From contig NZ_BONF01000029.1 of NCBI RefSeq assembly GCF_016862575.1, positions 62,001 to 126,000 of the forward strand: a stretch of 64,000 nucleotides of DNA, in the 5' to 3' direction. Below the pieces are notes generated by a model. The model did not search any database and was not told where the DNA came from. It saw only the letters and a program-made list of their open reading frames with translations. Position numbers and translations under genes: made by a program. Positions 1 to 64,000 of this stretch are shown piece after piece (position 1 is the stretch's first letter; every line of letters begins with the position of its first letter). This stretch comes from Catellatospora bangladeshensis (GTDB lineage Bacteria; Actinomycetota; Actinomycetes; Mycobacteriales; Micromonosporaceae).

Positions 1-294
1 GAACACCATGAGGCCGAGCAGGACGAACCCGGTCATCGTCGGGCCCGGTGGGACGATCTGCGCCGACGGCAGCGCGTTCATCACCAGGTGGCCGACGATG
101 TAGGCGAGCACGGTGCCGACGATGAAGATCAGCCCGCCCATGGTGGGAGTGCCGCGTTTGGCCTGATGCGCGGCGGGATTTACGTCGCGGATCGGCTGAC
201 CGGCGCGCAGCCGGGCCAGGGCGCGGGTGGCCACCGGCGTACAGATCAGAGCGAACACGAACGCGACGGCGGCAGCGACGACCGAGGAGATCAT
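1..294 (-). CDS. mraY: Phospho-N-acetylmuramoyl-pentapeptide transferase MraY, N-terminal part
   Basis: This is the first 98 codons of an MraY-type integral membrane enzyme, which joins UDP-MurNAc-pentapeptide to undecaprenyl phosphate to make lipid I. The gene runs off the left edge. Two N-terminal membrane segments flank the family signature NPAAHQAKRGTPTMGG (residues 39-54). The ATG at 294 has a GGGAGG ribosome site 10 bases upstream. MraY normally sits between murF and murD, but nothing upstream here resembles murF or any cell-wall gene, so this is either a second copy or a displaced one. The identification is firm; the paralogue status is inference. Confidence 0.9.
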   Translation of the reverse strand, partial: MISSVVAAAVAFVFALICTPVATRALARLRAGQPIRDVNPAAHQAKRGTPTMGGLIFIVGTVLAYIVGHLVMNALPSAQIVPPGPTMTGFVLLGLMVF

Positions 295-805
295 CGGCGG
301 GGTACCTCCCGGCGTAGGAGCAGGCAAGATCACTAAGCCGCACAGTGTATGGGCGCGCGCCCGCCTGCGCCGGACCTCGGCAGCCGCACGAAGCGGCCGA
401 ATGTCCGATAAGTCCTGATCGCTCGTCGAGAGACAGGCGACCTCGAACCTCGCCTGAAAGCGACACCCGGCTTGCGATCGCACAGGTCACGACCGCGGGC
501 CCCGCGCGCACCCGCGGGCGGACGGCCCCCGGCGGCCGCGTCGCAGGACCAGGCGGGAACGCCGCGACATCTTCACAGGACCGCCACATCTGACGCCCGC
601 GTCACAACGCGCGACGGCGCCCGATGACCCGCCGCACACTGTTGCGCCGATCCCACCGGATCGTCGCCCGTCGCCAGGATTCCCCGGCATGGCGCACACG
701 CACGAAGTCACCACCGGCCGCGCAGCAAGGACATCGATGTCGATCATTGACGGCGGGCACCGGCGTACCGATGATGTGCGCAGGCTGAATCGAAGGAGGA
801 CTCCG
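295..805. other. Non-coding interval, nothing recognised
   Basis: This stretch holds the upstream region of mraY (minus strand) and of the small gene at 806. Frames open here have no ribosome site or recognisable protein. No clear repeat or hairpin stands out. Confidence 0.5.
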
Positions 806-925
806 ATGGACAAGTCGCGCAAGGACCGCGCCGCGGTCAAGGTCACCGGTGCCGTGCTCACCGTGGCCGCAGTGCTGACCACGCTGTACACGCTCGCCGC
901 ACCCGCGATCATCATCAAGAAGTGA
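806..925 (+). CDS. Small single-span membrane peptide (39 aa)
   Basis: An ATG preceded by AAGGAGG (5 bases of spacing after the core) opens a 39-codon frame. Its basic head (MDKSRKDRAAVK) is followed by one hydrophobic segment of about 22 residues and ends IIIKK. The strong ribosome site makes it a likely real gene. I do not recognise the family. It lies tail to tail with the DUF3105 gene, 13 bases from that gene's stop. A longer in-frame start at 689 has no ribosome site. Confidence 0.6.
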   Translation: MDKSRKDRAAVKVTGAVLTVAAVLTTLYTLAAPAIIIKK

Positions 926-938
926 CCGCGGCACTCCG

Positions 939-1586
939 TCACATGCCGTCGACCTCGGGAGCGTCGGTGGCCGGGTGCGCGAGCACGAACCGTTCGATCG
1001 CCGCGCCGCTGACGCGGGCGCAGAACTGCCGGTAGCCGGCCGTGCGGCCCCAGTGCGACATGGCCAGGGGCCGCCCGGCCGGGAAGGCGCCGTAGCTGTC
1101 GTCCCAGGCCGAGACGATGAACTTCTCGCCGTACGCGTCGCCGCCGAGCTTCACCGCGAGTTCGCGCAGCTCCTCGACCTCGTCGGCGGGCAGCGTGCCG
1201 GTGTACCACACGACGGTGTAGCCGTGTTCGAGGTTGTGCACCAGCTCCTCCATCGCCGGCCGGTCCTGCGGCAGGTAGAAACGCCGGGCCCGCTGGGCGG
1301 GGTAGACGTAGTGCGGCCCGGACGAGGGAGGCACGGTCTCGTAGCCCACGCGGGTGGCGGTCGGCTGGGAGGTGCCGGGTCCGACGTGCATGCCGACGCC
1401 GGAGACCGGGTCGGTCAGCTCCGCGTCGCAGCCGGCCTGCTCGGCGGCGACCCCGAACGAGGCGGCGGGCCGGTGCCGCGGCGACTCGGCGTACGCCCGC
1501 ACGAACGGCACCGCCGCGGCGGCCAGCAGGCCCAGCCCGACCGCGGCCGCCGCGACGGCGGTACGGGACATCCTCGGCTCAGCCAT
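939..1586 (-). CDS. DUF3105 membrane-anchored protein
   Basis: This 215-residue protein has one N-terminal membrane anchor (about residues 8-28) and an extracytoplasmic DUF3105 domain, recognised by SSGPHY, HNLEHG and the following VVWYTG. The His/Glu cluster in NLEHG could bind metal, but no activity is established for the family. Its ATG overlaps the lanD stop by 8 bases, so it is the last gene of the lanthipeptide operon and translationally coupled to it. DUF3105 proteins also occur outside such clusters, so a role in the peptide pathway (immunity, maturation) is only inferred. Confidence 0.8.
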   Translation of the reverse strand: MAEPRMSRTAVAAAAVGLGLLAAAAVPFVRAYAESPRHRPAASFGVAAEQAGCDAELTDPVSGVGMHVGPGTSQPTATRVGYETVPPSSGPHYVYPAQRARRFYLPQDRPAMEELVHNLEHGYTVVWYTGTLPADEVEELRELAVKLGGDAYGEKFIVSAWDDSYGAFPAGRPLAMSHWGRTAGYRQFCARVSGAAIERFVLAHPATDAPEVDGM

Positions 1587-2136
1587 CGCGGCGCTCCCCC
1601 ACGAACGTCGCGGCCCACTGCAGCACTTCGCCGATGGGCGGCGCGCCGCGGCCGGTGACCGTGCCCGTGCTCAGGGCGAGCACCCCGACGGGCGGCACGA
1701 CGCCGTGCCCGTCGGCGCGCAGCTGCTCGATGTTGCGCTGCACGGCCGGGCGGTCCCACATCGCCGCGTTCATGGACGGCACGAACACCACGGGCGCGGA
1801 GGCGGCGAGGACGCAGGTGGTGAGCAGGCTGTCGGCGATGCCGTGGGCGGCCTTGCCGATGGTGTTGGCGGTGGCGGGCATGACCAGCACGAGGTCGGCC
1901 CACCGGCCCAGGTCGAGGTGCGCGACCCCGGGCGCCTCAGCGGTGCCGTCGTCGTACGCGGGCTCGCCGGTCACCGCCGTGAACGCCTTCGCGGTGACGA
2001 ACGACGCGGCGGCGGCCGAGAGCACGACGCGCACCTGCAGGCCGAGCGCGAAGCGCATGGCGAGGACGGACTGGGGCAGGGTGACCACATCGCTGGATCC
2101 GCAGGCGGCCACGAGGACCCGCCGGAACGGTGTCAC
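1579..2136 (-). CDS. lanD: LanD-type flavoprotein, peptidyl-cysteine decarboxylase
   Basis: A 185-residue flavoprotein of the HFCD family (EpiD, MrsD, PPC decarboxylase). It has the FMN-binding start (VLVAACGSS), the MPATANTIGKAAHGIADSL active-site block, and the substrate clamp PSMNAAMW typical of EpiD-like enzymes. These enzymes oxidatively decarboxylate the C-terminal Cys of a precursor peptide to an enethiol that becomes aminovinyl-cysteine. The precursor at 7627 ends in Cys, as required. The GTG start lies inside the lanT stop (GTGA). CoaC is the alternative family member, but the operon argues for LanD. Confidence 0.88.
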   Translation of the reverse strand: MTPFRRVLVAACGSSDVVTLPQSVLAMRFALGLQVRVVLSAAAASFVTAKAFTAVTGEPAYDDGTAEAPGVAHLDLGRWADLVLVMPATANTIGKAAHGIADSLLTTCVLAASAPVVFVPSMNAAMWDRPAVQRNIEQLRADGHGVVPPVGVLALSTGTVTGRGAPPIGEVLQWAATFVGERRDG

Positions 2137-4361
2137 CGGGTGGGCTGCAGGCACGGCAGTTCTCCTTCGGCGGGGGTGGTGGAGCCGTCGAGCTGGCTGG
2201 CGACGAGTTCGGCGTACACCCCGCGGGCGGCGAGCAGCTCGTCGTGGCTGCCCTGCTCGGCGATGCGGCCACCGGCCAGGACGATGATCTTGTCGGCGTT
2301 GCGTACGGTGCTCAGCCGGTGCGCGATGACGATGCGGGTGCAGCGCAGGGCGGAGATCGCCTGGTCGACGCGGCGTTCGGTGGCGACGTCGAGGTGGCTG
2401 GTGGCCTCGTCGAGCAGCAGCACCGCCGGATCGCCGACGACGGCGCGGGCGATGGACAGCCGCTGGCGCTGCCCGCCGGACAGGGCCTGGCCGCGCTCGG
2501 CGACGCGGGTGTCGTAGCCCATCGGCATGGCGTCGATGTCGGCGTCGATGCCGGCGATGGCGGCGGCGGCGCGGATCCGCTCGGCGGTCGCGCCCGGGTC
2601 GGCCAGCGCGACGTTGCGGCGGATCGAGTCGCGAAACAGGTAGCTCTCCTGCAGCACGACGCCGAACTGGCGGCGCAGGGCCTGCGGCGCGATCCGTGCC
2701 TGCGGCACCCCGTCGAAGCTGATCTCGCCCTCGGTCGGCCGGTACAGGCCGGTCAGCAGCATGGCCAGGGTGCTCTTGCCGCAGCCGGACGCGCCCACCA
2801 CGGCGACCTTCTGTCCGGGCAGGATGTCGAACGAGACGTCGCGCAGCACGTACGGGCTCTGCGCGTCGTAGCGGAAGCTGACCCCGCGCACCTGGATCGC
2901 GCCGCGCAGCCGTGGCGTGTCGAGCGCCTCGCCGTCGCCGGTCTCGGGGCGGGCGGCGAACACGTCGCGCAGCCGTTGCAGGTGCGAGACGACCGACTGC
3001 AGCACCTGCGCGCTGGACACCAGCGACGACAGCGGCACCAGGAACGACATGGCCAGCGCCTGCAGGCCGAGCATCTCCCCCAGGCTCATGCCGCCCTCGA
3101 ACATCCGGGCGGTGCCCAGCCACAGCAGCGCCAGCGGCCCCGCCAGCCCGACCGCGGCGGTGACGTTGCCGACGGTGGACGTCAGCCGGTTCTGTGCCCG
3201 GTCGACCCGCAGCGCCGCGTCGTATCGGGTCAGCCAGCTGTCGTAGACCTGCCGCTCGACGCCCATCGACTTGACGGTCGCGATGCCCGACAGCGCCTCC
3301 ATCAGCGCGCTCTCGGCTTCGGCCTGCACGTTGAGCTGGCGGTGGCTGAGCCGGATGAGGCGGCTGTTGACGACCGCGACCGCCAGCACCTGCGCCAGGC
3401 CGATGCCCGCCGCCAGCAGCGCGAACTCGGTGTCACGGGTGGCCAGGACGGCGAAGTAGACGGTGACCAGGCCGCCGTCGATCACAGCGGTGAGCACCTG
3501 CGCGGTGACCAGCTCGCGCAGCAGGATGCTGCTGGACAGCCGCTGCATCAGGTCGCCGCTGGAGCGCTGCTGGAAGAACGCGTACGGCAGCCGCAGCAGG
3601 TGCCCGAACAGCCGGGTCATCAGCTCCCGGTCGACGCGGGTCTGCAGGTTCACCAGCATCATCGACCGCAGGTGCGCAACGGCGAACTGGGTGAGCACCA
3701 GCGCGCCGATGCCGACGGCCAGGTACGGCATCAGCGACGTCTCGCGCGCGGGCATGATCTCGTCGAACGCGACGGTGGTGGCCAGCGGCAGCGCCAGCCC
3801 GAGCAGCTGCAGCAGCAGCGACACGCCGAACACGGCGCCGAGCGCGGGCAGGAACCGGCCGACGGCCGCGCGGGCTCGGTCCAGCCGCTGCCGCACCGGG
3901 ACCCGGACCGGGCGGGCCGGAGCGCTCGCGGCGCCGCCGGGGGTGAGGGCGATGACGGTGGCGCCGAGGCTCGCCGCGAGATCGTCAGGGGTGATGAGCC
4001 TGCGGCCGAGCGCGGGGTCGACGATGCGAGCGCCGCGCCGCCCGACGCGCTCTACGACGACGAAGTGGTCGTGCTCCCAGTGCGCGATCGCGGGCAGCGG
4101 CACCTGCCTGACGGCCTGCGGGGTGGCCCGGTAGGCCTTGGCGGTCAGGCCGTGGCGGGTGGCGGCGTCGATGACGGCCCAGGCGCTGACGCCGTCGCGG
4201 CCGACGCCGATGTCGTCGCGTACGCCGGACAGGGTCGCGGGCAGGCCGTGGCGGCGCAGCACCATGGTCAGGCAGGCGGCGCCGCAGTCGGCCTCGGCCA
4301 TCTGCAGCACCACGGGCACGCCGCGGATGCGCCGCCACCAGCTCGCCAGCAGTCGTCTCAT
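2133..4361 (-). CDS. lanT: LanT: C39 peptidase-ABC exporter for the lanthipeptide
   Basis: A 742-residue bifunctional exporter. Residues 15-150 form a C39 double-glycine peptidase with Gln20/Cys26 (Q-x5-C, AEADCGAAC) and the catalytic His in HWEHDHFVVV. Six membrane spans follow, then an ATPase with Walker A GASGCGKST, signature LSGGQRQRLS, Walker B LLLDEATS and the AHRLS switch. It should cut the leader after the Gly-Gly of the precursor and export the product. The ATG at 4361 overlaps the lanM stop (ATGA). A longer frame reaches further upstream, but that part lies inside lanM. Confidence 0.93.
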   Translation of the reverse strand: MRRLLASWWRRIRGVPVVLQMAEADCGAACLTMVLRRHGLPATLSGVRDDIGVGRDGVSAWAVIDAATRHGLTAKAYRATPQAVRQVPLPAIAHWEHDHFVVVERVGRRGARIVDPALGRRLITPDDLAASLGATVIALTPGGAASAPARPVRVPVRQRLDRARAAVGRFLPALGAVFGVSLLLQLLGLALPLATTVAFDEIMPARETSLMPYLAVGIGALVLTQFAVAHLRSMMLVNLQTRVDRELMTRLFGHLLRLPYAFFQQRSSGDLMQRLSSSILLRELVTAQVLTAVIDGGLVTVYFAVLATRDTEFALLAAGIGLAQVLAVAVVNSRLIRLSHRQLNVQAEAESALMEALSGIATVKSMGVERQVYDSWLTRYDAALRVDRAQNRLTSTVGNVTAAVGLAGPLALLWLGTARMFEGGMSLGEMLGLQALAMSFLVPLSSLVSSAQVLQSVVSHLQRLRDVFAARPETGDGEALDTPRLRGAIQVRGVSFRYDAQSPYVLRDVSFDILPGQKVAVVGASGCGKSTLAMLLTGLYRPTEGEISFDGVPQARIAPQALRRQFGVVLQESYLFRDSIRRNVALADPGATAERIRAAAAIAGIDADIDAMPMGYDTRVAERGQALSGGQRQRLSIARAVVGDPAVLLLDEATSHLDVATERRVDQAISALRCTRIVIAHRLSTVRNADKIIVLAGGRIAEQGSHDELLAARGVYAELVASQLDGSTTPAEGELPCLQPTR

Positions 4362-7300
4362 GGCTTGCTCCAGGTCGTGGTCGTAGTCGGGGGCGCGAGC
4401 ATCAGCAGCGAGGGCACCGTCTCGGGCGAGGCCAGGCGCAGCAGGCCGTAGCCGACGCCGGACAGGCCGGTCATCAGCTCGGGCGACGGATGGCCGGTCG
4501 GATTGGCCGAGCGCCAGCCGTAGGTCTGGCCGTCGTCGAGGATCGCCTCGGCGACGGCGGCCACGGTCGGGTCGGGCACGCCCGCGGCCAGCAGCAGGTC
4601 GAGGTTGCCCAGGTCGCCGTGGCACAGCGAGTGGTTACGCCCGAATCCGCCCGCCAGGGTCGTCCGCACCGCGACAGCGATCTCGGCGGTGAGCCGCTCG
4701 TGCTCGCCGCCGGGCACATCGGCCGGGCTGGACGGATACCCACCTGGGGCCGGGCGGAGCGATCGGGCGGCGCCGGTCGCGGACGCCGCCCCCTGCGGCA
4801 GTCCGGCCGGAGCGGCGCCGGGGCGGATGCCGAGCGCGGCGCGGATGCGCAGCCGGGACAGCCCGATGCCGGGGGCGCCGTGGCACCAGGTGAGGCTGAA
4901 CCGGCCGGGTTCACGCAGGTCGGCCCAGTTGCCGCGAGCCGGGTCGAAGAGGCTGCGGTCGTGGGCGAGGGCGGCCAGCGCGCCGTCGAGGTAGCGCTGC
5001 TGCCCGGTGGCGTGCCACATCGCCGCCAGCGCGGCGGCCTGGCCTGCGGTGCCGTGCGAGAAGCCGCCGAGGCGCGGCCCGTCCGGCGGCTGTAGGAGCA
5101 GGTCCGCAGCCCTGCGGGCCAGGGGAAACATCCGGTCGGTGTCGTCCCCCGACAGCAGCGCCAGTACGCAGCCTGCGGCGCCGTCGACGACGTCGAGCAC
5201 CGTCCCGGTCCCGATGAGGGTGTCCAGCCGGGCGGCGATCAGCTCGGCGGTCGTGCGGGCGGGCCGGTGGCCGAGGGCGGCCAGGTGGCCGTAGCAGTAG
5301 GACAGGCCGCTCCAGCCGGTGAACGCGCCGATCGACGTGCCCGCGACCGCCCGCTGGGCGATCCTGGCCGCCAGCCGCCCGGCGGCCCGGTCGGCCGTGT
5401 CGATGAACCGCTCCTCGCCGGTGTGGGCGCCGAGCGCGGCCAGGAACAGCGCGATGCCGGCGGTGCCGTCGTAGAGGTGGTCGGCGGCCCGGCCCACCTG
5501 CCAGCCGGTGCCCGCCGGGTTCAGGGCGAACCAGCCGTCGTCGTCGGACAGCTCGACGATCCGGTCACCGATCGCGGCGGCGGCGTCCAGCGCGCGCCGC
5601 CGCACCTTCGGCAGCGCCGATTCGGCGACGCCCGGCCGGGGCCCCGTCACCTGGACGGCGAGGTCGGGCAGCTGCCAGCGCACGATGGCATGCGGTGCGC
5701 CCGCCCCGTCGGCCTGGGCGGCGTACGCGGCACGGATCAGCCAGACCTGGCGGGCCAGGTCGGTGTCGCCCAGCCCGCGCAGCCGCCGATGCGCTTCGGC
5801 CAGCCCGCTGCGCACCAGCACGTCCGGCACCGTGTCGCCGGACCCGGTGCCCAGCCCGGTGGCACCGGCGCGGGCCGTGAAGCGCGGCACGTCCCCGGCG
5901 TCGAGGTCGGACCGTTCGGCGGCGACGAAGTCGCGCAGCCGCGGCAGCTGGGCCACGCCGCTCCACAGCCAGTCGAGCAGCCGGTCGCGGTCCAGGCCGT
6001 CGCGCAGGTGGTCGGTGTGCAGGGCGGCCTCGGCGAGCCTGCGGTAGGTGCGGGTGGGCCGCAGCACCACCCGGATCTCGTCGGCGGCGAACGCGGCCAG
6101 CGGGCCGTCCTCGGCTGCCAGCTCGGCGCGTGCTGCACGCAGCAGCGCGTAGGTCACCCGGAAGCCGTGCACGACGTCTTCGGCGTACCCGGCGAGGTCG
6201 ATGCCGGGGGCGGCGACGGCGTGGGTGTGCGCGGGGGCGAGTTCCAGCCGCATCAGGTCGGTGCCGACGCCTACCCACCGCGTGCAGCCGCAGGCCCGCC
6301 CGGCGGCCACGGCGTCGCCGGTCGGCAGGGCGCCCACGCCGAGCACGGAGTCCGCGACGGCGCTGCGCCGCTCGGTCACGGCAGGGGTGAACAGCGTCTC
6401 CAGGTCGATCGGCACCGGGTGCCCGCCGTGGGTGACGAGGTTCTCGTCGTGGAAGTCGGTGGCGCCCAGCGCGTACAGCAGCGCGAGCAGGCCGCCTCGG
6501 CGGCGGGCGTACGCCGCGGCGTCGCCGGTGGACGTGTCCGCCGGGAGGAACTCGGCCCAGCCGTAGCCCGGCCGGGCCACGACGGTGCAGGCGCGCAGGT
6601 CGGCGCCGCGCTCGTTCAGCCAGGTGACGAGGTCGGCGTAGCGCGCTTCGACCGCGACGTCGCGGGGCCGGTACACGACGGTGGTCCCGCTGCTGAACCG
6701 CGCGAGCAGCACGCGCCGCCCGCCGTGGTGCGGGTCGCCGGTCTCGTCGGCGGCGGTGAGCACGCCGAGCGGGGCGCCGCCGGTGAAGGTGTGCCGCAGC
6801 AGGGCGGCGTCGGCGGCCAGCCGGTCGAGCAGCTCGCAGGTGCGTACGGCCCAGCGGTCGGCCGTGCCCAGCACCTGGCGCGCCAGCACCGGGTACGCGG
6901 TGAGGAACGCCAGTGCCGCGGCGGGCTCGCGCAGGCGCGCGAAGAAGGTGTGGAAGCGCTCGGCCGGGTCGGCGGGCGGCTGCTGCTCGTGCAGCCGGGC
7001 GATGTTGAGTTCGAGCACGGCCGCCCGGCTCAGCTGCACGACCAGCTCGGACAGCAGGCCGGGCACGGTTACCGCGGCGACGGTGTCCGGGTCGAACGGC
7101 GCGTCCGGGGTGGCCGTGGCGAGCCGCCGGGCGTGCTCGGTGACCTGCCGGGTCGCGTGGGCGACCAGGGGCGCTGCGATCACCGCGGCGGCCGCCATCG
7201 GCCGGTCCGTGGAAGCCTCGAGCGGCAGGTCGGCCACCGGCCCGGCGTAGCGGTGGTGCAGGGCGGTGATCCAGCCGGGGTCCCCGCCGGCGCGGTGGCG

Positions 7301-7516
7301 CAGCTGGTCGGGGGTGTCGTCGAGCAGCCGGAGCAGTTCCGGTTCGTCGAGCTGGTCGGCGGCGAGGCGTTCAGTCCACAGCGCGGTGCCGGTGAACGCG
7401 TCCAGCTCGCGCCAGCGGGTCAGCCGCCAGCGGGCGCGGTCGGAGGCCGCTCCGCCGGTGCCGGGGGCCGGCAGCGCCAGCCGTTCGCGCAGGTTGAGTG
7501 CGGCGTGCAGGGCCAT
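4358..7516 (-). CDS. lanM: LanM class II lanthipeptide synthetase
   Basis: A 1052-residue bifunctional enzyme. The N-terminal DUF4135 dehydratase (kinase-like block DFHDENLVTHGGHPVPIDLETLF) phosphorylates and eliminates Ser/Thr. The C-terminal LanC-like cyclase adds Cys thiols and has the zinc ligands in WCHG (Cys878) and LCHG (Cys965-His966). The two ligand motifs are about 87 residues apart, clearly wider than in typical LanMs. The extra length is a Pro/Ala/Gly-rich loop near residues 897-940. I chose the ATG at 7516 because the frame upstream runs into the hairpin and the precursor gene. The gene is 37 bases past the hairpin. Confidence 0.93.
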   Translation of the reverse strand: MALHAALNLRERLALPAPGTGGAASDRARWRLTRWRELDAFTGTALWTERLAADQLDEPELLRLLDDTPDQLRHRAGGDPGWITALHHRYAGPVADLPLEASTDRPMAAAAVIAAPLVAHATRQVTEHARRLATATPDAPFDPDTVAAVTVPGLLSELVVQLSRAAVLELNIARLHEQQPPADPAERFHTFFARLREPAAALAFLTAYPVLARQVLGTADRWAVRTCELLDRLAADAALLRHTFTGGAPLGVLTAADETGDPHHGGRRVLLARFSSGTTVVYRPRDVAVEARYADLVTWLNERGADLRACTVVARPGYGWAEFLPADTSTGDAAAYARRRGGLLALLYALGATDFHDENLVTHGGHPVPIDLETLFTPAVTERRSAVADSVLGVGALPTGDAVAAGRACGCTRWVGVGTDLMRLELAPAHTHAVAAPGIDLAGYAEDVVHGFRVTYALLRAARAELAAEDGPLAAFAADEIRVVLRPTRTYRRLAEAALHTDHLRDGLDRDRLLDWLWSGVAQLPRLRDFVAAERSDLDAGDVPRFTARAGATGLGTGSGDTVPDVLVRSGLAEAHRRLRGLGDTDLARQVWLIRAAYAAQADGAGAPHAIVRWQLPDLAVQVTGPRPGVAESALPKVRRRALDAAAAIGDRIVELSDDDGWFALNPAGTGWQVGRAADHLYDGTAGIALFLAALGAHTGEERFIDTADRAAGRLAARIAQRAVAGTSIGAFTGWSGLSYCYGHLAALGHRPARTTAELIAARLDTLIGTGTVLDVVDGAAGCVLALLSGDDTDRMFPLARRAADLLLQPPDGPRLGGFSHGTAGQAAALAAMWHATGQQRYLDGALAALAHDRSLFDPARGNWADLREPGRFSLTWCHGAPGIGLSRLRIRAALGIRPGAAPAGLPQGAASATGAARSLRPAPGGYPSSPADVPGGEHERLTAEIAVAVRTTLAGGFGRNHSLCHGDLGNLDLLLAAGVPDPTVAAVAEAILDDGQTYGWRSANPTGHPSPELMTGLSGVGYGLLRLASPETVPSLLMLAPPTTTTTWSKP

Positions 7517-7552
7517 CGCGGTCTGATGCCTCTTTCCAGGTCGGATGTGGAC

Positions 7553-7589
7553 CCGGGGGCCCAGGCCGTCCACCGGCCTGGGCCCCCGG
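7553..7589 (-). terminator. 16-bp hairpin between lanA and lanM
   Basis: A perfect 16-bp GC stem (7553-7568 with 7574-7589) and a 5-base loop lie between the precursor and lanM. No T-run follows on the minus strand. Such hairpins often let a fraction of transcripts through, giving excess precursor over enzyme; that role is inferred. Confidence 0.75.
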
Positions 7590-7626
7590 ATGAGCGCACG
7601 TGCCCGGTGCCGGGCGCGCGGCGGTG

Positions 7627-7809
7627 TCAGCACACGCAGTGGCAGCACATGCTGGTGTGGCCGTCGATGGCCGCGCCGCCGGCGACGGTCTGCAGCTCGT
7701 CGCGGCTCATCTCGACCAGGCCGGCCGGGTGGGCGGCCTGCGACAGCTCGGGCGTGGTAGCGCGGTGGAACTCGTCGGTCCAGTTGCGGACGACGTCGCT
7801 GATCGACAT
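7627..7809 (-). CDS. lanA: Lanthipeptide precursor LanA (60 aa)
   Basis: A 60-codon gene with AAGGGG 8 bases before its ATG. Residues 1-45 form a class II leader rich in acidic and helical residues, ending LQTVAGG, a double-glycine site for LanT. The predicted core, residues 46-60, is AAIDGHTSMCCHCVC. It contains only Thr52 and Ser53 as dehydratable residues but four Cys (55, 56, 58, 60). The C-terminal Cys fits LanD, and the Cys-x-Cys tail recalls mersacidin and actagardine. At most two thioether links are possible, so at least two Cys stay free, form a disulfide or bind metal. The exact cleavage site is inferred. Confidence 0.92.
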   Translation of the reverse strand: MSISDVVRNWTDEFHRATTPELSQAAHPAGLVEMSRDELQTVAGGAAIDGHTSMCCHCVC

Positions 7810-8170
7810 GGCGATCCCCTTTGTTTCTCGGTTCGTCCGCTCGCCGGTTTGGCGGGCGGCTCGTTCGGTATCGAGCATCGGCCGGGCAAGGGGGTGCGCA
7901 CATGAGTGGCGGCTACTCCATTCCGGAGCGGCCGCGGCGGCCGCCGGGGCCGTCGCTGTCGGCCGGCCGACGGGTTGCATGCGCGGCCACCTGTCCGGAA
8001 CTTGACTCCAAGGTCATCTCCGGCGTGAAGGAAACCTTCAGAAACCCAGTTCAGCAGCGGACTGTCAGCTGCGCGACCGGCTACTCAGGACCGTTATCAC
8101 AGTGAGCCAGCCGTAGCCGTCGGTTAGCGTTGGCAAGCGCCGGTACGGGACCGCGCGCCGGGCACGACGG
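7810..8170. promoter_or_regulatory. Divergent promoter region lanA / LAL regulator
   Basis: About 360 bases separate the lanA start from the regulator start. No reading frame in this stretch is convincing. Besides the palindrome at 8026-8040 there is a weaker TGAC-N6-GTCA repeat at 8003-8016. No clear -35/-10 pair was assigned. Confidence 0.5.
8026..8040. promoter_or_regulatory. Palindrome TGAAGG-AAA-CCTTCA, operator candidate
   Basis: Two perfect 6-bp arms flank three bases in the lanA/LAL intergenic region, about 220 bp upstream of lanA and 130-140 bp upstream of the regulator. A site for the LuxR-type regulator encoded next door is plausible but unproven. Confidence 0.45.
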
Positions 8171-10819
8171 GTGGGAACAATGCCGGACGCACCGACGCAT
8201 CTCGCGCGACTGGACAGACCCTGGCCGTTCACCGGCCGCCAGGCCGAACGGGCCGCGATCGCCCGGACCCTGGCCGGCGGACGCGGCGCCCTGATCACCG
8301 GCGATCCCGGCTCCGGCAAGAGCCGCCTGCTCGACGAGGTGCTCACCGGCGCCGACGACGGCAGCCGCCTCGTGCTGCGGGCCACCGCGACCTACGGCTG
8401 GCACGAGGTGCCGTTCGGCGCGTTCGGGCACCTGGTCGCCGAGCCCGCCGCCCACCCCACCGACCTGCTCACCGAGGCGATGCGGCGCATCGAGACGCTC
8501 GCGCAGGGCCGTCCGGTGCTGGTCGGCGTCGACGACCTCAACTGGCTCGACGACACCTCGACCGCGCTGCTGCAGCGGATGAGCACCGAGACCGGGCTGC
8601 GCGTCGTCGCCACCGTCCGCACCGGCGACCTCGGCCGCTCCCCCGTCGCGGCGCTGCGCCGCCACAGCCGCCTGGACCGCCTGGACCTCGCGCCGTTCAG
8701 CCAGGACGGGTTCGCCGACCTCATCAGCGCCGCCCTCGGCGACCCCGCCGACGGGCTGACCCGCAACGCCCTGTGGCACCTCACCCAGGGCAATCCCCTG
8801 CTGCTGCGCGAGACCCTGCGCTGCGGCCTGGACAGCGGCGAGCTGGCCCGCCACCACGGCGTCTGGACCTGGCCCGTCGACGAGGCCCACCACCCGCACC
8901 GCTGCGACATGATCGCCGAGACCGGCGGCACCCTCACCGCGCCCGAACTGCAGGCGCTGCAGTACATCGCCCGCGCCGGGGCCGCGCCGCTGACCGCCCT
9001 GGACCGGCTGCTCGACCCCGCCGCCGCCGAGAGCCTCGAAGAACGGGGCATCATCCACCTCGTCGGGACCGGCCGCGACGCGTCGCTGGCCATCGCCCAC
9101 CCGCTGTACGCCGAGGTCGCCCAGGCGCACACCGGCGCGCTGCGGGAACGGCGCATGCTGCGCGAGCTGGCCGACGCCCTGGCGCAGACCTCGAACGGCG
9201 CGGCCGAGCACGCGATGCACGTCACCGCCTGGCGCTGCGAGGCGGGCGACCAGGTCCCCGCCGCCGACGCCGTCGCCGCCGCGCAGTGGTTCCTGGCCCG
9301 TGGCGACGCCGCCCGCGCCGCCCGGATCGCCGCCCGCGCCGAAGGCCCGCACGCCGCCTGGCAGCTGGGCCGCGCGCTGGTCGCCCAGGACCGCGTCGAG
9401 GCCGCGCAGACCCATCTGGTCACGGCGTACGAGCAGCTGACCGACCCGCACGAGCGGGCCGAGGCTGCCGCGCTGCTGGTCCTCAACACCTTCCTCGGCC
9501 TGCGCCAGGTCGATACCGCCCGGGACCTGCTCGCCACCGCCGCGGCAGCCCTCCCGCCGGACGCCCGGCCCGGCCTGCTGGCCGCCGAGGCGGCGCTGGC
9601 CGTGCTCACCGGATCCGCCGCGGCCGCCGCGTCGACCGTCGCCGCGCTGGACGAGCACCCGCCCCGTGACCTGGTGCTGCGGATGGCGGTCGCGCCGCTG
9701 CGGCCGTACCTGCTCATCGCCGCCGGGCAGCCCGTCCGCGCGGCGGCGATGTTCGACAGCGGCCAGGCGGCCCCGCCCGAGGTGTGGCCGGTCATGCGCG
9801 CCGCCGCCCAGACCTGCCACGTGCAGGCCCTGCTGCTGGCCGGGCAGGCGCCCCGGGCCGCCGAACTCGCCGCCGGGTACTACCGCGACGCGCTCACCCG
9901 CGGCGCGCCCGACGCCGTCGCCCTGCTCGCGATGATCATCGGCAAGTGCGCGTACCACGGCGGCCGGCTGGCCGACGCCCGCCGCTGGCTGCGCGAGGCC
10001 CGCAGCCTCATCGATCCGCACACCCTGTTCCCGATCAGCGAGAACGTGCTGTCCACCTACGCCTGGACCGCCGCGCAGCAGGGCGACCTCGACGACGCCC
10101 GCGCCGCCCTCGACCAGCTCGCCGCCGCGCTGCCCCCGCACGGCACCCCCGCCAAGGAGGCCGCGCTGGCCCAGGCGTGGCTCGCGGTCTCCGCCGGGCA
10201 GCGCGACACCGCCGTGCGGACCCTGCGCGAGCAGCTGCAGGCGTCCCTGTCCCGGGGCATGCTCACCCTCGCCGCCGAGCGCCTGCACCTGCTGGCCCGC
10301 CTCGACCCCGACGTCGACACCGCCCGGCGGCTGCGGGAGATCGCGCACCAGTGCGACAGCCCGCTGTTCGGGCTGTGGGCCGAGCTCGCCGACGGCCTGG
10401 CCCGGCGTGATCCGATCGTGCTCGACCACGTCGCGACCGCGTTCGAGGAGCGTGGGCACCTGCGGCTGGCGATGGAGGCGCTGGCGCCTGCGGCGAGCGC
10501 GTACCAGCGCCGGGGCGACCTGCGGCGGGCCAACGCCGTCACGCATCGCATCCAGCTGGTGCGCGAGCGGTGCGAGGGCTGGTGGCCGCAGTGGCATCCC
10601 GCCGCGCCGCCGGTCGCGAGCGCGCTCACGGCGCGGGAGCAGGAGGTGTGCGAGCTGGCCGCGTCCGGCCTGGACAACGCCGCCATCGCGGCCCGGCTGG
10701 TGCTGTCGGTGCGCACGGTGGAGAACCACCTGCAGCGGGCATACCACAAGCTGGGGGTGGCGGGCCGCACCCAGCTGCGGCTCGCGCTCATGCCCGAGGC
10801 GGCCCCGTCCGGCCGCTGA
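8171..10819 (+). CDS. LuxR-family (LAL) transcriptional regulator
   Basis: An 882-residue LAL regulator. An N-terminal AAA-type ATPase has Walker A GDPGSGKS (about residues 42-49) and Walker B VLVGVDDLNW. A long helical TPR-like middle follows, then a C-terminal LuxR DNA-binding domain (LTAREQEVCELAASG to VRTVENHLQRAYHKLG). It is transcribed away from lanA across a shared promoter region, which makes it the likely pathway activator. The GTG at 8171 is used here. An ATG three codons later (8180), after GGTGGG, is an equal alternative. ATP-dependent activation is known for the family; control of lanA is inferred. Confidence 0.9.
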   Translation: MGTMPDAPTHLARLDRPWPFTGRQAERAAIARTLAGGRGALITGDPGSGKSRLLDEVLTGADDGSRLVLRATATYGWHEVPFGAFGHLVAEPAAHPTDLLTEAMRRIETLAQGRPVLVGVDDLNWLDDTSTALLQRMSTETGLRVVATVRTGDLGRSPVAALRRHSRLDRLDLAPFSQDGFADLISAALGDPADGLTRNALWHLTQGNPLLLRETLRCGLDSGELARHHGVWTWPVDEAHHPHRCDMIAETGGTLTAPELQALQYIARAGAAPLTALDRLLDPAAAESLEERGIIHLVGTGRDASLAIAHPLYAEVAQAHTGALRERRMLRELADALAQTSNGAAEHAMHVTAWRCEAGDQVPAADAVAAAQWFLARGDAARAARIAARAEGPHAAWQLGRALVAQDRVEAAQTHLVTAYEQLTDPHERAEAAALLVLNTFLGLRQVDTARDLLATAAAALPPDARPGLLAAEAALAVLTGSAAAAASTVAALDEHPPRDLVLRMAVAPLRPYLLIAAGQPVRAAAMFDSGQAAPPEVWPVMRAAAQTCHVQALLLAGQAPRAAELAAGYYRDALTRGAPDAVALLAMIIGKCAYHGGRLADARRWLREARSLIDPHTLFPISENVLSTYAWTAAQQGDLDDARAALDQLAAALPPHGTPAKEAALAQAWLAVSAGQRDTAVRTLREQLQASLSRGMLTLAAERLHLLARLDPDVDTARRLREIAHQCDSPLFGLWAELADGLARRDPIVLDHVATAFEERGHLRLAMEALAPAASAYQRRGDLRRANAVTHRIQLVRERCEGWWPQWHPAAPPVASALTAREQEVCELAASGLDNAAIAARLVLSVRTVENHLQRAYHKLGVAGRTQLRLALMPEAAPSGR

Positions 10820-10832
10820 GGCGGTGGGGCGG

Positions 10833-11012
10833 CTACGCGGGTTCGCGTACGCCGCCCGCCTCACCCTCGCCCGGCTCGGGCTCGACCGGTGCCTCCGGCA
10901 GGGTGTCGGGGGTCTCCGGCGACAGCTCCCGCGGATCGTCGGGGATGGGAGCCGAGGGGTCGATCGGCGGGTACTGCTCGGGGTCGAGATCTGGTTGGCT
11001 CACCGGGCGCAT
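10833..11012 (-). CDS. Pro/Glu-rich 59-residue hypothetical protein
   Basis: A short acidic, proline-rich frame (repeated P-x-P and E-P) without a membrane segment or a cysteine; it looks disordered. The ATG at 11012 has GGTGGGG six bases upstream, which supports translation. It follows the membrane-protein gene at 11068 by 55 bases on the same strand, so the two may be co-transcribed. The family is not recognised. Confidence 0.5.
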   Translation of the reverse strand: MRPVSQPDLDPEQYPPIDPSAPIPDDPRELSPETPDTLPEAPVEPEPGEGEAGGVREPA

Positions 11013-11067
11013 ATCCCCACCTGCCGCTGTCCGCAAACGGTGCCGGATCCGAGTCTGCGGCGGCACG

Positions 11068-12105
11068 TCAGGCAGGCGGGTGCTCGTCGCGGATGAGACT
11101 CACCTCGCCGTCGCGCTCGGGTCCGCGTACGTTGTCGAGAACCTTCCTGCCCTGGATGTCCACCAGCCGCGTGACGCTCTCCTGCGCCACGCCGAAGATG
11201 ATTGCCCAGGCTACGATCTGCGCCGGGCTGTCCAGGTTCGACAGGCCGGGCACGAAACCGCCGTGGATGAGCACCAGGCCCATGAGCGCGGCCAGGGCAC
11301 CGACCGGCAACCGCAGCAGCACCAGCATCAGCGGCACCCAGTACGGCGTCGACGTGCCCTGGATCCCGCGCAGCGACACCGCGGCCGCCAGCGCGGCCGC
11401 CCCGGCGCCGAAGGCCTCCACGAGCAGGACGTCCCTGCCGCTGGGCACGACTCCGATCGGGCACACGTACGTCTGGTCGTCCTTGGGGGTGAAGCAGAGC
11501 TTCGAGGCGATCGGCATCGGGTCCTTGAACGCCCACAGGATGAACAGCACGGCGATCGCCGACGTGACCAGGATCGACGCGAGCAGGATGTTGCGGAAGC
11601 TACGCGCCTGCGCCCTCTCCTGCTCCTCCGCCACCTGGGAGGCCAGCAGCACCGACACCGCCAGCTCCCGCATGTCCTCGGTGACTTTGTAACCGTTGCC
11701 GCCCAGCCGCTCCTCGAGCGCCTTGAGGCGCCGGTCCGTGGGCTTCAGGTGCTGACGGCCGGTCTCGACCAGGAACGGGCCCAGCTCGGCAAGCTCCTCG
11801 GTGGGCGTCAGGCGCAGGATCTTCAGCTCGGCCCGGTGGATGTTGGCGAACGCCCGGTCGATGTCGGAACCGGCGAGGTCCGGCCACAGCAGTCTTCTCT
11901 TGTTCGCCGCGTCCCTGGCGGCCCGTAGATGCGTGTCCGCCTTGTCGGCGATCTGCTGCTGCACGGGCGTGAGCCCTCGCGACTTGATCGTATTGAGCTG
12001 GGCCTGCAGTTCGGCCACGTACGCGCTCGTGCGCTGCCACCATGACGACGCCCGGTGGTAGCCGGCGACGTCGCGGTCGCTGTCCATGAAGACCTTCGGC
12101 CTCAT
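11068..12105 (-). CDS. Hypothetical membrane protein with helical N-terminal domain
   Basis: A 345-residue protein. Residues 1-165 are charged and helical (many Glu, Arg and Gln; probably coiled coil). One membrane span lies near 172-192, a short segment with two Cys (CFTPKDDQTYVC) follows, then three more hydrophobic segments between about 230 and 315. The start at 12105 is backed by GGAGG seven bases upstream. I do not recognise the family. The architecture suggests a cytoplasmic helical sensor or scaffold on a four-span membrane unit. Confidence 0.75.
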   Translation of the reverse strand: MRPKVFMDSDRDVAGYHRASSWWQRTSAYVAELQAQLNTIKSRGLTPVQQQIADKADTHLRAARDAANKRRLLWPDLAGSDIDRAFANIHRAELKILRLTPTEELAELGPFLVETGRQHLKPTDRRLKALEERLGGNGYKVTEDMRELAVSVLLASQVAEEQERAQARSFRNILLASILVTSAIAVLFILWAFKDPMPIASKLCFTPKDDQTYVCPIGVVPSGRDVLLVEAFGAGAAALAAAVSLRGIQGTSTPYWVPLMLVLLRLPVGALAALMGLVLIHGGFVPGLSNLDSPAQIVAWAIIFGVAQESVTRLVDIQGRKVLDNVRGPERDGEVSLIRDEHPPA

Positions 12106-12610
12106 GCCGCACCTCCGCTACGTCGTGAGCAAGACACGATCCCTCTGTTATGCGCAAATCATCTTGTTTATACGTATACGGGATAAGTCGCCGATGCGCG
12201 TGACACCACGCAAACTCAGCGGGCGGACTTCGCCGCGCGCATTCGTTCCACTGTGCTTGTACCCGGGTAGCAGCAAAAAGCGCACCGGCTATCCCGGAAA
12301 CGCACCCTGAGCTGCTAAAGTTGAACCCGGGTCAGCGGGCTGATCACCCGGAACACGGCAGGTGAAGGCCATACTTCATCCAGAAAGCAATGCCGGCGGA
12401 ACGCGGAGTTGACCCGCAGCCGTACACAGTGGCAGACGCTCCCCGCAACGGGGCCCCCAGGATCCGGCGGCCGAAGCGGATCCGCCACGAGGATCAATGG
12501 GCAAGGCGATGCCACGGCCCTGGTTCACCTGCCGCCACTCCTCCGCGAACCGGCGCCCGGAGACCGGTATCCGGCAATCCCGTTCAGACACAGCCTCCCG
12601 AGGAGGAACC
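12106..12610. other. 505-bp gene-free interval; structured-leader candidate
   Basis: The left part holds the promoter side of the minus-strand gene, including an AT-rich TATACGTATA palindrome near 12170. Between 12327 and 12483 at least four hairpins occur in a row on the plus strand: 12327-12351, 12361-12380, 12441-12453 (CCCCG/CGGGG) and 12460-12483 (GGATCCG/CGGATCC). This would be the long 5' leader of the gene at 12611. It matches no riboswitch class I can name. Confidence 0.4.
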
Positions 12611-12961
12611 ATGTCTGTCACCACGCCTCAGGACCAGATGGTCGACCCTACGGCCGCAACAGACAAGAAGAGCGTCCAGTCCAAGGGCGCCGAAGGCCGC
12701 ACGCTCGAGCTTCGAGTCGGGAACATCGACCACGTGCAGTACGTCTGGACCCGCCTGACCATGGCGAAGCCCGGCGACGTCATCTGGATCGAGCGCACCA
12801 CCGACGGCGGCGCTCACTGGAAGGCCTTCGGCAGGCGCACCATCACGGCCGGCGGGCGCAACTACACCGACGCCCTGCGGACCGACGCGAGTGACCAGGT
12901 GAGAATGCGGGCCCACACGGACCTCAAGGACGGCGGCGTATACCAGACCGAGCCGTTCTGA
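12611..12961 (+). CDS. Hypothetical 116-residue soluble protein
   Basis: The ATG at 12611 has a perfect AGGAGG four bases upstream. The protein starts with a polar, disordered stretch (to about residue 40). A compact beta-rich domain follows, with many Trp, Arg and Asp residues (IWIERTTDGGAHW, FGRRTITAGGRNYTDALRT). There is no signal peptide and no Cys. The second part resembles small beta-sandwich proteins, but I cannot assign a family. An intrinsic terminator follows at 13010. Confidence 0.7.
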   Translation: MSVTTPQDQMVDPTAATDKKSVQSKGAEGRTLELRVGNIDHVQYVWTRLTMAKPGDVIWIERTTDGGAHWKAFGRRTITAGGRNYTDALRTDASDQVRMRAHTDLKDGGVYQTEPF

Positions 12962-13351
12962 CCACTCGCCGCAAAGGGTGCCCCACCGCCGTCACGGCGA
13001 GGCACCAGCCCCGATCCGCTTCGGATGATCCGAAGCGGATCGGGTCGCACCGGCCGTCCGAAACATTCTCGCCGCCCTTGACGCGCGCGATGTTATCGGT
13101 CACATTCGATGGGCGGGACAGTCCGGCGCATCAAGGGTGCAGCGCCGGAGGCACCCCCTGGAGCGGGCGGCGTCTTCTCATGACGCGCTCCACGGTGCAT
13201 TAGGACTGTCATCCCCGCTTGTCCTCACCGGGTATGCAGCAACACCGTGACCAGCCGTGCCCAGCTGCGGCGCGACCGGTCACGGCGATACGTCACGCCC
13301 TGAACCGCCTGGTCGCGCCGGGCGGTTCGGCCCGAATCCGAGGAGAGATCG
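12962..13351 (+). promoter_or_regulatory. Terminator plus upstream region of the GH30 gene
   Basis: After the terminator (13010-13044) comes a putative promoter: TTGACG, 17 bases, CACATT (about 13078-13106). It overlaps TGTTATCGGTCACA, which resembles half of the LacI-family sugar operators often seen before actinomycete glycosidase genes. A GGAC-A-GTCC repeat lies at 13116-13124. All assignments are by eye. Confidence 0.35.
13010..13044 (+). terminator. Terminator after the 12611 gene
   Basis: Near-perfect inverted repeat with arms of about 16 bp (CCCGATCCGCTTCGGA and its complement) around a minimal loop, 49 bases after the stop codon. Confidence 0.8.
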
Positions 13352-15094
13352 TTGAGAACCCACAGAGCGGTCCACGGCGCCCTGGTGGCGCTCGGCTCCG
13401 TGCTGATCGCATCGACCGCGGTCGCCGTCGCGATGCCCGCCACGGCGGCAGCCGCAGGCTGCACGGTGAACTACGCGGTGTCGTCGCAATGGCAGGGTGG
13501 CTTCGGAGCCGACGTCACCATCACCAATCTCGGCGACCCGCTCACGAGCTGGACCCTGACCTGGTCATACAGCGGCGGCCAGACCGTCACGCAGTTCTGG
13601 AACACCGCACTGACCCAGAGCGGTGCGGCGGTCACCGCCCGGAACCTGAGCTACAACGGAGCCGTCCCGACCAACGGCACGGTGTCGTTCGGCTTCAACG
13701 GCTCGTGGACCACCAGCAACCCGGCCCCGGCCGGCTTCGCGCTGAACGGCGTGGCCTGCACCGGCGGTCCCGGGCCGACCACCTCGCCCAGCACGGCCCC
13801 GAGCAGCACACCCAGCGCGTCACCGAGCACGTCTCCGAGCACGTCCCCGAGCACTCCACCGAATGCCACGCCGGACATCACACTGAACACCGCCACCAGA
13901 TACCAGCTGATCGACGGGTTCGGGGCGGCCGTCTCCATCTGGGGTGGAGCCTGGTCGACGGCCGAGACGCAGACGCTGGTCGGACTCGGCCCCAATCAGC
14001 TGGGTCTGTCGATCGTGCGGACGGGCGTCTCGCCGGTCTCCAGTGAGTGGTCCACGCACGTGAGCGCCCTGAAGACCGCGAAGTCGTACGGGTCGGCGGT
14101 GAAGATCATCGCATCGCCCTGGACGGCGCCCGCGGCGTGGAAGACGAACAACAGCCGGATCAACGGCGGCAAGCTGAAGACCGACTACTACGACGACTAC
14201 GCGCTCCATCTGAACAGCTACGTCCAGTACATGCGCAATCAGGGGGTGGCGATCGACGTCACCTCGGTGCAGAACGAGCCGGACTGGCACCCGGACTACG
14301 ACTCGATGGACTGGAGCGGCACCGAACTGCAGAACTTCTTGTGCGCCCAGGGCGCGAAGGTGCAGAACACCAAGTTGATGGTCGCCGAGGCGGTGAACCT
14401 CAACTACAGCTACACCGATCCGACCCTGAACGACGCGTGCGCCCGCAACAACATCGGCTACATCGGCGGCCACCTCTACGGCACCGAGTCCGCGGGCCGG
14501 CTGGCGCCGTACGCGCGAGCCGCCCAGTACGGCAAGCCGGTGTGGATGACGGAGTGGAACCTGCACGCGGCCGACGGCAGCGGCTCCAACATCTGGGGCA
14601 ACCCCGCCAACCTGGCGGCCTGGAACGAGACGCTCGACGACATCATGCGCACGGTGCACAGGTCGATGGAGTCGAACTGGAGCGCCTACATCTGGTGGTA
14701 CGGCAAGCGCTACTACTCCTTCATCGGCGACGGCGAGGCCGCCTACGGGACCACGGCCGGGGCTCCGCTGAAGCGGGGCTTCGCGTTCTCGCAGTACGCC
14801 AAGTATGTCCGCCCCGGCTACCAGCGGGTCGCCCTGACGAAGAACTCCCGGACCTCGCCGCTGGAGGTGACCGCCTACCAGGGCGACGGCAAGATCACGC
14901 TGGTGATCCTGAACCGGACTTCGAGTGCGGTCAACAACGCGGTGATCCAGGCGCCGCAGCAGGTCACGAAGGCGGAGCACTACCTGACCTCGCAGAACGC
15001 CAACGCGGCCGGCCAGCCGACCAGCGTGAACGGCGGGCAGGTCACCGTCTCCGTCGGCGCACGCAGCATCTCCACGGTGGTCCTCACGCTCTGA
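13352..15094 (+). CDS. Secreted CBM2-GH30 glycoside hydrolase (xylanase-like)
   Basis: A 580-residue secreted enzyme. The signal peptide ends near residue 35. A CBM2 cellulose/xylan-binding module spans Cys37-Cys136, a Ser/Thr/Pro linker covers 137-173, and a GH30 domain of the glucuronoxylanase XynC type extends to the end, including the C-terminal beta side domain. The acid/base Glu309 lies in SVQNEPDW and the nucleophile Glu401 in WMTEWN. It should cut glucuronoxylan or a related beta-1,4 polymer outside the cell. The start is a TTG with AGGAGAG seven bases upstream; no better ATG fits the signal peptide. Substrate subclass is inferred. Confidence 0.92.
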   Translation: MRTHRAVHGALVALGSVLIASTAVAVAMPATAAAAGCTVNYAVSSQWQGGFGADVTITNLGDPLTSWTLTWSYSGGQTVTQFWNTALTQSGAAVTARNLSYNGAVPTNGTVSFGFNGSWTTSNPAPAGFALNGVACTGGPGPTTSPSTAPSSTPSASPSTSPSTSPSTPPNATPDITLNTATRYQLIDGFGAAVSIWGGAWSTAETQTLVGLGPNQLGLSIVRTGVSPVSSEWSTHVSALKTAKSYGSAVKIIASPWTAPAAWKTNNSRINGGKLKTDYYDDYALHLNSYVQYMRNQGVAIDVTSVQNEPDWHPDYDSMDWSGTELQNFLCAQGAKVQNTKLMVAEAVNLNYSYTDPTLNDACARNNIGYIGGHLYGTESAGRLAPYARAAQYGKPVWMTEWNLHAADGSGSNIWGNPANLAAWNETLDDIMRTVHRSMESNWSAYIWWYGKRYYSFIGDGEAAYGTTAGAPLKRGFAFSQYAKYVRPGYQRVALTKNSRTSPLEVTAYQGDGKITLVILNRTSSAVNNAVIQAPQQVTKAEHYLTSQNANAAGQPTSVNGGQVTVSVGARSISTVVLTL

Positions 15095-15107
15095 GCCACC
15101 GGCGGGC

Positions 15108-15136
15108 GGGCCGGGGCGCGGTTCGCGCCCCGGCCC
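15108..15136. terminator. Bidirectional terminator GH30 / cupin regulator
   Basis: A 13-bp GC stem with a GTT loop sits between two convergent genes, 14 bases after the GH30 stop. Confidence 0.75.
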
Positions 15137-15142
15137 GGCCGG

Positions 15143-15712
15143 CTATCTGGCGACGGCGAGCTTGTCGAGCACGACCAGGTAGCGGCACGGGGCCCCGGTC
15201 GGGTTGACGAACACGCAGTCGGCCGGAGGCCCGAGTTGCAGGCAGTCGCCGGCGTCGAGTTCGTGGACCTGATCGCCTTCGACGAAGCGCAGGCGCCCGG
15301 AGAGTATCCAGATCTGCTGATTGATGAACCGGTAGGCCTGCGCCGGGTAGGCGACCTCGGCGCCGGGCGGGAGCTCGACTTCGACCAGCTCCAGGGCAGT
15401 GCTCGCTGACGGCGAGACCGCGCGGCGCGTATAGCCGGTCTCGGGGTCGGTCCACACCGGCTGCTCGTCACGACGGGCAAGGTGCGCCGTGGCGCCTTCG
15501 GCCCGCGCGATCAGTTCCGACAGGGTGAGTCCGAGGGCGCCAGACAGCTTGGCGAGCAGGGCCGCGGTCGGCTGCGCCTCGGCGTGCTCGACCTTTGAGA
15601 TCATGGCGCGGGACACGCCCGAGACGTCGGCCAGGGCCGCGACGGTGAGCGCCCGCTCCTCGCGTGCGGCGCGCACGGTGGAGGCCAGGGCTTTGCTGAG
15701 ATCATCGGTCAC
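15143..15712 (-). CDS. XRE-family regulator with C-terminal cupin domain
   Basis: A 189-residue regulator. An N-terminal HTH_3 domain (about residues 10-65, SGVSRAMISKVEHAEAQPT) is followed by a cupin_2 barrel (about 105-185). Members of this architecture sense small molecules and often repress a neighbouring gene. It is divergent from the GNAT gene with only 47 bases between the two starts. That gap contains a paired ACTATAGT element overlapping both putative -10 boxes. The start is a GTG with almost no leader. Confidence 0.88.
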   Translation of the reverse strand: MTDDLSKALASTVRAAREERALTVAALADVSGVSRAMISKVEHAEAQPTAALLAKLSGALGLTLSELIARAEGATAHLARRDEQPVWTDPETGYTRRAVSPSASTALELVEVELPPGAEVAYPAQAYRFINQQIWILSGRLRFVEGDQVHELDAGDCLQLGPPADCVFVNPTGAPCRYLVVLDKLAVAR

Positions 15713-15725
15713 GGCGATCCATTGA

Positions 15726-15756
15726 CACTATAGTCGACATGAAGACTACTATAGTG
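15726..15756. promoter_or_regulatory. Paired ACTATAGT operator in a divergent promoter
   Basis: CACTATAGT (15726-15734) and its exact complement ACTATAGTG (15748-15756) are separated by 13 bases. Each core is itself an 8-bp palindrome and contains TATAGT, a good -10 hexamer, on both strands. Repeat centres are two helical turns apart, suiting two dimers of the cupin regulator. Confidence 0.75.
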
Positions 15757-15759
15757 GCC

Positions 15760-16299
15760 ATGAGTGGGGATGGGAACATCCGCCGCGCGACAGCGGACGA
15801 TGCCGCCGCCTGCGCCGCGATCTACGCACCGTACGTCACCGACACCGCGATCACGTTCGAAACCGAGCCGCCCACCGTGGCGGAGATGGGACGCCGCATC
15901 GCGGCCGCCAACCGCCACCACGCGTGGCTCGTACTGGAGGTGGACGGCACCGTCGTCGGCTACGCCTACGGCACGGAGCACCGGACCCGTGCCGCCTACC
16001 GCTGGGCCTGCGACTCCAGCATCTACCTCCACACCGGACGCCGCCGCACCGGCGGCGGGCGGGCGCTGTACGCCGCGCTGCTGCCCGCCCTCGCCGCCCG
16101 CGGATACCGCCGGGTCATGGGCGGCGTGACCCAACCCAACGAGGCCAGCATGGGACTGCACCACGCCTTCGGCTACTCCGAAGTCGGGACCTACCGCAAA
16201 GTCGGCTGGAAGCTCGGCTCCTGGCACGACGTCACCTGGCTGCAGCTCGACCTCGCCCCCGGCGAGGACCGCACCACCCCGCCCGCCGAGCCGCGGTGA
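15760..16299 (+). CDS. GNAT acetyltransferase, phosphinothricin-acetyltransferase-like
   Basis: A 179-residue GNAT enzyme. It shows the PAT/Bar layout: AAIYAPYV near the N terminus, acetyl-CoA region [29 protein letters not shown], and the C-terminal [14 protein letters not shown]. Such enzymes N-acetylate phosphinothricin, methionine sulfoximine or related amino acids with acetyl-CoA in the cytoplasm. The real substrate is unknown. I chose the ATG at 15760. An upstream ATG at 15739 lies inside the operator and would add seven residues. TATAGT is four bases from the start, so the mRNA is probably leaderless. The cupin regulator probably controls it. Confidence 0.88.
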
Positions 16300-16378
16300 C
16301 CTGCGGGGCGGTCCGTGCCGCCGCGCCCCGCGACGATGGCACAGGATGCGGCACGACGGGCACGGGTACATTCGCCGC

Positions 16379-17641
16379 GTGGCGGAGACGAAGCGGCAGG
16401 GTTCGTGGGTCGTGGCCGGTGTGATCGGCGCGGCGGCCGGAGCGTCGCTCGCGGCGGGCCGGGGACCTGCCGTCCTGGCCGCCGGAGCGGTCGCCGGAGC
16501 TGTCGTGATGGTGGCCGCCGATGTGGTCGCCAGGGCACGGCAGCGGCCGAACGAGATCCCGGCGCTGTGGTCGCGCATCCTGGCCGGCGCCGCACTGGCC
16601 GCGCCGCTGGGCTGGGCGTTCGCCGCGGTCACCGGGGCCGGGCCGGTCGTCGTCGGGCTGCTCGCGGGCCTGCTGACCGGACTGCTCGGCATCCGGCCGT
16701 ACAAGGTGCTGCTCGGGCCCGTCGTGGGCCTGGCCGTGGGCTGGGCGATGTCGGCACTGTGGCCCGGTGTGCCTGCGGCTGCCGTCGCCTTCGCCGTGGT
16801 GGTGGCCTTCCGGGGGCTGTCGGCACTGCTGTTCCGCGAACCGCAGGTCAGGCTGCTCGCCGAGCGGGCTGGGGCTGGCGACCTGCCGTTCGTCGTGCCG
16901 CTCGCGGCCCGCACCGGCTACGTCGGCACCGGCTACGTACGCGAGCTGGCGCAGGCGCTCGGCGGCGAGTACACGGCGGCGGCGTCCGACGTCGGCATCG
17001 TGGCTTCGCTCGACGAGCTGGCCGGTCCGGGGTTCGACCCGGCCGGGGTCGACCCCCTGGTGCGCGAGTTCTACGAGCACACCACCCGGTTCCGGCTGGA
17101 CATCGTGCCCGAGTGGCGGCTGTGGGTGCGGCCCGGCTACCTGCTCTACCGCCATCTGGTCGCGCGGCCGCTCGGGCAGGCGAACGTCCCGATGAACCAG
17201 CGCGAGACGCAGCGCGGCGTCGTGAGCCGCGTCGACACGATCACCCGCCCGGACGGCGGCGTCGTGCGGGGCTGGATCCGGGCCCACGCGGACACCGACG
17301 AGCCGATCTACGTCGGCATCTACACCACCTACCGGCGCGCCGGGCAGGGCTACGTGAGCGTCGGTTTCCCGCTGCCGCAGGCCAGCTTCACCGCGACGCT
17401 GGCACCGCTGCCGCGCCCCGGCGGCGGCCTGGTCCTGACCAGCCGTAGTGACCTCGACCAGCCCGGCCACTACCTCACCTACATCGACGCGGACACCGAG
17501 GAGCTGACCTCCGTCGCGGTCGACGGCTTCGCCGAGCAGCTCGACGTCTACCTGAGCGACGGCCGGCTGCGGGCCGACCACGCGTTCCGGGTCTTCGGGC
17601 TGCCGTTCCTCGTCCTGCGCTACCGCATCGAGCGCAAGTAG
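16379..17641 (+). CDS. Hypothetical multi-span membrane protein
   Basis: A protein of about 420 residues. The first part has five or six hydrophobic segments, rich in Ala and Gly. The rest is a soluble domain with many aromatic and charged residues ([42 protein letters not shown]), ending in a beta-rich region. I do not recognise the family. The GTG at 16379 has no ribosome site but TACATT lies exactly six bases upstream, the pattern of a leaderless start; an ATG at 16346 is the alternative. It converges on the CBM2 gene at 17771 with a terminator between. Confidence 0.75.
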
Positions 17642-17735
17642 GCGCCGGGCCGGACCGTGGCTGTCACCGGCGGCTACGGCCGCGGAACAGCACCGCGGCG
17701 TCTCCACGTCCTCACTCGCCGAGCCACCGATGAGC

Positions 17736-17765
17736 GGACCGGGGCGCGATGCCGCGCCCCGGTCC
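17736..17765. terminator. Bidirectional terminator
   Basis: A 13-bp stem (GGACCGGGGCGCG and its complement) with a 4-base loop lies between the convergent genes ending at 17641 and 17771. Confidence 0.8.
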
Positions 17766-17770
17766 ACCGG

Positions 17771-19021
17771 TCAGCAGCCGATCCGGGTCGAGCCCCAGGC
17801 GATGTCGTCGAACCAGAGGCGGTCGGCGCCGACGCCGTAGCTCTCCCAGCCCAGCCGCAGGTCGGTCAGGCTCGGGCGCCAGTTGGCGCGGCTGAGCCAC
17901 TGCCGGTCCACGTCGGCGGTCGGCACGCCGTCGACACGCAGGCCCGGCACCTCCGTGCCGTCGGTCCAGGTCTGCACCTGCCCGGCGGGGCCGTCGACAC
18001 GAAGCTCCACGCACACCCAGCGGTCGGTCGGCAGCGGGCGGCTCTGCGCCACCCCGGCCGGGCTCTGTTCGGGCAGGGTCGCGTCGTCGGACTGCCGGTT
18101 CCACTGCAGCGCCGCGTTCTGGCCGCCCACGCGCAGGTCGCGGTTGCCGTCCGCGGCGTCGCGCATGGCCAGGAAGGTCACGTGCGCGGCGGGCAGCGCG
18201 GTGGTGTGCCGTACGTAGAACCGGCCGAACCAGACGCCGCCGAGGGCGCTGAAGTCGCGGGTCGACTTCACGAACACGTGGTTGCAGTAGCCGGCGGCGC
18301 CCTCGACGCGGATCGAGCGGCTGCCGGTCCGGGCGACGGAGCTGTCGACGACGGCGGTGCCGGTGCCCTGGCAGTCGGGGTACGCCAGCGTCCACGCACC
18401 CGACGGCACGGTGCCGGTCTGGTCCTCGAAGCCGTCGCACCACAGCGCGCCGGTGCACCCGGCCGGCGGCGGCCCGGACGGCGACGGGCTCGCCGAGGGG
18501 CTGCTGCTCGGCGACGGTGAGGCGCTGCCGGACGGGCTCGCCGACGGGCTCGGTGAGCTGCTACGGGACGGGCTGGGCGAGGCGGAGCTGGGCGCCGGTG
18601 ACGGGGTGGCGCCGCAGGGCGCCCCGTTGACGGTGAAGGCGGACGGGGCGGTGTTGCTCGCCGTCCAGGTGCCCTGCATGCCGAACTCCAGCGACGCCCC
18701 GGGCGCGAGGTCGCCGTTGTAGGCGGCGTTGACCGCGGTGACCGCGGTGCCGGACTGGGTGACGGTGGCGTTCCAGGCGTTGGTGATCCTCTGGTCGCCG
18801 GGCCAGGTCCAGCCGATGGTCCAGCCGTGGATGGCGGTGTCTCCGGCGGTGAGCTTGACGTACCCGACGAAACCGCCGGTCCACTGGTCGGCGCGGTAGG
18901 TGACCTGGCAGGCGGCGGCCGCGCTGGCGGCGGGTGCGGCGGTGACGACTACGCCGACACCGGCGGCGGTGACCGCGGCGAGGATGGCGGCGGACGCGCG
19001 CCATCGTGCGGACAGGTGCAT
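17771..19021 (-). CDS. Secreted CBM2 protein with Cip1-like C-terminal domain
   Basis: A 416-residue secreted protein. A signal peptide of about 35 residues is followed by a CBM2 module (Cys38 to the Cys in NGAPCG), a Ser/Pro-only linker of about 50 residues, and a domain of about 225 residues (CTGALWCDGFEDQTG ... RLWFDDIAWG). The latter resembles the cellulose-induced protein Cip1, a jelly-roll fold related to polysaccharide lyases. Binding to plant cell wall is well supported; lyase activity is only suggested. Together with the GH30 gene it points to a plant-litter lifestyle. The ATG at 19021 has GGAAGG about four bases upstream. Confidence 0.82.
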   Translation of the reverse strand: MHLSARWRASAAILAAVTAAGVGVVVTAAPAASAAAACQVTYRADQWTGGFVGYVKLTAGDTAIHGWTIGWTWPGDQRITNAWNATVTQSGTAVTAVNAAYNGDLAPGASLEFGMQGTWTASNTAPSAFTVNGAPCGATPSPAPSSASPSPSRSSSPSPSASPSGSASPSPSSSPSASPSPSGPPPAGCTGALWCDGFEDQTGTVPSGAWTLAYPDCQGTGTAVVDSSVARTGSRSIRVEGAAGYCNHVFVKSTRDFSALGGVWFGRFYVRHTTALPAAHVTFLAMRDAADGNRDLRVGGQNAALQWNRQSDDATLPEQSPAGVAQSRPLPTDRWVCVELRVDGPAGQVQTWTDGTEVPGLRVDGVPTADVDRQWLSRANWRPSLTDLRLGWESYGVGADRLWFDDIAWGSTRIGC

Positions 19022-19195
19022 GGATGGTCCTTCCGGGAGGCCGCGCGGCAGGTGGCCGCTGCGGCGGGGTGCACTGTGGACCAGCCGGCGCCCGGTGCGC
19101 GGCTGGAGCGAGTCAGCCCCGGCTCCCGGATCCGCATCGCGATGTCGCAGATGCAGATCTGATGGATGAGTGTAAATGTCGGTTACGCGGAGAGT

Positions 19196-19237
19196 CCAGG
19201 CGATCCCGTATCCGCTTTCGCGGACGGGATCGCCTGG
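19196..19237 (-). terminator. Terminator after the HAAS membrane gene
   Basis: A 14-bp stem (CCAGGCGATCCCGT) plus an inner CCGC/GCGG stem and TTTC loop, a few bases downstream of the stop at 19242 on the minus strand. Confidence 0.8.
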
Positions 19238-19241
19238 CGCG

Positions 19242-20207
19242 TCACGCCTGCACCACCGGCGGCCGGATCGAGGCGGTGGTGCGCCGGAGGGTGGCGACGA
19301 GGTCGACGGCGACGAGCACGGCGATCAGCAGGAGGCAGAGCTTGGCGGTGTCGTCGGCGGCCTCGGTGGCGAAGATCGGACCGGCCGCGACCCACCAGCT
19401 CAGCAGCGCCAGCCAGCCCAGGCCGAGGGCAAGCGAGACCAGCCGGGTGCGCCTGTCCCAGCGGCCCGCGAGCAGCACCGCGGTGTGGACGCCGAAGCCT
19501 GCGGCCCACAGCGGCAGCACCCAGACCGCCCGCTCCTGGAGAAACCGCGGGTCGAAGGCGAGGGCGTCGAGCAGCGGCTGCGGCAGGCCGGGAGCCCACA
19601 CGGCGAGCCAGGGCAGCGCGGTCATGAAGGCGGCGCCGGCCATGCCGAACGCCAGGCCCAGCACGATCGCCAGCCGGTTGACGTGGTCGCGGTCCACGGT
19701 GCGCCGCGGCGTCCAGGACTTGGTCTCGCCGCGGCGGCGGCTGAGCGCGCTGCTGATCAGCGTGAGGGTGATCAGGAAGCCCGGCCACCAGAACGAGCCC
19801 AGGCCCCAGGTGAACCACCAGGTGGTCAGCCGCCCCCACCAGGTCGCGGCGTAGATCCACTCGTCGGTCCGGACCGGCCCGGTGAGGGCGGCGGGCAGCG
19901 TGATCGCCCACTGCAGCACCAGGCCGCCGAGCGCGAGCCGGGCGAAGCGCGGGGCGTCGGCGGGGCGGATGACGGTGAAGCCCGCCGGCCGGTAGCGGTC
20001 GGCGACCTCCTGCGGATGACCGAAGGCGGTGAGCATCGCCAGGGCCATGGACGTGTCGGCAGGCCGGCCACTGTCGGCGGCGCGCCCGTCGAGGTCCTCG
20101 TTCAGCAGCGATCGCAGCTCGAAGCCCACGTCGTGGCGCTGGCGGCGCGGCAGGTGGCGTACCACGTCGCCGACGTAGGTCTCGATGACGGCTCTGGGGT
20201 CGTCCAT
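19242..20207 (-). CDS. HAAS-domain membrane protein paired with PadR
   Basis: A 321-residue protein. Residues 1-70 form a HAAS-type helical domain (VIETYVGDVVRHLPRRQRHDVGFELRSLL), and five or six membrane segments follow. In actinomycetes and firmicutes such proteins are usually co-encoded with a PadR regulator, and the HAAS domain may be its sensory partner. Here the ATG at 20207 starts one base after the padR stop, with AGGAAGG upstream inside padR. Function beyond membrane signalling is unknown. Confidence 0.8.
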   Translation of the reverse strand: MDDPRAVIETYVGDVVRHLPRRQRHDVGFELRSLLNEDLDGRAADSGRPADTSMALAMLTAFGHPQEVADRYRPAGFTVIRPADAPRFARLALGGLVLQWAITLPAALTGPVRTDEWIYAATWWGRLTTWWFTWGLGSFWWPGFLITLTLISSALSRRRGETKSWTPRRTVDRDHVNRLAIVLGLAFGMAGAAFMTALPWLAVWAPGLPQPLLDALAFDPRFLQERAVWVLPLWAAGFGVHTAVLLAGRWDRRTRLVSLALGLGWLALLSWWVAAGPIFATEAADDTAKLCLLLIAVLVAVDLVATLRRTTASIRPPVVQA

Positions 20208-20208
20208 C

Positions 20209-20553
20209 TCAGCCTTCCTCATCCACTAGGCGGTTCATGACCGATGTCAGCGACTGCCAGGCCCCGGTCAGCTCGCGGTAGACCTCGGCGCCGTGCGTGC
20301 TGAGCTGGTAGTAGCGGCGCGGCGGGCCTTCGTCGACCTGCCATTGGGAAGCGAGCAGCCCCTGGCTTTCCAGGCGCCGCAGCAGGGGGTAGAGGGTGCC
20401 CTCTTCGATCGGCATGCCGCGCTCGGCGAGGGCCTGTCGCAGCGAGTAGCCGTACTGCTGGGTTCGCAGCTGCGACAGCACGGCCAGGACCAGCACCCCT
20501 TTGCGCAGGTCCTGCTCCAGCTTCACCGTCTGCCCGACGGGGCCTTCTACCAT
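20209..20553 (-). CDS. PadR-family transcriptional regulator
   Basis: A 114-residue winged-helix protein. The PadR signature is clear: QYGYSLRQAL, EEGTLYPLLRRLESQGLL, GPPRRYYQLSTHG. It forms a two-gene operon with the HAAS membrane protein. The ATG at 20553 is chosen because a good promoter ends just upstream; a longer frame to 20640 crosses that promoter. Transcription would start near the ATG, so the mRNA is probably leaderless. PadR proteins commonly repress their own operon. Confidence 0.88.
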   Translation of the reverse strand: MVEGPVGQTVKLEQDLRKGVLVLAVLSQLRTQQYGYSLRQALAERGMPIEEGTLYPLLRRLESQGLLASQWQVDEGPPRRYYQLSTHGAEVYRELTGAWQSLTSVMNRLVDEEG

Positions 20554-20560
20554 GCGGCCT

Positions 20561-20589
20561 ACACTACATAGCGCCGCACAGTAGGTCAA
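20561..20589 (-). promoter_or_regulatory. Promoter of padR
   Basis: On the minus strand: TTGACC (20589-20584), 17 bases, TAGTGT (20566-20561), then 7 bases to the ATG. Spacing is ideal for a housekeeping sigma factor. Confidence 0.65.
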
Positions 20590-20643
20590 CGTGAGCGGAC
20601 GTCTCGTCGGCCGCACGCTCGGCCGACCAGACGTCCGCAAGGT

Positions 20644-21066
20644 TCAGGAAAGGCGGGTGAGTTCCAGGACCGGGATGGTGCGGATGCCCGCGGTCTTCTG
20701 GGCGTACTCGGCGAAGCCGGGGTACAGCGCGGCCTGCTCGTCGTATCGGCGGTCGCGTTCGCCGCCGGTCAGCTCGCGCACGCTGACGGAATAGGTCTCG
20801 GTGCCCCGCTCGACGGCTCCGCGCCCGGCCGCGACGAGGTTGTAGTACCAGTCCGGGTTCTGTGGTGCGCCGGCCTTGGACGCGAACACGTAGACGACGT
20901 TCTCGTCGGTCTCGTGCGGCAGGTACATCATCGGGCTGACCAGCTCACGCCCGCTCTTGCGGCCCCGGTGGTGCACCAGCACCAGCGGCGCTCCGGTGAA
21001 CGGCCCGCCCACGCGGCCTTCGTTCGCCCGGAACTCTTCGATCACCTTGGTGTTCCAGTCGCTCAT
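20644..21066 (-). CDS. Nitroreductase / deazaflavin-dependent (F420) oxidoreductase
   Basis: A 140-residue protein of the Ddn-type split-barrel family. Diagnostic parts are FRANEGRVGGPF, LVLVHHRGRKSGRELVSPMMYL and GAPQNPDWYYNLVA. Family members use reduced F420 to reduce quinones, nitro compounds or enones in the cytoplasm. The ATG at 21066 follows family length; a longer frame upstream is arginine-rich and unlikely. The gene stands alone, with a large divergent interval to the serine hydrolase. Substrate is unknown. Confidence 0.87.
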   Translation of the reverse strand: MSDWNTKVIEEFRANEGRVGGPFTGAPLVLVHHRGRKSGRELVSPMMYLPHETDENVVYVFASKAGAPQNPDWYYNLVAAGRGAVERGTETYSVSVRELTGGERDRRYDEQAALYPGFAEYAQKTAGIRTIPVLELTRLS

Positions 21067-21513
21067 CGGGTGCACCCTCACGTTCGTGTCGATAGGAGTC
21101 GTGGATCCGTCTCCGCTGCCATCGTGGCGGACGCCGCTTCCGATCACGGACGCGGCGCGCCCCGTCCAGGTCACGCGTGCGGGCACAGTACGCCGAGGTC
21201 CGCGGGTTCTGTTAACCCACGGGTTATCACTGGGTACGCGAACTCGTCATTGATCACGCCGGCGGCCCTGGCCAGGCTGGAGCCCATGGCCGCGATTCCC
21301 CTCATCACCACGGTCCTGACGCCGCAGCCGTGGGCGGACTTCGAACAGGTCCACCACCGCCGGAGCAGACCTGTCGCCGCCCCATGGCTTCGCATCCGTC
21401 CCCGCCACAGAGGCGCGGACGGTCCCCGGCCGCCGCCCGGCCCGGCTCCGCCTCACGCGGGGGCAATCGGCCGGCTCATGCCACAACCCCACTCCAGAAA
21501 GCAGATCAGCGGT
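21067..21513. promoter_or_regulatory. 447-bp divergent interval with a TAACCC-AC-GGGTTA palindrome
   Basis: The region serves the F420-type reductase (minus) and the serine hydrolase (plus). A perfect 6-bp inverted repeat lies at 21213-21226 and could be an operator. An in-frame extension of the hydrolase upstream to 21286 has no ribosome site or family similarity. Confidence 0.45.
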
Positions 21514-22746
21514 ATGAACACAGACACCAGGAGCAGCCTCACCCAGGCGGGACTGCGCCGGATGCACGACGTGCTCGCACGGCACGTCGAGTCGGGGCGG
21601 ATACCCGGACTCGTCGCGCTGGTGAGCCAGGGCGACGAGACGCACGTCGAGACGATCGGGACGATGCGGCACGACGGCGGACCGCCGATGCGCCGCGACA
21701 CCATCTTCCGGATGGCGTCGACGTCCAAACCGGTCACGGTCGCCGCGGCCATGGTCCTGCTCGACGAGTGCCGGCTGCGGCTGGACGACACCGTCGACCA
21801 GTGGCTGCCCGAACTCGCCGACCGCCGGGTCCTGGCGCGCATCGACGCCCCGCTGGACGACACGGTGCCGGCCCGTCGGCCCATCACCGTGCGGGACGTG
21901 CTCACCTCCACGTTCGGCCTCGGCATGGACATGACGGCGCTGGGCACCCCGATCATGGGCGCGATCTTCGAGCAGGGGCTCACCCCCAACCTGCCGACGC
22001 CGATGCCCGAGCCGGACGAGTGGCTGCGCCGTCTCGGCGCGCTCCCGCTCATGCACCACCCCGGCGAGCGGTGGCAGTATCACATCGCGAGCGACCTGCT
22101 CGGCGTGCTCGTCGCCCGGGTCACCGGCCAGTCGTTCGAGTCGTTCCTGCGGGAGCGGATCTTCGACCCGCTGGGCATGAAGGACACCGGGTTCCACGTA
22201 CCCGCGGACAAGCTCGACCGGCTGCCTCCGCTGTACGCCCCCGACCCGCAGACCGGGGAGTTCCACGTGTGGGACCCGGCGGAGGGGGGCCGGCACAGCG
22301 CGCCGCCGGCGTTCCAGGGCGGCGGCGGTGGGCTGGTCTCCACCGCCGACGACTACCACGCCTACTACCGGATGCTGCTCAACCACGGCATGCACGGCGG
22401 CGAGCGGATCCTGTCCCGGCCCGCGGTCGAGCTGATGACCACCAACCGTCTCACCCACGGGCAGCAGGCCGCCCGGGACGTCCTGGCCCGCGACAACGTC
22501 CACATCTCGTTCGGCCAGGGCCAGCACGGCAGCTGGGGATTCGGCATGGCGGTGCGCACGTACCGCGGCGACTACGCGTCCGTCGGCCAGTTCGGCTGGG
22601 ACGGCGGCAGCGGCACCTCCACCTACGCCGACCCGAGCAGGCAGCTCACCGGGATCCTGCTCACCCAGGTGGGGGCGTCCGTGCCGGACTCGATCCGGGC
22701 CATGCACGACTTCTGGACCACGCTCTACCAGGCAGTCAGCGACTGA
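21514..22746 (+). CDS. Serine hydrolase, beta-lactamase/esterase EstB family
   Basis: A 410-residue class C beta-lactamase-like enzyme. The nucleophile motif S-x-x-K is in RMASTSKPVTV and the tyrosine motif in QYHIASD. The third motif region is GWDGGSGTS. There is no signal peptide, so it is a cytoplasmic esterase, transesterase or peptidase rather than a secreted beta-lactamase. Some family members act in secondary metabolism. The ATG at 21514 lacks a clear ribosome site but matches the usual start of the domain. The 22802 gene follows after 55 bases. Confidence 0.87.
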   Translation: MNTDTRSSLTQAGLRRMHDVLARHVESGRIPGLVALVSQGDETHVETIGTMRHDGGPPMRRDTIFRMASTSKPVTVAAAMVLLDECRLRLDDTVDQWLPELADRRVLARIDAPLDDTVPARRPITVRDVLTSTFGLGMDMTALGTPIMGAIFEQGLTPNLPTPMPEPDEWLRRLGALPLMHHPGERWQYHIASDLLGVLVARVTGQSFESFLRERIFDPLGMKDTGFHVPADKLDRLPPLYAPDPQTGEFHVWDPAEGGRHSAPPAFQGGGGGLVSTADDYHAYYRMLLNHGMHGGERILSRPAVELMTTNRLTHGQQAARDVLARDNVHISFGQGQHGSWGFGMAVRTYRGDYASVGQFGWDGGSGTSTYADPSRQLTGILLTQVGASVPDSIRAMHDFWTTLYQAVSD

Positions 22747-22801
22747 CCTGGGCCGCCGCGGGGCGCTCCCGCCCCGACGCCCCTCACCCGAAGGATCGAT
22801 C

Positions 22802-23209
22802 ATGTCCATCGTTCTGACCGACCACGACAAGCAGACCCTGCGCACCGCCGCGTACGGCGCCGTCTCCCTGCTGGCCGCCGCCGGTGCCGCCGGCGGCTCT
22901 CCGCACCGGATCGCCACTGACGGCAGCATTGCCCTGGCCTCCGCGACCGGCCCGGTCGGGCACGTGCTCGCCGACCAGTCGGCGGTGAAGGTGACCGGCA
23001 AGTCCGTGGCCGAGATCGCCGACCAGGTGCTGCCGGCGCTGGTGGCGTCCGTGGTCCTGCTGGAGAAGCAGGACCCGGCCGAGGCCGACAACTTCCGCAG
23101 CATCGTCGACGTCGCCATCCAGGCCGCGACCGGGACGGGCAGGGGCGAGCCCAGCCCCACCATGGCCGCCATCACCCGGCAGATCACCACTGCCCTCACC
23201 ACCGCCTGA
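22802..23209 (+). CDS. Conserved-looking hypothetical protein (135 aa)
   Basis: A small, Ala/Val-rich protein without a signal peptide, starting at an ATG with GAAGGA seven bases upstream. Features: LRTAAYGAVSLLAAAGAAGG, then GHVLADQSAVKVTGKSVAEIADQVLPALV, then a polar helix. Its C-terminal part looks all-helical. The family is not recognised. It is probably co-transcribed with the serine hydrolase, and a strong terminator follows immediately. Confidence 0.72.
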   Translation: MSIVLTDHDKQTLRTAAYGAVSLLAAAGAAGGSPHRIATDGSIALASATGPVGHVLADQSAVKVTGKSVAEIADQVLPALVASVVLLEKQDPAEADNFRSIVDVAIQAATGTGRGEPSPTMAAITRQITTALTTA

Positions 23210-23222
23210 TCCGACAGCGCAC

Positions 23223-23256
23223 GCTCGGGTGGTGGCCGGCATGCCACCACCCGAGC
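23223..23256 (+). terminator. Terminator of the serine-hydrolase unit
   Basis: A perfect 14-bp stem (GCTCGGGTGGTGGC with its complement) and a 6-base loop, 14 bases past the stop at 23209. Confidence 0.85.
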
Positions 23257-23434
23257 CGACGGCGATCACCGCGCAGCACGACGAAGCGGAGGTGGCCACA
23301 CCGACTCCGGAACATGAGTGATCTACGTGGTGGACGGGTGGGCCAACCGCGCGGGTGTGCGATTCGAGCGCAGCGGGGTTGAGCAAGCTTCACATCGGGT
23401 CGGTTCCACACGGCCGCCGTACTAGGCTTCGGGC

Positions 23435-24070
23435 ATGGCCGAGATCAAGACCCCGTCCCCCGAGCAAGCCTTCGAGCTGCTGCTCGCCGGCAACCACCGC
23501 TTCGTCGCCGGTGTGCCGGAGCACCCGAATCAGGACGCGACGCGCCGCGCCGAGATCGCTCCTGCCCAGCGCCCGTTCGCGGTGGTGTTCGGGTGTTCGG
23601 ATTCGCGGCTGGCGGCGGAGATCATCTTTGATCGGGGTCTGGGCGACCTGTTCGTCGTGCGTACGGCGGGTCACGTGATGGGCGCCGAGGTGCTGGGCAG
23701 CATCGAGTACGGGGTGGACGTGCTCGACAGCCCGCTGGTGCTGGTGCTCGGGCACGACTCGTGCGGCGCCGTGGCCGCCGCGTGCGCCGCGCTGGAGGGC
23801 GGGATGGCGCCGTCCGGCTATGTGCGTGACGTCGTCGAGCGGGTGACGCCCAGCGTGCTGGCGGCGCGGGCCGCCGGCCGGGTGGAGCCGGACGAGATCC
23901 TGGCCGAGCACGTCCGGCACACGGTCGAGCTGCTCCTGGATCGCTCCCGGGTGCTGGCCGAGCGGGTCGAGGACGGCCGGGCCGCCGTGGTGGGGCTCTG
24001 CTACCGGCTGGCCGACGGCAGCGCCCAGGTGGTGGCCGCCCGGGGCCTCGACGCAGTCGCACGCCGGTGA
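23435..24070 (+). CDS. Beta-class carbonic anhydrase
   Basis: A 211-residue cytoplasmic zinc enzyme that interconverts CO2 and bicarbonate. Zinc ligands Cys54, His107 and Cys110 lie in GCSDSR and GHDSCGAV; the Asp56-Arg58 dyad is intact. Length is normal for a soluble beta-CA. There is no ribosome site: TAGGCT lies exactly six bases before the ATG, indicating a leaderless transcript. No operon partner. Confidence 0.95.
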   Translation: MAEIKTPSPEQAFELLLAGNHRFVAGVPEHPNQDATRRAEIAPAQRPFAVVFGCSDSRLAAEIIFDRGLGDLFVVRTAGHVMGAEVLGSIEYGVDVLDSPLVLVLGHDSCGAVAAACAALEGGMAPSGYVRDVVERVTPSVLAARAAGRVEPDEILAEHVRHTVELLLDRSRVLAERVEDGRAAVVGLCYRLADGSAQVVAARGLDAVARR

Positions 24071-24343
24071 GGCCAGATCGCCGAACGCACTGATCCGCCC
24101 GGCCGCGTGCCCGCGGCTGGGCGCATTACCGATTTAGCATTCTTTGGCCATATTTACCCGCTAACGTGAACCTCGTTCGCCATCGATCTGCGCGGCAGTG
24201 ACGCGCGCTCGGGACGCGGGGATCCACACATGAGCGAGGCCACGAACACGATCGCGGCGGCACGCGGGCGTCTCATTAGCTTCCGAGACGTCCCGTTCTT
24301 CAGCGCCGCGCACCCCGGCCCCCGCCGAGCGCTGACCTGACCG

Positions 24344-25369
24344 ATGGGCGCAGCCCCCGACGCCCCTCGGCCCGGTGCCGGCCGCCGGCCCGCGGGCGGC
24401 GGCTGGAAGTGGCGCGATGCGATCCACGCGGCGCTCAGCGTCCTGCCCGCGGTCGTGCTCATCGCCGCCGGGCACGTGGTGCCGGGTGCCGCGGCGGCGA
24501 TCGGTGTCCTGCCTGCCGCGCTGGTGGGCATCACGCCCGCCCGGTGCGGCCGGGTCCTGGCCGTGGCCATCGGCGCCGCCTTCGGCATCGGCATGATCAT
24601 CGGGTCGCTGCTCAGCGGGCAGCCGGCGCTCGCCGTGGCGGCGCTGTTCACCGCGGCGCTGCTCGCCTCGCTGGCCGCGGCCCGGCACCGCTGGGGCGTC
24701 CTGCTGCTCAACCTCGTCGTGCCCGCCGTCGCGATCGGGCTGAGCATCCCGCAGCCGCGCGAGGCGGTCACGCTGGCGGTAATGATCCTGCTCGGCTCGT
24801 TGTGGAGCTGGCTGCTCGCCCTGGCCTGGCCCACCCGGCCCGCCCCGGCCGCCGCCGCGCCGCCGCCGTTTCCCGACCGCGCGGCCGCGGCCCGCTACGG
24901 CGTGGTGCTCGGCGTGGCCGCCGCGATCGCCGCAGCCAGCTCCCTGGCCATGTCACTGCCCCACCCCGGGTGGGCGGCGGCGGCCGTGCTGCTGGTCATG
25001 CGGCCGGACATCGGCCTGCTCACCGCACGCGGCATCGGGCGCGCGCTGGCCACCATCGCGGGTGCCGTGACGGCGTACGCGGTCCTGGGCTGGTATCCCT
25101 CACCCGCGCTGATAGCGGCCGTCACGGGCGTCTACCTGGTCGCCACGATCGGCGCGGGCAGCAGCCGCCGGTACGTCACCCCGCTGGCGACCGCCTTCAT
25201 CGCCCTCACGATGATCCTTTATGGCACCGCCGGCCAGTCCGAGATCCGGGACACCTTCTGGCTGCGCATCGTGCAGAACCTTTACGGCGTCGCACTGGCC
25301 GTCGCGTTCGGAGCGATCATCCTGCCCCTGTGGGACCGGATGGCGCGAACGCGTACGCCTCACGGCTGA
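24344..25369 (+). CDS. FUSC-family aromatic-acid exporter-like membrane protein
   Basis: A 341-residue protein with two blocks of about five membrane spans each, separated by a loop rich in Pro and Ala. The second block (LGVAAAIAAASSLAMSLPHPGWAAAAVLLVMRPD ... RGIGRALATIAGAV) is the FUSC_2 type seen in AaeB-like exporters and actinomycete relatives. Actinomycete members lack the long soluble part of the E. coli protein, as here. The start at 24344 is by position only; the ribosome site is poor. Substrate is unknown. Confidence 0.8.
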   Translation: MGAAPDAPRPGAGRRPAGGGWKWRDAIHAALSVLPAVVLIAAGHVVPGAAAAIGVLPAALVGITPARCGRVLAVAIGAAFGIGMIIGSLLSGQPALAVAALFTAALLASLAAARHRWGVLLLNLVVPAVAIGLSIPQPREAVTLAVMILLGSLWSWLLALAWPTRPAPAAAAPPPFPDRAAAARYGVVLGVAAAIAAASSLAMSLPHPGWAAAAVLLVMRPDIGLLTARGIGRALATIAGAVTAYAVLGWYPSPALIAAVTGVYLVATIGAGSSRRYVTPLATAFIALTMILYGTAGQSEIRDTFWLRIVQNLYGVALAVAFGAIILPLWDRMARTRTPHG

Positions 25370-25462
25370 CCGCATCGGGCTCGAAGAGGGTGCCGGGTGG
25401 TGTTCACGGCCGCGTCCGATAACCGTTCGCGCGCGGGGCGGACGCGCCCCTAGCCTGGGCCG

Positions 25463-26425
25463 ATGCGTGCTGAGGAGTGGGCACAGGCCCAGGAGTGGAT
25501 CGCCGCGACGCTGGCCGGGCGGGGCACTCCGGCGACCGGCCCGGCGGTGGTCGACCGGGTGCGTCCCTGGTCGACGACGGCCCGCGTGCCGATAGCGGGC
25601 GGGCAAGCGTGGTTCAAGCACAACCACGCCGGCTCGCATTACGAGGCAGGGCTGATGCGGCTGCTGGCCTCGATCGCCCCGCACGACATGCTGGTGCCGC
25701 TGGCCGTCGACACCGAGCGCGGCTGGATGCTGCTGCCCGACGGCGGCCCGACCATGCGCGAGATCACGTCCGACACGTTCGACCGCGGCCGCTGGGAGCA
25801 CCTGCTGCACCGGTACGCGGCCCTGCAGCGCGCGGCCGCCCCGCACGCCGGCGCCATGCTGGCCGCCGGGGTGCCCGACTTCCGTCCGCACACCGTCGCC
25901 GCGCAGTACGAGAAGCTGCTGACCGACCCGTACGTGCTGGCCAACCTCGATGCGGACAAGATGGCCGGGCTGCACGAGTGGGTGCCCCGGATCGAGCGGA
26001 TGTGCCGGCGGCTGGCCGCCGACGGCATCGCGCCCAGCGTGCAGCACGACGACCTGCACCCGAGCAACGTCTTCGCCGACGGCGACGGCGGCCTGCGCTT
26101 CTTCGACTTCGGCGACGCCGGCGTGGCGCACCCGTTCGGGTCGATGCTGGTCGCGCTGCGGGTGGTGCACCGCGACGCCAAGGTCGAGAAGAAGGATCCG
26201 CTGCTGTACGAGCTGCGCGACCGCTACCTGTCCGCGTGGACGGCCGACGGCCGCGACCTGGCCGAGCTGCGCGAGCTGTGCCAGGACGCCATCGTGGTCG
26301 CCAAGATCGGCAAGGCCCTGTCCTACCAGCGCTCGCTGCACGACGCCACCGAGGAGGCGCTGGCCGAGTACGGCGAGGGCGTCTACGGGTGGCTGGAGGA
26401 ACTCCTCGGCCCGGACGTGATCTGA
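25463..26425 (+). CDS. Phosphotransferase of the APH / choline-kinase-like family
   Basis: A 320-residue kinase-like enzyme. The catalytic loop is QHDDLHPSNVF (catalytic Asp in HDD) and the metal site FFDFGDAG. It probably phosphorylates a small hydroxylated or amino compound in the cytoplasm. Related stand-alone proteins are mostly uncharacterised, so a resistance role should not be assumed. TAGCCT is exactly six bases before the ATG and no ribosome site is present, so the mRNA is likely leaderless. It converges on the kinase at 26527. Confidence 0.85.
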   Translation: MRAEEWAQAQEWIAATLAGRGTPATGPAVVDRVRPWSTTARVPIAGGQAWFKHNHAGSHYEAGLMRLLASIAPHDMLVPLAVDTERGWMLLPDGGPTMREITSDTFDRGRWEHLLHRYAALQRAAAPHAGAMLAAGVPDFRPHTVAAQYEKLLTDPYVLANLDADKMAGLHEWVPRIERMCRRLAADGIAPSVQHDDLHPSNVFADGDGGLRFFDFGDAGVAHPFGSMLVALRVVHRDAKVEKKDPLLYELRDRYLSAWTADGRDLAELRELCQDAIVVAKIGKALSYQRSLHDATEEALAEYGEGVYGWLEELLGPDVI

Positions 26426-26526
26426 CCGCCCGCCGTGCACAACGGGGTCGGCGTCCTTCGGCCGGGAGCTTCGACGCGCTTCGACCGGATCCGGGAGCCG
26501 GGCAGGATCTGCCGAGCCGAGTGCCG

Positions 26527-27201
26527 TCAGCGTGCTCGGGTCTCCCAGACCGGCAGCCCGGGGTCGTCGTTGCGCACGATGACGTCGGCCTGATCGGCCG
26601 GCCGGGCCATGGCGAAGTAGAGCTGCTGGGCAGGGATGTAGCGCTCGCGCCAGCGCCGTTCGACTTCGGCGCGGGATGACACACTGCGCTCCCGGATCAC
26701 GGCACGTTCCACGGTCCTGTCGAGCGCAGTCGACACGAAGACGCGCAGGTCCCACCGATCGATCAGTTCGGGGCGAAGGAGGAAGACGCCGTCGAAGACG
26801 AGCACGGCGTCGGCGGGGGCGGTCGCGACGGGCGGGGACAGCACAGTGTCCGCCGCGTGGTCGTACACCGCGGACTGGAAGCGCCGATCTCCGCCGGGGC
26901 CGAGCGGATCGAGCAGAACCCGGTTCAGCGCGTGGTGGTCGTGGGTGTCGAAGTAGCAGCCTTCGGCCGAGTACTCGCCGCGCGGATAGCGCTGCGCCCG
27001 GGGGAACAGGAAGTCGTCGATCGTCGCGCGGATGACGTCGCGGCCCTGTGCGCGCAGGACGGCGGCCAGTTCGTCGGCGAGGGTGGTCTTGCCTGCGGCG
27101 GGCGGTCCGTCGACGGCAACCCGCGCCGGGTGCGCGGCGGTGATGGACCCGACCGCCTCAACCAGGCAGCCGAGCAACTCGTCGCGGGTGCCCTGATCCA
27201 T
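26527..27201 (-). CDS. Uridine-kinase-like P-loop kinase
   Basis: A 224-residue P-loop kinase. Walker A is GPPAAGKTTLADEL (about residues 30-43); IDDFLFPRAQRY and GVFLLRPELIDRWDLRVFV match the uridine kinase / phosphoribulokinase fold. Actinomycete members of this subgroup are often annotated as uridine kinases, but nucleoside specificity has not been shown for most. GAGG lies upstream of the ATG. It follows the APH-like gene by 46 bases on the same strand, so two small-molecule kinases are probably co-transcribed. Confidence 0.83.
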   Translation of the reverse strand: MDQGTRDELLGCLVEAVGSITAAHPARVAVDGPPAAGKTTLADELAAVLRAQGRDVIRATIDDFLFPRAQRYPRGEYSAEGCYFDTHDHHALNRVLLDPLGPGGDRRFQSAVYDHAADTVLSPPVATAPADAVLVFDGVFLLRPELIDRWDLRVFVSTALDRTVERAVIRERSVSSRAEVERRWRERYIPAQQLYFAMARPADQADVIVRNDDPGLPVWETRAR

Positions 27202-27247
27202 CTCCTGCCTCGTTCCGATCTGGCGATCTCACTTCTCGGACGCGTTG

Positions 27248-27982
27248 TCAGACCGCCCGGACCTCGGCGAGGCGCCTGACCGCGTAGTCGTCGTCCCAGG
27301 AGACGGCGGCTTCCCAAGCGGACGATGCCTGTGCGGCGATGTCGTACGCGCCGCCGTCGAGCCCGGCGGCGTTGCCGGGCAGCACGAGGTCGAGGTCGGC
27401 GACGTCGACGTGCGCCTCGTCCCAGTCGATCAGCGCGACCCGGTGCGGGGTCACGCGGACGTTGCCGGGGTTGGCGGGATTGCCGTGGACGACGCATGCC
27501 GGACGTCCGGCGAGCCGCGCCCACGCCGCCCGGCATCGAGCCACGCCCTCCGCGGGCATGGCCCCGAGGTCGATCTTCGTCCCGGTCTCGGCGTGCAGCA
27601 GGTCCGTCGACGACCGCCACCCGGGGCGCTGTGGCCAGCCCCGGGTCAGCCGGTGCAGCTCGCGGAGCGTATCGGCCACGCGGCGCCAGTCGTCCTGCGT
27701 CTCGGGCGGTCCGCCCTCCAGGTAGGCCATCACCACCAGGCCGTCGGCGAACAGCCGGCCGTCGGTCGTGGGGATCGGCACCGGCACGGTCAGGCCCCCA
27801 CGGTCGAGGTGCCGGATGAGTTCGGTCTCCCACCGGAGATCGGCGTCGCTCCTGGTGCCGAGCCGAGCGACGGCGAGCCGCCCGTTGACGCGCACGCTCC
27901 ACACGTCGTTGGCGACGCCGCCGGTGAGCCGTTCGATGCGAGCGGCGTCGTCACCCCACTGCCGGAGTGCCTCCCATCCCAC
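27248..27982 (-). CDS. Aminoglycoside-phosphotransferase-fold kinase
   Basis: A 244-residue APH-fold protein. The nucleotide-binding half has ERLTGGVANDVWSVRV; the catalytic loop is VVHGNPANPGNVRV, where the usual Asp is Asn (HGN instead of HGD); the metal site is LIDWDEAHVD. The Asn substitution could lower or abolish phosphotransfer. GTG at 27982 has TAGGAT seven bases upstream and no ribosome site, so the transcript is probably leaderless. A longer frame overlaps the tautomerase gene. Confidence 0.8.
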   Translation of the reverse strand: MGWEALRQWGDDAARIERLTGGVANDVWSVRVNGRLAVARLGTRSDADLRWETELIRHLDRGGLTVPVPIPTTDGRLFADGLVVMAYLEGGPPETQDDWRRVADTLRELHRLTRGWPQRPGWRSSTDLLHAETGTKIDLGAMPAEGVARCRAAWARLAGRPACVVHGNPANPGNVRVTPHRVALIDWDEAHVDVADLDLVLPGNAAGLDGGAYDIAAQASSAWEAAVSWDDDYAVRRLAEVRAV

Positions 27983-27992
27983 GGACCAGATC

Positions 27993-28442
27993 CTACGAGG
28001 TTCCGAGCTGACCTCGTCCCGGCAGATCCGGATCGGAGCGCCGAACGGTGGCGCTGCCGTCGCCGATGACCTTGCCACCGAGCCCGGACCGCGACGTGGG
28101 CTGGCCGACCAGTTCGACGAGAACCTCGTCGCGGCAGTCGTCGCCGAACACGGCGGTGACGGCGTCGGTGAAGGCCGCGACGAGTCGGGCGGTGACCCTG
28201 GCCGCGTCCTCTCGTGCGAACACCTCCTCGCGCATGCCGAAGGTGACCGAGGGCGCGGCCGTGGCGACCGCGGTTCCGCCGCGAGCCCAGCGGCCGGCCG
28301 GGATGCCGATGAGCCTGACATCCACCGAGCTTCGGGCCCACTCGCCGTACACCGACACGACGGCGCTGGTGAGCTGCCCGATGAGGCCGGGTTCCCGCCC
28401 GGCCAGATCTTCCTCGAGCGCGTAGAGCGTCACGTGGGGCAT
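27993..28442 (-). CDS. Tautomerase-superfamily protein
   Basis: A 149-residue protein. Pro follows the initiator Met (MPHVTLYALEEDLAGRE), as needed for the catalytic N-terminal proline of 4-oxalocrotonate tautomerase relatives. It has two similar halves, the second beginning near ARVTARLVAAFTDAVTAVFGDD, as in fused tautomerases. Function is unassigned. The ATG at 28442 has GAGGAG upstream. The gene ends 10 bases before the APH-like start. Confidence 0.75.
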   Translation of the reverse strand: MPHVTLYALEEDLAGREPGLIGQLTSAVVSVYGEWARSSVDVRLIGIPAGRWARGGTAVATAAPSVTFGMREEVFAREDAARVTARLVAAFTDAVTAVFGDDCRDEVLVELVGQPTSRSGLGGKVIGDGSATVRRSDPDLPGRGQLGTS

Positions 28443-28566
28443 CGGCGACTCCTCGATGTCAGCGACCAGCGGCCGGCCTGCGACCGGTCACCCGGGATCA
28501 AGCAGCATAAGGCCCCTGTCCGCCGGCCGGAAACGATTATCGTCACTGTCCGGCGGATCGAGGCGG

Positions 28567-29712
28567 TCAGGCGTCGACGCTCGTCTCGCCGGCGAGGTAG
28601 GCCAGCACGTCGCGTATGTCGCCTCGACGGCGGTGGACTCGTCGCTGGCGCTCGGCGCCGGTGCCCTCGATACGCAGCCGATCCGTTCCCGCGATCACCG
28701 TTTCCAGGCCGCCGTCCCTGATCAGCGCAGGGCCTACGAAGCTCAGCAGGTCGTCGACGACGTCCCAGGCGGGCCGGAGTTCGCCGGTGGCCGGGTCCAG
28801 GAGCTGCCCCTCGAGCCCGTCGTGGGCGGCCCGCCAGTGTGCGGCGCCGAGCAGGCTGCTTCGCAGGCGGGGTGCGGGCAGCCCGGCGCGGATGTCGTCG
28901 AGGACGGTGGCGGCCAGAGCACGGACGAGCCCGGCGACGAGGACCGCGTCATCGGCTGTCGGCGCCACGTCGGCGACCCGCACCTCGACCGTGGGGTAAC
29001 GGGCCGAAGGCCGGGCGTACCACAGCACCATTCCGGCGTCCAGCATCACACCTGCCGTGATCAGCTGCTCGACGGTGCGATCGTATTCTGCGGCGTCGGC
29101 GAAGTACGGGGACGGGCCGAGGCTGGGCCAGCGTTCCAGCTGTATCGATCGCCAGCTCGCGTAGCCGGTGTCGGCTCCCGCGCGGAACGGCGAGTTAGCG
29201 GCGATCGCCTGGATGACGGGCAGCCAAGGCCGCAGGTGGTTGCAGACCTGGACCGCGAGCTCGCGGTCGGGTACGCCGACGTGGACGTGGCATCCGCACA
29301 GGGCCGGGTCGAGCGCCACGGGCCCGAACTGGCGGATGATCCGCTCGTATCGCTCGGCGGCGGGCCTGGTGATGTCCGCTTCCCGGATCGGGGTGGCTCC
29401 TACGGCCACGAGCCGGGCTCCGGCCGCCGCGGCGGCGGCGGCCGCGACGGCGCGTGCGGCGGTCAGCTGCTCGCGCAGCTGGGTGAGGTCCGAGCACACC
29501 GGGGTCACCATCTCGATCATGCTCTGCCGGAACTCGTGCCGGCTCTGCTCCAGCGCCTGGCCGGTGAGCTGTGCCAGCACCTGGTCGGCCACCGCGAGAT
29601 TGTTCCCGCTGGAGGCGTCGAGCAGCAGGAACTCCTCCTCCACCCCCACGGTCATGGGGCTTCGGTCCGCGATGCCGACCCGCTGCCGGTACCCGTTCGA
29701 AACTGCGTCCAT
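28567..29712 (-). CDS. GCS2-family carboxylate-amine ligase (YbdK/EgtA-like)
   Basis: A 381-residue ATP-dependent ligase of the glutamate-cysteine-ligase 2 family. Marks are MTVGVEEEFLLLD (residues 20-32), CGCHVHVGVPDRE (metal/ATP site) and YPTVEVRVADVAPTADDAV. Relatives form gamma-glutamyl-cysteine, as in EgtA of ergothioneine synthesis, or have unknown substrates. It starts 20 bases after the CDGSH gene and has AAGGA upstream of its ATG. A start at Met20 is possible. Its place in an operon with redox metalloproteins suggests a thiol-related or peptide-like product, which is inference. Confidence 0.87.
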   Translation of the reverse strand: MDAVSNGYRQRVGIADRSPMTVGVEEEFLLLDASSGNNLAVADQVLAQLTGQALEQSRHEFRQSMIEMVTPVCSDLTQLREQLTAARAVAAAAAAAAGARLVAVGATPIREADITRPAAERYERIIRQFGPVALDPALCGCHVHVGVPDRELAVQVCNHLRPWLPVIQAIAANSPFRAGADTGYASWRSIQLERWPSLGPSPYFADAAEYDRTVEQLITAGVMLDAGMVLWYARPSARYPTVEVRVADVAPTADDAVLVAGLVRALAATVLDDIRAGLPAPRLRSSLLGAAHWRAAHDGLEGQLLDPATGELRPAWDVVDDLLSFVGPALIRDGGLETVIAGTDRLRIEGTGAERQRRVHRRRGDIRDVLAYLAGETSVDA

Positions 29713-29732
29713 GGCACTGCCGTCCTTTGTGA

Positions 29733-29996
29733 TCAGAGCTGTTCGGCGTCGGACGGGTCGGGCCGGGTGGGCTGCCGGTCGGCGGGGGCGCGGAAGCCGA
29801 TGAGCTTGTGCGTGCCGTCACAGAACGGCTTGATCCGCGAGCGGCCGCAGCGGCAGAGCGCGACCGTGGGCCTGCCTGCGTCGATGTGCTCACCGTCCGG
29901 GGTGACGATCTCGAAGTCGCCGCGCAGCAGCAGCGGGCCGTCTTCGTAGGGCGTCACGGTCGCCGCTCGGCGTTCCTGCGCGGGTTCGTGTGTCAT
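29733..29996 (-). CDS. CDGSH iron-sulfur protein
   Basis: An 87-residue protein with one CDGSH motif, CRCGRSRIKPFCDGTH, whose three Cys and one His ligate a redox-active, labile [2Fe-2S] cluster. Flanks are short and polar, with no membrane anchor. Its ATG overlaps the stop of the diiron-type gene (ATGA), so the two proteins are made together. It may supply electrons or iron to that enzyme; this is inferred from the coupling. Confidence 0.9.
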   Translation of the reverse strand: MTHEPAQERRAATVTPYEDGPLLLRGDFEIVTPDGEHIDAGRPTVALCRCGRSRIKPFCDGTHKLIGFRAPADRQPTRPDPSDAEQL

Positions 29997-31039
29997 GACG
30001 CCACTCCTGCCGGCAGTTGGGTTTCGGGCAGCCGGCCGGCCGAGCCGGGTCCGGTCACCGGCCGCAGCGAGCTGGCGCCCGCGGCCCAGCTGTCGAGCAG
30101 GTGGGCGCTGGCCCTGCCGCCGAGCGCCTCGGACGCGGCGGCACCGAACAGCACGTCTGCCGACAGCTCCGGATGCTCGGCGACCAGCGAACCGCACATG
30201 TCGTGGGCGGCGATCTGCTCGTGTACCGCGTCGGCTTCGACGTGTTCGTCGTAGAACAGCGTCGCCCGGCTGTCGCCGCCGAGGCGGCGCAGGCCGTTGG
30301 CGTAGCGGCTGTTGGGCAGGCTCGAACCCATCTCGAAGGCGGCGAGCTGCCCGGTGAGCGCGGCCCTGAGCCGCCGGTGGAGGGCGAACATCGACAGCAT
30401 GTTGGTGACGGCGAGCGTGGTCGCGGGCAGCCGGTCGAGGTAGGCGCCGTATTCGGTGTTCAGGCCCAGGCAGCTCATCGTGGTCCGGAACAGTTCGGCG
30501 TGCATCCGCGGGAGCCGGCCGGAGCCGTACTCGTCGATCTGGATCTCGATGAGTGCGGCTTTGGCGCGCCCGGCCAGCCGGGGAATGGCGAAGGTGTGCG
30601 GGTCCGCCTCTTTGAGCTGGTAGAGCGAGCGGTGCACGACGAATTCGCGGAACTGCTCGATGGTGGCGTGCGACTGGATGTGACGCCCGAGCGAGGGGCC
30701 GTCGTGCTCGGCGGTGAGCGCCGTCAGCGCGGCGGGGATCTCGGCGGCGCCGACCGCCGGCTGGGGGCCGGTCAAAGCCCGCAGCGCCCGCTCGAACAGC
30801 TGCTCCATCTCGGCGCGCAGTGCCAGCAGGCCGGGATGCCACTCCCAGCGGTCATCGACGTCCTCGAAACCGCTGTAGTGCAGTTCGTAGCAGACGGTGA
30901 GGGCCAGCTGCAGGTCCTCGTCGGCCAGCGGGTCGGTGTCGCGGAGCTTCGGGAGGTGAGCGACCTCGACCGCCTGTCCGGATCGTAAGCCTTCGATCAC
31001 GGCAGCCGACAGATCGCCCCGCGCCTCCGGAAGTCTCAT
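29993..31039 (-). CDS. Iron-containing redox enzyme (haem-oxygenase-like diiron family)
   Basis: A 348-residue all-helical protein. Candidate diiron ligands are in IEQFREFVVHRS (about Glu128, His136), IEIQIDEYGSGR (about Glu165) and FYDEHVEADAVHE (about His266, Asp270, His273), the layout of haem-oxygenase-like diiron oxidases such as UndA, BesC or SznF. Those enzymes oxidise fatty acids, amino acids or N-atoms. The substrate here is unknown. AGGAG stands six bases before the ATG. It opens an operon with the CDGSH and GCS2 genes and is divergent from a methyltransferase. Confidence 0.85.
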   Translation of the reverse strand: MRLPEARGDLSAAVIEGLRSGQAVEVAHLPKLRDTDPLADEDLQLALTVCYELHYSGFEDVDDRWEWHPGLLALRAEMEQLFERALRALTGPQPAVGAAEIPAALTALTAEHDGPSLGRHIQSHATIEQFREFVVHRSLYQLKEADPHTFAIPRLAGRAKAALIEIQIDEYGSGRLPRMHAELFRTTMSCLGLNTEYGAYLDRLPATTLAVTNMLSMFALHRRLRAALTGQLAAFEMGSSLPNSRYANGLRRLGGDSRATLFYDEHVEADAVHEQIAAHDMCGSLVAEHPELSADVLFGAAASEALGGRASAHLLDSWAAGASSLRPVTGPGSAGRLPETQLPAGVAS

Positions 31040-31180
31040 CGGCCGCTCCTGCCTCGCTGTGCTTGGCCTCCGGGCGATCTATTACCGCGTACGGCAGCAC
31101 GCCAAACCGAGGGCGCAGCCTCCGGCGGATTCTGACGGGCCGTGGACGCGTAGCACCGCCGTCTCGGGGAATAGGGTCAT

Positions 31181-31831
31181 ATGCGACTTATTCGGCTTCC
31201 CGGGGTGCACTCCCCGGTGAGCGACACCTGGATGCTCGCCGAGGCGATGGGCCGGGAGACGCTGGCCGGCGCGCGGGTCGCGGACCTGTGCACGGGGACC
31301 GGCGCGCTCGCCATCGTCGCGGCTCTCGCAGGGGCGAGCCAGGTCACCGCAGTCGATCTGACCTGGCGGGCGAGCTGCTGCGCGGTGCTGAACGCGCGGT
31401 TGCACAGGGTGCGGGTGAACGTGCGCCGCGGCGACCTGTGGCAGCCGCTGCACGGTGAGACCTTCGACCTCATCGTGTCGAATCCGCCCTACATTCCCGC
31501 CGCCACCGACGAGCCGCCGCGGCGCGCGGCGCTGATCCCGCTGGATGCCGGCCGGGGCGGCCGGGCGCTGCTCGACCGGCTGTGCCGTGACGCGCCCGCG
31601 CACCTCAGTCCCGGGGGCTCGATCCTGCTGGTGCATTCGTCGATCTGCGGCACCGACGAGTCGCTGATCGCCATGCGTCAGGCCGGGTTGCGCGCGGAGG
31701 TGGTGCTGTCGCGGACCGGGCCGCTGGGGCCGGTGATGAGGCAGCGGGCCGCCATGATGCGCCGCCGCGGGCAGCTCGGCGTGGCCGACGTCGAGGACAT
31801 CGTCGTGGTGCGTGGAACGCGCCCACGGTGA
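31181..31831 (+). CDS. HemK-like class I methyltransferase
   Basis: A 216-residue SAM-dependent methyltransferase. The SAM loop is VADLCTGTGALAIVAA and the N/Q-methylation motif is VSNPPYIP, as in PrmC/HemK and MTQ2. Those enzymes methylate the side-chain amide of Gln (release factors) or Asn/Gln elsewhere. It is shorter than PrmC and lacks its N-terminal helical domain, so the substrate is likely different. It is divergent from the diiron/CDGSH/GCS2 operon across 141 bp. Confidence 0.85.
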   Translation: MRLIRLPGVHSPVSDTWMLAEAMGRETLAGARVADLCTGTGALAIVAALAGASQVTAVDLTWRASCCAVLNARLHRVRVNVRRGDLWQPLHGETFDLIVSNPPYIPAATDEPPRRAALIPLDAGRGGRALLDRLCRDAPAHLSPGGSILLVHSSICGTDESLIAMRQAGLRAEVVLSRTGPLGPVMRQRAAMMRRRGQLGVADVEDIVVVRGTRPR

Positions 31832-31900
31832 ACGCAGGATCGCCGTCGCCACCGCACCGCCCGAGCAGCTGAGGCGGGGATCGGTGACCGCCGTCCGGCG

Positions 31901-32461
31901 TCAGTCGCACCGCAGGAGGCGGCGGCCGCATTCGAGCAGGGCCTGCCGGCGGGAGCGGTCGTCCAGCGGTGTCATCGCCGGGTCGCGGCCGGCGCCGGCC
32001 AGGCCGTTGATGAACATGGCCAGGCCGATCCGGGTCTGCGGATCCGGGTCCGGTCCGAGGATCAGGGTGCTGGTGCCGTCCCACCACTGGCGCATCGACT
32101 CCTGCTGGCCGAGCAGCCGGGTGAGGTACGGGTCCTGCATCAGCACGGCGAAGCCGGAGTGCTCGTACAGCGCGATCTCGATCAGCCCGCCGAGGACCTC
32201 GTCGACGCGCGCGGTGCGGGTGCGGTGGGCCTCCGCGCGGCGGGTCACCGCCGGCAGCGCGTCCAAGAGGGGTCTGAGGACGTCCAGGACGATCTCGTCC
32301 TTGGTCTTGTAGTGGTAGTAGAGGCCCGCCTTGGTGACCCCGGCCTCGTCGGCGATGTCCTGCAGCGAGGTCGCCTGGATGCCGTCGCGGGCGAACAGCC
32401 GGAGCGCGACGGCCAGTAGCTGGTCGCGGCCGGTGCGGCGGCGGGACGGCACGGCACTCAT
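31901..32461 (-). CDS. TetR-family repressor next to an MMPL exporter
   Basis: A 186-residue regulator. The N-terminal HTH (LLAVALRLFARDGIQATSLQDIADEAGVTKAGLYYHYKTKDEI) is typical TetR, followed by a ligand-binding helical domain. AGGAGG lies nine bases before the ATG at 32461. It is divergent from the MMPL transporter, with a palindrome in the gap, so it most likely represses the transporter until a ligand binds. Confidence 0.9.
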   Translation of the reverse strand: MSAVPSRRRTGRDQLLAVALRLFARDGIQATSLQDIADEAGVTKAGLYYHYKTKDEIVLDVLRPLLDALPAVTRRAEAHRTRTARVDEVLGGLIEIALYEHSGFAVLMQDPYLTRLLGQQESMRQWWDGTSTLILGPDPDPQTRIGLAMFINGLAGAGRDPAMTPLDDRSRRQALLECGRRLLRCD

Positions 32462-32568
32462 CGGGGTCGGCCTCCTCGGATCGCGCCTGCCGGCCGCCGC
32501 TGGGCCCTGAGCTGCGAGTATGCGGCGCCGACGGTGCGACGGCACCGGAATGTGGCGTACACCTCTCA

Positions 32569-32597
32569 GCTAAGCAAATGTTAGCCGCTCGGCTTAG
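32569..32597. promoter_or_regulatory. TetR operator candidate GCTAA-N7-TTAGC
   Basis: GCTAA (32569-32573) and TTAGC (32581-32585) form a 17-bp palindrome in the TetR/MMPL gap, overlapped by CTAAGC (32570) ... GCTTAG (32592-32597). It contains the 11-mer AAATGTTAGCC (32577-32587), also found in the operator at 53917. Confidence 0.65.
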
Positions 32598-32672
32598 TTC
32601 GCTTCTATTGTTCCTGGTCAACCGGTCGGCGCACCCCCGCAGCCGGCCGCTGAACGCGGCAAGGAACTGATC

Positions 32673-34970
32673 ATGGCAACGCTGCTCTACCGGCTGGGCC
32701 GGTTCTCCTTCCGCCGCCGCGGCCTGGTCACCGCCCTGTGGCTGGTGCTGCTCGCCGCCGTGGGCTTCGGTGCGGCGACGCTGTCCGGGCCGACCAGCAA
32801 CGCCTTCAGCATCCCGGGCACCGAGTCCTCGCAGGCCCTGACCGTGCTGCGCGACAAGCTGGGCGTCGGGGCCGACGACGCGGCCGCGCAGGTGGTGTTC
32901 ACCGCCGGTGACCAGGCCACGCTGACCGGCCCCGCCGAGCAGGCCGCGATCGGCGAGGCGGTGTCCGCACTGCGGGCCGCGCCGCACGTCGTGCAGGTCG
33001 GTGACCCGTTCCAGAGCGAGACCGTCTCCCGCGACCAGCGCACCGCGTTCGCCTCGGTCGCCTACTCGGTGGCGCCCGGCGACCTGACCGCCGCCGACCG
33101 GCACGCCCTGTACGCCGCCGGCCGCACCGCGGAGAAGGCCGGCCTCGGGGTCGAGTTCGGCGGCACGGCCACCCAGCAGCAGTCCGAGGGCGGCGCCGCC
33201 GAAGCCCTCGGCATCGCCGTGGCCGCGTTCATCCTGCTCATCACGTTCGGCTCGCTGGTCGCGGCAGGTCTGCCGCTGCTGACCGCGCTGCTGGGCGTCG
33301 GCTTCGGCATGGCCGGCATCCAGATCGCCACCGGCTACTTCGACCTGTCGACCTCGACCTCGGCCCTGGCGACCATGCTCGGCCTGGCCGTGGCCATCGA
33401 CTACGCGCTGTTCGTCGTCTCCCGGTTCCGCAACGAGCTGGCCGGCGGACACGAACCGGAACAGGCCGCCGGGCGAGCCGTGGGCACCGCCGGGTCGGCC
33501 GTCGTGTTCGCGGGCCTCACCGTGATCATCGCGCTGGTCGCCCTGTCGGTGACCGGCATCCCGTTCCTCACCGCGATGGGCGTGGCCGCCGCCGGCACGG
33601 TGGCGATCGCGGTCGCGATCACGCTCAGCCTGGTGCCCGCGCTGCTCGGCTTCGCCGGACCCAGGATCCTCACCAAGGACGCCCGCAAGGGCATCGGCCG
33701 GCACCGCTCCCCCGGCACGATGCCGATGGGCGGCCGGTGGGCCCGCGGGGTGCTGCGCCGCCGCGTTCCCGCCCTGCTGCTGTCACTGGGCGTGGCCGGT
33801 GTCATGGCGATCCCGGCCCTCGACCTGAACCTGGCCCTGCCCGACGACAGCACGGCCGCCGCCGGCTCCACCCAGCGCCGCGCCTACGACCAGCTCAGCG
33901 CCGGCTTCGGCGCCGGGTTCAACGGACCGCTGCTGCTGGTCGTCGAGGACAACCTCGGCGACGTCGGCACCGCCGCGGAACAGGCGCAGCAGACCGTCTC
34001 CCGGCTGGACGACGTCGTCATGGTCACCCCACCGACGATCAACCCCGCTCGCGACACGGCCCTGCTGACCGTCATCCCCGAGAGCGGGCCCGGCACGAAG
34101 GCGACCAAGGACCTCGTCGCCGCGATCCGCGACCACGCGCCCGAGGTGGCCGAATCCACCGGCGCGGACCTGTCCGTCACCGGCGCGACCGCGCTCAACA
34201 TCGACGTGTCCGACAAGCTGACCGCAGCACTCGGCCCCTACCTGGCGATCGTCGTCGGGCTGGCGTTCGTGCTGCTCATGCTGGTGTTCCGCAGCGTGCT
34301 GGTGCCGCTGAAGGCCACCCTCGGCTTCCTGATCAGCGTCGCCGCCGCGTTCGGCGCCCTGGTCGCGGTCTTCCAGTGGGGCTGGCTGGCCGACCTGTTC
34401 GGCGTCGAGTCCACCGGGCCGATCATCAGCGTCATGCCGATCTTCCTCATCGGCGTGCTGTTCGGCCTCGCCATGGACTACGAGGTCTTCCTCGTCACCC
34501 GCGCCCGCGAGGAGTACGTGCACGGCGCCACCCCCGACGAGGCCGTCGTCACCGGCACCCGCCACGGCGCCCGCGTCGTCACCGCCGCCGCGCTCATCAT
34601 GATCTCGGTGTTCGCCGGGTTCGTCCTCACCGACGACACCATCGTCAAGTCCCTGGGCTTCGCCCTGGCCGTCGGCGTCGCCGTCGACGCCTTCCTGGTC
34701 CGGATGACCATCGTCCCCGCCGTGATGTCGCTGCTGGGCAGGGCCGCCTGGTGGCTGCCCGGGTGGCTGGACCGGCTCCTGCCGAACATCGACGTGGAGG
34801 GCGAGCAGCTCGCCCACCGGCTGGCCGCCGAGCAGGAACCCGTCGAGGCGCCGCCCGGCGCGCAGGGTCCCGCCGCCGGGGCCGCGGAGCCGGAGGCGGA
34901 CCACGTGTGCGGAGGCGGGTGCGCCGACCGTGCGGAGCCCGCACGGGAGCTGGAACTGGTCGGAGCATGA
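32673..34970 (+). CDS. MMPL-family RND transporter
   Basis: A 765-residue inner-membrane exporter. Two homologous halves each have one span, a large extracytoplasmic domain and five spans. The first has GLAVAIDYALFVVSRFRNE and the second FGLAMDYEVFLVTRAREEYVHG, the Asp-Tyr pairs that relay protons in MMPL proteins. The tail is Pro/Ala/Glu-rich with a CGGGCAD cysteine pair. Substrates for the family are lipids, siderophores or drugs. The divergent TetR gene suggests inducible efflux. AAGGAA stands before the ATG. Confidence 0.93.
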   Translation: MATLLYRLGRFSFRRRGLVTALWLVLLAAVGFGAATLSGPTSNAFSIPGTESSQALTVLRDKLGVGADDAAAQVVFTAGDQATLTGPAEQAAIGEAVSALRAAPHVVQVGDPFQSETVSRDQRTAFASVAYSVAPGDLTAADRHALYAAGRTAEKAGLGVEFGGTATQQQSEGGAAEALGIAVAAFILLITFGSLVAAGLPLLTALLGVGFGMAGIQIATGYFDLSTSTSALATMLGLAVAIDYALFVVSRFRNELAGGHEPEQAAGRAVGTAGSAVVFAGLTVIIALVALSVTGIPFLTAMGVAAAGTVAIAVAITLSLVPALLGFAGPRILTKDARKGIGRHRSPGTMPMGGRWARGVLRRRVPALLLSLGVAGVMAIPALDLNLALPDDSTAAAGSTQRRAYDQLSAGFGAGFNGPLLLVVEDNLGDVGTAAEQAQQTVSRLDDVVMVTPPTINPARDTALLTVIPESGPGTKATKDLVAAIRDHAPEVAESTGADLSVTGATALNIDVSDKLTAALGPYLAIVVGLAFVLLMLVFRSVLVPLKATLGFLISVAAAFGALVAVFQWGWLADLFGVESTGPIISVMPIFLIGVLFGLAMDYEVFLVTRAREEYVHGATPDEAVVTGTRHGARVVTAAALIMISVFAGFVLTDDTIVKSLGFALAVGVAVDAFLVRMTIVPAVMSLLGRAAWWLPGWLDRLLPNIDVEGEQLAHRLAAEQEPVEAPPGAQGPAAGAAEPEADHVCGGGCADRAEPARELELVGA

Positions 34971-34976
34971 GCGGGC

Positions 34977-35015
34977 GGCGTGCGGCCCGGGAGCAGTGCT
35001 CCCGGGCCGCACGCC
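34977..35015. terminator. Bidirectional 18-bp terminator
   Basis: An 18-bp perfect stem with a 3-base loop lies between the convergent MMPL and lectin-like genes. Confidence 0.88.
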
Positions 35016-35023
35016 GGTCGTGG

Positions 35024-35488
35024 TCAGCCGCGGGTCACGGTGACGTCGACGGTGAACGCGCCGTTGCCGTTGCCCGGCGTGTCGTCGTTGATGCGCAGGT
35101 AGAGCCAGCTGCCGGTGCCGGTGTAGGTGTACGTGATGCCCGTGCCGGCGTAGCGGTAGTTCCCGTTGGACTTGGCCAGCAGCGAGTAGGCGCGGGCGGT
35201 CCGCATCGGGAACTTCGTGTCGTTGGCGATGTTGCTCCAGCCCTGCGGGCCGTTGTTGCCGGTGAGCCACACCCCGGCCCAGATCGAGCCGCCCGCGCTG
35301 ATCTGCACGCGGTCGCCGTCCTGCAGCCAGCAGCCGGTGTTGACGTCCCAGTCCGACTCCGCGACCTCCTTGTGCTCGCTGCAGACGATCGTCGTCGCGG
35401 CCTGCGCCGGCGACACTCCGACGAGGACGCTGCCCGCGGCGGCCGCGGTGATCGCCAGACCGGCGAGCATGGTGCGGATGATGTTCAT
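35024..35488 (-). CDS. Secreted LecA (PA-IL)-like lectin-domain protein
   Basis: A 154-residue secreted protein with a signal peptide to about residue 30 (ending SPAQA-A). The mature part follows the PA-IL beta-sandwich order: GDRVQISAGGSIWAGVWL, NNGPQG, a Leu-Leu-Ala-Lys strand, then LYLRINDDTPGNGNGAFTV, where the Asp/Asn loop matches the calcium and galactose site of Pseudomonas LecA. Two Cys could pair. It probably binds galactose-type sugars outside the cell. AGGAG lies seven bases before the ATG. The family call is by motif order only. Confidence 0.72.
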   Translation of the reverse strand: MNIIRTMLAGLAITAAAAGSVLVGVSPAQAATTIVCSEHKEVAESDWDVNTGCWLQDGDRVQISAGGSIWAGVWLTGNNGPQGWSNIANDTKFPMRTARAYSLLAKSNGNYRYAGTGITYTYTGTGSWLYLRINDDTPGNGNGAFTVDVTVTRG

Positions 35489-35614
35489 CTCAATCTCCTG
35501 TTCTCGATGCCGTTGACGTCTTTAACGGTATGAATCAGCAGGTCGCGGTACATCAGTGCTGGCACCTAATCGGAGTCGGGCGGGCGTCACCCGGCGGTCG
35601 CCGTTCCTGCCGGG

Positions 35615-36262
35615 TCAGGCCGCCAGGAACGTGAGCACCGCCAGCACCCGGCGGTGCTGCTGGGGCTCGTCGCCCAGCCCGAGCTTGGCGAAGATGCTGC
35701 GGACGTGGGCTTCGACGGTGCGCTCGGCGAGGTGGAGGTCTGCGGCGATGCCGGAGTTGGAGCGGCCGGCCGCCATCCGGGCCACGATCTCGCGCTCGCG
35801 GGACGACAGCACGTCCAGCCCGGCGGCGGTGCGGGGCCGACGCAGCAGCCGGTCGACGACCACCGGGTCGATGGCGGTGCCCGCCGCGGCGACCTCGCGT
35901 ACGTCGGCGGCGAACGCGGCGATGTCGGTGATCCGGTCCTTGAGCAGGTATCCGAACCCGCCACCGGGTTGCTGCAGCAGCGCCAGCGCCTCGCGATGCT
36001 CCAGATGCTGAGACAGCAGCAGCACGCCCACGCCGGGGTGGCGGCGGCGCACCGTCAGCGCCGCCCGCACGCCTTCCACGGAGTAGGTGGGCGGCATCCG
36101 GATGTCGACGACCGCGATGTCGGGCCGGTGCTCGGCGACGGCTGCCAGCAGCTGCTCGGCGTCGCCGACGTCGGCGGCCACGGTGATCCCCTGCCGTTCG
36201 AGCAGCAGTCTCAGGCCGCCGCGCAGCAGCACGCTGTCGTCGGCCAGCACGGCGGTGGTCAT
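35615..36262 (-). CDS. NarL/FixJ-type response regulator
   Basis: A 215-residue two-domain regulator. The receiver has acidic residues ADDS and the phosphoacceptor Asp in IAVVDIRMPP. The LuxR HTH is LSSREREIVARMAAGRSNSGIAADLHLAERTVEAHVRSIFAKLGL. Its ATG overlaps the stop of the histidine kinase (ATGA), so they form one signalling unit. Targets are unknown. Confidence 0.92.
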   Translation of the reverse strand: MTTAVLADDSVLLRGGLRLLLERQGITVAADVGDAEQLLAAVAEHRPDIAVVDIRMPPTYSVEGVRAALTVRRRHPGVGVLLLSQHLEHREALALLQQPGGGFGYLLKDRITDIAAFAADVREVAAAGTAIDPVVVDRLLRRPRTAAGLDVLSSREREIVARMAAGRSNSGIAADLHLAERTVEAHVRSIFAKLGLGDEPQQHRRVLAVLTFLAA

Positions 36263-37524
36263 GCCGCCCCCAGCGGCAGTACGGCGCGCACCGCGGTGCC
36301 CCTGCCGTGGGCGCTGGACAGCCGCAGCGTCCCTCCGCAGGCTTCGACCCGTTCGCGCAGGCCGTGCAGTCCCCCGCCCGGCACCGCCAGGGCGCCGCCG
36401 ACGCCGTCGTCGCAGACGGTGACCTCGACCCGGTTGTCGCCGGTCGTGAGTGTCACGGTGACCAGCCCGGCACCCGCGTGTTTCTCGCTGTTCGCGACGG
36501 CCTCCATGGTGACGTAGTAGGCGGCCGCGGCGACCGGTTCGGGCAGCGTGACGTGCCCGACGCGGTCGTCGACGGCGACGGGGACGCGCGCGCGTTCGGC
36601 GATGGCGGCCACCGCCCCGGACAGGCCGTGGCACACCAGCACGGCCGGGTTCATGCCGCGGACCAGGTCACGCAGGTCGGCGATGGCGTTCTCGACCTCC
36701 GCCGCCCCACGCGCCACCAGTGCCGGGTCGCCCTGGCGCAGCATCATCGCCGCGGCCAGCAGCCGCTGCTGCACCCCGTCGTGCACGTCACGTTCCACCC
36801 GGCGGCGTTCGCGGTCGCGGGCGTCGACCAGGCGGCGGCGTTCGGCGCGCTGGGCGCTGAGGGCGGCGCCCACCGGGATGAGCGCCGCGCCGAGCGCGTA
36901 CAGGACGGTGGGCCAGTGCCTGGGGCCGTAGGTGACGGTACTCAGCGCCGCGGTGCACAGCCCGTTGGCGGCCAGCGCGGCCCAGAACGGGGCGTAGACG
37001 CGCCGGTCGCCGGCCCCGGCGCGGCGGTAGCGCACGGTGAAGACACCCACCAGGAACACCCCGACCAGCGGATAGGTCCAGGCCCGCACACCCAGCAGCC
37101 CTGCCGGGCTCAACCGCCCGGCCGCCAGGGCGACGGCGGCGAGCACCGGCCAGTACGCATACGCGGCCGCGGCGATCGCCCGGTCCCACCGCCCGCGCAG
37201 CCGGCCGGAGGTGACGATCAGGCCCGCGTGCAGGTGCATGGGGTCATGCAGGAGGCTCAGCAGCAGGCCACCGGCGAACAGGGCGGGCAGCGCGGCACGG
37301 CCCCAGGCGTCGAGCAGCCACACCAGACCGCAGCCGGCCAGCAGCGGTCCCATGCGGCTGTCCGGGCGGTCCCGCCACAGCCGCAGGCCTACTTCGACGT
37401 GCAGCAACCCGGCGGCGGCGAGGCAGGCCAGCTCCCAGGGCGTCGCCCAGTAGGCGGTCAGCAGCGGGCCGCAAACCAGCGCCACGGCGGTGACCCGCAC
37501 CGGCCATCGAAGAAGATCAACCAT
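36259..37524 (-). CDS. Sensor histidine kinase (HisKA_3/HPK7 type)
   Basis: A 421-residue kinase. About eight membrane spans occupy residues 1-215. The dimerisation box has the phosphorylated His in ERDVHDGVQQRLLAAAMML, and the ATPase domain shows NSEKHAGA and DDGVGGA ... GLHGLRERVEACGG. It autophosphorylates and hands the phosphate to the regulator encoded next. The ATG at 37524 has only a weak ribosome site. A longer frame reaches 37656, but its extension is not conserved-looking. Confidence 0.88.
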   Translation of the reverse strand: MVDLLRWPVRVTAVALVCGPLLTAYWATPWELACLAAAGLLHVEVGLRLWRDRPDSRMGPLLAGCGLVWLLDAWGRAALPALFAGGLLLSLLHDPMHLHAGLIVTSGRLRGRWDRAIAAAAYAYWPVLAAVALAAGRLSPAGLLGVRAWTYPLVGVFLVGVFTVRYRRAGAGDRRVYAPFWAALAANGLCTAALSTVTYGPRHWPTVLYALGAALIPVGAALSAQRAERRRLVDARDRERRRVERDVHDGVQQRLLAAAMMLRQGDPALVARGAAEVENAIADLRDLVRGMNPAVLVCHGLSGAVAAIAERARVPVAVDDRVGHVTLPEPVAAAAYYVTMEAVANSEKHAGAGLVTVTLTTGDNRVEVTVCDDGVGGALAVPGGGLHGLRERVEACGGTLRLSSAHGRGTAVRAVLPLGAA

Positions 37525-37846
37525 AGGGCTCGATGCTGGTCCCGGCCTCCTGCCCCGGCCAGCATCGGTCGGCAGGCCGACTGTCGTGGCCGCGACACCG
37601 GCACCCGGCGCGCCGAGCCGCCGCAGCGCTTCGCGGTGGCGCGCACAGCAGCACACCGTTGGTAGATCCAGGCGGCCGGCGGTTGTTCACCGGCGAAGAC
37701 ACGGCCGCGGGCCCCCGGCGAGCCGGCTTCGCCGCTGTCAATGCTTTGTGGCGGATCTTGCATCATTTGTCAGCGCTCGATATAGCTTGCGCCGGATGAC
37801 AGGATGATCTACGTCCAGTCCTATGTAGACGAACGACAGGAGCATC
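37525..37846. promoter_or_regulatory. 322-bp divergent interval, kinase / metalloprotease
   Basis: No convincing gene is present. Close to the protease start, TCTAC (37808-37812) and GTAGA (about 37826-37830) form a short inverted repeat. I found no clear promoter hexamers. Confidence 0.35.
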
Positions 37847-39694
37847 ATGTTGCTTCGGCGACACCTCAGCGTGGCTCTCAGCGGTGTGCTGCTGGCCGCC
37901 GGTCTGGCCACCTCCACACCGGCCGTGGCGGGCGGCACCGCCGCCGACCCCTGCGCCGGCCCGGACCGGGTTGCCAAGCCCGCATCGTGCGGCATCGCCT
38001 CGTACGACGTCTTCCCCGGTGCCCGGATCGGCGAGCGGACCGGCCCGGCGGCACTGTCGGACAAGGAACTCTCCGCCCGGGGCATGCCCGCCGAGCAGGT
38101 CAGCCCGCAGCTGGTCGCGTGTGACGGCGACGGCACCTCCGGCAAGCGCATCGAGGTGCTGTACCTGCGTGAGGCCACCATGCCCGACCGGTACGCGCAG
38201 CTGCTGCCGATGTTCCGGGCGTGGCTGGCCAACGCCGACGACCAGTTCAACGACCAGGCCGCGGTCAGCAACCGCAGCCGCCACCTGCGGTTCGTGACGA
38301 CGGCGGTGTCCGGCGGCTGCGCCGCGGTGGTCCGCAACCACGTCGTGCCGGCCGGCTCGCTGGCCACCTTCGACAGCAGCAAGATCGCCGCGCAGAACCT
38401 CGGGTACAACAGCAACGACCGCAAGTACCTGATGCTGACCGAGGCGACGGTGATCTGCGGCGTGGGCGAGATCAAGCCGGACGATCTGACCACCGGCGCG
38501 GGCAACCTCAACAACGGGCAGAGCTTCGCCCGCGTCGACGCCATCCCCGGCTGTTTCGGCGCCAACGCCATCGCGCACGAACTGGGCCACACCCTCGGCG
38601 CGGCGCAGCTGACCGCGCCGCACACCGACGGCAGCTGGCACTGCCTCGACCAGTGGGACCTCATGTGCTACGGCGGCACCCCGACCTGGAGCTGCCTGCA
38701 GTGGAACGACTACCGGCTGCCCGACTGCAACCGTGACGACTACTTCAACGCCAACCCGACGGCGGGCAGCTACCTGGCCACCCACTGGAACACCGCCGAC
38801 AGCGCCTACTTCATCGCGGGTTCTACCGCCGACGTCACCACCCACCCGAAGGTCGGCTGGACGTACGCCATCACCAGCGTCTCCACCGGAGAGGCGCTCG
38901 AACCGATCGGCGCGTCGACCGCCGGGCTGGTCGAGCTGAGCCAGCGGACCCGGGTGGACACCCCCAGCCAGAAGTGGCTCATGGGTTACACCACCGGCCT
39001 GCAGTTCATCAACATCGGCAGCCGCATGTGCCTGGACAGCTCCTACAGCGGCACCACCCCCGGCACCACCACCCTGCAGTACTACTGCGCGGGCCAGGAC
39101 GGCATGCGGCTGGCCTACCTGCCCGTCGGCAGCGGCCAGTACGCGATCTTCGACTGGCTGTCCGGGCTGGCGCTGACGGTCTCGGGCGCCTACCCGACCC
39201 CCGTCCAGCAGCAGCCGTACACCGGCGCCGCCAACCAGAAGTGGGTCTTCAACCGGATCACCGACCCGGGGCCGGTCAACAACGGCGCCTACTACCTGCA
39301 GGGCATCAACAACCTCGACAACGCCGAGGTCGCCGGGGCCTCCACCGCCTCCGGGGCCCTGATCACCCACGCGGCCCCGTCCGGGGCCACCAGCCAGCGC
39401 TGGAAGCTGCAGGCCAGCGGGTCGTACTGGAAGCTGCTGAACGTCAACAGCAACCTGTGCCTCGACCTCGTCAGCGCGAGCACGGCGGCGGGCATCGGCG
39501 TACGCCAGGCCACGTGCGCTGCCGCGACCCGGCAGGAATGGACGCTCCGGCGGGTCGCCGACGGCACGTACTTCCTGGTCAACCGGTACAGCGGCAAGAC
39601 ACTCACGATGACCGCGGGCGCCGGGTCGACGCTCAGCCAGCAGACCGTCGCCGGAGACAACCGCGACCTGATCTGGGCGCTGCGACCCGTCTAA
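37847..39694 (+). CDS. Secreted zinc metalloprotease with C-terminal ricin-type lectin repeats
   Basis: A 615-residue secreted protein. A signal peptide is at 1-28. The catalytic part carries HELGHTLGA (His244, Glu245, His248) and a Met-turn-like DLMCYGG. From about residue 335 there are two ricin-B-type beta-trefoils with repeated Q-x-W (SQKWLM, NQKWVF, SQRWKL, RQEWTL). It should cleave proteins while holding on to carbohydrate. Eight or more Cys in the catalytic part suggest disulfides. AGGAG lies four bases before the ATG. A terminator follows. Confidence 0.88.
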   Translation: MLLRRHLSVALSGVLLAAGLATSTPAVAGGTAADPCAGPDRVAKPASCGIASYDVFPGARIGERTGPAALSDKELSARGMPAEQVSPQLVACDGDGTSGKRIEVLYLREATMPDRYAQLLPMFRAWLANADDQFNDQAAVSNRSRHLRFVTTAVSGGCAAVVRNHVVPAGSLATFDSSKIAAQNLGYNSNDRKYLMLTEATVICGVGEIKPDDLTTGAGNLNNGQSFARVDAIPGCFGANAIAHELGHTLGAAQLTAPHTDGSWHCLDQWDLMCYGGTPTWSCLQWNDYRLPDCNRDDYFNANPTAGSYLATHWNTADSAYFIAGSTADVTTHPKVGWTYAITSVSTGEALEPIGASTAGLVELSQRTRVDTPSQKWLMGYTTGLQFINIGSRMCLDSSYSGTTPGTTTLQYYCAGQDGMRLAYLPVGSGQYAIFDWLSGLALTVSGAYPTPVQQQPYTGAANQKWVFNRITDPGPVNNGAYYLQGINNLDNAEVAGASTASGALITHAAPSGATSQRWKLQASGSYWKLLNVNSNLCLDLVSASTAAGIGVRQATCAAATRQEWTLRRVADGTYFLVNRYSGKTLTMTAGAGSTLSQQTVAGDNRDLIWALRPV

Positions 39695-39699
39695 GGGAC

Positions 39700-39737
39700 A
39701 GGCCGGCCGGGAGCCCGACCGGGCCCCCGGCCGGCCT
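39700..39737 (+). terminator. Terminator after the metalloprotease
   Basis: 12-bp arms (AGGCCGGCCGGG with its complement) enclose a 14-base loop, six bases after the stop. Confidence 0.78.
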
Positions 39738-39825
39738 CGCCCACGCGTGCCGGACCGGGTCACCCCCGCTCTGCCGGTAGCGAACTCGGCTGTCGGACGA
39801 CGGCGGGCCTTGCTATGAAGGACCC

Positions 39826-40209
39826 ATGTCGAATCCGGCGGAGCGAGCCCACCCCCAGGCACCTCCGCGTCGGGTGCTGCTGCGCTCGGCGCTGGGTGAG
39901 TCACTGCGGCGCCTGCGCCTCGAACAGGGACGCACGCTGGCCGAGGTCGCGGTCACCGCGCGGATCTCGATGCCCTACCTGTCCGAGGTCGAACGCGGCC
40001 TCAAGGAGGTCTCCTCCGAGGTGCTCGCGGCGCTGTGCGCGGCGCTGGGCATCGAGCTGTCCGAGCTGCTCGTCGCCGTCGCCTTCCACATCTCGGCGAA
40101 CAACGCCGCGGCGACGGTGCTCACGGCCCACCGGACGGCCGCGGGCCGCTACGACGTGGCGGCGCCGCCGGCCCGGCGAGCCGGCGACGCCTACGCCCTG
40201 GCCGCCTAG
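39826..40209 (+). CDS. popR: XRE-family regulator, PopR-like, with ssrA-like YALAA tail
   Basis: A 127-residue regulator with an HTH_3 domain at about residues 22-80 ([45 protein letters not shown]). The C terminus reads DAYALAA, matching the end of the ssrA degradation tag. PopR of Streptomyces activates the clpP3-clpP4 operon and is itself degraded by ClpP1P2 through its terminal Ala-Ala. This gene converges on a tandem clpP pair, and the two stop codons overlap in a single CTAG. The context and tail support a PopR-type feedback regulator. AAGGA precedes the ATG. Confidence 0.83.
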
Positions 40210-40838
40210 CCCTCCGGCGTCGTCTTCACGGTGGAGATGACCTGGTCGGCCAAGCCGTACGCGACGGCTTCGGCGGCGCTGAACGTCTTGTGCCGGTCGA
40301 GGTCGTGCCGGATCTTCTGCGCCGGGTGACCCGTGTGCCGGCTGAGGATGCCGTCCATCTCGGCGCGCACCCGGGACACCTCCCGCGCCCGGATCGCCAG
40401 GTCCGGCAGCGTGCCCTGGGCCACGTCGAACGAGCCCTCCTGCGTGGACGGCTGATGCAGCACCACCTTGGCGTGCCGGAGCACCGTCCGTTTGCCGGCC
40501 GTACCCGCGGCCAGCAGCACCGCCGCGGCCGAGGACGCCTGCCCGACGCACAGCGTGGCGACGTCCGGGCGGACGTACTGCATCGTGTCGTAGATCGCGG
40601 TCAGCGCGCTGTAGGAGCCGCCCCGCGAGTTGATGTAGAAGGAGATGTCCAGCTCGGCGCTCTCGGACTGCAGATGCAGCAGCTGCGCGATGATCACGTT
40701 GGCGACGTCGTCGGTGATCTCCGTGCCGAGGAAGATGATCCGCTCCGACAGCAGCCGGGAGTAGATGTCGAAGGCGCGCTCGCCGCGCGAGGTCCGCTCG
40801 ACGACGGTGGGAATCGTGTACTGGCCCACGACGGTCAC
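40206..40838 (-). CDS. clpP: ClpP protease subunit (second of a pair)
   Basis: A 210-residue serine protease subunit. The nucleophile is in [16 protein letters not shown] and the catalytic His in VVLHQPS, followed by the Asp region in [16 protein letters not shown]. Stacked heptamers with a Clp ATPase degrade unfolded or tagged proteins. The start at 40838 overlaps the stop of the upstream clpP (ATGA-type), so a hetero-oligomeric ClpP is likely. The pair resembles the second, stress-related clpP operon (clpP3-clpP4) of Streptomyces, given its PopR-like neighbour. Confidence 0.93.
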
Positions 40839-41431
40839 ACCCCCATCCGCTGCTTGACCACGCGCGGGCGGATGTCGTCGATGTGCGCGACGATGTGATC
40901 GACCATCCCGTAGTCGAGCGCCTCCTGCGCGCTGAACCAGCGATCACGCTGCCCGTCTTCGACGATCGCGGTCACCGGCTGCCCGGTGTGCCCGGCGGTC
41001 AGCGCGCTCATCAGGTTGCTGATCCGGTCCAGCTGCCCGGCGTAGATCTCCACGTCGGCCGCGGTGCCGCCCAGCCCGGCCGACCCCTGGTGCATCAGGA
41101 TCTGCGCGCTGGGCAGGGCGAACCGCTTGCCCGGCGTGCCGGCGCACAGCAGGAACTGCGCCATGCTCCCCGCTAGCCCCATCGCCACGGTGATCACGTC
41201 GTTGGGGATGAGCTGCATCATGTCGTACACGGCCAGCCCGGCCAGCACCGAGCCGCCGCGCGAGTTCAGGTACAGCGCGACGTCGCGGCGCGGGTCCTCG
41301 GCGGACAGCGTCAGCAGCTGAGCGCAGATCCGGTTGGCGATGTCGTCCTCGACGTCGGAGCCGAGCACGATGATCCGCTCGTGCAGCAGTCTCGTGCTCA
41401 GTTCGTCGTCCAGCGTGGCGGTGGCGCCCAT
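40835..41431 (-). CDS. clpP: ClpP protease subunit (first of a pair)
   Basis: A 198-residue subunit. The nucleophile Ser is in [15 protein letters not shown] (Gly replaces the usual Ala before Ser), the catalytic His in ILMHQGS, and the oligomer interface in [19 protein letters not shown]. It lacks a long propeptide. AGGAG lies seven bases before the ATG. It is translationally coupled to the second clpP. An inverted repeat lies just upstream. Confidence 0.93.
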
Positions 41432-41446
41432 GGGTGCACTCCTGTT

Positions 41447-41478
41447 CTCGGGCCGTTCCTTCCACGATCAGGCCCGAG
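41447..41478. promoter_or_regulatory. Inverted repeat CTCGGGCC-N16-GGCCCGAG before clpP
   Basis: Two perfect 8-bp arms start 16 bases upstream of the first clpP ATG. Either an operator for the PopR-like protein or a 5'-leader hairpin. Confidence 0.45.
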
Positions 41479-41538
41479 GTGGCGGTGTACCAAGGCGATC
41501 TGCTGTCAGCGACTTCGCCCAGGGCAGAGCGGCCGCGG

Positions 41539-41558
41539 GCCGCCGGTGGGACGGCGGC
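41539..41558 (-). terminator. Short hairpin after kdpE
   Basis: GCCGCCG / CGGCGGC with a 6-base loop directly after the kdpE stop. Weak but correctly placed. Confidence 0.4.
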
Positions 41559-42248
41559 TCACGCGGGCAGTTCGTCGGAGGGCACGAAGCGGTAGCCCAT
41601 GCCCGGTTCGGTCAGCAGCTGCCGGGGGTGGGCGGGGTCGGCCTCGAGTTTGCGGCGCAGCTGGGCCATGTACTGGCGCAGGTAGTTGGTCTCGGTGGCG
41701 TACTGCGGGCCCCAGATGTCGTGCAGCAGCTGCCGCTGGCTGACGAGCTTGCCGGGGTTGCGGACCAGCGCGGCCAGCAGCTGCCATTCCGTCGGGGTCA
41801 GGCGGACGTCGCCGCCGCGGATCTGGTGGTCGGCGACGTCGAGTTCGAACCTGCCGACGCGGACGAACCGCCGGGACTCCGGGGCGGGGGCGTGGCGGCG
41901 GGTCACCGCGCGGATGCGGGCCAGCAGTTCGTCGACGCCGAAGGGTTTGGTGACGTAGTCGTCGGCTCCGGCGTCGAGGGCCTCGACCTTGTCGTCGCTG
42001 CCGGTGCGGCCGGACAGCACGATGATCGGGGTCGCCGACCAGCCGCGCAGGCCCCGGATGACCTCGACGCCGTCCATGTCGGGCAGGCCGAGGTCGAGCA
42101 CGATCACGTCGGGCAGGTACGCGCTCGCGGCCCGCAGTGCCGTGGCGCCGTCGGCGGCCAGTTCGACGTCGTAGCCGCGGGCCTTGAGATTGATGCGCAT
42201 CGCGCGCAGGATCTGCGGTTCGTCGTCGATGATGAGGACCTTCGTCAT
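41559..42248 (-). CDS. kdpE: KdpE response regulator
   Basis: A 229-residue OmpR/PhoB-type regulator. The receiver has IDDEP, the phospho-Asp in VIVLDLGLPDMDG and the conserved Lys in DYVTKPFGVDELLAR; the winged helix is LTPTEWQLLAALVRNPGKLVSQRQLLHDIWGPQYATETNYLRQYMAQLRRKLE, very KdpE-like. It normally activates kdpFABC under K+ limitation or stress after phosphorylation by KdpD. Its ATG still overlaps (ATGA) the stop of the kdpD remnant. No intact kdpD is in the window, so its kinase must be elsewhere or absent. Confidence 0.93.
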   Translation of the reverse strand: MTKVLIIDDEPQILRAMRINLKARGYDVELAADGATALRAASAYLPDVIVLDLGLPDMDGVEVIRGLRGWSATPIIVLSGRTGSDDKVEALDAGADDYVTKPFGVDELLARIRAVTRRHAPAPESRRFVRVGRFELDVADHQIRGGDVRLTPTEWQLLAALVRNPGKLVSQRQLLHDIWGPQYATETNYLRQYMAQLRRKLEADPAHPRQLLTEPGMGYRFVPSDELPA

Positions 42249-42376
42249 CGGTTCGCCTGTTCCGTTCGCTGGGCGGTGGTCGTGCCCGGGGTGATCTCCG
42301 GGACAAGTGTGCCGTCCATGGCTTCGCTGAGGCCGCAGGCCGGGGCCGAGCCGAGGCCGGCGCCGAGGCGGATGCC
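42245..42376 (-). pseudogene. kdpD: kdpD remnant: last ~43 codons of the sensor kinase
   Basis: Between the kdpC stop and kdpE lies a frame without a start. It reads LGAGLGSAPACGLSEAMDGT, then LVPEITPG and TTT. This lines up with the G2 box and end of KdpD (GxGLGLAxxRGLxEAMGGTLxPEDTPGGGLT). Everything upstream, including USP, membrane, His and N boxes, is gone. The final residues (AQRTEQANR) no longer look like KdpD. Its TGA overlaps the kdpE ATG as in an intact kdpDE pair. I read it as the scar of a deletion joining kdpC to the kdpD tail. Confidence 0.8.
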
Positions 42377-42378
42377 GG

Positions 42379-43260
42379 TTACCGGCGGTCCAGGGCCAGG
42401 TTGAGTTCCAGCACGTTGACGCCGGGTTCGCCGATGAACCCGAGGACCCGTCCGGTGGTGTGCTCGTCGATCAGGGCGTCGACCTGCTCGACGGGCAGGC
42501 TGCGGGCGGCGGCGACGCGCCTGGCCTGCAGCCTGGCGTACTCGACGCTGATGTGCGGGTCGAGGGAGCTGCCGCTGGCGGTGACCGCGTCGGCAGGGAC
42601 CGGGGACGTCTCGGGCGCGTCTCCCCGCACGGGGACGAGCACGCCCTTGCCGTAGTCCTCGCCGAACCTGCCGCACTCCACGCGCACGCCCTCGTAGGTG
42701 GCGGTGAACGGGGTGGCGGGGCAGGCCTGGTTAACGCTGACGGCGCGGGTGACCCGTCCGGACAGGCCGTCGCTATAGAAGACGCGCAGGACCGCGCCGA
42801 CGCCGTCGGGGGTGCAGTACGGCCGGGCGCCGCTGACGCCTTCCAGCTCGCCGACCGCCTTGCTGCGGGCGCAGACCTGGGTGAGCAGGGCCTGCCTGCT
42901 GCCGTCGCCCGCTGCGGAGTCCGGGTCGAGGGCCGGGTCGCCGAGGGTGTCCTCGATGCTCTCCGGGCCGAGGTTGGACGCGGCGGTGGCGCCGGGGTCG
43001 TAGCCGGACGCCGACGGGCGGCTCTGGAAGTACTTCGCCACCGGGTTGCCGTCGGCGTCGGTGAACGACTGCCCGATCAGCGAGCTGCCGACGGGTCTGC
43101 CGTCCACCTCGACGACGGAGCCGTCCGCCTTGTCCCGCAGTCCGGGCAGCTGGGCGACGCCGGTGAGGGCCAGCGGGTATCCCAGGCCGAGCAGGACGGT
43201 GAACACGAGCACGGCCCGTACGGCGGCCAGGTGCTGGGAGATCCAACCGGTTGTACGCAT
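42379..43260 (-). CDS. kdpC: Potassium-transporting ATPase subunit KdpC
   Basis: A 293-residue subunit with one N-terminal membrane span (AVLVFTVLLGLGYPLALTGVAQL) and the KdpC body (GSSLIGQSF, YFQSRPSASGYDPGATAASNLGP, SGSSLDPHISVEYARLQARRVAAARSL, GEPGVNVLELNLALD). It stabilises the KdpFABC complex and helps ATP binding. It is about 90 residues longer than the E. coli protein, with a polar insert containing three or four Cys between about 130 and 205, a feature of some actinomycete KdpCs. The stop lies next to the kdpD remnant. Confidence 0.95.
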   Translation of the reverse strand: MRTTGWISQHLAAVRAVLVFTVLLGLGYPLALTGVAQLPGLRDKADGSVVEVDGRPVGSSLIGQSFTDADGNPVAKYFQSRPSASGYDPGATAASNLGPESIEDTLGDPALDPDSAAGDGSRQALLTQVCARSKAVGELEGVSGARPYCTPDGVGAVLRVFYSDGLSGRVTRAVSVNQACPATPFTATYEGVRVECGRFGEDYGKGVLVPVRGDAPETSPVPADAVTASGSSLDPHISVEYARLQARRVAAARSLPVEQVDALIDEHTTGRVLGFIGEPGVNVLELNLALDRR

Positions 43261-43261
43261 G

Positions 43262-45421
43262 TCAGCCGATCCCTGGGATGAGCGAGATGATCATGTCGAG
43301 GAGCTTGATGCCGAGGAAGGGCGCGATGATGCCGCCGAGGCCGTAGACCCACAGGTTGCGGGTCAGCAGCCGGCTCGCGCTGGACGGCGTGTAGCGCACG
43401 CCGCGCAGCGACAGCGGGATCAGCGCGACGATGATCAGCGCGTTGAAGACGACGGCGGACAGGATGGCCGACTCGGGGCTGGACAGCCGCATGATGTTGA
43501 GCGCATCCAGGCTCGGGTAGACCACCGCGAACATCGCCGGGATGATCGCGAAGTACTTGGCGATGTCGTTGGCGATGGAGAACGTGGTCAGCGCCCCGCG
43601 GGTGATGAGCAGCTGCTTGCCGATCTCGACGATCTCGATCAGCTTGGTCGGATCGGAGTCGAGGTCGACCATGTTGCCGGCCTCCTTGGCGGCCGACGTG
43701 CCGGTGTTCATGGCCACGCCGACGTCGGCCTGGGCCAGGGCCGGGGCGTCGTTGGTGCCGTCGCCGGTCATCGCGACCAGGCGGCCGCCCTCCTGCTCCT
43801 TGCGGATCAGGGCGAGCTTGTCCTCCGGTGTGGCCTCGGCCAGGAAGTCGTCCACCCCGGCCTCGTCGGCGATCGCCTTGGCCGTCAGCGGGTTGTCTCC
43901 GGTGATCATGACGGTACGGATGCCCATCCGGCGCATCTCGTCGAACCGCTCGCGCATGCCCGACTTGACCACGTCCTTGAGGTGGATCACGCCGAGCGCG
44001 CGGGCCGGCTGCCCGGTGACCAGCTCGGCGACGACGAGTGGCGTGCCGCCCTGACCCGAGATGGCGTCCACGGCCGGACCGACGTCGTCGGAGGGGTGGC
44101 CGCCGTTGTCGCGTACCCACTTCATGACGGCCGAGGCCGCACCCTTGCGGATCTGCCGGTCCGCGTTGCCCTCGCTCAGGTCCACTCCGGACATGCGGGT
44201 CTGCGCGGTGAACGGGATGAAGGTGGCGTGGGGCATGAAGCCCTCCTCGCGGGCGCGCAGGCCGTGCTGCTCCTTGGCGAGCACCACGATCGAGCGGCCC
44301 TCCGGCGTCTCGTCGGCGAGGCTGGACAGCTGCGCGGCGTCGGCGACCTGCTCGACGGTGACGCCCGCGGCGGGCAGGAACTCCCACGCCTGGCGATTGC
44401 CCAGGGTGATGGTGCCGGTCTTGTCCAGCAGCAGCGTGCTGACGTCGCCGGCCGCCTCGACGGCGCGGCCGCTCATGGCCAGCACGTTGCGCTGCACCAG
44501 GCGGTCCATGCCGGCGATGCCGATCGCCGACAGCAGCGCCCCGATGGTGGTCGGGATCAGGCAGACCAGCAGCGAGACGAGCACGATGCCGCTGATGCCG
44601 TCGGCCCCGAACGCCGGGGTGTCCGGCGCCGCGCCCTGCCAGGCCTTGGCGTAGCTCGCCATCGGCTGCAGGGTGACCGTGGCCAGCAGGAAGTTGATCG
44701 TCAGGGCCGCGAGCAGGATGTTGAGCGCGATCTCGTTGGGGGTCTTCTGCCGGTTCGCCCCCTCGACCAGGCTGATCATCCGGTCGATGAAGCTCTCCCC
44801 CGGCTGCTGGGTGATGCGTACGACGATCCGGTCCGACAGCACCTTGGTGCCGCCGGTGACCGCGCTGCGGTCGCCGCCGGACTCCCGGATGACCGGGGCG
44901 GACTCGCCGGTGATCGCCGACTCGTCGACGCTGGCGATGCCCTCGATCACGTCGCCGTCACCGGGGATGACCTGCCCGGCCTCGACGACCACGAGGTCGC
45001 CCCGGGCCAGCGCGGACGCGGCGACGGACTCCTCGCGGTACCGGTCGGCCGGGGCGCCCTCGGACCAGCCGGTGAGGCGGCGGGCCATGGTGTCCTTCTT
45101 GGCATTGCGCAGCGTCGCGGCCTGGGCCTTGCCCCGGCCTTCGGCGACGGCTTCGGCCAGGTTGGCGAACACGACCGTGAGCCAGAGCCAGCCGGTGATC
45201 GCCCAGGAGAACCCGGACGGCTGCGCGATCGCCAGCAGCGTGGTGAACACCGCGCCGACCTCGACGATCAGCATGACCGGGGTGCGCCACAGCGTCGCCG
45301 GGTTGAGCTTGCGCAGGGCGTCGGGCAGCGACTTCCACAGCTGCCGGGGGTCCAGCAGCCCGCCGCCGACCTTGCGCGGCTGCGGCCGCGGGTGCGGGGT
45401 TGCCACCGATGTGACGGTCAT
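43262..45421 (-). CDS. kdpB: Potassium-transporting P-type ATPase KdpB
   Basis: A 719-residue catalytic subunit. The phosphorylated Asp is in [14 protein letters not shown], the actuator loop in AITGES and the hinge in [25 protein letters not shown]. It hydrolyses ATP to drive K+ through KdpA. ATG 45421 has AAGGA upstream. One base separates its stop from the kdpC start. Confidence 0.97.
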
Positions 45422-45453
45422 CTTTGTTCCTTGTCTTGTCTTCTCGCGGCCGT

Positions 45454-47124
45454 TCACAGGCCCTCGGCCAGCGGGCCGAGCGCGAGTGCGGGCAGGAAGG
45501 TGAGGGCCACCAGGATCACCACGACGCCGACGACCATGCCGATGAACAGCGGCTTGTGGGTGGGCAGCGTGCCGGCCGAGGCGGGCACGGGACTCTGCCC
45601 GGCCAGTGAGCCCGCCAGGCCGAGCACGAAGACGATCGGCAGGAACCGCCCGAGCAGCATGGCCAGGCCGGTGGCGGTGTCCCACCAGGGGGTGTTGACG
45701 GTGATGCCGGCGAACGCGGAGCCGTTGTTGTTGGCCGCGGAGGTGAACGCGTAGACGACCTCGGAGAAGCCGTGCGGGCCGACGTTGAGCTGGGTCCGCC
45801 AGTTGCCGGTGGCCATGGCGGCGGCCACCCCGATGAGCACGAGTGTGGGGGTGATCAGGAAGTACAGCGACGCGAACTTGATCTCGCGGGCGCCGATCTT
45901 CTTGCCCACGTACTCGGGCGTGCGGCCGACCATCAGGCCCGCGACGAACACGGTGAGCACCGCGAGGATGAGCATGCCGTACAGGCCGGAGCCGACCCCG
46001 CCGGGCGCGACCTCGCCGAGCATCATGTTGACGATCGGCATCATGCCGCCCAGCGCGGTGTACGAGTCGTGGAACGAGTTCACCGCCCCCGTCGAGGTCA
46101 GCGTCGTCGCCGCGGCGAACGTCGCCGAGTCGGACAGGCCGAACCGGACGTCCTTGCCCTCCATCGCCGCGCCGGCCGCCTGCGGCACCGTGCCGGCCCC
46201 GCCCAGCTCGAACACGTTGGTCAGGGCGATGCTCGCGATCGCGATCGTCGCCATCACGGCAAGGATGGCGTACCCCTGCCGGTTGTCGCCGACCATGCGG
46301 CCGAACACGCGAGGCAGCGCGAACGGGATGCAGAGGATCAGGAAGATCTCCAGCCAGTTCGTCCACGCCGTCGGGTTCTCGAACGGATGCGCGGAGTTGA
46401 CGTTGTAGAAGCCGCCGCCGTTGGTGCCCAGCTCCTTGATGACCTCCTGGCCGGCCACCGGCCCACCGGTCAGGTGCTGCTCGGCACCGGTCAGCGTGGT
46501 GACCGCCGTGCCGTCGCCGAGGCTCTGCACCACGCCCCCGGCGATCAGCAGCACCGCGCCGACGACGGCGATGGGCAGCAGGATCCGCAGGGTGATCCGG
46601 GTCAGGTCGACCCAGAAGTTGCCCAGCCGGTCGGTCCGGCGCCGGGCGAACCCGCGGACCAGCGCGACCGCCACCGCGATGCCGACGGCGGCGGAGACGA
46701 AGTTCTGCACCGCCAGCCCGGCCATCTGCACCAGGTGGGTCATCGTCGACTCACCGGAGTACGCCTGCCAGTTGGTGTTGGTCACGAAGCTGACCGCGGT
46801 GTTCCACGCCAGGTGCGGGAAGACCCGCTCGTCGATGGTCGCCGCGAAGTCCGGGACCTTGAAGACCACGTCCTGCAGGCGCAGGAACGCGTACAGGAAC
46901 AGGATCGAGATCAGCGAGAACGCCAGGACGCTGCGGGCGTACCCGCCCCAGGACTGCTCGGCATGCGGGTCGACGCCGAGGACTCGGTAGATGCCGCGCT
47001 CGACGCGGCCGTGGTGTTCGGCGGCGACGACGCGGAACATGTGGTCGCCGAGGTAGCGGTAGGCGACCGCCAGCGCGGCGAGGAGCGAGAGGATGAACAG
47101 CACTCCCGCGGTTGCCGTTGTCAT
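45454..47124 (-). CDS. kdpA: Potassium-transporting ATPase subunit KdpA
   Basis: A 556-residue channel-like subunit with about ten spans. Selectivity-filter loops include [30 protein letters not shown] and [13 protein letters not shown]. It selects and passes K+ for KdpB. The ATG at 47124 lies 23 bases after the kdpF stop, with GGAAAGAG between. Length is normal. Confidence 0.97.
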
Positions 47125-47147
47125 GTCAGACAGCTCTTTCCGGGAGT

Positions 47148-47234
47148 TCAGAACTTCTCGGGGAACAGCAGCGCGAAGACCAGGAAGACCGCCAGCGCGC
47201 AGGCGATCACCAGACCGATCAGATTGGCGGTCAC
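47148..47234 (-). CDS. kdpF: KdpF small subunit (28 aa)
   Basis: A 28-residue single-span peptide ([19 protein letters not shown] then ALLFPEKF). The FPE-[KR]-F end is typical of KdpF, which stabilises the Kdp complex in the membrane. Its GTG overlaps the stop of the preceding small frame (GTGA). Confidence 0.9.
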
Positions 47235-47314
47235 AGCCGTTCCACTCCCCGTACGACGAGAGCGAGGACTGCAAACAGACCCACCGTCAGCAGCACGTAA
47301 GCCAGATCGGCCAC
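47231..47314 (-). CDS. 27-residue membrane peptide leading the kdp operon
   Basis: A 27-codon frame ([20 protein letters not shown] then VRGVERL) starts at a GTG six bases after GGGAGG, the best ribosome site of the operon, and ends inside the kdpF start. It has one hydrophobic helix. It may be a second KdpF-like subunit or a leader peptide that couples translation into kdpF. Similar tiny frames occur ahead of actinomycete kdp operons, as far as I recall. Confidence 0.72.
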
Positions 47315-47523
47315 CGCCTGCCTCCCTTTTGAGCTAGTTTTCACGTTTTACTGGCATTGCGTCCGCTTCGGCGGATGCCGGATTGGCGGGACGGGCCAAT
47401 ACAACTGCACGAAAACGCCCTGGTGAGGGTTCTTGACGGCATCCATACGACCGCGGACGCTTTCTTTACGCGCGTTTGACGACGGCGTGTCCGCGCTCAC
47501 AGCGACACGGCGTGGCCGGGCCC

Positions 47524-47712
47524 TCAATGAGCGCGAGCCAGGAGGATGACAGGCAGGAACGGTGTCGATCTCGTCGGCGACGTGGACGCCGGAGTGGTGG
47601 GGAACTCTATGCGCGCCTGGTGGGCCGTAGCGGGCACAGCTGCGTGGTTCAGGCCAAGTCCGGGCAGCAGCAGCTGGCGGAGATCGTCGCGGGTGGTGGG
47701 TGTTCTGCTCAT
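47524..47712 (-). CDS. Possible 62-residue peptide coupled to the P-type ATPase
   Basis: An ATG overlapping the ATPase stop (ATGA) opens a 62-codon frame ([20 protein letters not shown]...). It is polar, without motifs, and could be chance; the overlap is the only support. Confidence 0.3.
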   Translation of the reverse strand: MSRTPTTRDDLRQLLLPGLGLNHAAVPATAHQARIEFPTTPASTSPTRSTPFLPVILLARAH

Positions 47713-50267
47713 CGCCGCTGCACGGGCGGGACAGCCGGTGGGCGGTTCAGGCTGCGCCAGGCGGCGACGAGCGCGCCGGGCAGGACCGCGACCACGGCGC
47801 AGAACACCAGCTGGGACCCGCTGAGCGGCTGGGTGCCCAGCAGGGTGCGCAGGCCCGGCACGGCGACGGCCGCGAGCTGCGCGGCAGCCGACAGCGCGAC
47901 GGCGGCCAGCAGCCCCGCATTGGCCCAGCGGGTGCCGGGCGGGCGGGTGGCGCGTGACGCCAGGGCGATCCCGAGCTGGGCCAGGCCGAGCACGACGAAG
48001 ACCATGGACTGCCAGGGCCAGCCGGCGGTGTGGGCGTAGACGCCGGTGGCGAGGGTGGCCGCGGTCAGCAGCGCCCCGATGGTGAGGATGCCGCGCAGCA
48101 GGCCGTCGCCCAGGACCTGCTCGTCGGGTGGGCGCGGCGGACGCCGCAGCACGTCCGGTTCGGCGGGTTCTGCGCCGAGTGCGACGCCGGGCAGGCCGTG
48201 GGTGAGCAGGTTGATCCACAGGATCTGGCCGGGCAGCAGCGGCACACCCAGGCCGAGCAGCGGCCCGATGAGCATGACGGCGAGTTCGGCGGCGCCGCCG
48301 GCCAGGCCGTAGCGCAGGAAGCGGCGGATGTTGTCGTACACGCGGCGGCCTTCGGCGACGGCGTGTTCGAGGGTGGTGAGGTTGTCGTCGACGAGGACGA
48401 GGTCGGCGGCCTGGCGGGCGACCTCGGTGCCGCCGCCCATGGCCACGCCGATGTCGGCGCGGGTCAGTGCGGGGGCGTCGTTGACGCCGTCGCCGGTCAT
48501 CGCGACGACGTGGCCGTGCTGCTGCAGCTCGGTGATGATGGCCAGTTTCTGCTCGGGCTGGGTGCGGGCGTACACGTGGACCTGGTGGGCCAGATCAGGC
48601 CGGTCGCCGGTGCCGACCGGGTCGCCGGGGGCCCAGATGCCGACCTGGGCGGCGATGTGGGCGGCGGTGCCGGGATGGTCGCCGGTGATCAGCATCAGCC
48701 GGATCCCGGCTCGGGCGAACGCGGCGGCGGTCGCGGCCGCGTTCGGCCGCAGCGGGTCCTCGATGCCGACGACGCCCAGCGGCCGCAGCCCGGTCGGTGC
48801 GATGGGGCTGCCCGGCGTGTCGGTGCGGGCGGCGGCGACGGCGAGGACGCGCAGTCCCGCGGCAGTGAGCTCGGTGGCGGCGCGGCGGGCGGCGGCCGTG
48901 TCGGGGTCGGCGGGGTCGACGACGGGTGCGGCCAGGACGGTCTCCGGTGCGCCCTTGCAGACGGTCAGGTAGCCGTCGCCGTCGCGGTGGACGGTGGTCA
49001 TCTGGCGGGTGGCCTGGTCGAAGGGGTGTTCGGCCAGCCGGGGCGTGGCGGCGCGGGTGCGGGCCGGGTCGAGTCCGCATCGGGCGGCGAAAGTGACCAG
49101 GGCTGCTTCGAGAGGGTCACCGGCCGCGGTCCATCCGGGGTGGTCGGCGTCGGGCGGCAGCACGGTGGCGTCGGAGCACAGCAGCCCGGCGCGGGCCAGC
49201 TCGGACAGCGCGCCGGGTGGTGGGTCGGAGACGCCGCCGAGCGTGCCCTGCGGGCAGTAGCCGTCGCCGGTGATCCGCGCGTGGAAGCCGCCGGCGACGG
49301 CCCGCCGCACGGTCATCCGGCCTTCGGTGAGGGTGCCGGTCTTGTCGGAGGCGACGACGGTGACCGAGCCGAGCGTCTCCACGGCGTGCAGGCTGCGTGG
49401 GATGGCCCGGTGGCGGGCCATCCGGCGGGCGCCCTGCGCCAGGGCGAGGGTAACCACCGCCGGCAGGGACTCGGGCACGGCGGCCACGACGAGGCTGACC
49501 GCCGTCAGCGCCATGAGCAGCAGCGGCCGGCCGGCCAGCAGTCCGGTGGCGAACACGACCAGGCACAGCGCGACCGCGGTGGCGCCCAGGACACGGCTGA
49601 GCCGGGCCAGTCGCCGCTGCAGCGGCGTAGGGCCGCTGCTGGTCGTCGCGACCAGCTGTGCGATACGCCCCAGCGCGCTGGCCGCGCCGGTACGCACCAC
49701 GGTGCCTACCGCCCGTCCGGTGACCAGCACGGTGCCCGCGAAGAGCTCGTCCCCCGACTCCCGGGCGACGGGGACGGACTCGCCGGTGAGTGCCGCCTCG
49801 TCGGCGTGGCAGCGGTACGCCTCCCGTATGAGCAGGTCGGCCGCGACGATGTCGCCGGCCTCGACCCGCACAAGGTCGCCGCGCACCAGACCGGCGGCGG
49901 GGATGACGCTCTCGGCGCCGTCCCGTGTCACCCGGGCCGTGGGGGCGGTCAGCGAGTCCAGCGCCGCGACCGCCCGGTCGGCGCGCACCTGCTGTGCTAC
50001 CCCGATCGCGGTGTTGAGGCACACGACCAGCACGATGATCGCGGTGTCCGCCCAGTCGCCGAGCAGTGTGGTGACCGCCGCCGCGGCCAGTAGCAGCGAC
50101 ACCAGGGGGTCGGCGAGCTGGGCGCCGACGCGGCGCAGCAGACGTGGTGGGTGCGGGCGGGCGACGGCGTTCGGGCCGTCCTCAGCCAGTCGCGCGGCCG
50201 CCTGGGCGCCGGTGAGCCCGCCCGGCCGGGTCGTGCCGGATACGCCAGGCAGGCCGGTGACCGTCAT
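47709..50267 (-). CDS. P-type cation ATPase (P2, CtpF-like)
   Basis: An 852-residue ATPase of the calcium/sodium P2 group. The actuator loop is [10 protein letters not shown], the M4 ion site [20 protein letters not shown] (PESLP), the phosphorylated Asp [15 protein letters not shown] and the hinge [36 protein letters not shown]. It probably exports Ca2+ or a similar cation. The Mycobacterium homologue CtpF belongs to the DosR dormancy regulon, and two DosR-type boxes lie 80-155 bases upstream here. Confidence 0.92.
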
Positions 50268-50348
50268 ACGCTAACCCTCGCCGCAGGCACTGCCGTCAGG
50301 CCAGGGCAGATGGCCTCGCGCCGGGGTGGACGACCGCCCCCGCCTGAC

Positions 50349-50362
50349 GGGACCAAAGTCCC
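50349..50362. promoter_or_regulatory. DevR/DosR-type box 1 (GGGACCAAAGTCCC)
   Basis: A perfect GGGAC-N4-GTCCC palindrome with the WWAG-type centre expected for DevR/DosR (consensus GGGACTWWAGTCCC). It is 82 bp upstream of the ATPase and 119 bp upstream of phosphoketolase. Confidence 0.8.
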
Positions 50363-50409
50363 GGATTCTGCTGAGACACAGGTGTCGGCCTGCACCGCCC
50401 TGGAGCGGC

Positions 50410-50422
50410 GGGACCAAAGTCC
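50410..50422. promoter_or_regulatory. DevR/DosR-type box 2 (GGGACCAAAGTCC)
   Basis: A second copy, missing only the final C, exactly 61 bp from box 1 and 59 bp before the phosphoketolase start. Confidence 0.75.
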
Positions 50423-50480
50423 TTCGGTGTCGGGCGGGCAGGCCCTACGTCGCAGCGGTCACTATGGCCACGCTTGCCTC

Positions 50481-52841
50481 ATGCATACCGTGGAGGGCGC
50501 CCCGCTGGGCGCGCAGGAACTCGCCCGCGTCGACGCCCACTGGCGCGCCGCCAATTACCTGTCCGTCGGGCAGATCTACCTGATGGGCAATCCGTTGCTG
50601 CGTGAGCCGCTGCTTCCGGAGCACGTCAAGCCGCGGCTGCTGGGCCACTGGGGCACCACGCCGGGCCTGAACCTGCTCTACACGCACCTGAGCCGCATCG
50701 TCGCGGCCCGCCGCCAGGAGACGATCTTCATCACGGGGCCCGGTCACGGTGGTCCGGGCCTGGTGGCCAACACCTGGCTGGAGGGCGCCTACAGCGAGGT
50801 GTATCCGCACGTCAGCCAGGACGAACGGGGCATGGCGCGGCTGTTCCGGCAGTTCTCCTTCCCCGGCGGCGTGCCCAGCCATGTCGCGCCCGAGACGCCC
50901 GGCTCCATTCACGAGGGCGGCGAGCTGGGCTACAGCCTGTCGCACGCGTACGGCGCCGCGCTGGACAACCCGCAGCTGCTGGTCGCCTGCGTCATCGGCG
51001 ACGGCGAGGCGGAGACCGGGCCGCTGGCTGCGTCGTGGCACTCCAACAAGTTCCTGGACCCGGTGGGCGACGGTGCGGTCCTGCCGATCCTGCACCTCAA
51101 CGGGTACAAGATCGCCAATCCGGCGGTGCTGTCCCGGCTCGGCGACGATGAGCTGACCGCGCTGCTGATCGGCTACGGGCACAAGCCATACCTGGTCGAC
51201 GGCGACGACCCGGTGCAGGTGCACCAGCGGCTGGCCGCGACCCTGGACGCCGTCTGCGACGAGATCGCCGACATCCAGGCCGCCGCCCGGCTGGGCGAGG
51301 TGACCACCCGGCCGCGCTGGCCGATGATCGTGCTGCGTACGCCCAAGGGCTGGACCGGGCCGAAGCAGGTGGACGGCGTGCCGGTCGAGGGCACGTGGCG
51401 CGCGCACCAGGTGCCGCTGTCGGCGGCCCGCGACGACGCCGCGCATCTGACCATGCTGGCCGAATGGATGCGCTCGTACCGCCCCGAGGAGCTGTTCGAC
51501 CCCACGGGTGCGCCGCGGCCGGAGGTCGTCGGCTGGCTGCCCACGGGCGAGCTGCGGATGGGGGCCAACCCGCATGCCAACGGCGGGCGCCTGGCCCGTG
51601 ACCTGGAGCTGCCCGACTTCCGCGCGCACGCGGTCAAGGCGGGCGAGACCGCCGAGCCGACACGGGTGCTGGGCGGCTGGGTGCGCGACGTCATGGCGGC
51701 CAACGCCGAGCACCGCAACTTCCGGGTGGTCGGCCCGGACGAGACGGAGTCCAACCGGCTCGGCGCCGTCCTGGACGTCACCGGCAAGGCCTGGCACGCC
51801 CGCACCGTCGGCACCGACCTGCACCTGGACCCGCACGGGCGGGTGATGGAGATCCTCTCCGAGCACACCTGCCAGGGCTGGCTGGAGGGCTACCTGCTGA
51901 CCGGCCGGCACGGGCTGTTCTCCTGCTACGAGGCGTTCGTGCACATCGTCGACTCGATGGTCAACCAGCACGCCAAGTGGCTGAAGGTCACCCGCGAGCT
52001 GGACTGGCGCAAGCCGATCCCGTCCCTGAACTACCTGCTGACCTCGCACGTGTGGCGCCAGGACCACAACGGCTTCTCCCACCAGGACCCGGGCTTCATC
52101 GACCACGTGGTCAACAAGAAGGCCGACGTGATCCGCGTATACCTGCCCCCGGACGCCAACACGCTGCTGTCGGTCGCCGACCACTGCCTGCGCAGCCGGG
52201 ACTACGTCAACGTGATCGTGGCCGGCAAGCAGCCCGCGCCGACGTTCCTGGACATGGACGAGGCGGTGGCCCACTGCACCCGCGGGCTGGGCATCTGGCC
52301 GTGGGCCGCCGATGACGGCGGCGACCCCGACGTGGTGCTGGCCGCGGCCGGCGACGTACCGACGATGGAGGTGCTGGCCGCGGCCGGGCTGCTGCGCGAG
52401 CACCTGCCGCAGCTGCGGGTCCGGGTCGTCAACGTGGTGGACCTGATGCGGCTGCAGCCGCAGTCCGAGCACCCGCACGGGCTGCCCGACGCCGAGTACG
52501 ACGCCATCTTCACCACGGACCGCCCGGTCGTGTTCGCCTACCACGGCTATCCGTGGCTCATCCACCGCCTGACCTACCGCCGCAACGGCCACGAGCACCT
52601 GCACGTCCGCGGGTACAAGGAGGAGGGCACGACCACCACCCCGTTCGACATGCTGGTGCGCAATGACATGGACCGCTATCACCTGGTCATCGACGTCATC
52701 GACCGGGTTCCCGGGCTGGCCCGCAGCGCCGCCGCGCTGCGTCAGGCCATGGTCGACAAGCGGACCGAGCACGCGGCGTACATCCGCGAGACCGGCCAGG
52801 ACCTGCCCGAGATCCGTGACTGGCAGCCGCCGCGGCGCTGA
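50481..52841 (+). CDS. xfp: Phosphoketolase (xylulose-5-P / fructose-6-P)
   Basis: A 786-residue thiamine-diphosphate enzyme that cleaves xylulose-5-P or fructose-6-P with phosphate to acetyl phosphate. Family marks: [40 protein letters not shown] (ThDP/Mg site), [11 protein letters not shown] and YGYPW-like [10 protein letters not shown]. Length matches. The upstream frame is open for another 110 codons but crosses the DevR boxes, so the ATG at 50481 is used. Regulation by the DevR-type boxes suggests a role in acetyl-phosphate and ATP supply under low oxygen. Confidence 0.95.
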
Positions 52842-52852
52842 CCCGGGCCGCC

Positions 52853-52890
52853 CTCGGGGTGCGGCCGCCAGTGGCGCGGCGCACCCCGAG
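52853..52890 (+). terminator. Terminator after phosphoketolase
   Basis: 11-bp arms (CTCGGGGTGCG and its complement) with an inner short stem, 12 bases after the stop. Confidence 0.75.
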
Positions 52891-52986
52891 TGAGGCGGGC
52901 CTGTGGCGGCGCCCCGCCCGCGCGATGCCCCGGTCCTGATCCGAACGTTATAGCTGGTGACTAACCCACGCGGACGAAGGACCACC

Positions 52987-53343
52987 ATGCTCAGGAGAAC
53001 GACCTTGGCAGCGGTCGCCGCCACCATCGCGCTGTCAGCCGCCGCCTGCGGAAGTGCCACCGAAACGCCGGCCGCCGCACCCCAGACGACCGCACAGGCC
53101 GCGGCCACCCCGGCTGCGAAGGCGGCGGCGAAGATCTCCGCCAACACCGCGACCGAGGACCAGATCACCGCCGCGCTGCGTGGTGCCGGTGTCGCCAATC
53201 CAGGCCACTGGGCCGAGGAGGTCATGGAGTACCGGCCGTACGACAGCACGGACACGAACATGGATCGCCTGCGCCAGAAGCTGGCCAAGTACAACCCGGG
53301 CGCGGACACCATGAGCAAGATCCTCAGCGTGTTGCAGCCGTGA
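52987..53343 (+). CDS. Small lipoprotein with helix-hairpin-helix-like tail
   Basis: A 118-residue lipoprotein. The signal peptide ends in the lipobox LSAAAC, followed by a Thr/Ala-rich spacer. Residues about 50-118 (ISANTATEDQITAALRGAGV, then VEEV-type helices and ending MSKILSVLQP) resemble a ComEA-like helix-hairpin-helix fold. AAGGA precedes the ATG at 52987. Its stop overlaps the next gene's GTG. The partner and role are unknown. Confidence 0.75.
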   Translation: MLRRTTLAAVAATIALSAAACGSATETPAAAPQTTAQAAATPAAKAAAKISANTATEDQITAALRGAGVANPGHWAEEVMEYRPYDSTDTNMDRLRQKLAKYNPGADTMSKILSVLQP

Positions 53344-53819
53344 CGGTCCGGGAGCGGCAGGACCGGGTCGGCACCGTCACCGGCCTGCGCACGGGCCTGC
53401 TGTGCCTGGCCGCGGTGGCCGCGTTCGGCACGGCGGTGGAGCTGGCCACGGAGCGGCACTGGGACACCCCGGTGCAGTTGCTGGCCTGGCTGGGTCTGGC
53501 GATGGCGACGGCCGCGATCGTCCTGGTGGGGTGGCGGCCGCAGGCCGTCAGGGTCCGCGCAGGCCGGGTGCTGGCCGTGCTGGTGCTGCTGATGGCGGCC
53601 TTCGGTGTGTGGGAGCACGTCGAGGCCAATCTCCACGCCGGGTGGCTCGACGCGGTCCACGGGACGCGGTGGGGCACGCTGCCGGTCGCCGCACAGTGGT
53701 GGTACGCGCTCAGCAAGACGGTGGGCCCGGCCCCGCCGCTGGCCCCGGGCGTGCTGGCGCAGGTCTCGCTGCTGGTCCTGCTGGCCGCCTGGCACCACCC
53801 GGCCGACGCCGCCGAGTGA
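53340..53819 (+). CDS. Four-span membrane protein coupled to the lipoprotein
   Basis: A 159-residue protein with four hydrophobic segments and no motif I recognise. The GTG at 53340 overlaps the lipoprotein's stop (GTGA), so the two are made together and may form a complex at the membrane. A His/Trp-rich loop (WEHVEANLHAGWLDAVHGTRWG) lies between spans 3 and 4. Confidence 0.75.
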   Translation: MTVRERQDRVGTVTGLRTGLLCLAAVAAFGTAVELATERHWDTPVQLLAWLGLAMATAAIVLVGWRPQAVRVRAGRVLAVLVLLMAAFGVWEHVEANLHAGWLDAVHGTRWGTLPVAAQWWYALSKTVGPAPPLAPGVLAQVSLLVLLAAWHHPADAAE

Positions 53820-53916
53820 CGGTGCGCAGGCCTGGAACGCCGCCAAGCGGTGCCGGCTCGGCCGCCTGACCAGCTGCGCGGTTTCCGCCGGGCGGTGGCG
53901 GGTTCGCCGGCGGTTG

Positions 53917-53937
53917 AAATGTTAGCCACTAACATTT
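53917..53937. promoter_or_regulatory. 21-bp perfect palindrome, TetR operator
   Basis: AAATGTTAG, CCA, CTAACATTT: 9-bp perfect arms directly before the TetR gene. A TAACAT -10-like hexamer lies inside it, so bound repressor would block its own promoter. Confidence 0.85.
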
Positions 53938-53945
53938 ACCGTGGC

Positions 53946-54512
53946 GTGGTGGACAGCGAACCGGGCGGCCGCCGCGGCCGCACCCGCGCGCTCCTGCTGG
54001 AGTGCGCACTGGATCTGTTCGAGCAGCAGGGATACGAGCGGACGACCGTCGCCCAGATCGCCTCCGCTGCCGGAGTCACCGAGATGACGTTCTTCCGCCA
54101 CTTCGCCGCCAAGGAGCGCCTGGTGGTCGAAGACCCGTACGACCCGGTCATCGCCGGCGCCGTCGCGGCCCAGCCCCGCACCATGGCGCCACTTGCCAGA
54201 GCGGTCGCCGGCCTGCGCGCCGCCTGGGGCCGGCTGCCGGAGCCGGAGAGCGCCGCGGTCCGGCGGCGGGTGCGTATCGCCGCGGCCACGCCGTCCCTGC
54301 GAGCGGCGATCTCAGCGAACAACGCCGCCACCGAGCAGATCCTCGTCGATCAGCTCGTGGCCGACGGCGCCGACCCTGGTCCGGCGCGGGTCGCGGCCGC
54401 CGCGGTGCTGGCCGGCCTCACCGCGGCGCTGCTGGACTGGTCCCAGCGCGACGGCGTCGCTCTGACCGACGTGGTGTCGGCGGCGCTGGACACGCTGGAG
54501 GGACGGCGATGA
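53946..54512 (+). CDS. TetR-family repressor of the ABC exporter operon
   Basis: A 188-residue regulator. HTH: LLECALDLFEQQGYERTTVAQIASAAGVTEMTFFRHFAAKERLV. GTG 53946 (or the next codon, also GTG) lies nine bases after the palindrome. The frame is open further upstream to 53850 but that would place the operator in the coding region. Its stop overlaps the ABC ATPase start (ATGA). It should autoregulate the three-gene operon. Confidence 0.88.
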   Translation: MVDSEPGGRRGRTRALLLECALDLFEQQGYERTTVAQIASAAGVTEMTFFRHFAAKERLVVEDPYDPVIAGAVAAQPRTMAPLARAVAGLRAAWGRLPEPESAAVRRRVRIAAATPSLRAAISANNAATEQILVDQLVADGADPGPARVAAAAVLAGLTAALLDWSQRDGVALTDVVSAALDTLEGRR

Positions 54513-55237
54513 CGGCACCCCGCATCGAGGCCTGCGGCCTGACGCGGCTGTTCAGCGGCGGCGCCGGCGTGCGCGGCGTCGACTTCGACGTGATCGCAGG
54601 CGAGATCCACGCCCTGGTGGGCCTCAACGGCGCGGGCAAGACCACGCTCATGCGGCTCCTGCTCGGCATGCTGCGGCCCACCTCAGGCGCCGTACGCATC
54701 GACGGCCGGCCCCTGCGCACCGCCGACTGGTCGACCGTCGGCCACCTCGTGGAGACTCCCCTGGCCTACGGCGAACTGGACGGCCGGGCGAACCTGATGC
54801 TCGCCGCACGCCTGCACGGCGCCGACGCGAACCGAGCCGCACGGATGGTCGACGATGTCCTGACGGAGCTGAACCTCGCCCAATACGCCGCCGTGCGGGC
54901 ACGCCGGATGTCGCTGGGCAACCGCCAGCGCCTCGGCCTGGCCGCCGCGCTGCAGCACCACCCTCGGGTCGTGGTGCTCGACGAGCCCACCAACGCCCTG
55001 GACCCGGCCGGGGTCATCCTGCTGCGCGAGGCGCTGGTGCGGCGTGCCGCCGACGGCGCCGGGGTGCTGGTGTCCAGCCACCATCTCGACGAGGTGGCCC
55101 GGGTGGCGCATCGCATCACCGTCATCAACGCCGGCCGCGTGATCGGGACGCTGGACCCGCGCGGCGTCGACATCGAGAGATCCTTCTTCGCGCTCGTCCA
55201 CGCCGACGACACGCACCGCGATCGGAGCCCGCTGTGA
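54509..55237 (+). CDS. ABC transporter ATP-binding protein
   Basis: A 242-residue ATPase of the drug/antibiotic export type. Walker A GLNGAGKTT, signature MSLGNRQRLGLAAAL, Walker B VVVLDEPTNALDP, and switch His in SSHHLDE. The signature is SLGNRQR rather than LSGGQ, as in several DrrA/CcmA-like exporters. It pairs with the permease that starts inside its stop. Confidence 0.93.
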   Translation: MTAPRIEACGLTRLFSGGAGVRGVDFDVIAGEIHALVGLNGAGKTTLMRLLLGMLRPTSGAVRIDGRPLRTADWSTVGHLVETPLAYGELDGRANLMLAARLHGADANRAARMVDDVLTELNLAQYAAVRARRMSLGNRQRLGLAAALQHHPRVVVLDEPTNALDPAGVILLREALVRRAADGAGVLVSSHHLDEVARVAHRITVINAGRVIGTLDPRGVDIERSFFALVHADDTHRDRSPL

Positions 55238-56004
55238 ACCTGTCCATGCTGGCCACCGCCGTCGCCGTCGAAGGCCGCAAAGCGGCCGCCTCCCGCGTCC
55301 TGACCAGCACGGCAGTCCTGCTGACCGTCGGCGTCGCCGCTCTGGCCGCGGCCACCACGGCGGCTGCGGACGGCGGCGACGGGCAACTCGCCGCCAAGCT
55401 CGGGCCGCTGGCCGCCGCGGGCGGGTGGCCGGCGGTGCTGAACGTCGCCACGCAGGTCACCGCGGCGGCCGGGCTGCTGGCCTTCGGAGTCGGGTTGAGC
55501 TGGATGTTCGGCCGCGAGTTCACCGAGGGCACCATCACCGGCCTGTTCGGCCTGCCCGTCACCCGGCCCGCGCTCGCCGCGGCGAAACTCGTCGTGTTCC
55601 TGCTGTGGGCCGCGGCGACCGCGACGGCCCTGACCGTGGCCGTCGCGCTGGCTGGAACTGCCGTCACACGTCAGGCGCCGCAACCGGCCGACTGGGCGGG
55701 GCTGGGGCGCCTGCTCGCCCTCGCCGTGATGACCGCGGCCCTCGCGGTTCCCGCGGCCTGGGCCGCCACCCTCGGCCGTGGTCTGCTGCCCGCGATCGCG
55801 ACCATCGTCGCCTTGATGGCCGTCACCCAGATCATCGTCGTGGTCGGTGCGGGCGGCGGCTGGTTCCCGCCGGCGGCACCGGCGCTGTGGGCCTTGTCGC
55901 CCACCACGGTCGGCGCGGCCGAACTGCTGTTCGCGGCGGTCTTTCCAGCCGCCTTCAGCGTGCTGACGCTGCACGCCTGGCATCGGCTGCAACTCGACCG
56001 ATAG
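55234..56004 (+). CDS. ABC-2 type permease
   Basis: A 256-residue permease with six membrane segments, starting at a GTG that overlaps the ATPase stop (GTGA). The loop after span 2 has FGREFTEGTITGLFGLPVTR, the ABC-2 signature. Substrate unknown; the TetR in the same operon suggests a drug or self-made compound. Confidence 0.9.
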   Translation: MNLSMLATAVAVEGRKAAASRVLTSTAVLLTVGVAALAAATTAAADGGDGQLAAKLGPLAAAGGWPAVLNVATQVTAAAGLLAFGVGLSWMFGREFTEGTITGLFGLPVTRPALAAAKLVVFLLWAAATATALTVAVALAGTAVTRQAPQPADWAGLGRLLALAVMTAALAVPAAWAATLGRGLLPAIATIVALMAVTQIIVVVGAGGGWFPPAAPALWALSPTTVGAAELLFAAVFPAAFSVLTLHAWHRLQLDR

Positions 56005-56125
56005 CACAGGTCAGCTTCAGCGACGGCACCTTCGTCCGGTAGCTCGGCGGCCCGGTCGAGGGGCAGGGTGAGGTCGAAGACCCGGCCCGGGTCGATCGTG
56101 CGGACCGATTCCAGCGGGCGGCGTA
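56005..56125 (-). pseudogene. Tail of a decayed zinc-type alcohol dehydrogenase
   Basis: On the minus strand a frame reads RPLESVRTIDPGRVFDLTLP then LDRAAE, matching the end of medium-chain alcohol dehydrogenases (IDPGRVFDLTLPLDxxAEGYRAMDER). After AAE a two-base loss shifts the frame (YR continues in another frame) and the normal end is missing. No upstream part of the enzyme is present. Motif length is short, so this remains moderate. Confidence 0.5.
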
Positions 56126-56236
56126 GCCGCCGTCGACTGCAATCGGCGCCGTTCGCGGCCCGATCATGGCGGTCAGATCCGATCCCACCGGGCGAGCCGG
56201 CGGGATCGGACCTGGCGGCGTCACGGCGCCGGTGCG

Positions 56237-56380
56237 TCACCTGCCGGCGGTGCGCTCCGGGGCCGGGGTGAGGCGGGGCCTGCGCCCGTATCCCTCGCAG
56301 TTGACGTACGAGTTCTTGACGTGGGCCGGGATGTGGTCGGGCGTGCTGGCCGCGACGGGCGCGGGGGTCAGGGAATGCAT
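56237..56380 (-). CDS. Short peptide A, candidate RiPP precursor (47 aa)
   Basis: A 47-residue peptide. Residues 15-28 read DHIPAHVKNSYVNC; the rest is Pro/Ala-rich before and Arg/Pro-rich after (RRPRLTPAP). GGAGG lies four bases before the ATG. Peptide B (60282) shares DHIPAHVKNSY, one downstream Cys and RRPxL; 28 of 29 bases of the block are identical between the genes. No signal peptide or membrane helix. The block may be an enzyme-recognition or modified region. The family is unknown to me. Confidence 0.8.
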   Translation of the reverse strand: MHSLTPAPVAASTPDHIPAHVKNSYVNCEGYGRRPRLTPAPERTAGR

Positions 56381-56432
56381 GGTTCCTCCGATCGACGGGT
56401 CGCCCGTACTGTGGCCGGTCTGACGGCCCGGC

Positions 56433-56464
56433 GGCCAGGGACCGCTGACCCGGTCTGGCGGGAC
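56433..56464. promoter_or_regulatory. 32-bp regulon box 1 (peptide A / histidine kinase)
   Basis: GGCCAGGGAC, 4 bases, GACCCGG, 4 bases, GCGGGAC. It lies 53 bp upstream of peptide A (minus) and 79 bp upstream of the kinase (plus). Copies with the same spacing are at 60508 and 61474. Confidence 0.75.
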
Positions 56465-56542
56465 CCCGGCCGCCTGGCTCAACGTGCCGCCGGATCCGGT
56501 CCGTTCGGCCGGTCCGGCACGGGTGCACAATGATCAGCTGTC

Positions 56543-58594
56543 ATGGCCGAGTCCTCCGCTCCCCTGCCGAGCCCGCCACGCCGTCGGCCGGCGGCTTGGA
56601 CGGTCGCGTCCGTGGTCGCCGTGCTGAGCGCCGCCGCCGTGGCCGGCTGGATCGCCGCGCAGCCGCCGATGACCCCCGAGCAGCTGTACGCGCTGGTCGA
56701 CCTCGCCGACGGCCTTGTCTACGGCGCGGTGGCCTGGCTGATCCTCGGGCGGCGGACGGGGCTGGTCGGCTGGATCGTCGCCGCGGCCGCGGTCGGCGGG
56801 GCGGTTGCGGCGCTGGGCACCCAGTGGGCGGCGCTGGCCGACCGGCATCCCGGGCTGTGGGCCCCGGCGCTGCTGACCGGCGCGCACGGCTGGGCCTGGG
56901 TGCCGGGGCTCTACGGGCTGCTGGTCCTGCTGCCGTGGCTGCTGCCGACCGGTGCCGCGCGACGGCGGCCGTGGACGGCCGGGCGGGTGCTGCGGGCGGG
57001 TGTGCTGGCCGCCGGTGCCTGCTGCGTGACCGCGGCGACGGCGGTGGCGATGACGGCGCCCGCGCCGTACGGCATCGTGCCGCTGTCCGGTCCGCGGCTG
57101 CACTGGATCCGGGCCGAGGTGCTCGGTCCGGTGTCGCAGTGGCTGGTGCCGCTGGGGTTCGCCGCGACCACCGGGGTGCTGGTGCGGCGCCGGGTCACCG
57201 ACCGGCCGCGACGGCACGGCCTGGGCTGGCTCGCCGTCGGCAGCGCCCTGCTCACGCTCGCGTTCGGCCTGTCCTACCTGCCGCAGCCGCTGGCCGAGCG
57301 GCTGCCCGCGCAGGCTCCGGCGCTGCTGATGCTCGCCTCGCAGCTGTTCTTTCCGGCGGCGGTGCTCGTCGTCGTGCTGCGCCAGCAGCTGTGGGGCATC
57401 GAGGTGGCGGTCCGGCGCACCCTGGTGTGGCTGCTGATGACCGCGGCGGTGATCGCCGCGTACACCGGTGGGGTGCTGCTGCTCGACCACCTGCTACCGG
57501 CCGGGTCCTATGCCCCGAAGGTGCTGGTCACCGCGGCGCTGGCGGCGGCGTTCCAGCCGGTGCGGCAGTGGGTGCAGCGCCGGGTCGACCGGCTCGTGCA
57601 CGGCGAGGCCCACGAGCCGCTGATGCGGCAGGTGGCACGCCGCCTGGGCAGCGCCGGCCCCGACCTGCACATGATCGACACGGTCGCCGCGGCGATCGCC
57701 TCGTCCCTGCGGCTGGAGCGGGTCACCATCTCCGTGCACGACGGCCGGGCGCGGCCCGAGCAGAGGGAAACGGGTGCCGCGCCGCCGATCCGCGTGCCGC
57801 TGGTCAGCGGGCAGCGTACGGTCGGCGAGCTGGTGGCCTGGCCGCGTACGGGCGAGCGGCTGGGCGGGCGGGCCGCTGCCGCGCTGGCCGACCTGGCCCC
57901 GGTGGCCGGTGCGGTGGTCGACCTGGTGGCGACGAACCGGGCGCTGGCCGGTTCCCGTAGCCGGCTGGCCGAGGCGCGCGACGAGGAGCGGCGGGCGCTG
58001 CGGCGGGACCTGCACGACGGGCTCGGCCCCGCGCTGAGCGGCATCGGCCTGGGCCTGGCCGCGACGCGGAACCTGCTGCACCGCGATCCGGCGGCGGCGG
58101 AGGCGCTGCTGGACCGGCTCGCCGAGGAGATGAGCCAGCGGGCCGAGTCGGTGCGGCACCTGGCGCGGGCGCTGCTGCCTGCCGACCTGGCCGACGGGCG
58201 CCTGGTTCCGGCCCTGCACACGCTGGCCGAGCGGTACGCGCTGGCCGGGCTCGACATGCGGGTGTGCGCCCCGGCCGAGCCGGCGCCGCTGCCGGGTCTG
58301 GTGGCCACCGCGGCGTACGGGGTGATCGCCGAGGCGGTCCGCAACGTGCACCGCCATGCGGGCGTCGGCGTCTGCGAGGTACGCATCGAACAGGATGAGG
58401 AGCTCAGGGTGACGGTCAGCGATCACGGCGGCGGGCCGCCGCAGGCGCGCTCGGCCGGGTTGGGCCTGCGGTCGATGCGGGAACGCGCCGAAGGCGTCGG
58501 CGCCACGCTGACGGTCGGCGCGACCATGGCCGGTGCGGTCCCGACCGGGACGACCGTGCGCCTGGTGGTGCCCGCGGTGGCGGTGGCGGCGTGA
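56543..58594 (+). CDS. Membrane histidine kinase with GAF-like region
   Basis: A 683-residue kinase. Eight to ten hydrophobic segments fill residues 15-335, a GAF-like stretch follows (about 360-460), then a coiled coil, the His box RRDLHDGLGPALSGIGLGL and an ATPase domain (VRNVHRHAGVG, DHGGGPPQARSAGLGLRSMRERAEGVG). It should signal to the regulator that overlaps its stop. It is divergent from peptide A across box 1. It could sense the mature peptide or its precursor at the membrane; that is inferred from position. Confidence 0.9.
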   Translation: MAESSAPLPSPPRRRPAAWTVASVVAVLSAAAVAGWIAAQPPMTPEQLYALVDLADGLVYGAVAWLILGRRTGLVGWIVAAAAVGGAVAALGTQWAALADRHPGLWAPALLTGAHGWAWVPGLYGLLVLLPWLLPTGAARRRPWTAGRVLRAGVLAAGACCVTAATAVAMTAPAPYGIVPLSGPRLHWIRAEVLGPVSQWLVPLGFAATTGVLVRRRVTDRPRRHGLGWLAVGSALLTLAFGLSYLPQPLAERLPAQAPALLMLASQLFFPAAVLVVVLRQQLWGIEVAVRRTLVWLLMTAAVIAAYTGGVLLLDHLLPAGSYAPKVLVTAALAAAFQPVRQWVQRRVDRLVHGEAHEPLMRQVARRLGSAGPDLHMIDTVAAAIASSLRLERVTISVHDGRARPEQRETGAAPPIRVPLVSGQRTVGELVAWPRTGERLGGRAAAALADLAPVAGAVVDLVATNRALAGSRSRLAEARDEERRALRRDLHDGLGPALSGIGLGLAATRNLLHRDPAAAEALLDRLAEEMSQRAESVRHLARALLPADLADGRLVPALHTLAERYALAGLDMRVCAPAEPAPLPGLVATAAYGVIAEAVRNVHRHAGVGVCEVRIEQDEELRVTVSDHGGGPPQARSAGLGLRSMRERAEGVGATLTVGATMAGAVPTGTTVRLVVPAVAVAA

Positions 58595-59244
58595 GCGCGC
58601 CGATCCGTGTCGTGGTGGTCGACGACCATCCGGTGTTCCGGCTGGGCATGACGGCGCTGCTGTCCACGCTCGACGGCATCGAGTGCGTCGGCGACGCCGC
58701 CGACGTCGACACCGCCCTGGCGGTGGTCGACGCGGCACGGCCGCAGGTGGTGCTGATGGACCTGCACTTCCAGCACCGGTCGGGTATCGAGGCGACCAGG
58801 ATCGTTACCGAGCGGCATCCCGGCGTGCGGGTCCTCGTGGTGACCATGATGGACGACGACGACTCGCTGTTCGCGGCGCTGCGCGCCGGTGCCCGGGGCT
58901 ACCTGCTCAAGGAGGCGGGCCCGGCCGAGGTCGAGCGGGCGATCCGGGCCGTGGCGCACGGCGAGCTGGTGGTCGGGGCGGCGCTGGCCGGGCAGGCCGC
59001 CGGGCTGCTCACCTCGGGTTTCGGCGCGGCGCCGCTGCCGTTCCCGCAGCTGACCGACCGGGAGCGGGAGGTGCTGCACCTGGTCGCGCGGGGCCTGGAC
59101 AACGCGGCGGTGGCGTACCGCCTCGGGCTGAGTCCCAAGACGGTGCGCAACAACCTGTCCAACATCCTCGTCAAGATCCAGGCGAGCAGCCGTGGTGAGG
59201 CGATCGCCCGCGCTCGCGACGCCGGGATGGGCGGCCGGGACTGA
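58591..59244 (+). CDS. NarL-type response regulator
   Basis: A 217-residue regulator. The receiver has VVDDHP and phospho-Asp in VLMDLHFQHRSG; the HTH is LTDREREVLHLVARGLDNAAVAYRLGLSPKTVRNNLSNILVKIQ. It starts at a GTG overlapping the kinase stop. NarL-type proteins bind paired GGGAC-like half-sites in some cases, so the three regulon boxes are candidate targets. Confidence 0.92.
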   Translation: MSAPIRVVVVDDHPVFRLGMTALLSTLDGIECVGDAADVDTALAVVDAARPQVVLMDLHFQHRSGIEATRIVTERHPGVRVLVVTMMDDDDSLFAALRAGARGYLLKEAGPAEVERAIRAVAHGELVVGAALAGQAAGLLTSGFGAAPLPFPQLTDREREVLHLVARGLDNAAVAYRLGLSPKTVRNNLSNILVKIQASSRGEAIARARDAGMGGRD

Positions 59245-59262
59245 CCGCCCGTCCCGGTGCCG

Positions 59263-60285
59263 CTACTCGTCGCTGAGCGCCGCGGGCGGTGTCGCGATCC
59301 GGTGGTTGGCGCCGGGCACCGCGAAGTGGTGGAACGTGACGGTGGCGCTCACGTCGAGGGCGCGCACCCAGTGCCACCAGCCGACGGGGATGAACAGCGC
59401 CTGACCGGGCTCCAGCACCGTCTCCAGGACCGTCGCCTCGCTGTAGCGCGGGTGGCGGGCCGGGTCGGGGTGGTCGGCGTCGACCTCGCTGAAGGTTCCG
59501 CCGCGCGGGTACACCAGGTGCCGCTCGTAGGAGGGCACGAGCCGCACGTGTTTGCGGCCCATCACCTGGCACAGCAGCACGTTGCTGTTGTCGAAGTGCA
59601 GCGGGGTGAGGGTGCCGGCCGGGCCGAGCAGCAGGTGGGCCCGGCGCGTGCCCTCGGCCGGGTCGATGAGCCCGGCCGGTGGCCGTACGTCGTCGGCCAG
59701 CGCGGCCAGCGCGCCGGGCCAGTTGCTGTTGCGGGGAACCATGTAGTAGTCGTTGGTGGGCGTGCCCGACCCGACCAGCCGCAGGTAGTCGCCGAACGTC
59801 ATGGTGGTGCGGTGCCGGTCGTACTGCCACGCGTGGTCCGGGTTGGCCTCGCGGCCGGTCATCACCTCGACCTCGGCGTCGCCGCATCTGCGGGCCAGCT
59901 CGTCGAGGGTCCAGGAGCGGGCCGGCCAGTCGTCGCACAGCCCGTCGAGCACCACCGGCCGGTGACCGAAGTAGTAGCGGGAGAAGAACTCGGCCGGGTC
60001 GACGTCACGCCGCCGGTCGAGGTCGCGCCCGCCGTCGCCGTCGCGCAGCGCCCGGTACACGTCCAGGATGGACTCCAGCCAGTCGTAGCGCAGCGCCAGG
60101 CGGCGGCAGACCTGGAAGTACGGGTGCTCGGTGAGCCGGGCCAGCTCACGGTCCAGCTCTGCCGGGTCGATCGACTGGGCCAGGGCGGCCGAGCGTACTT
60201 GCTCGACCGGGGCGCCGAGGGCGAGGTTCTCGGCGAGCCAGCCGCGCCAGCCGTCATCGAGGCGCACCGTCGCGACGGCGGTCAT
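59263..60285 (-). CDS. JmjC / cupin-8 type Fe(II)-2-oxoglutarate hydroxylase
   Basis: A 340-residue protein. The C-terminal jelly roll (about residues 95-325) has metal ligands His230 and Asp232 in TPLHFDNSN and His305 in PVGWWHWV. PRNSNWPG and GRKHVRLVPSYERHLVYP match cupin-8 peptidyl hydroxylases, which hydroxylate Asn, Asp, Lys or Arg of proteins. Residues 1-85 form a separate helical domain that might hold a substrate peptide. Its ATG overlaps the stop of peptide B (ATGA), so enzyme and peptide are made together. Confidence 0.9.
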   Translation of the reverse strand: MTAVATVRLDDGWRGWLAENLALGAPVEQVRSAALAQSIDPAELDRELARLTEHPYFQVCRRLALRYDWLESILDVYRALRDGDGGRDLDRRRDVDPAEFFSRYYFGHRPVVLDGLCDDWPARSWTLDELARRCGDAEVEVMTGREANPDHAWQYDRHRTTMTFGDYLRLVGSGTPTNDYYMVPRNSNWPGALAALADDVRPPAGLIDPAEGTRRAHLLLGPAGTLTPLHFDNSNVLLCQVMGRKHVRLVPSYERHLVYPRGGTFSEVDADHPDPARHPRYSEATVLETVLEPGQALFIPVGWWHWVRALDVSATVTFHHFAVPGANHRIATPPAALSDE

Positions 60286-60431
60286 CGCGGCTGCCCGGAG
60301 GTGGCGGGCGGCGCCGACAGCATGGGCCGGCGCACCACTTCGTTGCAGGTCGGGTAGGAGTTCTTGACGTGCGCCGGGATGTGGTCGACGTGTTCGGCCG
60401 GGCCGGCACCGGGGACGGGGGTGGTGGTCAT
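60282..60431 (-). CDS. Short peptide B, candidate RiPP precursor (49 aa)
   Basis: A 49-residue peptide. Residues 16-29 read DHIPAHVKNSYPTC and the tail has NEVVRRPMLSAPPATSG. GGAAG precedes the ATG. Against peptide A the shared block is DHIPAHVKNSY-x2-C, with RRPxL following after four or five residues. It is translationally coupled to the hydroxylase, the classic layout of a precursor with its modifying enzyme. Possible modified residues are Asn24, Lys23 or His21. Cleavage site and product are unknown. Confidence 0.82.
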   Translation of the reverse strand: MTTTPVPGAGPAEHVDHIPAHVKNSYPTCNEVVRRPMLSAPPATSGQPR

Positions 60432-60507
60432 GGCGTTCTTCCGTTCGTCTGTCGTGCTGGATCGCCGGTGGCGATGCGGGTCAGTCTCGGCGGGGAGGTG
60501 CCCTGGC

Positions 60508-60539
60508 GGCCAGGGACAGCCGACCCGGCCGAGCGGGAC
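60508..60539. promoter_or_regulatory. 32-bp regulon box 2 (peptide B-hydroxylase)
   Basis: GGCCAGGGAC, 4 bases, GACCCGG, 4 bases, GCGGGAC: all 24 fixed positions match box 1. It lies 77 bp upstream of peptide B. Confidence 0.78.
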
Positions 60540-60619
60540 GAAACGGCCCTCGGCCGACCGGCTGAGGATCGCCCGGATCCGGGCGGTCGTGCCGTGACGC
60601 CCGCCCGGCGGGGTGCCGG

Positions 60620-61402
60620 TCACCGGGCGAGGCGCGCCGCGGGGGGAAGAGTTACGCCGCTCAGGCGAGCGCACGCCGACAGCAGCTCGTCCTGTACCGC
60701 CGGGTCGCACGCGGCGCCGGACGGCTGCCAGCCGCGGTCGGTGACGAACCGGCCGCTGCCCAGCTCGTCCGCGTCGCCGCCGGCGAGCCGGACCTGCGGC
60801 CGCGCGCCCTGGTCGGGGCCGATCGGGGCCTGCGGGCCGCCCATCCGCGTGGCGACCCAACCCGGGTCGGTGGCGTTGCTGCGCACACCGGGCCAGTGCC
60901 GGGCGACCGCGAACGCCAGCATCAGCACGTACAGCTTCGAGGTGCAGTAGGCGGTGACGCCGTGCCACGGCTGCGGCGAGCCGGCCGTCGCGAGGTCGAT
61001 GACGCCGTCGGCGGCCATCGCGGAGGAGACGTAGACCAGGCGGCGCGGCGGCGGCATGAGGGCGGTCAGCGTGTACGGCGCCAGCACGTTGACCTGGAAC
61101 GTGGTCTCCAGGCCGTCCTCGGTGAGCAGCGGCTGCGGTGCGTCCATCCGGGATACGCCCGCGTTGTGCACGACGGCGTCGAAGACCCCGAACGCGGTCG
61201 CGGCGCGGGCCAGCGCCCGGGTCTGCCGCAGGGAGGCGAGGTCGCCGACGAGGACGGCGTGCAGTTCGGGCGCGCGCGCCTTGAGCTCGGCGGCCTTGGG
61301 CTCGTCGCGGGCGTGGGCGACCACCCGGTGTCCCGCGTCGGCCAGGGCCGTGGCGGTGCGCAGGCCGATGCCGTCGGTCGAACCGGTCACCAGTATCAAC
61401 AT
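60620..61402 (-). CDS. Short-chain dehydrogenase/reductase (SDR)
   Basis: A 260-residue SDR. Cofactor loop TGSTDGIGLRTA; NAG in VVHNAGVSR; catalytic Ser in LVYVSSAMA and Tyr-Lys in TAYCTSKLY. The arginine after the second strand (AHARDEPKA) suggests NADP(H). GAAGGA precedes the ATG. Box 3 is 72 bp upstream, so it is probably controlled together with peptides A and B. Whether it acts on the peptide or on another small molecule is unknown. Confidence 0.88.
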   Translation of the reverse strand: MLILVTGSTDGIGLRTATALADAGHRVVAHARDEPKAAELKARAPELHAVLVGDLASLRQTRALARAATAFGVFDAVVHNAGVSRMDAPQPLLTEDGLETTFQVNVLAPYTLTALMPPPRRLVYVSSAMAADGVIDLATAGSPQPWHGVTAYCTSKLYVLMLAFAVARHWPGVRSNATDPGWVATRMGGPQAPIGPDQGARPQVRLAGGDADELGSGRFVTDRGWQPSGAACDPAVQDELLSACARLSGVTLPPAARLAR

Positions 61403-61473
61403 CGTGCAGTCCTTCGGTCGGAGGGGCGCGGAGCGCGCTCGACTCCGCATCCCACCGGCCCCGGGTCCCGGCC

Positions 61474-61505
61474 GGCCAGGATCAGGTGTCCTGTCCGGGC
61501 GGGAC
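61474..61505. promoter_or_regulatory. 32-bp regulon box 3 (SDR)
   Basis: GGCCAGGATC, 4 bases, GTCCTGT, 4 bases, GCGGGAC. Diverged in the middle element but the same length and spacing as boxes 1 and 2, upstream of the SDR on the same strand sense. Confidence 0.6.
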
Positions 61506-61601
61506 CGGCACGCACCGGCCGCGGGGGATCGCCGATCCGCCGGGCGGCTACGCACGGATGAACGTCTGCACGGCAGGCCCGGTGATGCTCCGGCCGCATG
61601 T

Positions 61602-61636
61602 CTCGCTGGGCCCGGACTCGGCCCGAGCCCAGCGAG
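61602..61636 (-). terminator. Terminator after the cyclophilin gene
   Basis: 10-bp arms (CTCGCTGGGC / GCCCAGCGAG) with a 15-base loop, 36 bases past the stop at 61672. Confidence 0.7.
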
Positions 61637-61671
61637 GCGGCCTCCGTCGTCGGCGGAGGCGCGGGGCCGGT

Positions 61672-62409
61672 TCAGCAGAAGGGCAGCGGGAACAGGTGTA
61701 CGCAGGCTCGCTGGATGTCGGCGGTCAGCGCGGGGGCGCCGTCCACGGGCGCGGGGTCTTCGGGCGTCGGCTGGATCCCACCGGCGGCGATCGCGTCCAG
61801 GGCGGCCATCCCGGCTTCGTCGATGGTGCCGAAGACGGTGTAGTTGGGCCGCAGGATCGAGTCGGCGTAGACCAGGAAGAACTGGCTGCCGTTGGTGTTC
61901 GGTCCGGCGTTGGCCATGGCCAGGGTGCCGCGTGGGTAGTAGACGCGGTCGGGCCGGTCGGGCACGGGCGGCAGGTCGGTGGGCAGCTCGTCCTTGTACT
62001 GGTAGCCGGGGCCGCCGCTGCCGGTGCCGGACGGGTCGCCGCACTGCAGCACCTTCAGCGTCGGGTACGCCGTCAGCCGGTGGCAGCTGGTGTTGTTGTA
62101 GAACCGGTGCAGGATCAGGTGCTCGAAGCTCTGCACGGTGCAGGGCGCCTTGGCGGCGTCCAGCGTCATCGTGATCTTGCCGTGGCTGGTGTTGAGCACG
62201 ACGTGGGTGTTCCAGGTCTGCTGGTGACGCGGGTCGAAGGGCAGCCCCACCGGCCGGGCCGGCGGGTCGTCCGGGGTTTCGGCGTACTGGCAGGGGCCCT
62301 TGGTGGTCCGGGGCGCCGGGTCGGCCGCCGCAGGGGTGGCGGCGGCCGTGGCGGACAGCAGGCCGGTGACGAGTCCGGCGACGGTGAACCGGATCAATTT
62401 GTTTCGCAT
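61672..62409 (-). CDS. Secreted cyclophilin-type peptidyl-prolyl isomerase
   Basis: A 245-residue secreted protein with a signal peptide of about 29 residues (cut after TPAAA). The cyclophilin core has FYNNTSCHRLTAYPTLKVLQCGDPSGTGSGGPGYQYKDE, GTLAMANAGPNTNGSQFFLVYADS and YTVFGTIDEAG. It should speed proline isomerisation outside the cell. The tail after the core is Pro-rich and ends in Cys. Several Cys suggest disulfides. It lies near the peptide genes but no shared box was seen. Confidence 0.92.
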   Translation of the reverse strand: MRNKLIRFTVAGLVTGLLSATAAATPAAADPAPRTTKGPCQYAETPDDPPARPVGLPFDPRHQQTWNTHVVLNTSHGKITMTLDAAKAPCTVQSFEHLILHRFYNNTSCHRLTAYPTLKVLQCGDPSGTGSGGPGYQYKDELPTDLPPVPDRPDRVYYPRGTLAMANAGPNTNGSQFFLVYADSILRPNYTVFGTIDEAGMAALDAIAAGGIQPTPEDPAPVDGAPALTADIQRACVHLFPLPFC

Positions 62410-62481
62410 ATGGAAATGTATACATCAATCCGCTGCCGTGGATCCGTTTCCGGGCGGCTGCCGGACGTCGGCGGCACCGCA

Positions 62482-63546
62482 TCAGCCCCAGGGCAGCCGG
62501 ACGACCTGCGCGGCGTAGGAGAGCCCCGCGCCGAAGCCCACCAGCAACGCCGTCCCGCCTCGGGGGACTTCACCGTCACGCCGCATCCGCTCCATCGCCA
62601 GCGGCACCGACGCGGCGGAGGTGTTGCCCATCGCGGCGATGTCGCGGGCCACCGGCACACCCTCAGGGAGCTTGAGCGCTTTGACCATCGCGTCGATGAT
62701 CCGCATGTTGGCCTGGTGCGGGATGAAGGCGTCGAGCTCGTCCACGGTGATGCCCGCGGCCTGCAGCGCCCTGTTCGCCACGGGCACCATCTCGTAGGAG
62801 GCCCAGCGGAACACCTGCTGCCCGGACATCTGGATGAAGGGCCGCGGACCGGTGGGGTCCTCCATGAACGCCTTCCAGTCGCGGGTCTGGCCGATCACGC
62901 CGTACTGGCTGCCGTCCGCGCCCCACACGACCGGCCCGATGCCAGGCCGCCCAGCCGGGCCGATCACCACTGCGCCCGCTCCGTCCCCGAAGATGAAGGC
63001 CGTCGTCCGGTCCTGCGGGTCGATGAAGTCGGAGATCCGCTCCGCACCGATGACCAGGACATGACCGGCGCTGCCGCCCTGCACCAGGTCCCGGCCGAGC
63101 GCCACCCCGTGGCAGAATCCGGCGCACCCGGCCGAGATGTCGAACGCCGCGGCGTTGACGGCTCCGAGCTGGTGCGCGATCAGCGCGGCGGCCGACGGAG
63201 TCTGCTCGAGGTGGGTCACCGTGGCCAGCACCACGCAGCCCACGTCGGATGCGGCGATCCCGGCGTCGGCCAGCGCCGCGGCAGCCGCCTGGACGGACAT
63301 GGCCACCAGGGTCTCGTCGGGCTCGGCCCAGCGGCGTTCCGCGATCCCGGTCCGCGTTCTGATCCATTCGTCGGTCGAGTCGACCGAGGTGCAGAGTTCC
63401 TCGTTCGTGACGACGCGGCGCGGCCGGTACGCCCCGAGGCCGATGATCTGGGCGTGCGGCGCCCGGCCGGGAGCGGCGATCTCGCGGCCTGCCGGAGCCG
63501 GCACCGGCTCACTGTGGATGATCTCCGCTGGCGTCTGGGGTGGCAT
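62482..63546 (-). CDS. Beta-ketoacyl-ACP synthase III (FabH type)
   Basis: A 354-residue thiolase-fold enzyme. The Cys-His-Asn triad is in ISAGCAGFCHG (Cys141), FIPHQANMRI and GNTSAASVPLAMERM. It condenses an acyl-CoA with malonyl-ACP to start fatty acid or polyketide chains. It is not in a fab operon, so it may be a dedicated starter enzyme or a spare FabH. AGGAG lies nine bases before the ATG at 63546; a GTG at 63567 is less likely. About 30 extra residues precede the fold. Confidence 0.92.
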   Translation of the reverse strand: MPPQTPAEIIHSEPVPAPAGREIAAPGRAPHAQIIGLGAYRPRRVVTNEELCTSVDSTDEWIRTRTGIAERRWAEPDETLVAMSVQAAAAALADAGIAASDVGCVVLATVTHLEQTPSAAALIAHQLGAVNAAAFDISAGCAGFCHGVALGRDLVQGGSAGHVLVIGAERISDFIDPQDRTTAFIFGDGAGAVVIGPAGRPGIGPVVWGADGSQYGVIGQTRDWKAFMEDPTGPRPFIQMSGQQVFRWASYEMVPVANRALQAAGITVDELDAFIPHQANMRIIDAMVKALKLPEGVPVARDIAAMGNTSAASVPLAMERMRRDGEVPRGGTALLVGFGAGLSYAAQVVRLPWG

Positions 63547-63614
63547 GGCTGACGACTCCTGGTTCACGATGAGGGTCGCCTACGATACGCGGCCGCCGAC
63601 GTGATCCGGACCCA

Positions 63615-63676
63615 CCCCGCCCCGCCGACAGCACGACGGGGCGGGGCGCGGAGGACCTGAACGGTCCTCCGCGCCC
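63615..63676 (-). terminator. Tandem hairpins after the CBM32 gene
   Basis: Two hairpins share bases: CCCCGCCCCG / CGGGGCGGGG (63615-63646) and a 14-bp stem (63644-63676) with loop TGAAC. They would terminate the minus-strand gene ending at 63699. Confidence 0.75.
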
Positions 63677-63698
63677 GGTGCCGTGCCTGCCTACGCGG

Positions 63699-64000
<302 letters not shown>

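What the first reader, a model, noticed from the sequence alone, without database searches (positions are those of the whole stretch)
56237..60431. Candidate new RiPP system: twin peptides with DHIPAHVKNSYxxC and a JmjC-type hydroxylase
Two short peptides (47 and 49 aa) share an 11-residue block plus one Cys and an RRPxL tail, but little else. Peptide B overlaps a cupin-8/JmjC Fe(II)-2OG hydroxylase by ATGA. That hydroxylase has an intact His230-Asp232-His305 triad and an extra helical N-terminal domain. A kinase/regulator pair sits between the two peptide genes. I know no described RiPP class with this block. The hydroxylase could modify the Asn, Lys or His in the block.
Basis: partly seen in the sequence, partly recalled or inferred. 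Interest (0 to 1): 0.9.

Follow-up and report, generated by a model that had tools for sequence, protein, structure and literature searches.

The report
Tiny peptides paired with JmjC hydroxylases
Soil bacteria from two distant phyla carry very small genes for peptides with a fixed short motif, sitting beside the gene of an oxygen-using hydroxylase that probably modifies them; the pairing looks real and recurrent and I found no description of it, but the chemistry and purpose are untested.

Summary
Both peptides exist as described, and a JmjC/cupin-8 enzyme with all expected catalytic residues overlaps peptide B. In 300 sampled genomes of the window's family (Micromonosporaceae), 18 carry this enzyme clade, at 19 sites; a motif peptide abuts all 19. 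In 145 Myxococcia genomes, 48 carry it at 50 sites: 45 have a divergent motif peptide just upstream, 2 are cut by contig ends, 3 have none. Some Micromonospora precursors hold two or three tandem units. Two sister enzyme clades, in tandem in myxobacteria, have a different peptide between them, core (I)VPNP, in 26 of 26 pairs examined; both peptide kinds end in a similar Arg/Pro-rich tail. Fourteen rows of more distant enzymes have neither. Nearest solved structure: the arginyl hydroxylase JMJD5. Best reading: a minimal RiPP-like, one-enzyme hydroxylation system with a C-terminal recognition tail. Hydroxylation, target residue, product and role are inferred, not shown. No description was seen in the paper searches.

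The parts
56237..56380 (-). Peptide A gene (47 aa), single core unit; divergent from the kinase gene
   Evidence: family membership
56297..56338 (-). core block of peptide A, DHIPAHVKNSYVNC (residues 15-28)
   Evidence: sequence; conservation
60282..60431 (-). Peptide B gene (49 aa); TGA overlaps the cupin ATG
60345..60386 (-). core block of peptide B, DHIPAHVKNSYPTC (residues 16-29)
   Evidence: sequence; conservation
59263..60285 (-). JmjC/cupin-8 Fe(II)/2OG oxygenase (340 aa), clade C1, with N-terminal four-helix domain (residues 11-82), predicted iron ligands H230/D232/H305 and 2OG lysine K245
56543..58594 (+). Sensor histidine kinase (HisKA_3/HATPase_c) with hydrophobic segments before the kinase domain; recurrent but optional neighbour
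58591..59244 (+). NarL/LuxR-type response regulator; recurrent but optional neighbour

Best explanation
Peptides A and B are dedicated substrates of the neighbouring JMJD5-like JmjC oxygenase. Each unit is a short core, V-[K/R]-x-x-Y-x-x-C, followed by an Arg/Pro/Leu-rich tail. I infer that the tail works as a C-terminal recognition segment (a follower), possibly bound by the enzyme's N-terminal helical domain, and that the catalytic domain then hydroxylates the core with Fe(II), O2 and 2-oxoglutarate. The Lys (Arg in 3 of 82 units) is my likeliest target, since the nearest solved relative, JMJD5, hydroxylates Arg and the RiPP enzyme BipG hydroxylates Orn; Tyr, Cys and Val are not excluded. 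Because no leader is shared and each tandem unit repeats the whole consensus, I infer that units are modified independently, so copy number (1-3) can change freely. Sister clades C2 and C3 would do the same on an IVPNP core. Shown: genes, linkage, repeats, conservation, purifying selection, catalytic residues, predicted fold. Inferred: substrate relation, hydroxylation, target, tail function, any later processing, and control of the genes by adjacent regulators.
For: C1 enzyme beside a motif peptide at 19 of 19 sites in the family (18 of 300 genomes) and at 45 of 50 Myxococcia sites (48 of 145 genomes; 2 of the other 5 are at contig ends). The gene layout differs between the phyla (same strand, abutting, versus divergent), so the pair has been kept together through rearrangement. 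Of 66 distinct A peptides, 57 have one unit, 2 have two, 7 have three. Tyr and Cys are each 31 of 31 in units collected by a pattern that fixed H, P, H, V and K but not Y or C. dN/dS 0.30 (A) and 0.22 (B). Catalytic residues invariant in 24 enzymes. JMJD5 is top by sequence profile (E 2.6e-31) and by fold (E 1.9e-21). A second peptide, IVPNP, lies between C2 and C3 in 26 of 26 pairs examined. A tail regex, written after seeing tails, matched 36 of 43 rows listed as myxobacterial A peptides (2 of the 7 misses are in fact actinobacterial), 22 of 29 B peptides and 4 of 2015 background small ORFs. In a quick tree the actinobacterial C1 enzymes fall inside myxobacterial C1, in one group (support 94, order unresolved) with the Corallococcus type and G702.
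Against: No modification is observed. No transporter recurs and no signal peptide is evident by eye, so a secreted product is not indicated. Three myxobacterial C1-type enzymes have no motif peptide nearby (L147, L150, L151). One peptide (L039) has no cupin in its 17-kb stretch. The tail regex matches only 1 of 22 peptides listed as actinobacterial, whose tail is shorter, and Pro-rich tails may be convergent. JMJD5's Arg-binding Glu238 aligns with a Met here, so Lys/Arg as target is uncertain. The enzyme reading frame is split at 2 of 19 sites in the family (G019, G045), by decay or sequence error. Invariance of V and K is partly built in by the patterns used to find peptides.
Confidence: 0.66

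Rival explanations
1. Regulatory small protein, not a natural product: the peptide is an intracellular oxygen-, iron- or 2OG-responsive switch. Hydroxylation by the JmjC enzyme changes its binding to a regulator, as FIH does for HIF, and the adjacent kinase/regulator or sigma/anti-sigma genes are its circuit.
For: No export genes recur. The locus is present in 48 of 145 Myxococcia genomes, all 48 of 9.0 Mb or more (at least two listed genomes above 9 Mb lack it), which looks more like physiology than an accessory antibiotic. Adjacent regulators differ by lineage: kinase/response regulator in 8 of 14 loci; ECF sigma in 21 and a zf-HC2/TPR gene in 18 of 24 myxobacterial loci; a GerE-domain protein in L164. 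FIH-like fold class.
Against: No single regulator is conserved; myxobacterial gene order may be plain synteny. Tandem units and two unrelated cores are easier to read as precursor evolution.
Confidence: 0.2
2. The peptide is not a substrate but a partner: an inhibitor, activator or metal-delivery peptide bound by the enzyme, the Cys, Tyr and Lys contacting it.
For: Strict pairing and a short conserved motif would also fit a bound ligand; His- and Cys-bearing units in Micromonospora could hold metal (inference).
Against: The His are lost in several relatives; variable unit number fits substrates better than a stoichiometric partner; characterised JmjC enzymes nearest to this one (JMJD5, JMJD7, FIH) are protein hydroxylases (JMJD5, the others recalled).
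Confidence: 0.1
3. Coincidental neighbours or spurious ORFs: the small ORFs are chance reading frames or DNA-level repeats beside a cupin gene.
For: GC-rich genomes produce many chance ORFs; motif-like strings do occur by chance, e.g. in L006 and antisense in L054.
Against: Linkage in two phyla and in two layouts, dN/dS 0.2-0.3, synonymous third-position variation in the core, strict core almost confined to enzyme loci, ribosome-binding-like sequence before peptide A.
Confidence: 0.02

Closest known systems
Biphenomycin clusters: PbsQ / BpmG / BipG JmjC or cupin-like ornithine hydroxylases (PMC12257519, PMC12707348; passages read)
   Same: A JmjC/cupin-like 2OG oxygenase acts on a ribosomal precursor peptide, at a basic side chain
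   Different: There it is one tailoring step beside MNIO, partner protein, arginase, B12-radical SAM and TldD-type protease; precursors studied carry an FHAFRF motif (PMC12257519). Here the oxygenase is the only modifying enzyme seen to recur and the cores are VKxxYxxC or IVPNP
JMJD5 (KDM8), human arginyl C-3 hydroxylase (PMC5862942; passages read)
   Same: Nearest solved structure by profile and fold; HxD..H and 2OG lysine match
   Different: Substrates RPS6 and RCCD1 rather than dedicated peptides; its Arg-binding E238 aligns with M142 and W310 with L219; the sequence match starts at our residue 99-100, so the N-terminal helical domain is outside it
FIH, JMJD7, TYW5, JMJD6
   Same: Same fold class, lower scores
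   Different: Different substrates (recalled); the Asn at H+6 that binds 2OG in JMJD5 (N327) is Val or Ile in the C1 rows
JmjC proteins fused to RRE-like domains (PF08007; PMC12710340, passages read)
   Same: JmjC proteins noted in RiPP-like contexts
   Different: Our N-terminal domain models as all-helical, not the beta3-alpha3 RRE order
Follower-type and multicore RiPP precursors (general knowledge, recalled)
   Same: C-terminal recognition segment and repeated units
   Different: No class with these cores or with a JmjC enzyme alone was seen in the searches made

Membership tests
JmjC/cupin-8 Fe(II)/2OG hydroxylases | Cupin_8/JmjC domain with HxD..H iron ligands | tested here: met
   Pfam E 4.2e-37; H230, D232, H305 invariant in 24 sequences
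JmjC/cupin-8 Fe(II)/2OG hydroxylases | 2OG-binding Lys at H+15 and a Tyr | tested here: met
   K245 and Y181 invariant; mapped to JMJD5 K336/Y272 by alignment, Tyr placement uncertain by one residue
JmjC/cupin-8 Fe(II)/2OG hydroxylases | 2OG-dependent hydroxylation of a substrate | not testable with these tools
   needs an enzyme assay
JMJD5-type arginyl hydroxylase | Substrate Arg bound by E238 and Y243 | tested here: not met
   By alignment the positions are M142 and about N148; E140 nearby is invariant but its role is unknown
RiPP | Ribosomally encoded short precursor clustered with a modifying enzyme | tested here: met
   19 of 19 and 45 of 50 sites
RiPP | Post-translational modification of the precursor | not testable with these tools
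   needs mass spectrometry
RiPP | Conserved recognition segment (leader or follower) | tested here: inconclusive
   No shared leader; Arg/Pro-rich C-terminal tail recurs but recognition is untested
RiPP | Proteolytic release and export genes | tested here: inconclusive
   Among composition-filtered ORFs of 15 loci only cupin, kinase and regulator recur in more than 4 loci. In myxobacteria a CHAT-domain protein (a caspase-like protease fold, recalled) recurs in 21 of 24 loci but may be synteny. Not every neighbour was scanned
Biphenomycin-type cluster | MNIO, arginase, B12-radical SAM genes nearby | tested here: inconclusive
   None among the 19 neighbour proteins scanned with Pfam; not every neighbour was scanned
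RRE-containing RiPP enzyme | beta3-alpha3 winged-helix domain | tested here: not met
   N-terminal domain is four helices in the model
Named Pfam/NCBIfam peptide families | Profile match of the peptides | tested here: not met
   0 families in Pfam for A and B and in NCBIfam for seven peptides, E up to 1

The most novel reading that the evidence does not exclude
A general class of bacterial two-gene systems in which a FIH/JMJD5-like JmjC oxygenase has its own tiny peptide substrate. The Pro-rich follower is shared and the core is exchangeable (VKxxYxxC for clade C1, IVPNP for C2/C3). C2 and C3 may modify one peptide in turn, and the whole has crossed between Myxococcota and Actinomycetota. It would be a RiPP class defined by JmjC hydroxylation alone, or a bacterial counterpart of hydroxylation-based oxygen or iron sensing.
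Probability: 0.45. Interest if true: 0.88.

Novelty: new variant of a known kind. Interest (0 to 1): 0.76.

Why it matters
JmjC hydroxylases are well studied in animals, while dedicated substrates of bacterial ones are rarely known (general knowledge). Here each enzyme comes with a substrate candidate of 47-66 aa in its single-unit form, so substrate, target residue and recognition rule can be tested with two small genes in E. coli. If true it gives a leaderless, modular hydroxylation tag, two new precursor families, and a conserved locus of unknown purpose in Myxococcus and Corallococcus, which can be grown and studied in the laboratory.

Tried and rejected
Kinase/regulator pair as part of the core: rejected, 8 of 14 cupin-bearing loci. 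ABC transporter and TetR-like genes left of peptide A: no such gene appears among the clusters shared by more than 4 loci, but that clustering used only ORFs that passed a composition filter, so this is weak. Myxobacterial ECF sigma, zf-HC2/TPR and CHAT neighbours: clustered in 21, 18 and 21 of 24 loci, but the genomes are syntenic and none was recognised among the six neighbours of L164 and L165 scanned, so not claimed as part. Asn as the target: disfavoured by N/G/S/T variation. N-terminal domain as RRE: not supported.

Weak peptide hits G022, G024, G235 (L024-L026) were dropped: no V/I-K/R-x-x-Y/F-x-x-C in an open frame on either strand. L003, L005, L007, L008, L010 likewise have none; L006 has a motif-like string (VRRSYSAC) at a weak hit (E 0.455), and L054 (G537) has HVRSSYGTC antisense to a longer ORF. 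Neither was pursued; no enzyme of the clade was found in G537. L074 is an unrelated cupin.

Class-wide Actinomycetes searches: with the peptide profile 2 of 394 genomes, the window's own and G537; with the enzyme profile 2 of 394, the window's own and G584 at 34% identity without a peptide. Outside the family the pair is rare or absent in that sample. Plasmids: no match at E 1e-40. An early pooled dN/dS of 0.60 over far diverged units is saturated and was replaced. The control mis-registered the window and was rerun.

Literature: searches showed no paper on these peptides or this pairing. I saw capped listings and passages of four papers only, and the held library is open-access. The one hit for KIVPNP is a scorpion venom transcriptome seen in the listing, taken as chance.
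Full report
Observation. Window 56237-60431 holds two short genes on the minus strand, peptide A (56237-56380, 47 aa) and peptide B (60282-60431, 49 aa), sharing DHIPAHVKNSY, a Cys at +3 from the Tyr, and RRPxL. The stop of B overlaps the start of a 340-aa cupin-8/JmjC protein (59263-60285, -) as ATGA. A kinase and response regulator on the plus strand lie between. Neither peptide matches Pfam or NCBIfam at E up to 1.

Recurrence in the window's family. The genomes searched are unnamed; I call the family Micromonosporaceae because several contigs agree in length with named Micromonospora contigs (for example 493535 and 150817 bases). With peptide B as query, 17 of 300 sampled genomes of the family matched at E 0.005. 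Three were dropped after reading, leaving 14. I fetched 14 sites from the 13 other than the window's genome. Thirteen of the 14 have a 71-83% identical cupin directly after the peptide. The exception, L039, is a second, orphan peptide in a genome that has a normal pair elsewhere. With the enzyme as query, 18 of 300 genomes have the clade: the same 14 plus G006, G045, G101 and G125, whose more diverged peptides (for example DSIPAHVRSNYVEC) had escaped that search. One such diverged pair is a second locus in the window's own genome (L004). All 19 enzyme sites have a motif peptide. In the window's genus, 2 of 11 genomes have the enzyme (the window's own and G006).

Repeats. Several Micromonospora precursors carry two or three head-to-tail units of about 27-35 residues, each with core and tail. 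Over all material, 66 distinct A peptides hold 82 units: 57 peptides have one, 2 two, 7 three. Among 31 units found with a pattern that fixed H, P, H, V and K but not the rest, Tyr and Cys are each 31 of 31, while the Asn after Lys is N 21, G 9, T 1. In the wider set the Lys is K 79, R 3. The His before Val becomes Asn in some relatives. In the 31 units, V-N before Cys goes with a Tyr three residues after it in 19 of 20, P-T in 1 of 9.

A second phylum. A scan of the named species genomes with the enzyme alignment gave 18 loci: 8 Micromonospora, 9 Myxococcota, 1 unrelated. Five of the Myxococcota enzymes are 57-60% identical to the window's, and all five have a motif peptide on the opposite strand just upstream. 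In 145 Myxococcia genomes, 48 carry the clade at 50 sites. At 45 sites a motif peptide is divergent, its core 129-260 nt upstream of the enzyme match; 2 sites are at contig ends; 3 have none, two of them in genomes whose other copy has it. The pattern used there fixed V/I, K/R, Y/F and C, so a peptide that had lost one of these would be missed. A quick tree places the actinobacterial enzymes inside the myxobacterial C1 clade, in a group with the Corallococcus type and G702 (support 94, order unresolved, none of these supports starred, midpoint root). That suggests, but does not prove, transfer from myxobacteria.

A second peptide. Enzymes of about 43% identity form clades C2 and C3, mostly in tandem in myxobacteria. 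Between them, divergent from C3, is another small gene with core (I)VPNP, one to three copies in 29 distinct peptides. It is present in all 26 C2+C3 pairs among the loci read (not every pair listed was fetched), and also in L164, where C1, C2 and C3 stand together with both peptides. Fourteen rows of more distant enzymes (33-56% identity to the reference enzymes; two rows are the same contig, and one, L229, lies near a contig end) have neither peptide. Both peptide kinds end in an Arg/Pro-rich stretch (for example RRRPLPPPSVPPL and RTRPTPPPTTPPL). A regex written after seeing these matched 36 of 43 rows listed as myxobacterial A peptides (2 of the 7 misses are actinobacterial), 22 of 29 B peptides, 1 of 22 rows listed as actinobacterial A peptides, and 4 of 2015 background ORFs. 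The seven unmatched B peptides have the tail with longer spacing, by eye.

Coding evidence. Core codons vary at synonymous third positions. dN/dS is 0.30 for A (63 pairs) and 0.22 for B (35 pairs), pairs not independent; an earlier pooled estimate over far diverged units was 0.60. In 89 loci of 6 kb or more (partly overlapping), the strict core occurs 69 times within 700 bp of an enzyme and 3 times elsewhere, all 3 being family peptides. IVPNP occurred 39 times near and twice far, the two far ones without the tail by eye.

Enzyme. Model pLDDT 86, pTM 0.77; residues 11-82 are four helices, then the JmjC barrel. JMJD5 is first by profile (E 2.6e-31) and by fold (E 1.9e-21, about 29% identity); JMJD7, TYW5 and FIH follow. 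From PMC5862942 (passages) JMJD5 uses E238, Y243, W310 and S318 for Arg and K336, Y272 for 2OG. In the alignment K336 is K245 and S318 is T227, but E238 is M142 and W310 is L219. The Arg pocket is therefore not preserved as such, although E140 nearby is invariant in 24.

Neighbours. Kinase and regulator were found in 8 of 14 cupin-bearing loci, window included. In myxobacteria, ECF sigma and CHAT genes each cluster in 21 of 24 loci and the zf-HC2/TPR gene in 18, which may be synteny; CHAT is a caspase-like protease fold (recalled), so a processing role there is open. No transporter was seen to recur (not every neighbour was scanned).

Reading. The simplest account is a dedicated enzyme-substrate pair in which a JmjC oxygenase hydroxylates the core of a short peptide carrying its own C-terminal recognition tail. 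The Lys is my first candidate because it was seen to alternate only with Arg (the search patterns allowed only these two) and because related enzymes act on Arg or Orn; Tyr, Cys and Val remain possible. Whether the product is exported (a RiPP in the usual sense) or acts inside the cell as an oxygen- or iron-dependent switch cannot be told here.

Known work. PbsQ and BipG are JmjC or cupin-like RiPP hydroxylases acting on Orn in biphenomycin-type clusters (PMC12257519, PMC12707348; passages). An RRE survey mentions JmjC proteins in RiPP-like contexts (PMC12710340; passages). The passages seen mention none of these peptides. Searches showed no description in the held open-access library (listings, capped).

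Noticed in passing
L070 5997-6239 (-), L072 6009-6200 (-), L204-L223, L235-L237, L239: Second peptide family with IVPNP cores between tandem JmjC genes C2 and C3 in myxobacteria; 26 of 26 pairs examined.
   Followed up: yes
L042 (G019) and L092/L095 (G045): The C1 enzyme frame is split in two at these sites while the peptide genes stay open; decay or sequence error.
   Followed up: no
L066 3947-4501 (-), 6027-8777 (-); L159 5948-12184: ECF sigma, zf-HC2/TPR and CHAT-domain genes flank the myxobacterial pair in 18 to 21 of 24 loci.
   Followed up: partly
L040, L045, L048, L049, between peptide and kinase genes: A large ORF of about 1050-1130 aa, without any Pfam match in L045 (the one tested), lies between the pair and the kinase in four Micromonospora loci.
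   Followed up: no
L073 4370-4996 (+): Upstream of a distant JmjC gene in a Myxococcales MAG is a Pro-rich ORF with a hydrophobic stretch and IVPPMVPPDP, faintly like the IVPNP peptides.
   Followed up: no
window 61672-62409 (-) and 62482-63567 (-): A cyclophilin-type prolyl isomerase and a KAS III (FabH-like) gene lie near the system; ordinary families.
   Followed up: no
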